A stretch of DNA of 64,000 bases from positions 60,862,946 through 60,926,945 of the forward strand of contig OZ023266.1 in the NCBI GenBank assembly GCA_964006375.1, in the 5' to 3' direction. This document shows, in pieces, positions 1 through 64,000 of this stretch. The notes under the pieces are model-generated. The model had not been told where the DNA came from, made no database searches, and saw only the letters and a list, made by a program, of their open reading frames with translations. The position numbers and the translations under genes were made by a program. Source of the stretch: Tillus elongatus. Lineage: Eukaryota; Arthropoda; Insecta; Coleoptera; Cleridae. Each line of letters begins with the position of its first letter. The stretch's first letter is position 1.

Positions 1-620
1 TTTGATAGTTTTGTATCATTTGACATGTACTTTAAAATAGCCGACAAAAAGCTAGGGTGGTTTTAAAAAATATATCGATGACGTCATATAAATATAAAAT
101 TTAGGACACCTGTATAATTTTTTTTAAGCTGCAACCGACGTGTCCGAGCATTTTAGAAAACAGAAGCTATATTTAATAACTGAATTTATTCCAGGTTACA
201 AACTCGCACTGTAGATGCAGCTTGAATGATTTCTGGAGGCAGCTTTAAGCTTTGATTCCTCTTATTCACTTGGTTTGATTTTTTGAGGCATGCATTAAAA
301 TGGACCCCAACCACTCCCCGAATAAATATGCCAAGTAGTATATTTTACCGGGGAAGCGCTTCAAAACGTCAATATCCTTATCACCCAGAGCGTTAACAGC
401 TTGAATTATACCTGGCGTACGATGAAAAATGGTATTGGCAACGCTGTACCATTAACGCAACTATTTACCAACTCAACAAGTGTGCAATAACCACATGGTC
501 GGTCTGACCACGATTACACTATGTATATATGTTTGTTGATATGTGCATGGCCTAATTTCGGGACAGTTAGAAAACCTAAATTATATAACTAACATTGCTC
601 TGAAGGCTATGGAGATTAAT
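1..620. other. Unassigned AT-rich DNA
   Basis: No convincing open frame, RNA gene or copy of the families seen elsewhere in this window. Confidence 0.5.
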
Positions 621-1002
621 ATTGCTCACTTTTTCGCCTAATCAGTTTAGCAAAACTAGAATTTGCATGAGTGGTGATCTTGACATTAAACACAAAGATT
701 AGTAACGAGATATATAATCTTAAAAAGTATATTTGTTCTAATATCGATATTGCTAAAAATTTGACTAATTAAAGAAGCAAATTTAATTAAATTCATACTG
801 AATGAAACCAATCAATATTGCTCAATTTTCGCCTAATCAGTTTAGCCGAACTAGTGTTTGTATTAATGATGATCTTGACATTAAATACAAAGATTAGTAA
901 CGAGATATATAATCTTAAAAATATAGTTCTAATATCGATATTGCTTAAAATTAGACCAATTAAAGAGGCAAATTTAAATAAATTCATACTGAATCAAACC
1001 AA
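621..1002. repeat. Tandem duplication, two 196-bp copies
   Basis: The sequence from 621 (attgctcac, cgcctaatcagttt, gatcttgacattaaa, cgagatatataatc) is repeated from 817 with a period of 196 bases and several substitutions and small gaps. The short open frames here are not convincing genes. Confidence 0.85.
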
Positions 1003-1091
1003 CTAACGACAGAAAAATAAAACAGAGAAACAAACACATAGTCCAATAAAATAATACATTTTGCTCCGCAAAAGGTATGGTAGTGTTGATT

Positions 1092-2636
<1,545 letters not shown>

Positions 2637-2688
2637 AATTTTTCGATATATTGTACTCGAAAATACAAGTTTTCTAACTTAGCGCGCA

Positions 2689-2803
<115 letters not shown>

Positions 2804-3135
2804 ATAATATATATTAGGGATAAAAACTACAGAGCTCCAACAGTACATTGGTAATAAGAATACGAGACAAACAAAACGAAAACCAAACAAAATAAAACAA
2901 AAACACATATGACACCACCAACTAAAATTAAAACTAAAATATAGCAAATGTAAAAATATAAACAAAATTAATTTAGCGACAAAATAGAACAAGCAGATGC
3001 CTCTAAAAAATGAAGAGAAAATAAAAATGTCAATACTGAATCCACTCTACAACGTTAATAAGAAACTCTGGCACAGAGTAAAAACTGTACTGCAGCAAAG
3101 TCTGTTTTATACAATTTTTAAAATCCTGTTCTTCT
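2804..3135. other. Unassigned DNA
   Basis: A-rich sequence after the GATA tract with no recognised repeat or coding signal. Confidence 0.4.
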
Positions 3136-3256
3136 TTAGTGAATTTTCTTTAAAAAAAATCACTAATGAGGAGATCCCGACTTTCGAATTTTGAAAAAAT
3201 TCCTTCAAATTAGCACTAATTAGGCCCCCGAGAACACATATCCGCGGTCAGTTTCA

Positions 3257-3355
<99 letters not shown>

Positions 3356-3895
3356 ACCGATATCTCAAAAAATAATGGGCCGATTTTGATCAAATTTGGC
3401 GAGTACCTTTCTTTTGCCAGTGGCGTGGACAAGTTCGTTAGCCAGAAAAATCTGTTTAGTTGAAATAGATTAAACAATGATTTGACTTAATTTGACAGAC
3501 GGATTCCCCCGGTCAGTACCAGTTCTGAGCTGACCTTAAATGTATGGAATTGTGACAACGAAATTATAATGCATGTTTGTAAGAAAATAAATTCGTGACT
3601 CAGCAAGTGCGTTATGGTAGCGAATTTTTATTAAATGCCTCAAATTTGAATAGCTCAATTTGCTATTAACCTATAATGTTCGTTGGACAGGAAACTAGTT
3701 TTTTCGGGAACATGTTAAGTTTCTTTTCGGACATTTTTTGTACATTTTCAAACAGTGAAGTTATTTTCATGAAATATGGTACATTGTTTCTACTATATAG
3801 GTTATACTGGTAACCAAATTTGCTGTCTGCTTTCTTAAAAAACACATATTTGCTATTTAAAACATGTTTATGAAAATTCATTTTCCATAGAATAT
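3136..3895 (+). repeat. Family A element with rearranged middle
   Basis: The hairpin end lies at 3136-3167 and the (TA)n tract at 3260-3352, followed by cacaccgatatctcaaaaaa. Most of the standard body is replaced by about 120 bases of unrelated sequence (about 3455-3570). The copy then resumes at the cagcaagtgcgttatggta subunit and ends near tgaaaattcattttccata, with a degenerate right terminus. Confidence 0.7.
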
Positions 3896-5407
3896 ATATT
3901 TTTTATACACCACCAGAGAGACGTTTGAACGAACAAAAACCGCAGCGACTTCTTTTAAAAGGCAGCTCTTTTGACGTGAGAATTTTCGATTGAAAATCAG
4001 GTTACTTTTTAGATATAAAATCAAAATAAGGGGGAAAAAATTATATTTTGAATCGACAAAATTAAAGCGTATTTGGGACTTAACAAGGTAAGTTTCCACC
4101 AAATTCTGTGAAAAATTTTTTTTTGTGGGAGAGAAAAAAAAATCAAGAAGTCGGTTATTTTGATTTTTCACAGATATTTTGAGGTTATGTGAAACAAGTG
4201 TAGATACAAAAGTTGTAGATTTTTTTATTATCTACAACTTTGCTATTTAACTTTTTTGATAGGAATTGTAGTTTTGCGGGAAATTGTGATAAACCGTTTC
4301 TACCCTTAAAAGTCCACCCCCTTCCACTTCTCGACCTCAAATCGCCCGTAATTTATTTTTCCTCTCATTTTTGTTTTATATTCTTCCTTCTCCAATGGGT
4401 GGCATCCTGTTCTAAATTTTTTTGGTCTCAAAAATTATCGACCCTGGCCTTTTTTATTTAACTGTATAAACACCTTTTCTAACCTGCCAAAAAAAAAACA
4501 TTTTCTATATTGCGATAGGGCATGTGTAATCTAGACCTAAATTTAACCATAGTGTTTTACAAAGATATTTTTAATTGCGTGAGTATCATGTTTAGTTCTA
4601 AAACAATGTATAATATTTCATCAAGGTGTTTCTAATTAATTTACAAATTGTGACTTTTAGTAAAATTACAAAAGTCGTTTTTTCTGTTACATCAGTTTGT
4701 ACTTGCACATACATATTTGATGAGTTAAGAGAGATAATATTAAAACAATATTTTATAGGTGTAATTATGCATTTTCAACATACTTCGCTCTGATTATTTT
4801 TAAAACATACATTTCGTTTATACATTTCTATTAATAAATACTATTAAAGAGTCAACATTACTAACAAAATTTTATTACACATGCTGCCTAAATTTTAACA
4901 CCAAATTGTTAAGTAATACTTATAGTCTTCATAACTTAGCTGCATTCCTTCTGTAAAACGGTGCATCAGTTATTATATCTACCATGATTTTATAGTCTTA
5001 TGACCTAAATTCTTATATATGTGTTATATAATAGGTACAAGTATATAGTCAACTGGTCAAGTTGATTTCTTTGTAAAAAAAAAAAGATACATCTCAAGGC
5101 TTAAAGAAGTTAAACGAGTTCGTAGTCGTAGCTATAGCCAACGTAAGATTCCTTAGGCGGTCAGTAACATTCTTATTGACTGAGGTAAAATTGTCTAGGT
5201 ACCATGTGAAAATAATTGTTTGGTTGAAACTTGCGTAGTGAAAGATATTAATGTTACATAGTACTGGTAATGAAGAAGTAATTTCACTAGTTGAAAAATT
5301 CTAGAGATATTCTACAAATATGCTGGCGTATCAGCATCACCGTAATCACAGTCTAAGAGCGACGTCGCGGTGTCCTCGCAACTATGAATATTTGCATCCA
5401 GCAGCCT
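3896..5407. other. Unassigned AT-rich DNA
   Basis: No supported gene. A 12-bp perfect hairpin (aaagttgtagat / atctacaacttt, 4209-4241) is the only clear structure. Confidence 0.4.
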
Positions 5408-5532
5408 TTTAGCGAATTTTTCATTAAGAAAATTCACTAATAGAGAGGTACCGACGGTAAGACTGTCGGAAAATTTCTTCAAATGAGCACGAATTAGGGC
5501 CTCTAGAACCTATTTCCAAGGTCAGTTAAAAT

Positions 5533-5630
<98 letters not shown>

Positions 5631-6045
5631 AACCGATAACTGAAAAATACTTCACTAATTTGGACCAAATTTGGGAATTACTTTTATTTTGTTAATGACT
5701 TGGATGAGTTCGTTCATCAGATCTTGACGCAAAATTCTTGTTAACAAAAAATTAAAAAATATTTTTAAACGCAATATGTTTCAAATTGTTTAAGTGAATG
5801 AAACGAAAATTTACAGCTTAAAATAATATAGACAGACGTGGCTGTGTACCAATTTTCAAGTTTTTTGATCAAAGAAAAATAAAGTTATTCTAAATGAATA
5901 TTAAAATAACCCTCAACATCACTTCAGATTCTGTAATGCAATATCTCCAATGTTAGACAAAGACAGATGACGTTACCTGTACTGCTATGCTATTTAAATA
6001 AATCGTAGATAGAAACAAATGGAAGTTACATTATTACAACATGTC
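5408..6045 (+). repeat. Family A, subfamily 2 copy
   Basis: The hairpin variant ttagcgaatttttcattaag is followed by the subfamily 2 arm (agagaggtaccgacgg, cctctagaacc), a (TA)n tract (5536-5628) and ccaaccgataactgaaaaat. The distal part (about 5905-6045) matches the reverse complement of about 26570-26710, which shows that the body is itself repeated. Confidence 0.6.
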
Positions 6046-7439
6046 AGCATATAGAACATTGAAGAAAAGTACGACAGGGGCTCCATCTCGATGTGGAACC
6101 AGGTAGCATGTTGTCACAGCAGTTCTAGTTAACACAAAATGTTATAGGTTGAGACGTGGTACAAGGTTTGATATTTTACAACTGACTTTTAAATAACCTT
6201 ATATATTTAAAACATGGTTATAAATATTGAAAATAAATATGGGACGATGGTTATAAATGAAAATTGTGAGGTAATGACTTAAAACAATACAATTTTCCGT
6301 AAAATAGAAATGTTGTATATCAGTAAATCATATTATAAGAACAGTGTTAAAACTTGATTCTTAATGTTTCTTAACTGAGCCACGACAGGACCCCTTAGAC
6401 ATTATTATTATAGTATAACCGGGGGGGAATAACTAATACATTATGTACTAATAACAACCATATCGGCATTTTTATAGTTTGTCTCCGTGCGAAAGACAAT
6501 ATTTGGTAGGTTCGTTGTGTTAAATTTAGTACCAGGGGCGTCAATGTTCTTTGCAAGTATCAATACCTGGTAGTCCAGTGTAGTTTTGGACAAAAGCTAG
6601 GTTCATATACTCGCGAATTGCGAAATCGCCGCGAAACGTATTCCTATTGGTTTATTTAAAATATTATCGTAAAACTTTTTTTTTTAGATTTTATAAATGT
6701 GTTTGAATATTTTTTGTGTGCATACAGTTAGAAGTGATTTTTAATCAAACTTATGGCTCTTAACACACGATCTAAATGTCTTTTCTACTTTTAAGTTTGT
6801 GTGGCCCCGGTGTTAATTAAGGGCCATCCTTTATTATACTTAATTATCTTGTGCTTATATATGTTATATAAACATAAAAAAAGAAGTGAAACTGCAAGTT
6901 AATTTATAGTGAGAACGAGTTTAGTGTACTACTGTCTGTTACGGAAAATACAACCACAAGCACTAGAAAAATTTCGAATGAAATAGGATTAATTCGACTG
7001 AGTGTTTTTCGAACTCTTCAGAAAAACAAATATCATTTAGTGCTGTATTCGATATTATCTGAAAAGGGCATTAGAGGCGACGTTGTGGGATGTAATTTCG
7101 GTAAATTTACAGTTCACTGCATCTAGGGTTTTTAGAATTTTTTTCAAAAACATGCTTACAACCCTCCTTGGATGCACAAGCCACAAGGCAAATTTGTTGC
7201 AAACAACCCCCAAGAAAGTTAACAGGCCAAGAATAAATAGGGATGCTGGGCGGGGTGGAAATATGAACGGAAAATGCTAAAAAAATATTTTGTCTGACTT
7301 TGAAAAGATGCGTTTTCACATTTTGCAGCAATACATCCTTTAAACTCTGTCTACTCCGCACCGCATCCATATTCACCCAGGTCCAGTATCTTTCTGGGGG
7401 ATTGCTCCCAGGAATATTTTTTTGTGCTTTATGCTTTGC
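6046..7439. other. Unassigned DNA
   Basis: No convincing exon, RNA gene or known repeat was found. Confidence 0.4.
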
Positions 7440-7840
7440 AGGTAGTTGTATGTATGCACAAGGGGAAGAAAAATAACCCCCTATGTTTTTAAGTGAGTGG
7501 GCAGAAACCCTCTTCGACCTGGGGGTTCTTCTTCCCTCTCTGCATGCATACAATCACCCTCAATGCATGAACCACCGGATTTTTTTATGTTCAGCTTTCT
7601 AGTGTATTTTTTGTTGAGTATATGTCCTGTTTATCAATTTCTTTGTTTGAGTTTTGTATCCAAATTACTGTATAAATATATATAACAGAGCTCATGTTTT
7701 TGCTTGCTTTTCTTTACCTTACTTTTTACTGTCCCTGGGTAAATAAAGTAATGTTTTATAACGTTTAATATAAGACTAAATCACTATAATATATTGCTCT
7801 TATGAAAATTCACTACCTTAACGCACTTGCTGCTTCACGA
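7440..7840 (+). repeat. Interspersed repeat B, copy 1, with family A right end
   Basis: This segment (tatgcacaaggggaagaaa, caatcaccctcaatgcatga, tccaaattactgtataaata) has an inverted relative at 25380-25785. Both copies end in a family A terminus (gaaaattcactaccttaacg, cacttgctgc). The homology therefore identifies another nonautonomous element sharing this terminus, not a protein gene. Confidence 0.65.
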
Positions 7841-8486
7841 ACATTTTCATATCTTTGTAGCTCCCACATTTCATCAAGTGTGTCAGGTTTTCCAAATATT
7901 TTCCTCATGCTCTACCTCTTCTCTTGTTTCCAATCATGGGTACTTCAAATAATGCTATATCTCAGAATATTTCTAATGAATTTTGCCTTTCTTTTCTCAC
8001 TTTATTTTGGCATCCGTTTTCTCACATATTCTCACTCACCTTTCGTCTTTTTATCGGTGAACCGTGTCTGTTTTTTTGTGTCCACATTGTAGAAGCTTTT
8101 ATCCGCTTCATATTCTACTTTGTCAAGATCCAGCATTCCGTTTCTTACATGACAACACCCCATACACATGACTTAATGAACCTCTCGTCAACTTTTTTTT
8201 ATTAGTGAGAAGGCTACTTTTTCTTTTGAATGATTTCTTTACCATCGCGATCCTTCTTCTGAGGTCTTTGGTGCGTTAAGCTTCATATATATTTTCACAG
8301 TCCCATCGTTACTAATTTTCATTATTAATGTTTTTACTCACCGGCTTTATTTTATTACTTTTCATCTCATTGATGTGTATACTAGTAAGATAATTAATCC
8401 GTACACAATCATTAAACCCATAAGTATAAATGTGCTAAACACAAAGACAAAGATGTACACCCCCTATATTTTTTTAGTTTTGAGTA

Positions 8487-8488
<2 letters not shown>

Positions 8489-8563
<75 letters not shown>

Positions 8564-8592
8564 ATGTGTCACACCGATAACCGAAAAAATAC
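8489..8592 (+). repeat. Truncated family A fragment: (TA)n plus flank
   Basis: A (TA)n tract (8490-8561) is followed by gtgtcacaccgataaccgaa, the standard sequence right of the tract in family A. It breaks off where the non-LTR fragment begins. Confidence 0.6.
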
Positions 8593-8599
8593 TACTTGA

Positions 8600-9125
8600 A
8601 GCAGCTGGCTGCGTCCAACAAATTAACCTAGAAGTGGCTATTAGGGAATCAAGCCATTAAATGAAATAAAGAAGCAGCTAGCCTTGCAGAAAGGGCAGCA
8701 ACAACACCGTTTTATGGTCGAGAGCCCTATAGTGAACTAACAAAAAGCCACGCAATTGACTTGATAGCTGGGAGAAGAACCAAATGCTGTCATACAGGAC
8801 GAAGTCCCCAGATTTAGGGCAGGCAAACCGGTTCATCAACATATCAATAGAGAATTCTAAACGATTTCTTGGATTGAACAAATATGGCCTGAAAATAATT
8901 ACTGGATTTTTCACAGGACACTCCCCAGTAAGGTATCAAGTTATGAAGATGGACAAGGCGGATAGGAAAAACTGCATATACTGTTGAAGCGGTACAAACA
9001 ACAGAACACCTGATATGCGACTGCATGGCCCAGTTCTGCAAAAGGCTCAAATACCTCGGAGGGGTGACCCTAACACCCCAGGAAATAGGTAAAATAACCC
9101 CCAATAAGATATAAGTCAAAACTTT
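8600..9125 (+). pseudogene. Non-LTR retrotransposon 3' coding fragment: RNase H and C-terminal zinc-knuckle region
   Basis: Translation across frame breaks gives AASLAERAATTPFYGREPYS, which resembles the C-terminal part of the RNase H domain of I-group non-LTR retrotransposons. Next comes a region ending FFTGHSPVRYQVMKMDKADR, NCIYC, and TTEHLICDCMAQF. This matches the C-terminal ORF2 region in which spaced Cys/His residues follow a 'TGH..vr..l..m' segment. Stops and frameshifts separate the pieces and there is no reverse transcriptase upstream, so this is a 5'-truncated dead copy. The clade is uncertain; R1/LOA/I-like is most likely because an RNase H is present. Confidence 0.65.
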
Positions 9126-9477
9126 TTGGCCAACTATCAGAAAATTATATAGTCATGTACAAAAGACACATTGTGGTTGCAGCACTGAAAGGCCAAAGGC
9201 CTATACCACCATTAAACAGTCTACATCTACATCCCATCCAAGCGATGAAGAAAAATATCTGCCACGTTTACAATTTGCCAGATTTTTCCTTTTATAAAGA
9301 GAAAGTACATTTTCTTCTGCAAAACTTTTGTAATTTTAATGAAATTTGTAGCAAAAGTTTTCTTTCTTTTAATAGATCAAACCAGTTCAGCAACAAGTTT
9401 GCTATTTATGGCTCTTTTAACAATCATGAGCTATATATTAAGATAAGAAGCAATAAAAATAAGAGTACATTATTATT

Positions 9478-9481
<4 letters not shown>

Positions 9482-9564
<83 letters not shown>
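9482..9564. repeat. (TA)n microsatellite
   Basis: Nearly uninterrupted TA dinucleotides, not obviously inside a family A copy. The sequence on either side (9126-9481) has no recognised feature. Confidence 0.9.
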
Positions 9565-9568
<4 letters not shown>

Positions 9569-10844
9569 CATACAAAGTTATCTTTAAAATCTACATAATG
9601 CAAAATTTTAATTTTCTAGCTTGTTAGAAAATTGAGTTTAAGGCATTATTTCATCTACAAACGAATGGAGATTTTGGATTAAAGTCCTGAAAGATACCCA
9701 AAAAAAAATGAATTTAGGTTTTGCATCTCAAAAAAAGAGGAAAGAGGAGATGCTAAGACGTAATATGTTAGATAATCCATGATTACATTGACAAACACCA
9801 GATCTAACTTTAAACCGACAGATTTAATAACCTAAGATTTTCTGGAATATTTTGAAACACTTGTTCATATCTTTGTACTGAATTTTTTACCACAAACGTT
9901 TTATTATTATGTGTTTCATTTTTTACTGATTATTTATCCAACAGTTTTTGGATTAAATCCCATTGTTTTGAAAATCTGCTACCATAACGTATTTGCTGCA
10001 TCCAGAGTTTTTCTGTTGTGATATCAATTAATAGAAGTACCTTTATATGTAAAGCTCATCAGAGCTTCATTCACCAGCTTTCGTAGGCATGTTTCATTTA
10101 ATAATTTTGTCCGTAGCAATGTTATATTCTTCGTTGCGGTTAGATAGGTCCAAGAAGTAAAGCTGTAAAACTGCAGGTGAAGGTCATCTACTTGCACCCA
10201 GTTTCATTTTGTTTATTTTCAATTTTTAAGGTAGGCGCACGCACTAGCGAGTCACTATTCTTTAGAACCCAAACCGACAAAGCTATTTAAAAGATGACTT
10301 TAAGAAGTCCTACGTAGCTGTAAATATACCCATATAATGAGAGTTCGTATAGACCAACAAGACTCTTCATCGTGAAAGCAATTAGATACGTTTAATGTAA
10401 CAACAATGGTCATATAAAAAACGTTATGCCATTGACCTATTATAGTCAGTAAACAACCTGCCCAAATCGTGTTATTTATAAGAACATATAAATATTAGTC
10501 AAATAGATTGTAGTTTGATTTATTCAAATTCTTGCTGCGTCATGGCATTTTTTGACGCGTGAAATTGGTATTGTATTTAAGAAATAGTGTTAGCGTAATA
10601 TTATTACGCAGCTTTTTATAAATAGGATATACTATAAAATGCAAATCTAATGCAGAAACGTGGTCTACATGTGTCATTTTTTTACTGAGTCGCCAGAGCT
10701 ATCTCCGTTAGGTATTATAAGAGTTTATTGATTTTGACGAAATCATATTATCATATTAGAAATATCTGTGGATACAACAGCCATAAACTGTCATTCTGGC
10801 GTCGTCGTGTAGCTTTATAGTAGTTTTTTCACCAATCAGTAGTG
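9565..10844. other. Unassigned DNA with a faint family A right end
   Basis: The sequence near 9975-10012 (taccataacgtatttgctgc, atccagagttttt) resembles a decayed family A terminus. Nothing else was recognised. Confidence 0.35.
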
Positions 10845-11085
10845 TTAGTCCTTATGATTAGCAAAATGGGAGGACTGTTCACTTTTGGTGAAAAATTGGA
10901 CATGTTTTGCAATACGAACCCTGACTTGGATTCTCCGTTTACTATAGTAAGGAAAATTCTTCAATTTTTCATCCTCTGATGGCACTACTTTGGTTAGTGA
11001 AACGATCGTCAGTTTTTTTAACTGTGCTTCGATGATTTGGGTTCTCCAAATGTATTTATCAGTGCTCACAGGTTCCAATCTTTAT
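10845..11085 (+). repeat. Penelope-like 3' region fragment with a decayed hammerhead motif
   Basis: This shares cgaaacgatcgt-type and gatttgggttctccaa sequence with the region downstream of the Penelope-like element at 50.1 kb and with the inverted copy at 51.0 kb. The motif at about 10978-11010 reads CTGATGG, a paired CACTA/TAGTG stem, then AAACGATCGTC. It resembles a hammerhead core with the A at position 9 changed to G and little stem I pairing, so it is probably inactive. Confidence 0.55.
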
Positions 11086-11699
11086 TTAATAATCAGGGCC
11101 TGTCACCCAGGGTACGTTCAAATTTTTGGACACCCTAAATGACAAAGACAAATATTATTGATATATGGTATTAGAAAACAAAGTTCATACTTACGGAGAG
11201 GGAAAAATGTATCTCAGACACACTCATGGAAACTGTTAGCAATATGAATATAAATAAAAAAAATATACTCTGTATATTATTTGAGTATTTATTGCGGCAT
11301 AATAATAAAAAAGAAACTGAATACAATAAGAGAGTCTGGTAATAAATAAAAAACAATTTGGAAGGTAATAAATAACACAGTAAAAAGTCGTGCTTCCCAA
11401 AGTAGTACCCTGTCAACTAGTGATTTCCAGGCTCACCTGAGTAGGATAACTAAACAATCGCAATCAATATTTTCAAGCAGTACCCGAAACAACTACAGAA
11501 ATCATTTAAGAGGTCTTAATCTACAGCAACAACATACACCATTTAGGAGGTCTTAAATGGGCAGTTTGAACTAATTCTATAAGGAAGTGACTGGACAGGA
11601 AGTGTTGCAAAATGAAACTGAAATCCAATAAAAGCAGACTGTTATGATATGAGTACGTAACTACTTAAGTACATCATCACTGTCACATCGGTTCTACTT
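11086..11699. other. Unassigned DNA
   Basis: No supported feature; open frames here are short and lack family resemblance. Confidence 0.35.
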
Positions 11700-12290
11700 A
11701 CCATAATCATAAACAAATGCAATCAAGAAGGTATTTCCCTACGAGCTAAAGTTTGCAGATGTAATGGAAGTACACAAGGTCCCATATCTCTGGCTCTAGT
11801 TTTGGCCTAGGCGCTTGAGATGATTATAAAGACGCAATTGGAGGCATACTTTTAGTAGAAGACCAATTATTTATACAATTCCCAACCTGGTTTTCATAAA
11901 AACAGGTCAACAGTGTTAGCTTTGGTGGAGGTCGCGGATTTAATACTGGCAGGCATGTATGAAAATAAGATAGTGTGCTTTGTTTTGTGACCTTAGCAAT
12001 GGATTTTACACTGTTTCTCACGAAATATTGCGTGCCATGCTGGCACATTATACAGTCAGAGGTAGGGCCCTTAAAATGCTGAGGTAATACCTAATATAAT
12101 AAATAGGTACAACATAGTGATTTGGAGGAGGTAAAATTTGTTTGGAGCCTGGTGGACTCTGGTGTGTCATCACTAACAATCTACCAGTCAGTGTTATATC
12201 GGATCTAACATGTATATATGCAGATGATACGACCCTGATAAATGTAGCCGGCAGTGTACAAGAGCTACATAACAAATCTACAAAGGTCTG
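11700..12290 (+). pseudogene. Non-LTR reverse transcriptase fragment
   Basis: Translated in shifting frames, the region gives FHKNRSTVLALVEVADLILA, then GMYENKIVCFVL, DLSNGFYTVSHEILRAML and TVRGRALKML. This follows the fingers and palm pattern of CR1/Jockey-type reverse transcriptases, 'K.rst..al..v.d....' then 'D.s.aFdtv.h..ll..l'. The catalytic box is intact as LTCIYADDTTLINVAGSVQE at about 12206-12265. Several stops and frameshifts interrupt it and both ends are missing. It is an old fragment, and the exact clade is not resolved. Confidence 0.65.
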
Positions 12291-12394
12291 TTTCAAATGC
12301 ATTTTTTACAAATAGTTTAATTAAATTAAGGAAAGTAACAGCTAAAGCAAAAATTAAGGACCCTGTACAAGTGTTTCCCACTAACAGTCCATGT

Positions 12395-12703
12395 AAATTC
12401 CAAAATATCTGTTTGAAAATTGCCAATTTTGACGTTTCAAATCGCCATTTTGCCATTTTGAGAAGAAAAACTACAAAACTGCAAATAATTTTTCTCCTAC
12501 TTGTTGACTTTTTACGCCAAGAAAAAATCATTGTCTGGAACGTTTAATAGATTTTGTTTACAACCCAATACTTTGTCCGTGCCCCCTTCTCTGGCTTGCA
12601 GTGGCACTCAATTTGTTTTTATTAAAGGGTTATATTTTTAGTGAATTTTCGTCGAAAAAATTCAATATAATGAGATATCTCGGGTCAGCTTCAATTTGTA
12701 TAT

Positions 12704-12795
<92 letters not shown>
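12395..12795. repeat. Family A-related pieces: body fragment (-) and hairpin plus (TA)n (+)
   Basis: Bases 12415-12545 resemble the reverse complement of the family A body (gccaattttgacgtttcaaa). Bases 12640-12792 have the hairpin variant ttagtgaattttcgtcgaaa, a shortened arm and a (TA)n tract (12707-12792). Confidence 0.5.
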
Positions 12796-13002
12796 ATATA
12801 TTACTACTACATTAGTCTATTAATATATTGGTTTATTAGTACATAATTTTACATTGTGTTTCGCAAATAAGCTTGATACTTGTGCTTGCAATAAACACAA
12901 TTTTGATTTCTGACTTTCCTAAAGGGAAGTGACAAATTTTGCTTCTGCCACATTTTTAATTTTGTTAAATATTCAATAACTTTGAACTTCCTTTCTGCCA
13001 CT

Positions 13003-13004
<2 letters not shown>

Positions 13005-13085
<81 letters not shown>

Positions 13086-13320
13086 AACCGATAACTCATA
13101 TAATAAGTGGCCGGTTTTGATGAAATTTGGCAGGCACTTTTCTTTTGTAAGTGGCTTGGGCAAGTTCGTTAGCCAGGAGAATCAGACCAGGTTTTCTGGA
13201 AAAGTTTTGGATTTTCTTTCGAAAACAATGTTTATCTCCTAAAATAACAACAAGCTTTTTCCAGAAAAACTGGCCTGTTTTTCCTGGCTAACCTATTTAT
13301 CCAATCGATTTACAAAATAA
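13005..13320 (+). repeat. Family A fragment right of its (TA)n
   Basis: The (TA)n tract (13005-13083) is followed by ccgataactcatataataag, ggcttgggcaagttcgttag and ccaggagaatcagaccaggt. These match the segment after the tract in other copies. No hairpin arm is visible on the left. Confidence 0.6.
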
Positions 13321-13892
13321 AAGTACCTACAGGAATTCATTAAAATCATTATTTTTTTTAGTTATCGGTGTGAAACATGTATATAAACAAAGAAAATATT
13401 GAAACAGTCCCAGGCGATGTGTTCTAAGGGTTCTAGTTCGCGCTTATTTAAAAACAATGTAAATTTCGGGACGCAGAAAGTGCGTTACGGTAGCAATAAA
13501 TTTTTCAAACTTATATAACTCAATTTGCTATTAACCTACAAAGTTGAATTTTGGTATCTAGTAAGGCATTTACGAAGACAACATATCAACCAAATTTCAT
13601 CAAAATAACTTTGTTATTTTTTAAGATACAGTTTCCTTGGTCTGTGGATGTTAGTGAGTGCGAGTACCACTCTACCTCAATTTCCCATTCACTACTGTGT
13701 GTGGTTGAGTGTGTCCATTAGGATTCCTCACTCCTCATTCCAAAAAAAAATTCGGAACGCAGGAAGTGCGTTATGGAGGTGAATTTTCATAAAAATGTTT
13801 TTAATTACAAATATATCGCTCTAATGCGCGCAGGCATTAATTTGGTTACCGGTATAACCTATATAGTAGGAAGACTAGATGCATTCTCGCAA

Positions 13893-13953
13893 CAATTAGA
13901 ACCGTAGACCGGTTTCGCTCTCATTAGAGCTCTTCAGTACGGCATACTAATTG
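13893..13953 (-). ncRNA. Type I hammerhead ribozyme, minus-strand copy
   Basis: This is the reverse complement of the ribozyme at 14408-14468 with every core position preserved (cleavage triplet on the minus strand at 13909-13907). A third, truncated minus copy at about 14200-14233 keeps only the 3' half, from stem II onward, and marks the start of the minus array. Confidence 0.85.
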
Positions 13954-14407
13954 CAGCAAAAATGCACCAAAAATAACACGGCTATCGTATAGCCAGTCTT
14001 AAAACACTAAGTGAGCAGCGAACGTGTCGCCACCTAGTTCGGAAACCAAGTACTTGTTGTCACGCCCGCTCCAAATAATACAGAGTATTAAAAATAGAGA
14101 CGGTATACAACTAACTAACAATTTAAAAAATTGTTAGCCCTGGTCCATTTCTACCCCAATATAGGGACAAAGTATGTAAGACTAGATGCATTCTCGCAAC
14201 AATTAGAACCGTAGACCGGTTTCGCTCTCATTTTTTAAATTGTTAGTTAGTTGTATACCGTCTCTATTTTTAATACTCTGTATTATTTGGAGCGGGCGTG
14301 ACAACAAGTACTTGGTTTCCGAACTAGGTGGCGACACGTTCGCTGCTCACTTAGTGTTTTAAGACTGGCTATACGATAGCCGTGTTATTTTTGGTGCATT
14401 TTTGCTG

Positions 14408-14468
14408 CAATTAGTATGCCGTACTGAAGAGCTCTAATGAGAGCGAAACCGGTCTACGGTTCTAATTG
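14408..14468 (+). ncRNA. Type I hammerhead ribozyme, plus-strand copy
   Basis: All core elements are visible. Stem I inner strands are CCGTA (14419-14423) and TACGG (14455-14459), extended past an internal loop by CAATTAG (14408-14414) with CTAATTG (14462-14468). The core is CTGAAGA (14424-14430). Stem II is GCTCT/AGAGC with loop AATG (14431-14444), then GAAA (14445-14448). The minimal self-complementary stem III is ACCGGT (14448-14453) and the cleavage triplet is GTC, with cleavage expected after C14454. A short palindromic stem III is typical of Penelope and retrozyme hammerheads and is thought to favour cleavage as a dimer. Confidence 0.85.
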
Positions 14469-15616
14469 TTGCGAGAATGCATCTAGTCTTACATACTTTG
14501 TCCCTATATTGGGGTAGAAATGGACCAGGGCTAACAATTTTTTAAATTGTTAGTTAGTTGTATACCGTCTCTATTTTTAATACTCTGTATTATTTGGAGC
14601 GGGCGTGACAACAAGTACTTGGTTTCCGAACTAGGTGGCGACACGTTCGCTGCTCACTTAGTGCTATATAGTAGGAACAATGTACCATATTTTATCAAAA
14701 TAACTTGTTTATAAATGTACAAAAATTTTCCGAAAATAAACTTTAAATGTTTCCGATAAAACTGGTTTCCTAGCCAATTAACTTTAGGTTAATAGCAAAT
14801 TCTGTTATTGAAACATTTAATGAAATTTCGCTACCAAAACGCCCTTGCTGCGTCCATACAATAATTTTCCGAAAATAAAGTTAAATGTTGGTTTCCTAAC
14901 CAACAAAACTTACGTTAATAGCAAACTGAGTTATTGAAATTTGAAGGATTTAATTAAAATTCGCTACCAAATCGCACTTACTGCGTCCAGATTTTTTTCT
15001 TACAAACATACATCATATTTCGATAAAAAATGCAAAAATGCATTAACGAATTTGTTCTACGAAAATTAGCTAAAAATTATAGACCATTAAACCATAAACC
15101 TACAGCGAAAGCATCAACTTAACTAAACCGACAGCCAAAGCATCAGAGAAACGGTCTATTTGAAATGATTTTTCTGTAAACATTTTAGTAAAATGAAGGG
15201 CAATGACGATTGAATATGACTCTTAAGGGTTGTTCTGTTCTTGCAACATTTTCTTTTCACAATCCGTATTTGTTGTGTACCTAAACATTGCCAATTTTGA
15301 CGTTTCAAACTGCGAGTTTGCGTTTTGAGGAAAACTCCAATTTTTTTTTGCTGCCCGTAACTTTTTTGTCTTTAAACTTAGAGACCTAAGTTTTGGTACA
15401 TGGTTCACTCTTTATAATACAAATATGCGCACCAAATTTGGTTACCCTCACTTTGTTATTTCCAGGGATATAATTTTTTTAGAAAGAAAACACAAAATTT
15501 TCCGGGAAAAACTGGTCGGATTTTCCTGGGTAACGAACTTATCCAAGCCACTTGCAAAAGAAAGGTACTCACCAAATTTGATCAAGATCGGTCCATGATT
15601 TTTTGAGTTATCAGTA

Positions 15617-15689
<73 letters not shown>

Positions 15690-15694
<5 letters not shown>

Positions 15695-15997
15695 AAATGA
15701 GGTATTATTTTTTGAGAACATGAGAAATATTTTTTTTTGGGCAAATAAAAGGAAATTAAATAATGGTTAAATTCATTAATTTTAAAATCATAAAAAGGGA
15801 ACTCACTACATACCCAAGCAGTATAGAGTTATGAGTCGGGCAAATATAAGGTATAAAAATCATGAAATATACATAGAAAGATCAAATAATAACAAACATA
15901 TTTGCAAAATCATTATATGTATACATCAGATATTTCAGATATTTAACATAATTAAAATAATTGTCGCCTAAAAGTGGGCAGCTCGAAAGGCTCGATC
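15690..15997. other. Unassigned DNA between two (TA)n tracts
   Basis: About 300 bases of unrecognised A-rich sequence separate a family A body from (TA)n tracts and a hairpin arm that would otherwise be its missing end. It may be an insertion into the tract. Confidence 0.4.
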
Positions 15998-15998
15998 T

Positions 15999-16084
<86 letters not shown>

Positions 16085-16099
16085 TTAACTAATATCAAG

Positions 16100-16182
<83 letters not shown>

Positions 16183-16231
16183 TAAACACGGATCTCCCAT
16201 TAGTGATTTTTTTTAAGAAAATTCACTAAAA
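15998..16231 (-). repeat. Family A (TA)n tracts and hairpin end
   Basis: Two (TA)n tracts (15999-16080 and 16101-16176) are separated by about 20 bases, then come atataaacacggatctccca and the hairpin at 16200-16231. The usual spacer arm has been lost. Confidence 0.6.
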
Positions 16232-17132
16232 AAAGGACCAATCTTTGATATTGATTGAAGATGTCTGCATAAGACAATGAGTTTTGACTTTTTACTTTCT
16301 GTTTCATTTCTAAATATGTAAAAAAAATATATCCAGTCCTCCGTAATTCATTGTCACATAGTAGGTACACATTTTTATGTTTACAATATTACAAAATTCA
16401 TGTCACTTTTACTTATACACATACACATTTTTTTCTTTGAATATTTAGAATAAACGTAAATTAGAAAGTTTTAAATTATGCAGATATCGCATATTACATA
16501 CATATGTGTCAGTATTATATAAGAATTACATATACGTACGTTGTCATTGATAGAAAGGAAGCTACATAAGAATTACAATAATAAACATTATATGAATAAA
16601 TTCATGTGAAGAAATATCTAGCGCAGTGTATATCTATATCAGAACTTCCATAACAGAATAAGTGAAAAAGCAATTTTAAAAACAATAAATGACACATTTA
16701 TGCGAAGACATTGTACCGTATGGACACTTCCTTGACATGTTTTCTTCAGACAGTCGCATAACTTACGTAAAACCCGTTTCTTTGGCTTATTTGTGACGTC
16801 AAAGGACGAAATTAGTATGTTTTATACGGTTTTTTGTTTATAAATTATATAGCGTAAGTGTAAAGTCCTACGTAATTAAGTTTTTGGCCTACGTATTTAT
16901 TTTTAGGGGAAAACCTCGTCCACGTGTGCTTTTATTTTTAATGAGACAACAAAATACATACCTGGTTTTTATAAATATAATCCATAAAAAGCCATTGACA
17001 TTGGAAGTTGTGGAATTAATTAGGTAGATAGGTATATAAATATATTTATGAATGAAAAGCTTCGAGGTATCAAGTATCTTGGATGTACAATGTTCGTACT
17101 GGAAAAGCAGTTGAAGCTTGTGCATCAGAAAA
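16232..17132. other. Unassigned AT-rich DNA
   Basis: No recognised gene or repeat. Confidence 0.4.
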
Positions 17133-18290
17133 AATCTGGACGCAGCAAGTGCGTTATGGTAGTGAATTTTCATAAAAATGTTTTTTAATAGCAAATGTGT
17201 GTTTTATTAAGAAAGCAGGCATCAAATTTGGTTACCAGTATAACTTATATAGTAGAAACAATGTGCCATCTTTCATTAAAATAACTTTATTGTTTGAAAA
17301 TCTACAAAAATTTCCGGAAGCAAACTTAAAGTGCTCCCGAAAAAACTGATTTCTTGGTCAACCTTATAGGTTAATAGCAAATTGAGCTGTCAAATTTGAA
17401 GCATTTAATGAAAATTCGCAACCATAACGCACTTGCTGCGTCCAGAATTTCTTTTCTTACAAACATGCATTATATTTCGATGGAAAATGCAAAAATGCAA
17501 TAACATATGGGGTGTTCGATTAAAAAAAAAAGAAAATTTGTATCACCAACGACTTATGGGCCATTCTGTGATTGTAGAAATCATTTTTTAACATGTAGCT
17601 CAAGACACCGTATAATTAATGTATACCATTTTTTTTCGTATCTTGTATAATAACAGATATATTGAACTTTATTGACTTTTTACGAAGATTCGACAAAAAT
17701 TATATACCATTAAACGATAAACTCTATAGCCAAGACTACTGCCAATGGATCAGAGAAAGGGTCTATTTGAAATGAATTTTCTGGAAACATTTTAGTAAAA
17801 TGAAGGACAATGATGGTTGAAGCTGAGACTTCAGGGTTTGTTAAACATTCTTCTTGAGACATTTTCTTTCCATAGCTCGTATTAGTTTCAAGTTTTTTGC
17901 CTAAATGTTGCCAATTTTGACGTTTTAAATCGCGACTTTGACATTTTGAGGAAAACTCCAATTTATGTTTCTTTAAATGGCTATAACTTTTTGTCTTTTG
18001 ACCTACATAGCTAAATTTACATATAAAAATAGAAACTGAAAAATCGGCCCAGGTTTTCCTGGAAAATTGTGTTTTCTTTCGAAAAAAAATTATATCTCCG
18101 GAAATGACAAATTAAGGGCAATCAAATTTGGTATGCAGGTTTCTGTCATAAAGACTATTTAACTTACCAAAATTCAGATGTCTATGTTAAACGACAAAAA
18201 AGTTAGAGGTAAATTAATTTTTAACATATAAATCTGATTCAAGAAAGTCAAAACGTCAAAATTGATAATGAGATATGTGTCTAAGTCGTT
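17133..18290. repeat. Family A copies fused head to head
   Basis: Bases 17133 to about 18035 are a minus-strand copy starting tctggacgcagcaagtgcgt. At about 18035 the orientation flips, and 18036-18290 read as plus-strand family A body (ttttcctggaaaattgtgtt, tatatctccggaaatgacaa). No hairpin or (TA)n lies at the junction. Confidence 0.65.
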
Positions 18291-18417
18291 ATTTTCTTTC
18301 ATTTCGTTAAAATGTGAGCAAAAAATCCATTGTAAATCAAAATTGTTTTGTGTAAATATTAAAGACGTTAGACAATCAACGTGTACTACGGGATATACCT
18401 GCTAGTACATACATGTC

Positions 18418-18492
18418 GAGCGTAGCTAGGTGGGCTAAGCCCTGTACATCGGATAATGGCATCCTACATGACGAGTTCTAATCCTAGTTAGT
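18418..18492 (+). other. tRNA-like sequence (SINE head or tRNA pseudogene)
   Basis: An A-box-like tagctaggtgggctaag (18423-18439) lies about 50 bases before a B-box-like gagttctaatcc (18473-18484), the normal spacing for a tRNA. The acceptor and anticodon stems pair poorly and no A-tail or duplication is evident, so it is probably a decayed SINE head. Confidence 0.45.
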
Positions 18493-18739
18493 GGCTTTAC
18501 TTTTTATCAATTTTTTTTAGTCTCATTTCACTTTACCGTTATCTAATCAGATTGCTGTTATTCCGATGAATTTTTAGCGAGTTTTTGTATAAAAAATAAT
18601 ATGATAAAGAGGAGATGAAAGTTTTAAGACTTAGTACAATTTGAATAGCATATGTGGTTGTTTGTTCTTGCCCTAACTTAGTGAAACCCTTGCATATTTA
18701 ATAAAGACGTAGACTTTTTCCTTGACTTCACAAGTGCTT

Positions 18740-18863
18740 GTTTTAGTGAATTTTCTTTAAAAAAATTCACTATTGACGAGATCTCGACTTTTGAATTTGG
18801 AACAAATTTCTTCAAATGTGCGCGAACTAGACTCCCTAGAACCCATATATCCAGGGTCAGTTT

Positions 18864-18961
<98 letters not shown>

Positions 18962-19949
18962 GATGAACCATGAAAATTTACGTCTGTAAATTTGAAGACA
19001 AAAAAGTTAGAGGCATTTAAAGAAAAGAAAATTGGGGTTTTCCTCAAAATGTAAAAAAACGCGATTTGAAACGTCAAAACTTGCAAGATTTAGGCAAAAA
19101 ACCTGAAAGAAATACGGATTATGTAAATAGTGTCCTGCAAACCTTTAAGTTTCAGCTTCAACCATCATTGCCCTTCATCCTAATAAAATATTTCCAGAAA
19201 ATTCATTTCAAATATACACTTTCTCTGATGCTTTGGCAGTAGTTTTAGTTAAATGTGTGGTTTAACGGTAAATAATTTTCGTAGAAAAAATTCGTTAAAG
19301 ATGAGACCGCAGCTTCTGAATTCTTAAAAGGTTTCTTCAAATGCGCGCAAACTAGCCCCCCTAGAATCCATATCCGGGTTTACTTTCAGTTTTTTTTCTG
19401 TTTGCATATATACAAGGTGACGCATTTCTACGGTAAAGCTCAATATAATTGTTATTATACAAAATACGAGAAAAAATTGTATACTTTACTCATAGGGTGT
19501 CTTGAGCTGCATCTTGTAAAATTATTTTGGCAATCACAGGGTGGCCCACAAGCCGTTGGTGATACCTACAACTTTTTTGGACATTCCTTATTGCATTTTT
19601 GCAGTTTTCATCGAAATATGATGCATGTTTTAAAAAAAAATCGAGACGCGGTAAGTGCGTTTTGGTAGCGAATTTTCATTAAATGCTTCAAAATTCAATA
19701 ACTCAATTTGCTATTAGCCTAAGGTTCGTCGGCTAGGAAACGAGTTTTCTCGGTAACATTTAAAGTTTATTTTCGGAAAATTTTTGTACATTTTCAAACA
19801 AGTTATTTCGATCAAATATGGTACATTGGTTCTACTATATATATTACACCGCTGACCAAATTGATGCCTGCTTGCATTAAAGAGACATATTTTTCTGTTA
19901 AAAACATTTTAATGAAAATTCACTTCCATAACGCACTTGCTGCGTCCAG
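18740..19949 (+). repeat. Family A element, full length
   Basis: Complete from the hairpin ttttagtgaattttctttaa through the (TA)n tract (18866-18957), body and terminus cacttgctgcgtccagac. Part of the segment right of the tract is deleted, and a second hairpin-arm-like piece (about 19290-19390) sits inside the body, indicating recombination between copies. Confidence 0.75.
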
Positions 19950-20023
19950 ACTTTTTATTTATTACGTTGACTTGTGCAAACATTTTACATGTATCAGCGC
20001 CTATAAATATTATTATTGTCATC

Positions 20024-20134
<111 letters not shown>

Positions 20135-20149
20135 TGATACAGATATTTA

Positions 20150-22069
20150 CAGGGTAGCGCATTGAAAACGAAACGGACCGATTTGCGTCCTGATTATTTT
20201 TTTTTAAGAAACGCTGAAACACGTCAATTTTAATATTTGGGGGGACATGTTTTGACATAAAACTCAACTTTGTCACATCAACCCCTTAAGGGTGGTGATA
20301 ACAACCCTTATATTTTAAATAAGGAACATGGGTCGAGTGTTACATCATTTGAAAGCTCTTTCTTTTCTGAATTCACCACACTAATTTTTTTTGTTTTATC
20401 AACTCGTTTAAAATTTATTCACAGTTGAAGATGCAAAAACGCATTTCACTCATTCCGATAAGAAATGTGCTGATAGTTAATGTTTTGTTGGTTTGTAAAC
20501 AAAAAATTGACTATCAGAACATTTCTTATCGGAATGAGAGAAATGCGGTTTCTTATTTCAGTTTATCGATCGGTTTGATACTTGATAGTACTACTGAAAA
20601 TTAATTTCACAATGGTGTATTCTGTAGAAGAAAGAGTTGAAATAATTACTCTTTTTTTGAAAAACGATGACTGTGCCAACCGTACCGCAAATTTGTTTAA
20701 TGAACGACATCCGAACAGACATGTTAACAGAAAATACATTTTGGAGTTAGTTGCAAAGTTTCGACAAAGTGGTTCAGTGGCCTACAAAAAACGGGATCCT
20801 GAACGTAAATTTCCGGTTAGAAATGAGACTACTGAGATTCAAGCTTTAGGACAAATTGCTGCAGACCCAACTTTGAGCACGAGAAAATTGGCCACTGTTT
20901 CAAACATCAAAAGAAGAACTATTCAGCGAATATTGAAGCATCATAAATTTCACCTGTATAAAATTCATCTTGTACAACAACTGAATGAAGATGATTTTGA
21001 TCGGCGGCTGGAGTTTTGTGAAGTAATGACTGCACGAATAGCTGATAACGGGAACTTTCTGTTCAATATCTGTTTTTCAGACGAGTATACGTTTTTATGA
21101 AACTCTACAGTCAATCGTCATAGTTGTCGTTATTGGGCAGATAATAATGCAATACATTTTTACGAAGTCCGCACTCAAACTCCAAAGAAATTGAATGCCT
21201 GGACTGGCATTTTAGGAGACCGTTTAATCGGACCAATTTTTCTTGATGGCAATTTTAGTGGCGAAGCGTATTTGGAGTTACTAGAAGATATCGTTTACCC
21301 TCTACTAATTGACATTGTTGAAAATGATGATCGCTATCAAGAAAATCAATTATTGTTTCAACAAGATGGAGCTCCTCCGCAATTTTCACAACGTGTTAGG
21401 GAGTTTTTGAACAGAGAGTTTCCAGGACAATGGATTGGGCGTAGAGATGCTATTGAGTGGCCCCCTAGATCACCCTAGATCCTTTAGACTTCTTTCTATG
21501 GGGCCATTTAAAGAGTCAAATTTACGCAGCAGAACCGGAGTCTCTGTAAGAATCACGTTGACGTATTGTTGAAGAATGCCGTCTAATAACTCCACAAATG
21601 CTCCAGAATGTCAGAGCTCGTTTTGAACAAAATTTGTACTCTTGTACGGAAGCTGGTGGTCAATAATTTGAACACTTACTTAACTGAATAAACATTTTTG
21701 AACGTTTGGTTTTGTTTTTTAGTTTTTTTTTAAACGAACAATTGACTAATTAGTGCATTTCTTATCACAATGAATGAAATACATTCTTCCAATTCCAACT
21801 GTGAATAATTTTTAAAGGAGTTGGTAAACTTCCAAAAAAAATAGTGTGCTGAATTCGGAAAGGAAAGAGCTTTCAAACGATGACACTCGACCCATGTTCC
21901 CTATTTAAAATATAACGGTTGTTATCACCACCTTTAAGGGGTTGATGTGACAAAGTTGAGTTTTATGTCAAAGCATGTCCCCCTCAATATTAAAATTGTC
22001 GTGTTTCAGCGTTTCTTAAAAAACAAATTTCTTTGGACGCAAATCGGTCAGTTTCGTTTTCAATTCGCC

Positions 22070-22074
<5 letters not shown>
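20150..22074 (+). mobile_element. Mariner-superfamily element M1 with long terminal inverted repeats
   Basis: The termini are cagggtagcgcattgaaaac (left) and the matching inverted ttttcaattcgccaccct (right), next to TA on both sides as expected for a TA target. The inverted repeats extend about 335-340 bases with interruptions (20150-20485 and 21735-22074), far longer than classic mariner ends. Inside the left repeat a second palindrome (about 20440-20547, arms about 48 bases) repeats part of the terminus in inverted form. The transposase is interrupted, so the copy is inactive. Confidence 0.9.
20612..21666 (+). pseudogene. M1 transposase, one stop plus a frameshift (DD41D-type spacing)
   Basis: The Tc1/mariner superfamily transposase cuts and pastes the element at TA sites. 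The N-terminal half has a helix-turn-helix region beginning MVYSVEERVEIITLFLKND and a second one around STRKLATVSNIKRRTIQRIL. The first catalytic Asp lies in CFSDEYTF, directly before an in-frame TGA at 21098-21100. The frame then continues unbroken through NAWTGILGDRLIGPIF and the second Asp in LLFQQDGAPPQF to EWPPRSP (stop at 21476). A small deletion there shifts the frame, and LDFFLWGHLKSQIYAAEPES follows in another frame. Adding the lost bases, about 41 residues would separate the second Asp from the Asp of LDFF, as in DD41D elements. Only a few lesions mean it is fairly young. Confidence 0.85.

Positions 22075-22144
<70 letters not shown>
22075..22144. repeat. (TA)n tract on the right flank of M1
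   Basis: It begins at the M1 right terminus with no intervening sequence. Confidence 0.9.
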
Positions 22145-22146
<2 letters not shown>

Positions 22147-22182
22147 TTAGGAATATTGCACTACACTGTAATCACTTTTAAA

Positions 22183-22370
22183 TATACACTTTATTTGTTT
22201 GCTGTACGTTTGTGATTTCTTATTGGTTTGCGTGGACTGCAGTTTCGAACCGTCCCGGTTCATCATCAGCTACTCACACTGAGTAGCGTGCTGATGATGA
22301 ACCGGGACGGTTCGAAACTGCAGTCCACGCAAACCAATAAGAAATCACAAACATACAGCAAACAAATAAA

Positions 22371-22377
<7 letters not shown>
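22183..22377. mobile_element. Hammerhead ribozyme foldback element, 88-bp arms
   Basis: The arms at 22183-22270 and 22290-22377 are reverse complements with about one mismatch, separated by 19 bases. Each arm holds a hammerhead core. The right arm abuts a (TA)n tract (22374-22449) and another tract ends 38 bases to the left. No coding capacity. It has the same head-to-head plan as the elements at 13.9 and 61.8 kb but is unrelated to them in sequence outside the ribozyme core. Confidence 0.75.
22286..22330 (+). ncRNA. Type I hammerhead ribozyme
   Basis: Stem I is GCGTG (22286-22290) with CACGC (22326-22330). The core is CTGATGA (22291-22297), followed by one extra T, stem II GAACC/GGTTC (22299-22313) and GAAA (22314-22317). 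The palindrome ACTGCAGT (22317-22324) forms stem III and the triplet is GTC, with cleavage expected after C22325. The minus-strand twin (about 22235-22270) keeps core, stem II and stem III, but its stem I partner has changed, so only the plus copy looks complete. Confidence 0.8.
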
Positions 22378-22449
<72 letters not shown>

Positions 22450-22451
<2 letters not shown>

Positions 22452-23214
22452 GGTTTTCTATGAGAAGGAGACAATCTCTATTAGTCAATACTACTACGCC
22501 AGTTTTATTTATCCTCATTTGCTTTGGTTGTAACCTACACCGTAATTTTCACTAAAACATGACAGCTTACGCTTATGTTCAAAGATAAATTATCCATTAA
22601 AATAAAATAAACAATGGCGAATTTCGATGACACTGAAGTCCGCACGTCTTCTAGGCCTCTAATGTAATAATTAACTTTCTCAGATTCAATTGCTACATAA
22701 AGATATCCATTCAAGGTTAAATTCCATATGCAGAAGGAATTGTTATGTGGCATTAATATGAGCATGTGCTTACATTTGCAGTTACTTAGGTTACCTAATG
22801 TCTCATTAGTAGACTGGTCATACCCGTGAGACAATGGAGGAGTGTCATACAGAAAACAAAAGTGAATCAGTTCAATAGTTCGATCCGCGGCCAAGCTCGA
22901 TCTGAAACGCTTTGATGCGTTTGGCGGGTCAGTGGTGCTCTGTAAACGATTCCGGTACATTTCTTACAGTTTTTGTTGGTTTACTTGGAATGCTTTCGCG
23001 ATAGTTGTTAAAAAATTTAAATACTTCGTTTCTTTTTTTTATAAGAGCAATGCGAATTGTACCGACATAACACACTTTAGTTTTTATAGAGCTCATAATG
23101 TGGATGGACGGTGCTTTGAAACTAATCACTTATTTACGATACAGGTAAAAATTAAAAGAATTATTTTTAATATTTAACAAATAATATTTGATCAGAGAAA
23201 AGTTCGTTTACACA
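22450..23214. other. Unassigned DNA
   Basis: Open frames of up to about 140 codons occur but show no recognisable domain, and no other signal supports a gene. Confidence 0.35.
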
Positions 23215-23344
23215 AGTAAATTCCATATTGGACCTGGAACTACTATTGGAAAGAAAAGTGGAAAATGAGCTAATGGCTTGGTGCCACAGTCATCGATCGT
23301 TAAAAACAACAACAAGCAAAGTATATTTAAATAATAAGCATCTT

Positions 23345-23388
<44 letters not shown>

Positions 23389-23390
23389 AC
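23215..23390 (+). repeat. SINE body fragment ending in (AAT)n
   Basis: The segment aaaatgagctaatggcttgg, then tgccacagtcat, resembles the body of the SINE at 1203-1387 (aatgtgctaatggcctgaga). It is followed about 60 bases later by an AAT tract at 23347-23387. The tRNA-like head is absent. Confidence 0.45.
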
Positions 23391-23589
23391 ATTTATTAAG
23401 AAGATTTTCCTCCATGCAGAAAAATACAAATAAATATACAATAATGCACAATTTACACCAAAAAAAAAATCTCCCTCAACAAATGGAGAGAAAAAACTGC
23501 CTTAGTCAAAGACTTGTTGGCAGTATAGCAAAAACAAAACTACACAATCAACACAAAAATTTATATCATTTCTACCATATGCTTCCCTC

Positions 23590-24610
23590 CAACGAAGTCA
23601 CTGATTAGCTTTAGCCCCTACTTTGTTTCTTCTCCACATCAATGACCTCCTCTCTAGCACATCTAATCCAGTTCACAGTTACGCGGACGACAGCACCCTG
23701 TCGTCCGCGTAAGCCACTCAAATATACAATATTCTAATCCTGTCTCTTTAGCCCAATTAGATGAGGATCGCAGACGCATGGAGGGTTCTGTGTCCGTGGA
23801 TCTCCAAAAAATATTAGACTGGGGAAGTAGAAATCTTGCACAATTCAATCCCACCAAATCACAGTCTTGCTTTCTTTCTCATAAGAGATACACCAGCCCT
23901 AGATCCATCACAATGAACAACCAAGTTATTCAAAGTAATCAGTCATTTTCACTTGTTGGCATTTCTGTGGATCGAAACCTGAATTGGCATCAATATGTCA
24001 CATCAATTGCAGAAGCGGCTGCTAAGAAATTGGGTTTCCTCTTCCGGGCTCGGAAATACTTTTCACCAGCTAATCTCTATACCTTATATACTTCGCAAAT
24101 AAGACCAAACCTCGAATACTGCTTCCACATCTGGGGTGCTGCTGCCGCTTCTACACTCGCTATCCTGGACTCTATTCAGAAGAGAGCTATACGTCTCATA
24201 GGTGACCCTACCTTCATCCAAAGGCTGCCATCCCTTGCCCACCGATGTGCTGTTGGTGACCTCTCTCTCTTTTATAGATATCTGCACGGGCACTGCTCAG
24301 AGGAGCTTTCTTCCATAGTTTCTCCACCTGCTGCCCCCAACAGATCTACCAGGGGAACAGAGCGAATGCACCCTTTTACTGTCCAGGTCACCAGACGTAG
24401 AACATATTGTTATGCCCGCTCTTTTGTCCCGAGGACTTCCAAGTTGTGGAATTCTTTGCTGGCACATGTGTTTCCTTCTCCCCCGAACCTCCAAACCTTG
24501 AAGTCCAGAATTAACAAGTTGCCTCTTTCCTCCTTGTAGACATCCACGGTACGATAGTATTTAGGCTGTAAGCCCTCGTGGTATGTTGTTGAAATAAAAA
24601 AATAAAAAAC
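23590..24610 (+). pseudogene. CR1/Jockey-type non-LTR retrotransposon 3' end (reverse transcriptase C-terminus)
   Basis: A 5'-truncated copy begins with the palm segment LSPTLFLLHINDLLSS and the catalytic box SYADDSTL at about 23677. A one-base frameshift near 23710 leads into an uninterrupted frame from 23715 to the stop at 24537. It covers SNIQYSNPVSLAQLDED, DWGSRNLAQFNPTKSQS, then the thumb region LGFLFRARKYFSPANLYTLY, RPNLEYCFHIWGAA and LDSIQKRAIRLIGDP. This order is typical of CR1/Jockey-group enzymes without RNase H. A short 3' UTR and an A-rich tail (gaaataaaaaaataaaaa) end the copy at about 24608. It is the best-preserved retrotransposon in the window. Confidence 0.85.
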
Positions 24611-25379
24611 ATCGTAACGCGCCTGCTACACAAAAACAAAAAAGCATATATGCACTTTGAAATACTAACATATAAAAAAACTCAGTTTTTAGTCTCCAAT
24701 CACAGTATACAAGCCCCAATACCGATATCCACTCCGATCTGCTCGTCCCCAGTCCAAACACACTGCTCCCTCTCCACTCACAAAACAAACAAAGAAATAC
24801 CGATACCTACGCGACCAACCACACACACCCCCGCGCACACACACGTCCGCGCACACACAAAACCACCGACTCATGCAGGAACCCGCGCGCGTCTGTCCTC
24901 TTGTTGTCAATTTCTTCTAAACAAAGAATGAATGACACTTCTAGGGGTGTGAAAAATCCAGCCCTGTAATCATTTCTTAAATAAATATTATTTCACCTTA
25001 TTTGGATTTCGTTATAAAACTTTTTTTGAATTAAGATTATTCGATTAGAAGTGACCCGTTATTTGTGACCTTTGTTGCACAAAAGCTTACAACAAAAGTA
25101 CATTTACATTTTCTGGAAAAAGCATATTATAATTAAATGTTGAACCACTTTCCAGAAATTTGAAGAAATAGTTTTAAGAAAAATTATTTAAACACCCTGT
25201 GAAATGAAAACTAGTAACATTTTACTAAGCCATGTTGAGCCCAATAGCTTTATCTTTGTGCCACCCCTCAGCTAATGTCAAATTAATTATGGGGCACCTG
25301 AATATAAACTTTATGCTGTGTACATGCACAAGCATCAGCTTCCATGTAACGTACTGTGTATAATTATCAAAATTCGGGA
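24611..25379. other. Unassigned DNA with a CA/CG-rich patch
   Basis: A C-rich, purine-poor stretch at about 24815-24880 (repeated cacaca, cgcgcaca) stands out in base composition. No gene signal was found. Confidence 0.4.
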
Positions 25380-25790
25380 CGCAGCGAATGCTTTATGGTA
25401 GTGAATTTTCATAAGAATAATGTATAATATATTAGTGATTTAGTCTTATATTAAAACTTATAGAGAAATACTTTATTTACTTAGGAACAGTAAAAAATAA
25501 GGTAGAGAAGGGCAAGCAAAAACATGATCTCGAACATAAATATTTATACAGTAATTTGGATATAAAACTCAAACAAAGCAATTGATAAACAGAAAATATA
25601 CTCAACAAAAATACACCAGAAAGCTGAACATAAAAAAATTCATGTGGTTCATGCGTTGAGGGTGATTGCATGCATGCAGTAGGGGAAGAAAAACTTCCAG
25701 GACGAAGACGGTTTCTGACCCCTCACACACAAAAACGGGAGGTTCTCCTTCCCCTTGTACATGCATATAACCAACTCTAAATAAATAGGA
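25380..25790 (-). repeat. Interspersed repeat B, copy 2
   Basis: Reverse-complement relative of 7440-7840, including the family A-like terminus at its left edge (gacgcagcgaatgctttatg). Similarity extends about 380 bases with scattered changes. Confidence 0.65.
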
Positions 25791-26745
25791 GCACTGGCAT
25801 TTTCATTTATTTTTTATATTACATATAGAAGCACAATATAAGTAAAATTAAGGGAGATGGGGCCCAATTAACATTGTGGCAGAAAAACTGGAACACTGGA
25901 GAAGTTATATCATGTCATAGTAATATTCTGATCATAAAAAATATTTCTAACTGTATACACTAAAAATTAGTAAAATACATTTATAAAATCTAAGTAAAAC
26001 AACAGTTTCGAAATTTGTTAAGAGATTATGAGATCTAATGAAACGTAAAACTCACTGTACCGCAGCATTAGCATAATATTATTATGTTGCGACTATACGC
26101 ACCCCATGTCGTATGCGCGTGACACTGCAAAAATAGGTAGCCGCATTATCATATCTGCCTAGTAATTGTATCATGTCTAAAATCAAATTTTGATGCTAAA
26201 TTTCCAATTTCTTCCTCTTCTTCTTCTTTGTTTATGGCTTCTGTTTCTACTAACCTAAATTTCCAATTTGATATTGACAATTGGCAATAAATAACATTAC
26301 CACAGAATGACAGCTGAGCTCCAGCACGGGCTTTAGGATTGTAGGGATAATTTAAAATTCATGAGAAATGGTTAATTCGAATTTTGCAGTTTTTAAATAC
26401 AGCTATGGATTACGGCATTTTTTAACTAACTGATAAAATAAATTTTATAAATTGTTTTCTTTATTATCAGAAGTTGTGAAGATTTGAGATGTTTATATAT
26501 GAAAGGTTTAACTACATAAAATTTTCGAATATCTGGCAACCCCGATAAGAAACAGCTACATCTTGACATCTTGCAATGATTCTAACTTCCATTGCTTAGA
26601 CTTTATCTACGATTTATTTAAATAGCATACTGGTACAGGTAACGTCATCTGTCTTTGTCGAACATAGTAAAGATTGCATTACAGAATTTGAAGTGATGTC
26701 GATGATTACTCCATTATTTACTTTTATCAAAATATTTAAAAAAAA
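25791..26745. other. Mostly unassigned; inverted copy of a 5.9-kb segment at 26570-26710
   Basis: The segment acctatttaaat-like cgatttatttaaatagcata ... gtaacgtcatctgtctttgt is the reverse complement of 5905-6045. The rest shows nothing recognisable. Confidence 0.45.
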
Positions 26746-28949
<2,204 letters not shown>

Positions 28950-28959
28950 GGTACACAAC

Positions 28960-29058
28960 CACGTCTGTCTATGCTCTTTTAAGTTGTAAATTTTCGTTTC
29001 TGTCACTTAATTTGAAAAATAATTTTTAGTTTTTTGAGTTATCGGTTGGAAATATATG

Positions 29059-29138
<80 letters not shown>

Positions 29139-29263
29139 AACCTTTTAACTGACCCTGGATATGGGTTCCAGGGGGCCTAATTCGTACTCATTGGAAAAAA
29201 TTCAGAAAGTTTTACCATCGATACATCTCTATTAGTGAATTTTGTTAATGAAAATTCACTAAA
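28960..29263 (-). repeat. Family A, subfamily 2 copy
   Basis: Contains ttttttgagttatcggttgg, a (TA)n tract (29070-29136), the subfamily 2 arm (ctgaccctggatatgggttc, accatcgatacatctctatt) and the hairpin ending at 29263. The distal part is missing. Confidence 0.65.
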
Positions 29264-29439
29264 AGGCAAGAATAAATAAATAATATTGGAGACAAAATTG
29301 ATAACAAAAATGCTTCGACGACTTACTTTGGAAACACTTCAGTCTTTTAATACCAGTACAATCACTACCTTTGTGTTTGTACTGGCATTATACTGCTTTC
29401 AAGTCGACGTGTGAAAAGCATCTTTGTTGATAAAATCTA

Positions 29440-29755
29440 AAATTTATAAATTAGGTGCTACCCATTGTAATGCAGCCTATATCGGCCAAACTTCTATAAA
29501 TTGTAATACCAGATACAGAGAATATATGTCTGTACTTAGGAATAACCACGCTGACAATTATTCATTTGCGAAACATGGTATCGATTCTCAACCTGCATAA
29601 AACCACTACCTTTTTGTAATAGCATGCGCAAACTTGTCTTTTTTGAAGCATTGGAGATTAAAAAAACACACACATACACGACAACTGCCTTGTTTTAATA
29701 AACACACTGATTTGATGGATGTCCCTTTCTTGAAATCTCTTCTTTTTAATTAAAT
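29440..29755 (+). pseudogene. Penelope-like element GIY-YIG endonuclease fragment
   Basis: The frame reads IYKLGATHCNAAYIGQTSIN then NTRYREYMSVLRNNHADNYS and FAKHGI, with a stop shortly after. This is the GIY-YIG pattern of Penelope-like retroelements (GIY...C..C...YIGQT......R..EH), with the second GIY-YIG strand preserved as AYIGQT. No reverse transcriptase is visible upstream. The sequence is distinct from the copies at 49 and 52 kb, so it belongs to a different lineage. Confidence 0.65.
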
Positions 29756-32039
29756 ATATGAAACTGGATACGTGTAACTCTATGCCAAATAGCCATAACA
29801 TAATAGCTTGATGTATGTCAACGTTTTCATTATAGAAAACTTGCTTTTGTTGTTATTGTTAATTATTTATTTTATTATAATGGAGATTTTTATGGTTATT
29901 ATTGTTGTAATTTTATTTTATTTTTTTGTTGTTAAATATTGACATACATTATATAGATATTTTAAACATGTCACCTGACATTTTTATTTTATTTTTAAAG
30001 AAAAAAAGATACCAAACAGATTTATATGTATTGTTGTAATTAATGCGTATAAATAAATTCAATAACTTCCGCCTGATAATGCCACAAAAGGCTGATCCGG
30101 TGGTAGATGAGAAAATAAGCACTTCTGAAGCCAACGAAGAAGCCTCTACATCTGTATTCAACAGTGAATATATTTTTTTTGCTATTAAAACAATACATTA
30201 ATGTGGGGGTGTACTTGTGTAAGTGTGATTGGTTACATCACAAGTCTCGTTCTGCGTAACGACCGTAGGATAAGTACTTATTGTCCTAGATATGCATGAT
30301 ATTATTTATTAAATGGAATATCGATTTATAGCTTCACGTAATAAAGTGTTACATGGTATTTTTGCACATTAAAGTTTAGTTGCAAGTTGTGATATAGCAT
30401 GAGCAAATACTATTAGGCGATGTAAAGTTAAAATTTTGTTGTTTTTGTGTGACTAAACAAAGTGATAACATGACTGTAACTTGGTAAGTCTTTGTATAAA
30501 CTTCTTCGCATGTAAAAACTTGGTTCCATAGTTGATAATACATGATTTACATACGACTTAAAACCCCGGCTACTGTTTAAACGATTTTATTTAGTTTTAC
30601 AGCAGTCTGATAATCAAATCTTGTAGAAGAATTTTTTTATTAGAGTTTTGACTTTGAGAACTGGCTCATTCAGTCACTGTCAATCTTCAAAATGAACAAG
30701 GCTGCATCTGACCTTGCTTTTCATTATGGAAAAACCTGCCTTAAAATGTTAATCTAACAAGCTCTTTAACTTTTCCTCTTAACTTCTTTTAACTCCGTAT
30801 ACGCTTGCTGTTTACTAAAAATATATCTTAAAATTGAAACTTACATATTCCACTCACAAACATACGCGAGCTCATATACACTCATGTATACGCACTCACG
30901 TCAATAGGCTTTATACGTCCAGTACTTAACACTATGTGCAGGACACACACATACATATGCATGCACACATCTACGCTACAAGTTGTTGCAGGAGAAACAC
31001 TGGGACACTTTTCACACCAATGGAGCCTGTCATGGTGACTTTTTAACATACTGGGGAGGCTGCGGTCAAAAGAGGTTAACACAAGGAAAGACACAAAGGA
31101 ATTTACTTTTATCTCTCTGACTATACATTAATCTGCTAAGTTTATTTAGTATCCCTTAAGACTATATAGTATCTTGCCACTAGTACAATATTTATGGAAC
31201 AGTCCAATTTTCAGAATATCATTTTTTTACTAAGACCTATATAAACCTAGCTAACTTAGAGTATTTAACAAAACTCATGAAAGCTACCATGACACTTTTT
31301 TTACACACAGCTTCATACATAAGTGACGTCACATCAAGTGGAAAAGAAACATTGTATTCTATCAAATTACAAAATAATATTTTTCTTTGTTCATGATGCA
31401 TAATACAGAAAAAAATCAAATGATTTAAATCAGCTGGGCCGGTATTGTCGCATGAGCAATAGAAGAATTTTAGCTTTCTTCCAATTGTCCGATCGATTTG
31501 AAATTTACCAAGTTTATTCAGTTGCGGTGACAGTAAAATATTATGGTACCATCAAACTTGTATTAGTTTAGAATGGTGGGTTTACTGCACGACTTTCTTA
31601 AAAATACAATCGTTTTACTTTAAAATAATTTTTATTTCTTTTTTAAGTAGGGCGAATATGTTAAATGTAAAAATTATAGTGACTCCTTTTTCGTTTAATC
31701 CATTACCCAGAAAGAAAATTTCTGTACCACGTTATAGAAGTTTAAATTGAATGTACGTTCAGTTAGTTTTCCTTGTGATCAACTATTTATTTCTGATTAC
31801 GTTAGGATATACATGTCATAAATTTATTTCAATTATTTGCAACACATACAAATTTAAATTTAAAACTATGATGAAAATGAACAAACCGCAGATTGCTAGT
31901 CAGTCCACTGGGGACAACAAGAAATTGATTTTAATTTGTCATATGTTTGCAAATATTCGTTTTTGCTAACTCTACACGAGACTACAAAACTTATCAACTA
32001 TTGATTCTTTTGTTAAATTAAGTAAAGTAATAATACTTT
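29756..32039. other. Unassigned AT-rich DNA
   Basis: More than 2 kb without a supported gene or recognised repeat. A CACA-rich patch lies near 30850-30970, and the small open frames have no family resemblance. It may hold noncoding host sequence or old transposon DNA. Confidence 0.35.
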
Positions 32040-32172
32040 TCAGCAAATTTTCATAAATGAAATTTAACTTTTAGAGACGTAACAACTTTCGAATTTTCGA
32101 CAAGTTTTTTCAAATGCTTGCCAATTAGCGCCTTTGGAACCTAATTCCCAAGTTCATCCAAATTTTTATATG

Positions 32173-32265
<93 letters not shown>
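32040..32265 (+). repeat. Diverged family A left end with (TA)n
   Basis: A degenerate hairpin (gcaaattttcataaatgaaa) and arm (gacgtaacaactttcgaatt, acctaattcccaagttcatc) precede a (TA)n tract (32176-32263). The remainder is absent. Confidence 0.55.
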
Positions 32266-32268
<3 letters not shown>

Positions 32269-32451
32269 TACTTTATGTCGTGATGGTTTTATTTCTGCGA
32301 CGGGTATGCTTTTTGTGTTGGAGTGTTTTTGTATGTGTGGGTAAGTGTGAGTGCGATGTGCGGGTGCGTGTGTTAAGCTTTTGATGCAAATGCACAAATA
32401 CTAGATTATAAGTAATAACAAGCCATTTGGGTAATTTCTCAGGATTGTGTA

Positions 32452-34633
32452 CAGGTGTCCGAAATCGGTTGCAATTGCTGGGTATCCCGGTAATCAGCAA
32501 AGATAGAACCTTGCAGTTTTACCGAATTTGAGCTACTTTTTTGTGAAACGAAAGATGCCTCAAACAAGGTTGTCACAGCCGTCTTAGTTTTCGAGCTACA
32601 GGGCGATATTGAAAATATTGGATTTTCAGGTACCCTTTGTATTTCAGTTGTCTGATAACTTGTTAAAAAGGCACAAACGAATTCTTTTAGAACTTTTTAC
32701 GTATAGTCTAGTGGCGCAGTTAGTTGTTTCTAAACATTACTATTCCTTAAATACTAAGCAATGGTTTTTTTAATGGGGCACCCTGTATATTTGTCAAGAA
32801 ATTAATTTGCATTTTCACAAGCGTCTCAAAAATATGTAACATTATGGGTCTATTTTAATAAACAACGAAAAAATCCTAATTTTCATAATTCGCATTCAAA
32901 ATTTTGCAGTAGGCCATGCAAAAAGATGCTAACACTACATCGAAAAATTATTTAATAATAGCTATTTATCAATGTGTGTGTTGCTAATTTTCCACAAAAC
33001 AGTGGAACTAGATTTATACAACAAAAGGAAATAACATTAATACATAATTATTATCCAATAAGCATATCAGCAAAACCCAACTTTGAAATCCGTAACATAA
33101 ACACTAAAGTAATCCAATAAGTCAAAACAACTGTTTAAAATGATTTCCATTTTGTTGCATGCACGCTTCGCATACTTCTATCCATTTCAAGCAAAACAAC
33201 GGGATGGTTTTGTAAGTAACAAAAACTTTCTCTTATTTCGTTTCCTAAACCTTGAATATTATCATAATGAACTTGGTAAATTTTATTCTCCAGATATCCC
33301 CATAGAAAGAAACTCAATACAAACAAGTCTGGGGACCTAGGGGGCCATCTTATAGACCCACTGGTTCTTATCCATTTATTTGGAACATTATCCTCCCCAT
33401 TTGAGAATTGGTTGTAGGAGCCCCGTCCTGTTGAACATTAATTTCGTTTTCATACGCTAAAGGAACATCATCGAGCAATTCAGGCATAGCTGTCTCTTAA
33501 ATTTTAACGTAGCGATTGGATGTTAGATTTCCCACAAATATATACAATTTTATCTGTGTTCCTAATATAAAGCAAGAAACATTTAAACCAAACTTGCTCT
33601 GCTGTTTTCTGAAAATTATTTGGTGTTGGTTTTCCCAGAATCTGCTACTGTGTCTATGAAATACACCAGAATTACAAAAATGAGATTAGTCCGATCATAT
33701 AACATTCATTGCAAAATCTTTAACCATACCACATCTTTCCCGATACCAATGTCAGAACACTACCCGACGTTGAGCATCCCCAGGGTGTAGGTGCTGGACA
33801 AGCCTAAATTGGTATAGGGGGTATTTGTGTTTTCTTAGAATTTTTTGAATTTTAGCTTTTGGAATCACTACACTTCTTTCAATGGCTTTACATGTGTTTC
33901 TACGGCAACCTTCTACATTAGCCAAAACTGTTAAGTTAACTTCCTCAACCTATCGGTTTTCTTTATTATATGTTTTTGAACGAGGTTTGCAAAATCATTC
34001 ATGACGAAGTAAATTCTTTTTTATTCGTTAAAAAGTATATATTTGGGTTGCCTTCTTTCTGAATATCTAAATAAACATAAAGCAATAGTACTTAAACATA
34101 ACTTAAAACCAATTATTTACCTGTAACATCCTAGATGCCGCTTCAACAATTTCATTACTTAACATAATACAAGCTAACATATCGATATTTTTCAAAATGT
34201 TTGGTTTACTGCCATAGTCACTTGCTACGAAAGTAGACGATAAACAGCAGAATTTTTTGCATAGCATACTGCAAAATTTTGAGTGCAAATTATGTAAATT
34301 TGGATTTTTGCATTGTGTATTAAAATAGACCCAAGCTTGTGAAAATGCAAATTAATTTCTTGACAAATATACACGGTGTCCCATTAAAAAATCATTGGTC
34401 AATATTTCTAAAAGGATTCGTTTTTCCCTATTTGACTAATTGTCAGACAACTGAAATACAAGAGGTACCTGAAAATGCAATATTTTCAATATCGCCCTGT
34501 AGTTCCGAAACTAAGAGGGCTGTGACAATTATTTTTTTCGTTTTACAAAAAAAGTAGCCTAGGTTTTCTTAAACCGCAATATTCTATGTTTACTAATAGC
34601 CGAGGTACCCAGCAATTGCAACCAAAATGGGTG
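32452..34633 (-). mobile_element. Mariner-superfamily element M2 with long inverted repeats
   Basis: The left repeat starts caggtgtccgaaatcggttg next to TA. The right repeat ends with the inverted ccagcaattgcaacc and a degenerate terminus. The matching arms span about 32452-32860 and 34320-34633. The left arm has an extra 50 or so bases near 32700-32760. Shared inner sequence includes cgatattgaaaatatt and gtcaagaaattaatttgcat. The coding strand is minus and heavily damaged. Confidence 0.8.
33135..34000 (-). pseudogene. M2 transposase remnant
   Basis: Minus-strand translation in several frames gives AKIQKILRKHKYPLYQFRLV and QHLHPGDAQRRVVF near 33750-33870, the DNA-binding and linker region. 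NEINVQQDGAPTTNSQMGRI near 33400-33450 holds the second catalytic Asp. The WPPRSPDL motif near 33345 is split by an extra C, followed by FFLWGYLENKIYQVHYDNIQ. Many stops and shifts make it an old pseudogene of the same superfamily as M1 and M3. Confidence 0.75.
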
Positions 34634-34967
34634 TACATGAGATGGTGTGCTACAATAGCTGGAAACCCACGAGATTATACGGGTGCTCTGATGGACTTTA
34701 TTTGCACAAGAAGCATTCTATGATGTTTTAAACTTTACAGGATAGCACGTAGCGATTGTGTAAAGTTACAAAAAAAGTACCATTTATGAGTACTTCGTGA
34801 GTGATTAATCTCTCTGTTTATTCTAAGGCATCAATACTTAGAGCTAATGGTTGTAGCAGATATTATCACTCCTCTCCACTTTCATATAAAATAAATTGGT
34901 CGTTTAGGTCTGGAGTATTTTCAAGTGCTCTTAAGGCACCTGTGGTCAAGCGGGTGTATAAAAATTC
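34634..34967. other. Unassigned DNA
   Basis: Nothing recognised between M2 and the next family A copy. Confidence 0.4.
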
Positions 34968-36243
<1,276 letters not shown>

Positions 36244-36244
36244 A

Positions 36245-37470
36245 GAACAGTCGTTTGGACCTCAATAACCATCGCCCTATTTTACTTATGTCTAACGTTT
36301 CCAATGTGATAGATCAAATAATTAGGGGAAGGGGGTTGTCATAAATTGATCAATACCAGCTTCTTTCCTACAAGCAATATGGATTTAGAAACAGCAAATG
36401 TGCTCAAGATGCGGCGGCGAAGTTAGTTTTGACAATTAATTGCAAAGTAGATTGCGGAATGCTTTCAGCTACAGTATTTGTTGACTTGTCTAAGGCTATT
36501 GACAAAGTTGATCACACTAATCTGTTAGAAGGCTTGAAAAATTTAGGCTTCAGTGGTACTACGTATAAACTTCTAAAAAGCTATTTAGATGATAGATTTC
36601 AATGTGTAGCCTTAAGAGGCAGTGAACCGCGAGAGTTCAAATATGGAGTACCTCAGGGGAATGTTCTGTGCCCTCTTCTATTTAATTTATATATTGATGA
36701 ACTGCGCCAGCAAAGATTTTACGGTGAAAAAATCAGTTACGCAGACTCGTACCACAATTAGTAAAGATCATTGTTTAGTGTTTGAGTGGTTTTTAAGCAA
36801 GGCATTGACAATTAGTTTTGATAAAACAAATTTCTTGCCTGTTACGTGCTATGCAGACAGACTTCCTGAGTACAAAGAAGTAATAATAAAAATCAACAAC
36901 CAGACAGTCTTGATTGTATCTACAAAAAGACGCCAATTTGGGTGTCATTCCAATTTAAGATGGACAGATCACATTATGTGAGTGGTCAACAAAATTCTTG
37001 CGCTCATTGCAAAATTCAAGGAATTGACTCAACCTTTTAATCAAAAACCTTTGATGATCCTTTATCACGCTTTAGAGGAGACGCACTTGGGTTACGGGAC
37101 GGTGGTGTGGGGTGGTGCAGCAGGATTGCATGTGAAAATTCTGGAAAAAAAACTCAAAAATGGGTGCTCAAGATAATATGTGGAATGAGATATACATGTC
37201 CATCTGAAAAATTGTATTTAAATTTTGGAGACAATGGTACATTCTGGATTTAATAAAATGGCAATGTAAAAATAAATGGTTCGCTTGAATTGGTTTCATC
37301 TATTTACAGAACAAGAAGAGATGCCATTGCTTATGTTGTACCTAGATGTGGAAGGTTTATAGGTCAGCGCTGTCAGGCCTACACTGGCCCAAAGGTACAG
37401 AATTTTTTGCCAGATGCAATAAAAACAATTATGTGCAGCAAACATAAATTTTCCAAACTGGTTAAAGACT
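36245..37470 (+). pseudogene. CR1/Jockey-group reverse transcriptase fragment
   Basis: Starting at NNHRPILLMSNVSNVIDQII, the frame passes through QYGFRNSKCAQDAAAKLVL to ATVFVDLSKAIDKVDHTNLL, the palm Asp motif. It continues through LKSYLDDRFQCVALRG to FKYGVPQGNVLCPLLFNLYI, the conserved GVPQG. The catalytic YADD has become YADS, followed by a frame break at 36759. The thumb region (WFLSKALTISFDKTNFLPVT, DHIM) and a C-terminal tail including RRDAIAYVVPRCGRFIGQRC follow in broken frames up to a CT-rich tract. The lost catalytic Asp and several stops mean it is inactive. Confidence 0.8.
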
Positions 37471-37496
37471 CTCTCTCTCTCTCTCTGCCTCTCTGC

Positions 37497-37581
<85 letters not shown>
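37471..37581. repeat. (CT)n tract followed by (TA)n
   Basis: About 45 bases of CT repeats (37471-37515) pass directly into a (TA)n tract (37516-37581). Confidence 0.9.
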
Positions 37582-37583
<2 letters not shown>

Positions 37584-37824
37584 CTGGGTATCTTATGAGT
37601 CTCTTTACAAAAGTAGTTCTCTGGCAACCCTATTATGAAACGAAAAACTCATAATGCGAAAACATAACCTTTAATAACTATTCATTAATAATTTTTTGAG
37701 TTAGTTTGTTTCAAAAACGGTATTGTCAAGATGAAGACAAAATAATAATACTTTTTTAGATGGCACCTTTCACTCTGTATAAGTGCTGGCAATATATGAG
37801 TGTATTTTGTCCTTTAACGTCGGT
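37582..37824. other. Unassigned DNA
   Basis: No supported feature. Confidence 0.4.
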
Positions 37825-38095
37825 GTCTTTCCGCTACTATGGCCAATCACCTCTCCCAAGGAGCAGTTTTACCTCACTATCCTGGAAATCTTCTATAAGG
37901 AGGGTAGGGATCTTTAACGTGTCCAACATCGCACAGACACGGAACCGATGGCTTTACGCCTCCTCCGAAGGGCGGGACGTGCAGACATTCAACTTGCACA
38001 AATACAATGCCACAACCTAGGTTCATGTTAATTGTACAGTATGTACTGAAAAAGTGAAAGGAGAACACTGGGATCGAACCCAGTGCCTGTCAATA
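37825..38095 (-). mobile_element. Candidate tRNA-derived SINE with GC-rich body
   Basis: Read on the minus strand, a strong T-arm with B box (cactgggttcgatcccagtg, 38070-38089) is followed by a comparatively GC-rich body. Landmarks are gcccttcggaggaggcgtaa, agccatcggttccgtgtctg and cacgttaaagatccctaccc. The A box is not convincing and no A-tail or duplication was seen, so the boundaries are estimates. The base composition differs strongly from the surroundings. Confidence 0.4.
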
Positions 38096-38467
38096 TAAAC
38101 TAGATGTACATTCATAACCTATTGAAAATTACTACTGTCTATTATTTATATTTATTTATTTATCATGTAAACAACTATTTTGATAATTCAAACAGCACGC
38201 CAATGTCTTCCAGGATTCAGATTGCCATTGTAAATCCCATGTTGTGGCTGTATGTTATTTGAATTATCACATTGTCTATCCAGCCCTTTAGGCTGGATTT
38301 TTTGATTTACTTGCTATAGAATATGATAAAGCATTCGATTTTAGATCTGTTTAAAAAATTTACACCTGAAGAAAAATCTCTGAATTATAACTCAAATTTT
38401 GACACGTTTGAGCTTTTAAAATAAGGATTATTTTATAATAGTGCAAAATAAATAATTAAATAATAAA
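38096..38467. other. Unassigned DNA
   Basis: Contains an 8-bp perfect hairpin (atccagcc / ggctggat, 38278-38298) but no supported gene. Confidence 0.4.
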
Positions 38468-40976
<2,509 letters not shown>

Positions 40977-41558
40977 AAATTAAAAGGTTTTGTAAAAATT
41001 GTATCTGGATCGAATGTTAGTGCTGTGGAGAGTATTAAACACAATACCTGATAGATTTTATGCAATTCTGAGCATTAATTTCTAACGGTTTAGTTTAAGT
41101 CATTAAACCCTTATGTATGAAAGTGAGCAGCATATGATTGCAGATAATTACCTATTTGTCACGATTAGAATCCCAAAAATCCATTTTATACGTCCTAATA
41201 TGCTAAGTAGAAAATAAGAAATGAACAGTCATTATTAGACCACTCTAATCGAATTAATGGTATCCAACAGTCACGTAGAAATCAATTACGAGTTTCCAGT
41301 AATTACCTCCTAATGCCAGCTATTAATTATCGTTGGACACGTACGATTTGTAATTGCTACTGTATATACCATTTTTGTACCATATTTCATATTTTGATAA
41401 TTATATTTGGTATTGTTTCCTCTTTGTTTAATAAATCTATTTTCACAACTGTATCTAGTCTCTAACCACCGAAATCACAGCACAATAGTTTAATATGACC
41501 ACCTGTGAAGTTTGTAAAGTTCCTCCTTTTTAACTAATGTCGTGAAAAAAAGAAAATC
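40977..41558. other. Unassigned DNA
   Basis: No recognised feature. Confidence 0.4.
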
Positions 41559-42897
41559 TGGTCACAGCAAGTGCGTTATGGTAGCGAATTTTCATTAAAA
41601 TATTTTTAATGTGAAATGTGTGTTTTTTTTTAATGAAAGACATCAAATTTTGTAGCTAGTATAACCCTTATGGCAGAACCTATGTACCATATTTTATCAA
41701 AGTCTCTGTATTGTCTAAAAAAGTACAAAACTTTTTTGAACATTATCTAAAAATTTTCCCGAAAATAATTTTCCTGGACGACGAACTTATTCAAGCGATT
41801 TACACAAAAACTACACCAGTCAAGATATACATATTCACAAAAATCTTTTTGATACCTAACAATTTCACAAAAAGTTGCTTATATGAAAATTCGCAAACAA
41901 TTTCTTTTACCAAAATTGGATTAATTATTTTTTATTAATTCTTCTTGCCCTGTATTTAGTATGGCTACAGGAACATTATATAAAAATATTTCTATGAAAA
42001 TGTTATAAAAGGTTTTTTACCGGAAAATTTGTTAAATTTTACTTCCACATGGTCACAGCGTGTGGAAGTATCGCATCGGCGACAAAAATTTCAATTCAAT
42101 TCAATTTTTTTTTTTGCTTAAACGTAAGTATTAAAACATATATAAAACATGATTTGGGAACAAAAACTTTTTTGTCTGTCGGTCTCTCGGCGTATATGTT
42201 TATTTATTAGAAAACTTTCAATTTCATCAAACATATAGTACTCTGTGCTGCAATTAAATTAGGGGTTAAATGTGTGGGGGTGGAGTATCGGTGACTTAAA
42301 TTTCGATTTTTTTTGCTAAAACAGCGCATTCTCAAAACCTTTAGAAAGCTTGATTCTGGAACGATTTTTTTTTTGGCTGTCGGTCTGTCTGTCGATCGGT
42401 CGGTCTGTCGGCTTTTCCGTCTGCCTGTTAGTAGGCGCAATAACTTTCGAACGAATTGACATGTCATGGTAGGGAATAAATTACGGGTGATTTGGTCAAA
42501 ATTGACATCAAATTTGGTAGATAGTATAACCTTTATGGTATAACCTATGTACCATATTTTGTCAAACTCTGTATTGTTTAAAAAAGTTCAAAACTTTTTT
42601 TAACATAAACTAAAAAATTTCCCGAAAATAATTTTCCTGTTCGACGAACTTATTCAAGCGATTTACACAATAACTACACCAGCCAAGATATACATATTCA
42701 CAAAAATCATTTTGATACCTAACAATTTCATAAAAAGTTGTTTATATGAAAATTCTCAAACGATTTCTTTTACCTAAATTGGAATAATTATTCTTTTTTC
42801 ATTCTTCTTGCCCTGTATTTAGTAATACTACAGGAACATTATGATAGCTTTAAAGGTTAGGGAATAAATTAGGGGTGATTTGGTCAAAATTGACATT
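41559..42897. repeat. Diverged family A-like terminus and a two-copy direct repeat of about 868 bp period
   Basis: Starts with ggtcacagcaagtgcgttat. A 335-base segment (41640-41978; atgtaccatattttatcaaa, aattttcctggacgacgaac) recurs at 42508-42842. The preceding gggtgatttggtcaaaattg also recurs at 42487 and about 42875. Between the copies lies a GTC/TCGG-rich patch (about 42360-42430) and a 9-bp hairpin (acttccaca / tgtggaagt, 42041-42070). Confidence 0.65.
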
Positions 42898-44135
42898 TTT
42901 CGTTAAAACTCGAGTAACATAACGTTTCAGAAGTTTATGGGTACAGGAATACTAATATTTTCCTCGTGGTCAAGTCATGGACCCTAAATTCGTTTCACGA
43001 AATGTGTTTCTGGGAAGAGTAGATGATCATAGCTATGCGGAAGTTATGATTCAATTTGCAGCACTATTTTTACTTGTGCCATACTCGTCCCTCGCGGAAA
43101 AGCTTTTGCCAACTGAAAAATACTCTAATGATAGTTTTTGAACCAGTGGCGGTAAACATGTACAATTTGGTACAATACAGTCACAAATTGAGTACGCATC
43201 AAAAATACTTAATGGAAATCTACCAAGCAGTGGTTTCTGCGATTTTTCCTGTAGAACTCGCAAACTGACATCCAGAAAAGATAGCGCATTCTCGTTGGCT
43301 CACGACGGCGAATCAAATTTTAATACTGTTCGTTTCGACCCCGTGTTCAGACAAATACGTGAAACTTTTGGTGGAATATATTATACAAGTCTATGCATCT
43401 GTATGGTTCGAAATAAAAAAGAAACCCTGCTTCCAAGGACGGAGCTTCTGACTTTCTTGAATTAGTGAGTATTTCTCAATACCCATCTAATTACCTGAAG
43501 TCAATAATGGATCCTGTTTTATAAAGAATTGATTTTTCGTTCACGCGGAAAATCTGCTTTTAACAATGATTTCGGACAACCAAATAAATAATAGAGAGTT
43601 TGCCGTCAAGAGTCGATCAATCTGGGAAATGCAGTAAGTCTATTTGAGTATTCAAGCCACCAAGCATAGATTTTTGTGCTACCCGATAAGATATTGTAAG
43701 ATGATTCACAAGTTACTCTTCCACCTATTCTGTGCTTCATAACTGATGAAGACTTAAAATAATGCAGGCAAAGAAAAAAGAAGAAATCAAGGCATATTAA
43801 GTGGACATGTGGCTTTTCCCTGCCACACACAGGCAGCAGGACACTCCGTGAAACTGGTTAGAGAAGCTGACAGGAGAAGCGCCAAGGAATGATGTAATAC
43901 GGAATAAATTAAAATCCAGGTTATAAATTCCCCCTTTCGAGACAAAACAACACTATGCGGTAGTATCAATTATTTCTGAAAAATATATCATTTTTGTACT
44001 ACGTACTCTTTAATTTTTACTACACAAAACTTCTTTCACAATGATTACAACATAACTTGACATAAAAATTTTCATCATGGTATGCCTACCACATAATTAG
44101 GAAGCTTGACAGTAGAGGGCTAAAGTAGTATTAAT
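42898..44135. other. Unassigned DNA
   Basis: No supported gene or known repeat. Open frames up to 75 codons have no recognisable motif. Confidence 0.35.
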
Positions 44136-44468
<333 letters not shown>

Positions 44469-44990
44469 GTTTTGTTCTATTGTTTTCTATTATTTTTTGT
44501 AATATCAGCTGGTTTCAATTTTTAACTGTCAAACTGAAACTATTTGTCTTTCTTATATATGAACGGCCCGACCTGCCATATTGTAATTAACTAGTGAAAA
44601 TAAAGTGTGGCTATTATAAAGACTTCTCGTTTTGATTACCAATGAGGGTGCTTGCGTTTACCTCTACGTTACTTAACCTAACGGCAACTAGTTATATGTA
44701 ACAAAAGTATGTCAAGTTGGCCTAGATTGCCTCAAGAAAACGCTAATATTTATTGTTTGTAGCTTAGGATTCACTTTTATCGTGTACTCATTTAAAACCA
44801 AAAGTGTTAACTGTGGTGCATTTCTGAGGTAATTTACCTTTATTTGGATATCTTTAATTATGCTTTTAAAATTTAATGTTTTGAATTTTGACAGAATAAT
44901 AGTATTTTACATTAATCTCCGTGTCTAAAAAGCATTGTTGTTTATATGTTAAAACAAGTTTTCTAGAGACCCACGTGTGTTGCATCAAAT
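44469..44990. other. Unassigned DNA
   Basis: No recognised feature. Confidence 0.4.
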
Positions 44991-45123
44991 TTTTAGTGAA
45001 TTTTCTTTTAAAAAAATCACTAATGAGGAGATCCCGACTTTTGAATTTTGAAAAAATTTCTTCAAATAAGCGCTATTTAGGACCACTGGAACCCAAATCC
45101 GAGGTCGGTTTCAGACTTTATAT

Positions 45124-45217
<94 letters not shown>

Positions 45218-46307
45218 GTCACACCTATAACTAAAAAAATAATGGACCGATTTTGATAAAACTTAGTGAGTACGTTTCCTTTGTAAGTGGCTTGGATAAG
45301 TTCGTTATCGAGGAAAATCGGACGAGGTTTTCCCGAAAAATGTTGTATTTTCTTTCGAAAAAAAATATTATATCTCCGGAATTAACAAAGCAAGGGCAAC
45401 CAAATTTGGTATGCGGGTTTATATCATTATATATAAGTTATCTACCATCTCTGTAGGTTAAAGGACAAAAAAGTTACAGGCATTTAAAGAAAAATAAATT
45501 TGGGTTTTCCTCAAAACGTCAGTCACCATTTAAAACGTCAAAATTGGCAATATTTAGGCAATGAACCTGAAATTAATATGAGCTATGGAAGGAAATGTCT
45601 CAAGAAGAATGTTTTACAAAGCCTGTAGTCTTAGTTTCAATCGTCCTTCATTTTACTAAAATAGTCCCAAAAAATTCGTTTCAAAAAAACCCTTTCTCTG
45701 ATGCTTTGGCAGTAGTGTTGGCTATAGAGTTTATTTGTTAATGGTATATCATTTTTGTCGAATTTTCGTAAAAAATCTTTAAAGCTCAATATATCTTTTA
45801 TTATGCAAGATACGAAAAAAATTGTATACATTAATTATAAGGTGTCTTGAGCTAGACCTTAAAAAATATTTTTACAATTACACGCTGGCCCATAAGTCGT
45901 TGGTGATTCAAATTTTCTTTTTTTTTTAATTGAACATGTCTTATGTTATTTCATTTTTGCATTTTCCATCGAAATATAATACATCTTTGTAAGAAAAGAG
46001 ATTCGGGACGCAGCAAGTGCGTTATGGTAGAGAATTAAATTCTTCAAATTTGAATAGTTCAATTTGCTATTAACCTATAAAGTTGACCAAGAAACCAGTT
46101 TTTTTGGGAACACTTTAAGTTTACTTTCGGAAATATTTGTACATATTCAAACAATCCAGTTATTTTGATGAAATATGGCACATTGTTTCTACTATATAGG
46201 TTATACTGGTAACCAAATTTGGTGCCTGCTTTCTTAAAAAAAAAACATATTTGCTATTAAAAACATTTTAATGAAAATTCACTACCATAACGCACTTGCG
46301 GCGTCCA
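44991..46307 (+). repeat. Family A element, full length
   Basis: Hairpin at 44991-45023, (TA)n at 45127-45213, body (cacacctataactaaaaaaa, tatctccggaattaacaaag, gtcgttggtgattcaaattt) and terminus ccataacgcacttgcggcgt. A good comparison copy to 1092-2636. Confidence 0.8.
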
Positions 46308-46592
46308 GATTTTTAACAATGGTTTTATAGGTCTGACCAGCTAACCAAAAGTTTTTTAAGTGTCTTGCTGCGTTCTGTGTGTTTGTTATGTGTGATATAC
46401 CCTAAAACCTGTGAAATTTCTCACTTTCTCTCTCTCTCTCTCTCTCTGTGTATACGTGTGTTTCTGACCAGGGAGTTTTTCTTACATTGTTCAGCTTTTA
46501 GCTCCTGAAAATGCCCCAACAATGCGAAATATAGGGCACACTGCCCACAAATCTTTTAAGGTCGATAGCCTTTGTTGAGACTCTAATTTTTA

Positions 46593-46594
<2 letters not shown>

Positions 46595-46675
<81 letters not shown>
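46595..46675. repeat. (TA)n tract on the left flank of mariner M3
   Basis: TA dinucleotides run up to the left end of M3. A second tract (48581-48671) begins at its right end. Confidence 0.9.
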
Positions 46676-46678
<3 letters not shown>

Positions 46679-48577
46679 TGTCTATATAGTAATTGCATAA
46701 ATTCAATAAAATTGAAAGTGAGCATTATTAAGGAAAGTTCGAAAACAAGTCGATTTTTACTGTCAGGAACTAACTTTTTGATATAAAAATCTCACCCCTA
46801 TCGTCATACCTCTTCAAAGGGTAGCTATCCCTTCGAAATTTCGAAATTGGATGGTCGGTAGTGTAATAAATCTTTTTAAAGCTAATCCAATTCTCTATTT
46901 AGCAACACCATTTTTTTTTGTAGGAATAAAATAAAGTGAGTAATAGCATTTTTATTATCAGTAACACCTCACACAAGTGAATGCTGTAAAGAATTACATA
47001 GTCCAGTCTTATGATACTGATATGATACCTATGGTATGATACTTCAATATCTCAAAGTCTGTAAACAATGTTCACAATGTTGGGGAACCCCAGAGATTTT
47101 GTTGTATACTATGTCGTATCTGTAGCAATCGACTGATGATAACAGTTATCTGCTCTGTGACATGTGTCATAAAAGCTGATCAAGCATAAGTTTGCTACAT
47201 TTTGCGATACAACCTACAGATCATGGTAGTAAATTTATGTTTTGGTGGTCGTGCAAAGTGAGTCGGTATAATTTTCAACTTTTGCTTTTCAAATTAATTA
47301 TCAAATTGTTGGTAAAATGCGTTTATCAATAGCTCAAAGAATTGAAGTTCCAATGATGAATAGTTATGGTGAGAGGATCCGAATTCAGGCAGAGGTGTGT
47401 ATTCTGTTTATACTAAATATCCGGATATGTCTATCAATCAATTAACAGTGAGTCGAATAAATAAGAAATTTCGAGAAACGTCTAGCGTGGAAGATTTGCC
47501 AAAAACAGGTTGCCGGTCTATAAGTGAAGAAGTGAATGTAAACGTCTTATTGGCAGTGGAAGAGAATCTCCACAGTAGTGTTCGGCAAATTGGCCGAACA
47601 AATATAATTCCATTTCAGACGACACATAAAGTATTAAAACTTGAAAAGCTTTATCCTTACAAAATACAGGTTTTGCATGAGTTATCCGATCACGACTCAC
47701 ACCGAAGGATGCAGTGTTGTGCAACATTAATGGATAAATGTAATGATAACCCTTTGCAAGTACCGAATATTCTGTTTTCGGACGAATCTCCATTTACACT
47801 ACATGACGAAGTTAACCGAAAAAACTGTAGATATTGGGCAAGAGAAAATCGAAGATAGACGCGGCATAATCACACACAATATCCACCAAAGCTAAGTGCT
47901 TAGTCATGGATTGTTAGGAGTAGGATTATTGGTCCCTATTTTCTTGATGGAACTATAAATTGACCATGATATCTACAATTTTAACAGCACTATCTTATTC
48001 CGACGTTACTAAACTTATTTCTTGATGGACACAATGCTGGTATGGTAAATCATAGCCTGTGGCATCAACAAGATAGTGCCCTCGCGCATTATGACGTTAA
48101 TTTTCGACGGTATCTGGATCAACAATTTTCCAACAGATGTATTGGCAGGCGTGGTGCAATCTAGTGGCCAGCAATATCACCTAACATAACTTCCTTAGAT
48201 TTTTTTCCTGTGGGCTCGTTTGAAGAATGTGGTATTCAGAAATAAACCACATACTATCGACGAATTAAAAATAAGAATTAGAACTGACTGTACCAACATT
48301 TCTCCAGAGATTGTAAATAGAGTCCAACAAGAATTTATTGACCGTTTGTGATATTGTCAGGCACAAGAAGGCGGGTATTTCGACATTTGATTAGATAAGA
48401 CTGAACTATGTAATTCTGTATAGGTTTCACTTAGCTACCTCTTGAAGAATGGTAGGGGTGAGATTTTTAAAACAAAATGTTAGTTTTTGAAAATAAAAAT
48501 CAACCGGATTTTTTAATTTTCCTTAATAATGGTCACTTCAATTTTTATAAATTTATGCGTTACTTTGTAGGCACAGG

Positions 48578-48579
<2 letters not shown>
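46673..48579 (+). mobile_element. Mariner-superfamily element M3
   Basis: The right terminus, read inward, is caccctgtgcctacaaagta. The left terminus is a decayed match (tagtaattgcataaattcaa aligned to its inner part). Matching inverted arms include aaaatctcaccccta and gaattacatagtccagtctt. The left arm is about 130 bases longer. (TA)n tracts lie directly on both sides. Confidence 0.8.
47317..48351 (+). pseudogene. M3 transposase remnant (DD41D spacing)
   Basis: The N-terminus MRLSIAQRIEVPMMNSYGE is followed by a frameshift into VYSVYTKYPDMSINQLTVSR and FRETSSVEDLPKTGCRSISE, the two helix-turn-helix regions and linker. The first catalytic Asp lies in NILFSDESPFTLHDEVNRKN. After stops, WHQQDSALAHYDVNFRRYL carries the second Asp. 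The frame reaches the third in SPNITSLDFFPVGSFEE, where the SPDL Asp has become Asn. Counting from the QQD Asp to the Asp of LDFF gives 41 intervening residues, in line with DD41D transposases. The final stop is TGA at 48349. It is inactive and more decayed than M1. Confidence 0.8.
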
Positions 48580-48671
<92 letters not shown>

Positions 48672-48672
<1 letters not shown>

Positions 48673-48722
48673 AAGGCCGAATAGCTCAGTTCGCGAAGTG
48701 AGTAACCTCTAGAATTGGCCGT
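48672..48722 (+). other. Short GC-richer block resembling a tRNA A-box region
   Basis: Bases 48674-48721 contain ggccgaatagctcagttcgc and end attggccg, giving an inverted ggcc.aat/att.ggcc pair and an A-box-like tagctcagttcg. There is no B box. It may be a SINE fragment at the junction of the (TA)n tract and the Penelope-like copy. Confidence 0.3.
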
Positions 48723-49063
48723 TTTTTTTTTTAATAAAAATAATGGCTTGCTTGAATTCGATGTCTACAGGAAGGAAACGGCGACTATTAGTCATATTCC
48801 TGACGACCTACATCATACGTTTGCACAAAAAATGGCTATTTTTAATTTCCTAGTAAACAGATTGATAAAAAAGTGGATTTAATACAGAATTAAAATACAT
48901 AAGAATCGTGGCGAGATATAACGGTTATTCGGATAGTTTAATAGACAAATTGGTTAACAAACACAGAACAAAGAAAATTATATCTGAATATACGACATTT
49001 AAGGAAGATATAATAGAGAAAAAAATTGTGTGTTTACCTTAAAAACCACGAATCACAAAGGGT

Positions 49064-49465
49064 TTGGAAAGTATTTTTAAGAAATCCGATTTACATTTGA
49101 CTTTTTCCACGAAAAGTAATTTGGATAAGTTGTTGGGTAATACGAAAGACAAAGACAAAGTCACTGAAATTCCTGGTATTTATGAGATTAGTTGCAAAGA
49201 TTGCAATCTTAAATACGTGGGTCAAACTAGGAGAAACATAGCCACCAGATTTCGTGAACATCTCGCACATTTACGATATGGTACGGTGGACAAATCGTGT
49301 GTGGCACAACATATATGGGATAATAATCACCATATTGCCAAAGAAAATTTGAAACTTGTCAAAAATGTTAGACATCAAACTATGCTTGATTCATTAGAAA
49401 GTATTTTTATATCAAGGTCGATTAAGAACAAAACTTCATTGAATCGTGCGCCATCTTTAATTTGA
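49064..49465 (+). pseudogene. GIY-YIG endonuclease domain of the Penelope-like element
   Basis: This uninterrupted 133-codon frame encodes the C-terminal domain that nicks DNA for Penelope-like retrotransposition. Visible motifs are GIYEISCKDCNLKYVGQTRR (the GIY and the YIG variant YVG, with the CxxC typical of these elements), the Arg/His segment ATRFREHLAHLRYG, VAQHIWDNNHHIAKENLKLV, and a C-terminal Glu in LDSLESIFISRSI. The frame is open to its natural stop at 49463. Upstream frames are broken, so the element as a whole cannot be expressed as one protein. Confidence 0.85.
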
Positions 49466-50095
49466 AGCCCTTTATTTTCATTTTGCATTTGACCATTTAA
49501 ACACTCCTAATTTTTCTGGTAGAATAATAAATTACTGTCAATAACTCGGCCGGTCTATACAGATACTAATCTCTATGCTTGTCTCGACTTAAAGACCCTT
49601 TCGTTTTCTTTGTATCTAAGAAGTCAATATAAATACTGTTTTTACGAAGAATTAAAATCAATATAAATTTAGTTTTTATGTAGTATTTTAGTTGAATTAT
49701 TTATCCTTTGCTAGAGTTAACATTGTGAGCTAAACACCTGGGTTAGTTTTTTATAATAAATATGAGCGGAGGTTATGGTGTTTGTTTCGCCAGATGTGCT
49801 TGTCGGCTTGCTCCAATATCCACATAGTAAATTTCTAGATCAAAAGGAACGTGCAGAGTCCTTAAATAACTCGGTACCTTTCCTTTAAAGCCTATTATCC
49901 TTACATTAGATAAGAGCTCATAAATTTGCCAACCAGAAGATTAAAGCAGGTCTTCGACCTCGCAGTTTCACTACACAATAAACAAACGATGGGTCTTCGA
50001 CGACAATTTTATTTCAGACTAGTTCGTTTACCTAGACGCGATATAAATACACTGTAGCTTGTAGTTTAATTTTAGAATTTTTCTTCCTCTGAAGA

Positions 50096-50133
50096 CGTTG
50101 ACATGGTCAACGAAACGATCGTAAGCTCTCTGA
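50096..50133 (+). ncRNA. Decayed hammerhead motif in the Penelope-like 3' region
   Basis: CTGAAGA is followed by one unpaired C, a six-base-pair stem II (GTTGAC/GTCAAC, loop ATG), GAAA, the palindrome ACGATCGT and the triplet GTA. Stem I pairing is only about two base pairs, so self-cleavage is doubtful. The context next to the GIY-YIG frame ties this hammerhead lineage to Penelope-like elements. Confidence 0.55.
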
Positions 50134-50190
50134 AATATGTGTTGTGGTGATTTGGGTTCTCCAAGTGTACTTATTAATGCTCATCACAGG

Positions 50191-50984
50191 TTCCAGTTTT
50201 CACATAGCCTGTATCTTGGTTATTACAAAATTTTCGGTATAGCTAAGTATGATTGGTTTCTCTGTGTACCATGAATTAGTGGACACCTGTGTAAAGATAT
50301 GCAATGGAAAATAGCACAAAACGCTATATCTGGTTCTGTGGCGGTTCTAGGTTTCCACAGCAGCTTCCACGTACACATAGTACGTCAAGAAAGAAGCTGC
50401 GGAAAGAAACTATCTAGCGAAAACAAATACTCCCCTGGCCAATACCGCGACGGGCAAGTATCTGCCCTAGCGACCACCTTATATGTATCCTAACCGTTTA
50501 TAATAAACTTTGACAGCAGTTCTCTTTGAATATTCAGCAGTGTGCTTTAATTAGGACAGGATATGTTCCACAATTTGTTTCTTTTAATCGCTTAACATAA
50601 AAAACAACCAAAGATGACAAAGATATGCCTACGCATATAAATAAATTACGGTGTATATCTAAATAAAGATAATGGCGATTATTTATCATACACACTAATA
50701 ATACTAATTTACTTCTTAGATTAAGCTTACTACGTTTAATAACACAAAGGTATGATAATTATTATGATGGTCTGGTATCATTTCATCTGTGGCTATCATT
50801 AATGATATATAGATTCTAGTACTTTTTGATTAAATGTGTACCGGAAGTATTTAATATATTCTGGAAAAATATCGTGAATTTCGCCTTACTCGTTTTGAGA
50901 CGAATTTGTATGCGTTGTTGTCGTTTTGTTGCGTACCAAAATCACAGCTTTTAGTTGCTAAGTGATTGGAAACTATGATGAACA
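50191..50984. other. Unassigned DNA
   Basis: No supported feature; GC content rises at about 50300-50490 without a recognisable gene. Confidence 0.35.
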
Positions 50985-51105
50985 CTGAGAAGCACACTTG
51001 GAGAACTCAAATCACCACAACATATTTCAAAAAACCTGACGATCGTTTCACTAACCAAGTTCGTGTCATCAGGCGATGTATAATTCTAAATATCTTGTAT
51101 CCACA
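50985..51105 (-). repeat. Inverted Penelope-like 3' region fragment
   Basis: The minus strand reads CTGATGACACGAACTTGG, a short stem, AAACGATCGTC, then gatttgagttctccaagtgt, homologous to 50096-50170 and 10978-11060. The hammerhead core is present but stem I does not pair. Confidence 0.6.
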
Positions 51106-51113
51106 ACCCTATT

Positions 51114-51867
<754 letters not shown>

Positions 51868-52039
51868 GATTTTTTATATTCTTCTGAAGGTAGTCGGTCA
51901 CTAACGATTTAGGGAGGTTCAATGACAACAAACATCCGACGTGCTTCTGTCGGTATTTATTTTTTAAAGTAATCTATCAGGAGACTACCCATAGGCGGCA
52001 GAGCGAGATTCATACACTTTTTATTATTACCATATTTAG

Positions 52040-52042
<3 letters not shown>

Positions 52043-52099
<57 letters not shown>
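52043..52099. repeat. (TA)n tract abutting a Penelope-like copy
   Basis: The tract ends exactly where the minus-strand Penelope-like fragment begins. Confidence 0.85.
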
Positions 52100-52945
52100 T
52101 TTCGAAGGCGTTTAGTTGTCCTGGTTGTTTAACATTTTTTATTAATTTTAGATTCTCCTCATTAACGTGGTGATTATTTTCCCAAATATGTCGGGCGACG
52201 GAAGATCTATCTGTAGTACCGTATCTTAATTGTGCTAAATGTTCTTTGAATCTAATTAATAATTAATTAATATGATATAATGTCTTTTTGACGTCTGTTT
52301 TGTTTCAAATTATAAGTCTATATTTTTTAGTTTATTTTAACAGATATTCTAAAAAATAAAAAAGTTTTTGCGAATAATGGTTGTTAAAGGTATGTGTTTG
52401 TCTGAAAGTAATAGTAATGGTTAGAATTAAAGATGGAGTGAGTAAATGGCGGAATAAAAATCAAGGTTTTTATCATGTCAAAATTTAATTTGTCAATGTC
52501 CTGGAAATTTTGCTAATACCGTTTGGACACAACGTATGAAAATTGCATCTTAGACAGGCACAAGTTTAAAACTTCTTTGTCAAATAATGCACTGTAAAAT
52601 TTGTATCAATAAACTGATAATAATAATAATTCCAATATATCTTTTTGTTCGTTCGACGTATTTAAGGTCACAATCTTTACAACCTATTTCAAAATTCCCG
52701 AGACTTTGGCCGTGCTATCCCTGTTTTTTGGGATACCTGGCTGGTTTTTTAAAGTTTTTTTGACGAAAATGTTAGTTGCAAGTTAGTTTTAAAAAAAGAC
52801 TATATAGACCCCTCGTGATTCGAGGTTCAAATGGTAAGCACAGAAACTTTTTTTCTGCTTTCTCTCTTCTAAAATTCGTTAATTCCGCTAACGTTTTCTT
52901 TGTTTTCTGTTTGTTAATTAGTTTCTCCACTAGGCAAACAGTGTA
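52100..52945 (-). pseudogene. Penelope-like linker and GIY-YIG fragment, split by an insertion
   Basis: On the minus strand, CLVEKLINKQKTKKTLAELT and EKKFLCLPFEPRITRGLYSL (about 52780-52940) correspond to the linker between reverse transcriptase and endonuclease. Next, GCKDCDLKYVERTKRYIG (about 52625-52690) is the first half of GIY-YIG. After about 360 bases of unrelated AT-rich DNA (52260-52620), RFKEHLAQLRYGTTDRSSVA and RHIWENNHHVNEENLKLIKN (52110-52255) continue the domain. It is closely related to the plus-strand copy at 48.7-49.5 kb. The GQTR of the active site has become ERTK, and a piece of 3' region (gatttgggttttccaagtgt, about 52957) sits in opposite orientation at its edge. Confidence 0.75.
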
Positions 52946-52982
52946 TCCGTGGTGATTTGGGTTTTCCAAGTGTGCCTACAGT

Positions 52983-53768
52983 TTCTATGTTGATTAAAAT
53001 ATGAGTTAGAATAAAGTTGAAGATTTTCAGAAAACTCGCTCTCATAACGCACTAGATAGGTCCGGACTTTTTTCAAAATAATAGGAAGATCTGTAGGTGC
53101 TAAGATAGCAGTATGTTCAAGAAACGTATTTGGTCCTCCTGCTGAATGTGTAATAGTCAGAAGTTTGTGTTTAGTAACAAATTAAAACAGATGCAGAAAT
53201 AAAGTATTGTGCAAATTAATGTAAACACAGGCAGACTCACGTTAAATATCATTTACCGAAAGAAAAAATATAAACAGTACTAGTTTATAAATATTTTAGT
53301 ATTATTATTATTGGCATATGTCATCCTTTGGCTCTTATTACAGCTTTGATTCGTTTTGGCATAGAATCAGTTAGTTTTCTCCTAAATTTTGTGATCTGGA
53401 AACCAAACCTGTATGACCCTGTTCCCATATATGAAAAAAACATATTTTCTACTGAATGAATAATAACCTTAGCAACAATTATAATAATAAAATAACAAAT
53501 TAACAATATAAGCAATAGTAGCCGGTTCTATATAACGAAAATATCGACACACAGCAACTTATTATATTATTACAACTATTTTCTATTTAGTTAGATGCAT
53601 TATAAACAAGAGGCTCTTTGTTCTGTTTCAAGTTCCACTCGATATATTAATCGACCCCTGTACAAATCAATACTATGAAACTATTACGCCTATTAATTTT
53701 TTCATGTTCATTTGTTTTTATTGAAGCCTCGCATTAGTTTATTCATAAGCGTTTTTGTTTCATTTCAG
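52983..53768. other. Unassigned DNA upstream of the ABC transporter exon
   Basis: Presumed intron of the transporter gene. A weak family A-like terminus (ctctcataacgcactagata) lies near 53040. I could not identify a promoter or upstream exon. Confidence 0.4.
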
Positions 53769-53781
53769 TGAAGGCACAACA
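53769..53781 (+). other. 5' UTR part of the ABC transporter exon
   Basis: Thirteen untranslated bases lie between a pyrimidine-rich splice acceptor (AG at 53767-53768) and the ATG. A spliced upstream noncoding exon is implied, and I could not locate it in the window. Confidence 0.6.
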
Positions 53782-53996
53782 ATGGCTGATCGTGTGGAGC
53801 CTGTGGTTCCTGGTCCGGATTTAGTTGGTGTTAATGTAGAAAGACCCCCGCCTCCTTTAGTGCATCAACAGTCAACAGTATGGGCCAAAAGACAACACGC
53901 CGTGTGCGTGAGACACGCATATAAACATTACGGATCAAAAAACAACCCTAACCATGTACTGAGCAACCTCAACATGACAGTCGCCAAAGGAACAAT
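53782..53996 (+). CDS. First coding exon of an ABCH-subfamily ABC transporter (ABCG23-like), partial gene
   Basis: This exon encodes the first 71 residues of a probable ABC transporter and two bases of the next codon. A splice acceptor (tttcag, AG at 53767-53768) opens the exon at 53769, 13 bases before the ATG. The donor is GTAAGT at 53997, so the open frame that runs on to the stop at 53998-54000 is an artefact. The protein has a proline-rich start (PGPDL, ERPPPP), then AVCVRHAYKHYGSKNNPNHV and LSNLNMTVAKGT. That matches, from memory, the segment just before the Walker A motif in insect ABCH proteins, which are half-transporters with the ATPase domain first and the membrane domain second; some act in cuticular lipid barrier formation. 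The split codon AT- would give the Ile of the expected GTIYGLLGASGCGKTT. I found no exon with that Walker A motif before the window ends, so a long first coding intron is inferred. Confidence 0.85.
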
Positions 53997-54174
53997 GTAA
54001 GTATATTTTTGTCATTTTGGTAACCAACTTATATGTAACAACTCGCGAAAGTGTCTAAGGCTAACGCCGCAGACCTAAACGGTTTATGGGAGTTATGGGA
54101 GCTGGTTGCCGGAAAAATATTAACTAACCAGATGCAGTATCATCAATCTGAGAAACCTGCAATCGGTGGTAACT

Positions 54175-54560
54175 ATAAAATCCCAAAGCAATACGTGCGT
54201 CTAGCTTCCAGCATGAATTTGCCGTGAGCGTATGGGCTCCTTTAATCGATCATTTGCTAGTTGGTTCTTACAATCCCCCTATAAGAGTCAATGTCGCCAA
54301 TTACCCACAGTTCCGTATGGAAAAGTTGCAATCTGAACAAGAGAAGAGACGTGAATTTAAATAGATGAGACACTAACACATTTCGGAATTGAGGTCTGGA
54401 ACTTTATGAACAACTATCCACAATGGATAGCACCCATTCCTTGACCGCCTAGATCTTCTAATCATAATCGCTTAAATTATTATTTTTAGAGAAAAATCAA
54501 AGGTTTAGTATACGCAAAAATTTCAAACAAGAATTATTGGAGCGTATTAAGCAACCTGTC
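54175..54560 (+). pseudogene. Mariner-superfamily transposase fossil M4
   Basis: Translation of 54179-54363 gives NPKAIRASSFQHEFAVSVWA then PLIDHLLVGSYNPPIRVNVA, matching the transposase segment between the first and second catalytic Asp (pattern '...f.vnVWAgiig..lvGp..lp.rl.g..Y'). After a gap, VWNFMNNYPQWIAPIP, PPRSSNHNRLNYYF and KIKGLVYA correspond to the FLN..fp.rWIGR...WPPRSPDL.PLDFFLWG.lK..VYa region. The QQD segment is deleted. No inverted repeats were recognised. It lies in the presumed ABC transporter intron. Confidence 0.6.
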
Positions 54561-54794
54561 CAATAAAAAAGAGAAAACCATCATCAAATAAGAATGTTTG
54601 CTTCAACGATTGTTATCTGACCACAAGATTGTCTTCAGCAAGAAAGAGGGCATTTTCAATAGATTATGGATTGCATATTTTTGTTAATTAAGTCAAGATT
54701 TGTGTGGTTTAAAATTTAAATCTTGTAATAACTTCTTAGGCTTATAACTTCAGAAGGAATAAAAATCGAACTACCACTTTTGTGTTTTTATATG

Positions 54795-55226
<432 letters not shown>

Positions 55227-55504
55227 CAGACTTTTTCAATTCAAAATATGTAATATTGAGTGGCGTAACACTTTTTAAATAAAATGAAAAATCCGTCTTT
55301 TCTTAAGCCATTATAAAATTAAAATATGACTATGGCATAAATTCCAAATTTTCGAAAAAATATACAGGGTGTCATTAAAAAATCAAAATTTGTTGTCACT
55401 TTCATTTAAATGGGAGGTTACACTATTTTTTTCAGTTTTTTAAGATCTCTAAGCATATATGCGCTAGCCAAAATTTCAAATCTACAAGCATCAAGCTAGC
55501 CGAG

Positions 55505-55589
55505 CTGATCCAAGCCATTTGCGAACGGACGGTACTCACCCAATTTTATCAAAATCGACCCATTATTTTTTGAGTTATCGGTGTGACAC

Positions 55590-55684
<95 letters not shown>

Positions 55685-55786
55685 GGTTCGAGCGGTCCTA
55701 AATCGAGCTCATTTGAAGAAAATTTTTTGAAAATTCAGAAGTGGAGATCTCCTTATTAGTGATTTTTTAAAGAAAATACACTAAAA
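55505..55786 (-). repeat. Family A left part: flank, (TA)n, arm and hairpin
   Basis: Contains ttttttgagttatcggtgtg, a (TA)n tract (55594-55680), tttgggttcgagcggtccta and a hairpin ending at 55786. The body is missing. Confidence 0.7.
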
Positions 55787-55799
55787 TTCTATTTGTTTT

Positions 55800-55919
55800 T
55801 GGTTAATTTTTATTTTAAAAAATTCACTATTAGGAGGTATCAATGGTGAGACTTTGAAAAAAATATTTCAAGTGAGCACGAACTAGGATCCCTAGAACCC
55901 ATATCCGGGTTCATTTTCA

Positions 55920-56017
<98 letters not shown>

Positions 56018-56334
56018 GTGTGTGTCCAACCGATAATTCAAAAAATAAATAATCGATTTGGATGAAACTCGTCAAGTACCTTTCTTTTATTAATGGCTTT
56101 GATGAGTTCGTTACCCAAGAAAATCTGACAAGATTTCCCGAGAATGCTTTGACTTTTCTTTCAAAACACATATTTTTTTCGAAAATTACAAAGCTATATT
56201 AATGAAATTTGGTGGATGTACTTTCTTGAGAAAGACTTTACTACACACCACAACTCAACTTTATAAGTTTATAGAAAATTGAGTTATTCAAATTTGAAGA
56301 ATTTTATGAAAATTCATCATAACGCACTATTATT
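55800..56334 (+). repeat. Family A, subfamily 2 element
   Basis: Hairpin variant ttaatttttattttaaaaaa, arm with gaggtatcaatggtgagact, (TA)n (55924-56014), ccaaccgataattcaaaaaa and the degenerate terminus gaaaattcatcataacgcac. Confidence 0.7.
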
Positions 56335-56929
56335 CTTTAGTTTCCAATTTTAAAAGCAATATACAATCATTTGCTTAAACTCAAAACAGAAATGTCAAAC
56401 GATAATAAATAAACAAAACACACTATCCCATCTGGTTTTTACATCAAGTAGCTGATATAAAACTCCTTTATTTTCTCACTTTCAGACTGGATATTTTTGG
56501 ACGTTTTACAAATCCGCGCATCTGAATATACCCGAAGGCGGTCATTAAGGTGGGATCGACACAGTTCGGGTGTGAACGTTTGTTACACATTAGGATGTTG
56601 TGGCGATTTCGTCTTACGTGTGTTATTTTATTTGGTTATCGCTGCATTATGATATATGCCTGTAGTATATGTATCAATCTACACATGACAAGTGGCTACT
56701 CTGTCTTTGTCTGCCATCATACTTTGTTGTTTCAATTCATGTCTTGGATTTTATTTTTAATTTTGGAAAAACTCAAAATATTGGTAAACTAAATTACTTA
56801 AAATTCACAACAGAGGTATATTTACTTTATTTCTAGCTACATGTAGTCTCATTCCAGTTACTTTAATACTTTCAAAAATATAGCGTATTCAAAAATATGT
56901 TTGTATGACCGTTTTAGCTGATTGACAAA
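56335..56929. other. Unassigned DNA
   Basis: Presumed intron; no exon with transporter motifs was recognised. Confidence 0.35.
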
Positions 56930-57125
<196 letters not shown>

Positions 57126-57464
57126 TTTGTTGGTAAAAATCATACAGTATGATAATACAATAAGTCTACGACTTGTGCTGTATATTTGCCTAATTTTACA
57201 AGTTATATCTAAAGAAATGTGACAATTATATACCAAATTCAGCAAACTTCAGAATTTGACACACCAGGAAAAAAATAATTCTCTTTAGTTTCATTTCTTC
57301 AAACTAATGCTTTACCCATTGCCTTTATTTATGATAGATCTCGACCACTTCAATACCCCATCTCAACTATAAGTCAGTCTCCACATACCATATTTTTCCC
57401 AAAATTATCAATTTTGTATAAGACCAAAACTGACATTAAACGTCATATTACAAATAACGGTTAT
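57126..57464. other. Unassigned DNA
   Basis: No supported feature; may be an insertion between the flank and arm of a family A copy. Confidence 0.35.
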
Positions 57465-57599
57465 ATATATATATAATTCAAACGGACCATGGATATGGGT
57501 TCTAGGGGCACTAATTCGTGTTCATTTAAAAAAAAAAACGAAAATCTCACCATCGTTACCTCTTCATTAGTGAATTTTCTTAATAAAAATTCACTAAAA
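57465..57599 (-). repeat. Family A, subfamily 2 arm and hairpin
   Basis: A very short TA tract (about 57464-57475), the arm ggaccatggatatgggttct and accatcgttacctcttcatt, and a hairpin ending at 57599. It may be the missing end of the copy at 56930-57108. Confidence 0.6.
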
Positions 57600-58214
57600 C
57601 CGTATGAGCCTGCACATTTTTTAAGATCTTCATGAAATGACTGGTCCTTATACTGTATAAAAGTTTAGCCTTTTATATTGTCAGGTTTTTGAAGTTAAAG
57701 AAACAAAAATGATACATTTTTAAGTTTTCGGTGTACTTATTATATCTGCACGATCTATATCTAAGATTTTTTTTAAATCTGAGTTACCACTGATTAACAC
57801 ATATCCGTGGATATAAATAATGTTAGTACACATTAAGATATAAAAAGCAATTGTTTGTTATATGTAACATTTGTTATCAAACATATCGATCAGCATAAAA
57901 TAGGTTTGACAGTTGTTACCGATGCTGGTAGTACATAAATCGCTACAATAAATTATTTTAACGACACATACATCAAGTTCATATTAGAAAAGTTACACTA
58001 ACTCAATAAATTGAACAATAATTGTTACCACAGTAACCACGATAAACAAGCTACTAAATTAGACGTGTCATTTCTTATTAACTTAAAATTGTTATAGGTT
58101 ATTGCTAAGAAAAATCACTTCACATTAAAAAGAGAATGAACTCAGCAAGTACGCTATGGTAGCGAAATAATTCAATATTTATTAAAGCCAGATATTTGAA
58201 ACTGGTAAATAATA
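57600..58214. other. Unassigned DNA with a vestigial family A terminus
   Basis: The sequence ctcagcaagtacgctatggt (58141) is an isolated terminus remnant. Nothing else was recognised. Confidence 0.35.
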
Positions 58215-58341
58215 TATTTGTGAATTTTCATTGAGAAAATTCACAAACAGAGAGGTAACGATGGTAATACTTTCGGAATTTTTTTCTAATGAACGCGAAT
58301 TAAGGCCTCTAGAATTCATATTCCAGGTCTGTTAAAATTTA

Positions 58342-58437
<96 letters not shown>

Positions 58438-58555
58438 AGTATGTATGTATGTATAGGAGAGATAATTTAAAAATACTCAACTGATTTTAACCAGACTTGG
58501 CACATATCTTCATTTTGCTAAGACCGGGCACGAGTTCGTAAATCAGCTGTAACTG
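58215..58555 (+). repeat. Family A, subfamily 2 left part
   Basis: Hairpin tttgtgaattttcattgaga, arm agagaggtaacgatggtaat and cctctagaattcatattcca, (TA)n (58345-58434) with a GTAT-rich edge, then a diverged flank. Confidence 0.65.
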
Positions 58556-59303
58556 ATACAAAAATATTTTTGAATATATTATAGTAACTGGAATGAATCT
58601 TTATATGTAGTTATAAATGGTATAAATAAATCTCTATTGTGAATTTTAAGTAACTTGGGTCACAAAATTTGGAGCTCTCTCCAAATCAAAATTAAAATCT
58701 TTAAGGCGTAAATTTAAACAAAATTTAATACCTGACAGAGACAGAGTAGTAAGCAGCCATGATACAAACTACATGACAAACAATAAAATACTACAAATAA
58801 CACCGGTAAAATCTACTATCCCCCTAGTGATCGAAAAATCTCGGCCAGTAAAATCCCGTAAACCAATGTCAACACCATTCAATTTTGCGAAAGTACATCC
58901 AGCCCACTCTCGCAATGACAGATGACATGAAATTAAAAATGATGTGATTGTAAAAGCGATTATTTTTTAAGTGGAAGGTTCAATACATTTTTTAAATAAA
59001 CTTAATTTGTAGCTTGATGAGCAGCCCCAATTAAAATTTAAGATTGAAAATGTGGCATATAGTGGAACTATCAAGGTTTAAGGAAGGCAATTAAGAACTT
59101 TTTACGGAATTATCGTTTTTATAAGGAAAACATGACGTTTTTGCCACACCATGATTTAAAAAGATTCATATTATTATAAAAAAAATATAAGATATGGAAC
59201 AGTGAACTAAATATTATAAACAAAACAGTCTCACGTGTCTATAAAAATGATTTACTTAATTTACACTTGGCATATAACACCGCGTAAACAAACTTTACTA
59301 GCC
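58556..59303. other. Unassigned DNA
   Basis: No supported exon or repeat. Confidence 0.35.
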
Positions 59304-59382
59304 ATGGCCGGTAGCGCAGGGGTAGATTATTCGCCTGACACTTAAGCGACCCGGGTCCTGTACTCGCGCGATCCACATGTAA
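59304..59382 (+). other. tRNA-like sequence (SINE head or tRNA pseudogene)
   Basis: An A-box-like tagcgcaggggtagatta (59312) and a B-box-like gggtcctgtactcgc (59350) show the spacing of a tRNA. The overall layout resembles the head of the SINE at 1210-1280. The acceptor stem does not close, so it is not a functional tRNA. Confidence 0.5.
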
Positions 59383-59884
59383 CGTTTTGTTTTGTTTCAC
59401 TAACTTTAATATTTGGTAGAAACAATAGTGTCGAGATTTCATACGTTTGAACCAGGATCTAATTTTCTTTAAAACGCCTGGGTAACTTTGTCCCCATTGA
59501 GTCCAAAATTATAATTTTCAGCAGATTTTTTTTATTGTTAATCAAAAGTAGAGAATTTGTTTCTAAAAAACTTTTTGTTCTTCGAAAAACCGGTCCGATT
59601 AGGTTGATTAAAACAAAATCATTCAGGCGATTAATGGGCAAAATTACCTGCCACGTTTATAGTTTGGCCGATACTTACTTTATTCTTCTAAATGTGAATT
59701 AAACGTTTCCTTTTGGAAAGCTTTTGTAACTTTAATGAAGTTTGTAATACAACGTTCTTTTAAAGAGGCTTAGAATTAGACTTAGATATACCAAATTTAA
59801 AATTTCTGCCTTCATATAAAATCGAGTGTTGGGCATTTGCTTCAAAAGTAGCTGGAGCAACAGTAGATTAAAATATTTTTTTGA
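59383..59884. other. Unassigned DNA
   Basis: Nothing recognised. Confidence 0.35.
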
Positions 59885-60070
59885 TTATAGAAAGATATCG
59901 ATGGTAATACTTTCGAAAAGTTCTTCAAATAAGCGTGTATTAGGACCTTTAAAACCGACCTTCAGGGTCTGTTTAAATTTTAATCATTAATTTTAGTAAT
60001 ATGCCGCACTGATAGTGTAGAATCCTTATGAAAATTCACTACGACAACGCATTTGCTGCGTCTCGAAATT
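59885..60070 (+). repeat. Short family A, subfamily 2 element without (TA)n
   Basis: The arm agatatcgatggtaatactt, ttcagggtctgtttaaattt connects within about 60 bases to the terminus gaaaattcactacgacaacg, catttgctgcgtctcgaa. The (TA)n tract is absent, which is unique among copies retaining both sides. Confidence 0.6.
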
Positions 60071-60659
60071 TTTCTCTATAGAAGCAACGTCTGTGCCAAA
60101 CTTCATTAAAATAACTAATGTATTTTTGAAGATAAAAAAATTAAAAATGATGTTCCTATATATCTAATTCCATCCAGATCCCTCCATTATATACAACAAT
60201 ATTTTCTAATCAACATTACCAAATAGTTTTAGAAGTCTACAAAAGCAATTAAAGCATATTTGTTCTTCTCAAGCTTTATTTCTCCTATTGTCCTAGGTGC
60301 CAAAACCTCGCTTCTTTAGTTGCTCGACCGAATCCAAACCCAAATTAAACATCGTCTGATTAATTCTCAATTTTGCTTCTTACTCGATCGTTTAGCACAA
60401 TAAACAAAATCTTCGCCACATGGCCCTACACCTATTAACCTCGGTATTTAAGCGCGTAAGCTGTTTTGGAATACTAATACTTTTGTCCTTCATAAACTTA
60501 CTGGGTGGCTCTACTGATTTATCAAACTTCCAGATCCGTCAAAGAAGATCTGGCTTCGTTTTTTCTCCAAATATTTAAATCAAATAAAGGAAAATAACAT
60601 TTGAAACATAAATCTAGGACTTTGTTAATTATACATTGATACGTTTACTCCAATATTTG
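60071..60659. other. Unassigned DNA
   Basis: No recognised feature. Confidence 0.35.
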
Positions 60660-61235
60660 CCACTCATTCAGTAACATAATCTTTGAATCACCACTTTTGC
60701 TATTTTAAGTGGCCACTATGACATTTTCAGAAGAAAAATTATAAAATTTTCTCGTACTTCTTTGTATTTTGCGCCAAGAAAAGTTAATCTTCTTTTATAA
60801 TATTTGATTGACTTGACCACACAAAATATATAAGTTTGGTGTCCTCCAGTTGCACCGAAACTTTTTTCAACGAAAGCTTATAACTTTTTTCTCTTTACAC
60901 TTAGAGCTTTGAATTTGGTACAGAGTACACATATTATTAGAGAAACTTGCGTACCAAATTTGGTGACTATAGAGTTTTTATTTTCGTAGATATAAAAAAT
61001 TTTAGAAAAAAAAGTAAAATGTTTCTGGAAGAAGTAGTCCGATTTTTCTGGCTAACAAACCTATCCAAGCCTTTTACAAAAGAAAGGCACTAACTATATT
61101 TTATAAAAATGGGCGCATTTTTTTATTCATGTGATATATCCTAGGTTGCACTCGTTTATAGAATTTTTGTCAAAATTGAAAACTCGCAATCACCCTATTA
61201 GTGATTTTTTCCACAAAGATTTAATAAAATGACAT
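60660..61235 (-). repeat. Old family A-related copy
   Basis: Diverged body (gcgccaagaaaagttaatct shared with 12520; gcgtaccaaatttggtgact; tttttctggctaacaaacct; tccaagccttttacaaaaga) ending near a damaged hairpin (cctattagtgattttttcca). No (TA)n. Confidence 0.5.
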
Positions 61236-61529
61236 ATAAGAAGTCTCCATGTGTATGTGGGTAGTATTTTATACAATTTTCTTTCGGAAAGCACAAAATA
61301 TACTGGGGCCATACAGAATTTTAAAGCAGGTTTATAAAAATACTTCAGTGCGCGATCGTTACATTTTTATTCTTGTTTGTTTTATGGTTTTATATTGTAC
61401 ATACATTTTTTTGAAATTTTATTTCCTTGTGTATATGTGTGAGATATTTATATTTTACGATTTTTAAATGTTTCCTTAATATTGTGAACTTTTAGGTTTC
61501 TTGTAACTAAATTATATAACTATTTCTAT

Positions 61530-61615
<86 letters not shown>

Positions 61616-61624
61616 TGACTAAGC
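61236..61624. other. Unassigned DNA ending in a (TA)n tract
   Basis: Apart from the (TA)n run at 61532-61614, nothing was recognised. Confidence 0.4.
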
Positions 61625-61717
61625 CTATTAGTGAATTTTCTTAGAAAAAAATCACTAATGGGGAAATCCCGACTTTTTAATTTAAAAAAAATTATTTAAA
61701 TCAACGCGATCTAAGAC

Positions 61718-61810
<93 letters not shown>

Positions 61811-61813
<3 letters not shown>

Positions 61814-62445
61814 AGAAGAGTTAAGTGCAAAGCCGCAAGGAGACAACCGCATACACGTACGGTATAGCCAGGTGAAAATGGAAACACTCTGGATGAAGAT
61901 GCAAAAAAACACGGAGTCACAACAGGCAACCAGTGCACATTTGCAGCAACATTCGGAAGACACTCAATCTGAGGGAAATAACCAAAAAAGCCACGGAGGC
62001 AAAGAAATCAGCTGCGTGAGCATCCGAAGCCCAGGAAGTTATATTAACTATAACATAAGCCGCAAGGAGACAACCGCATACACGTGTTTCTCTTGTATGG
62101 TACAGAATTTCCGTGTTATAAATCCTATTATAGTTAATATAACTTCCTGGGCTCCGGGTGCTCACGCAGGTGACTTCTTTGCCTCCGTGGCTTTTTTGGT
62201 GTTTCCCTCGGATTGAGGGTCTTCCGAATCTTGCTGCAAATGTGCACTGGTTGCCTGTGGTGACTCCGTGTATTTTTGCATCTTCATCCAGAGTGTTCCC
62301 ATCTTCACCTGGCTATACCGTACTGATGATGGCTAATAAGCTGGAAACACGTGTATGCGGTTGTCTCCTTGCCGCTTTGCCCTTAACCCTTCTCTTGTAT
62401 AGTACAGAAATGCCGTGTTATAAATCCTGTTATAGTTTACATACA
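61811..62445. mobile_element. Hammerhead ribozyme foldback element with about 302-bp units
   Basis: Inverted arms at 61811-62053 and 62129-62396 match closely (gacaaccgcatacacgt; gtgcacatttgcagcaa; agccacggaggcaaaga). On the plus strand, tcttgtatggtacagaattt at 62091 recurs as tcttgtatagtacagaaatg at 62393, a tandem period of 302. The minus-strand array lacks the 27 bases holding the ribozyme core. The center (about 62087) begins in the stem III region of the hammerhead, much like the truncated copy at 14.2 kb. (TA)n lies on both sides; a target-site duplication cannot be read in TA repeats. No coding capacity is evident: the overlapping open frames follow the palindrome. Confidence 0.75.
62317..62361 (+). 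ncRNA. Type I hammerhead ribozyme
   Basis: Stem I is ACCGTA (62317-62322) with TGCGGT (62356-62361), including one wobble. The core is CTGATGA (62323-62329). Stem II is TGGCT/AGCTG with loop AATA (62330-62343), then GAAA (62344-62347). The self-complementary ACACGTGT (62347-62354) forms stem III and the triplet is GTA, with cleavage expected after A62355. All invariant core bases are present. Confidence 0.8.
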
Positions 62446-62446
62446 C

Positions 62447-62535
<89 letters not shown>

Positions 62536-62715
62536 TGTGTGTGTGTAGGTATCGCACCGATAACTCAAAAAATAGGGGTCCGATTTTAATAAAATTAGGC
62601 ATGTACTTTCCTTTTGTAAATGGCTTGGACAACTTCGTTGTTCGGGAAAATCTAACCAGGCTTTCCGGGAAAATTTTGGGTTTCCTTTCGGAAAAAACAT
62701 GTGTCTCAAAAAATA

Positions 62716-64000
62716 GGAATGCTATGGTAACCAAATAAACTATACTTACCTATATCTATCGATTCACTTAAAAAGTTTTTTGTCCACAGTTACCGCTAAT
62801 GCTTATTACAGCAAAAGTTAAAACGTTGATTATAATTTTAATACTTTTTTAAATGGATAAAATTAGAAAACTAGATTTGAGCGATCTTGGATATACGAAG
62901 TTAATATTTATAAGACAAATTGCATGTGCATAATGGTCATGTCATGTAATAATGCATGTACTTAACAAAGCAGCACAAAAAAGTTAAGTACGTTTTTCAT
63001 CTTCATGGCCTTTGACAACATTAAGACCTGTTATAAGTATATAATCTATTCATATTCCCCTCACCATTACTTTTTTTGTAGATACTCAAAAACTCCCATG
63101 TATGTCTATGTTACTTCCTTTACCTTTTAATAGATTGTACTTTTTTATCTCAAGTTGAGGTCATAGGTTTTGCCACGTGTCTACCATTTTCGCTTTACTC
63201 TGTACATAACATAAAACGAGTAATAAAACATCGATTTGGTGGACTTTATCTTAGATAATTGTGGACGTACGTTGCTTACGTATGTGTTAATGATAGCTAT
63301 TTGATGTGTAACTTATGTAAATAGTTAATTTGGCCACGAAATGTACAAGTAAAAAAAAATGGAATAAAACTGAAAAATAAATTCTAATAGCTATAGATTT
63401 CAAGGTTTCCGTAATATGCAACATTTAATGACTAATTACTAATAAGATAGTTATTGCTCATTAGTTGTTTAAAATATAATGTTTTACTTTCTAAAAACTC
63501 TTTGAAATTCGTACTTGGCGTAAGTCTGAGAATCTTAAAAAGGGTCGCAAACTGGCATTAAGAAAGAGGGTATTAATCTGAACCAATAGTTGGACATTTT
63601 TACTCCAATTGTTAAGGAAAAGTATTAGATAATATGGAAGGAACCTATAAAATCAAGCATCATAATATAAATTAACAGAAATACAAGTATTGCAAGAATA
63701 GACATTATTTGTTCAATTTGTTTTTAGAAAATATAATAAATGGGCTGAAGAAGAACACATCAGGAATCAAAATAAATGTACAACGATTTAATTTAGTAAG
63801 ATACGCAGTTGACATAGAATTAATAGAAAAAAATTACAAAATACACCCAGTGTGTTGAATGGGGTTTTGAGAAGAATAAAACTAAAAATTAACATGGCGA
63901 AAACAAAAAGAATAAATATAAGTACATGATAAACAAACAGGTTTATGTACACTATTTTATTGTATGTATAACTGCAGTTTCGCTGAAGTTCTTAGCTGTA
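62716..64000. other. Unassigned AT-rich DNA
   Basis: Presumed intron or intergenic DNA to the window end; no exon continuing the ABC transporter was recognised. Confidence 0.4.

Follow-up and report, generated by a model that had tools for sequence, protein, structure and literature searches.

The question raised by this locus is how a small element without coding capacity comes to lie in the genome of Tillus elongatus as two inverted arms of one and the same hammerhead-bearing unit, set between the two copies of a target-site duplication. The window, that is the whole stretch of 64,000 nt analyzed here (C5:60862946-60926945), contains at 13871-14663 an insert of 793 bp, a head-to-head foldback of a single 307-nt hammerhead unit. 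The minus arm (13871..14232, minus strand) is 362 nt long, or 1.18 units, with its outer end at unit position u261 (site B, see below) and its inner end at u207, and the plus arm (14230..14663, plus strand) is 434 nt long, or 1.41 units, running from an inner end at u1 to an outer end at u127 (site A). At the head-to-head junction (14230..14232) the arms overlap by 3 nt, a microhomology of ATT. Neither arm has a mismatch to the 307-nt unit (362/362 positions in the minus arm and 434/434 in the plus arm), and against each other the inverted arms are identical at 100% over 261 nt and at 99% over 233 nt. The preliminary description had spoken of two opposed arrays of this unit; the foldback, the opposed orientation and the 307-nt unit all hold, although halves of just 1.2 and 1.4 units are hardly arrays.

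The insert interrupts a dispersed repeat and has on each side one copy of an exact 12-bp duplication, ctatatagtagg, at 13859..13870 on the left and 14664..14675 on the right (both given on the plus strand). A program count gives 14 bp, because two bases of the element match by chance, and 12 bp is the safe figure within the 12-14 bp previously proposed. Three paralogues of the interrupted repeat within the window hold the duplicated 12 bp only once, as seen by blastn of both flanks: two of these empty sites (26855..26866 and 38579..38590, plus strand) had already been recognized near 26862 and 38580, and the third (2519..2530, minus strand) is added here. No reading frame of 90 aa or more is listed across 13871-14663, and the 793-bp element has no frame for a reverse transcriptase (RT) or a GIY-YIG endonuclease.

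Each strand carries one complete hammerhead motif, in agreement with what had been claimed. The plus copy (14408..14471, core 14424-14448) is a type I hammerhead with a palindromic stem III (ACCGGT) and a predicted cleavage after C14454, and the minus copy (13890..13953, core 13913-13937), identical to it in sequence, is predicted to be cleaved just after position 13907. The Rfam family Hammerhead_HH9 matches at 14406-14476 and 13885-13955 with 30.4 bits, under the curated cut-off of 52 (E-value 2.3e-5 when 1.1 kb is searched and 0.0014 for the whole window), and nothing in the window reaches the gathering score in the Rfam search. A strict hammerhead descriptor found three matches in the window vs none in 60 simulated windows, and a simpler core search placed hammerhead cores at 14424, 13937 and 62323, the last within a second element described below. 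The exact core is present in 36 of the 38 loci of the 307-nt family that were sampled. The textbook hammerhead fold, when forced, is worse (-14.5) than the free minimum (-21.2), a difference that we leave uninterpreted. Further Rfam matches to MIR6140, MIR821 and MIR530 are also under the cut-off, lie on long inverted repeats and were taken as by-products, and a hammerhead pattern scan across viral contigs gave no match. With a single complete ribozyme per strand, the window copy cannot by itself release the 307-nt monomer, and its RNA is predicted to fold as a long hairpin (-569 kcal/mol), so that this copy is probably a dead end. The unit size, the type I layout, the GC content of 40.7%, the tandem units and a duplication longer than 4 bp nevertheless bear out its earlier designation as retrozyme-like.

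A genome search (1.72 Gb in 30 contigs) with the plus arm as query yielded 112 matches, drawn from the 40 best among 909 first-look candidates, and these were grouped by eye into 38 distinct loci; all 38 were taken with their flanks and the unit was mapped on each. The outer arms are minus on the left and plus on the right, that is head-to-head, in 30 of the 38 loci, tail-to-tail in none and of one orientation in eight. The foldback is therefore not a one-off, as the genome-wide count suggested at the outset could have revealed it to be, although these loci are the family members closest to the window copy and the share of 30/38 need not hold family-wide. The arms vary in length between less than one unit and 13.9 units and read through the intact cleavage junction; within an arm, units mismatch each other at 0.8% on average (34 arms). 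A duplication of 10–15 bp flanks 27 of the 30 foldbacks, most often of 13 bp (11 loci) or 12 bp (nine loci) and with one mismatch in two of the 27. All 27 differ in sequence, which makes the insertions independent. Outside this set stand L036, broken on its right side and with no duplication detected, L047, with a duplication of 7 bp only and with old fragments adjacent to the locus, and L057, whose left arm extends off its fetched stretch. Additional short pieces of mixed orientation are found in L032 and L047. The eight single-orientation loci are mostly without duplication, although L064 has one of 13 bp with one arm only, and another (L059) extends off its fetched stretch; priming from two strands, as proposed below, would thus be usual and not universal.

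The outer ends of the arms are fixed at two sites of the unit, A at u122-130 (near u127) and B at u258-265 (near u262), 135 nt apart. In all 27 foldbacks with a 10–15-bp duplication one arm ends at A and the other at B (14 as B/A, 13 as A/B, none as A/A or B/B), and if the arms had chosen their site independently and evenly such an outcome would have a chance of about 2 to the power of -27. In the single-orientation loci, the right end likewise falls at A or B in eight of eight cases. At the cut positions, placed from the duplications, the sequence just beyond the cut on both strands is NTT in 28 of 54 cases vs 11.6% in the flanks (p 5e-13), and the base following N is T in 42 of the 54. The inner junctions, on the other hand, are spread all over the unit: among 28 of them, 13 share 1–3 nt between the arms, 12 have a gap, two have neither and one (in L032) shares 17 nt. 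When the consensus sequences of the arms are compared, the median difference is 0.33% within a locus (30 loci) vs 1.93% for opposite arms of different loci (1104 pairs). With ties counted, the partner is the closest arm in 19 of the 30 loci and is not in the other 11, the clear exceptions being L036, L040 and L049, in which it ranks 38th, 19th and 10th among 38.

We consider it probable that these copies are those of an animal-type non-autonomous retrozyme, inserted by target-primed reverse transcription of an RNA circle at two sites and from two strands, with an enzyme of the type encoded by Penelope-like elements (PLEs). By analogy with known retrozymes, arrays would be transcribed and the hammerheads would cut the RNA to 307-nt monomers, which would then be closed into circles. 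An RT/endonuclease of the Penelope type, perhaps as a dimer, would grip one circle at the base of the stem that bears the ribozyme, so that start site A (about u127) would serve one target strand and B (about u262) the other. The 10–15-bp duplications indicate a staggered cut of the target, with NTT preferred just past each cut, and the model would have two priming 3′ overhangs follow from it. The anatomy of the copies shows one arm beginning at A and the other at B, each anywhere between less than one lap and 13.9 laps in length, and the two meeting at variable inner positions; the outcome is a head-to-head foldback flanked by the duplication. Since both 3′ ends of the staggered cut would prime on one RNA, the model can do without a strand switch. 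That an RNA circle was reverse transcribed had been put forward in the preliminary description, and we infer the same from arms of up to 13.9 laps across the intact cleavage junction and from same-locus arms that are on the whole the closest. Against a strict form of the model stand the 11 of 30 loci in which the partner arm is not the nearest and the 24 of 40 loci of the second element that are of one orientation (see below). The reaction of a PLE protein in vitro, as far as it is described in PMC11167929, starts at like sites on both strands and uses mainly unprocessed RNA as template, and is likewise a poor fit to strict circles with one site per strand.

Among the alternatives, the one that fares best leaves the two-strand mechanism unchanged and replaces the circles by uncut linear multimers as template. 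We regard it as unlikely, although the same PLE work gives it a precedent in its dominant unprocessed template (PMC11167929), and animal retrozymes are described in PMC7229834 as being transcribed as oligomers. Arms of up to 13.9 units with a mean unit mismatch of 0.8% would demand a very long RNA that stayed uncleaved in spite of mostly intact ribozymes.

Improbable, and somewhat more so, is twin priming by a LINE, in which the enzyme would nick the target, a first primer would start at the 3′ end of the RNA and a second would anneal anywhere along it. In L1 twin priming one end is set by the poly(A) tail and the other site varies, and inversion is a minority outcome. The window does contain an RVT_1 fragment at 36345-36758 (Pfam E-value 4e-13) that is LINE-like by eye, 5′-inverted copies are known for L1 in the literature consulted, and duplications of 12–13 bp are compatible with LINEs as well. 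In the 307-nt family, however, neither outer end varies in site, so that the second site shows no scatter, no poly(A) tail is found at either of the outer ends examined in the foldbacks, and there is no T run in the bases just inside the cuts. The fixation of both ends led us to set LINE twin priming aside as first choice.

A snap-back, in which the target-primed cDNA would fold its 3′ end back and copy itself into the inverted half, appears to us very improbable. It has a published counterpart, as inverted repeats of PLEs with junction palindromes have been interpreted as self-priming (PMC3846280, in the portion consulted). An arm copied in this way should end at the same site as its template or enter inverted flank, and the two ends differ, as A and B, in 27 of 27 foldbacks, which is the ground on which we rejected both the snap-back and a strand switch. 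In the window copy, moreover, the minus arm reaches 134 nt beyond the outer end of the plus arm, and the plus arm 173 nt beyond that of the minus arm, so that neither arm could have templated the other. The strand switch near the ribozyme that had been suggested for this copy is thus not supported, given the two fixed outer ends, the scattered inner junctions and arms too short to serve as template. That an ordinary tandem copy has been inverted or misassembled, perfect inverted repeats being difficult to assemble, is hardly credible given the duplications adjoining both ends, the empty paralogues and the same polarity in 30 of 38 loci, 27 of them with A/B ends and distinct duplications.

If two-site, two-strand priming by a PLE-type enzyme is accepted as the preferred reading, a source for that enzyme is to be looked for, and the GIY-YIG PLE family represented in the window is a candidate. 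The window holds the GIY-YIG endonuclease part of a PLE (49043..49462, plus strand; Pfam PF01541, E-value 1.5e-7), for which a protein search returned three relatives, one of them from Aromia moschata. It is followed by the 3′ part of the same PLE with its pLTR and tail (49436..50207, plus strand), which has 81% identity to L076 up to the point where the match stops, at ..TTTTCACATAG. Fragments of the pLTR of another copy (50967..51089, minus strand) and of a third one (10963..11077, plus strand) were recognized by sequence match. A frame at 51960-52262 (minus strand) has no Pfam match and was read as PLE by eye. Transposase remains are also seen in the window at 20579-21478, with DUF4817 and HTH_Tnp_Tc3_2 matched in 20579-21097, and at 47373-48348; this second piece and the mariner-like label come from reading of the translation.

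PLEs are abundant in the genome: a related protein used as query gave 46,824 first-look candidates, and among the 150 that were scored ten had open frames of 783–811 aa. PLE neighbors at 6 kb or less, judged by eye among the 150 scored, are arranged minus-left/plus-right in 12 cases, in the same direction in two and plus-left/minus-right in none. The ends of PLE copies were read at two loci only. At C1:300026960-300034010 the left arm ends at ..GTGTACTTAT and the right arm extends at least 32 nt further toward the ORF (the "tail"). At the other, a 243-bp pLTR foldback without an ORF lies inside a PLE on C4 with a 12-bp duplication, ATAAGGGTCATA, and has one tailed and one short end; its target site is unfilled in a paralogous PLE copy on C1. 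Both loci thus have two types of end, a pattern similar to that of the 307-nt copies, and PLE and retrozyme follow the same rule where it is readable. This 243-bp foldback occurs, with its 12-bp duplication, in each of the two arms of a larger PLE foldback (L073, C4:142864950-142865700, and L074, 142870540-142871290). The hammerhead-like motif of the PLEs has a palindromic stem III as well. Compared with four PLE end pieces, the 307-nt unit gives matches of 11 nt only, and no pLTR sequence is shared.

The second element of the window (61812-62443) is also head-to-head, more diverged than the 793-bp copy and set between (TA)n tracts. Its minus arm (61812..62087, minus strand) is a diverged copy without a ribozyme core, and its plus arm (62088..62443, plus strand) comprises one 302-nt unit and 54 nt of the next, with a hammerhead-like motif at 62307..62370 (plus strand; core 62323-62347) whose stem III is palindromic (ACACGTGT). 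At this motif Rfam reports no hammerhead family up to E=1. Long TA/AT repeat tracts, 37 in number and about 57 to 183 bp in length, occur across positions 1393-62532 of the window. In the genome search with this element, the 40 best among 2083 first-look candidates contributed 138 matches, grouped into 40 loci, of which 16 are head-to-head, none tail-to-tail and 24 of one orientation. Its ends fall at two sites of their own, A2 near u12 and B2 near u50-56: where both ends of a foldback could be classed they are A2/B2 in eight of eight cases, one or both ends being unclassed in the other eight of the 16, and of four loci read closely three are A2/B2 and the fourth (L069) has one end at another position. 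The layout places an ATG at stem II (62329), the cut 26 nt further on, by the hammerhead rule that we take to apply here, and B2 about 114 nt on. In a PLE of Anolis the corresponding distances are given as 26 nt and 111–118 nt (PMC11167929), and this agreement suggests that the second element may be PLE-derived. Counting against such an origin, its unit matches none of the four PLE end pieces that were compared.

A prediction of the fold of the 307-nt unit as a circle offers one way in which two start sites could be read together. The minimum free energy is -103.0, whereas 60 mononucleotide shuffles average -70.2, and the fold contains a predicted helix between u131-137 (14360..14366, plus strand), adjoining site A, and u256-262 (14485..14491, plus strand), with site B at its 3′ end; its pair probabilities are 0.65–0.82. 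Sites A and B would in this prediction face each other across one helix. The motif TAGT is found close to all six end sites (A and B, A2 and B2, and the two PLE ends). This was noticed after the fact, and the naive product of chances, 3e-6, is uncorrected for the choice of the motif; TAGT is possibly a recognition motif at the start sites. We put forward tentatively, at somewhat less than even odds, that the foldback is the regular product of the reaction. The circle would act as a symmetric template whose two start sites are paired across a stem, one on each strand, a dimer would give each cut strand its own site and both polymerases would travel around one circle, completing up to about 14 laps, with a two-site code common to retrozymes and PLEs, perhaps through the TAGT at each start.

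The two-site rule bears on a question of the field, namely which enzyme moves animal retrozymes and which form of their RNA it uses. The case for PLEs as helpers rests, in the account of PMC7229834, on shared ribozymes, tandem copies and co-occurrence, and the paired ends would add a signature open to counting in the assembly of any genome, one that predicts start positions and ties retrozymes to the PLE reaction in vitro. It would also account for the long inverted repeats that these copies form.

Of the systems to which the 307-nt family may be compared, plant LTR retrozymes (PMC4918200) are alike in being non-autonomous, mobilized in trans and based on RNA circles made by hammerheads. They differ in a type III ribozyme, a unit of about 700 bp, an LTR/PBS/PPT organization and 4-bp duplications (according to PMC7229834), whereas the window copy has a type I layout and a 12-bp duplication. 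L1 twin priming resembles our model, in the accounts consulted, in that two target strands prime one RNA and an inverted 5′ part results, and differs from the 307-nt family with its two fixed ends and no poly(A). Animal non-LTR retrozymes are defined as tandem repeats, for which PLEs are named as strong candidates for the helper role (Cervera and de la Pena, 2020, PMC7229834), and have a type I hammerhead, a unit of 150–450 bp, low GC, tandem units and duplications longer than 4 bp. The element described here has a predicted type I hammerhead, a 307-bp tandem unit, 10–15-bp duplications in 27 of 30 foldbacks and no coding capacity. What sets it apart is that the copies of PMC7229834 are tandem, the word "inverted" being absent from its main text, and most copies sampled here are foldbacks with two fixed ends. 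The arrangement had been thought undescribed, and this is half right: among the papers listed from the open-licence literature our searches found no foldback retrozyme, no paired fixed ends of retrozymes and no two-site rule for them, although head-to-head copies of Penelope elements are already published (PMC3846280).

In Adineta vaga, as reported in the consulted part of PMC3846280, PLE copies have inverted pLTRs, most often head-to-head and with self-priming as the suggested origin, duplications of 8–10 bp or none, and a tail that one of the two inverted pLTRs may carry. Frangieh and colleagues describe a purified PLE protein from Anolis (PAc) that cleaves the target on both strands and extends each of them, with a preference for an ATT motif and with two internal start sites, the interval between them being the "tail" (PMC11167929); this element also has a hammerhead and an AT-rich target. 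PLEs differ from the 793-bp element in encoding their enzyme, in start sites about 30–40 nt apart vs 135 nt in the retrozyme, and in published duplications of 8–10 bp, absent in some copies, vs 10–15 bp here. Head-to-head terminal units, a duplication and one arm lengthened by a tail are common to the PLEs of Adineta vaga and Anolis, and the 307-nt family has the same head-to-head units flanked by a duplication, with arm ends at two sites.
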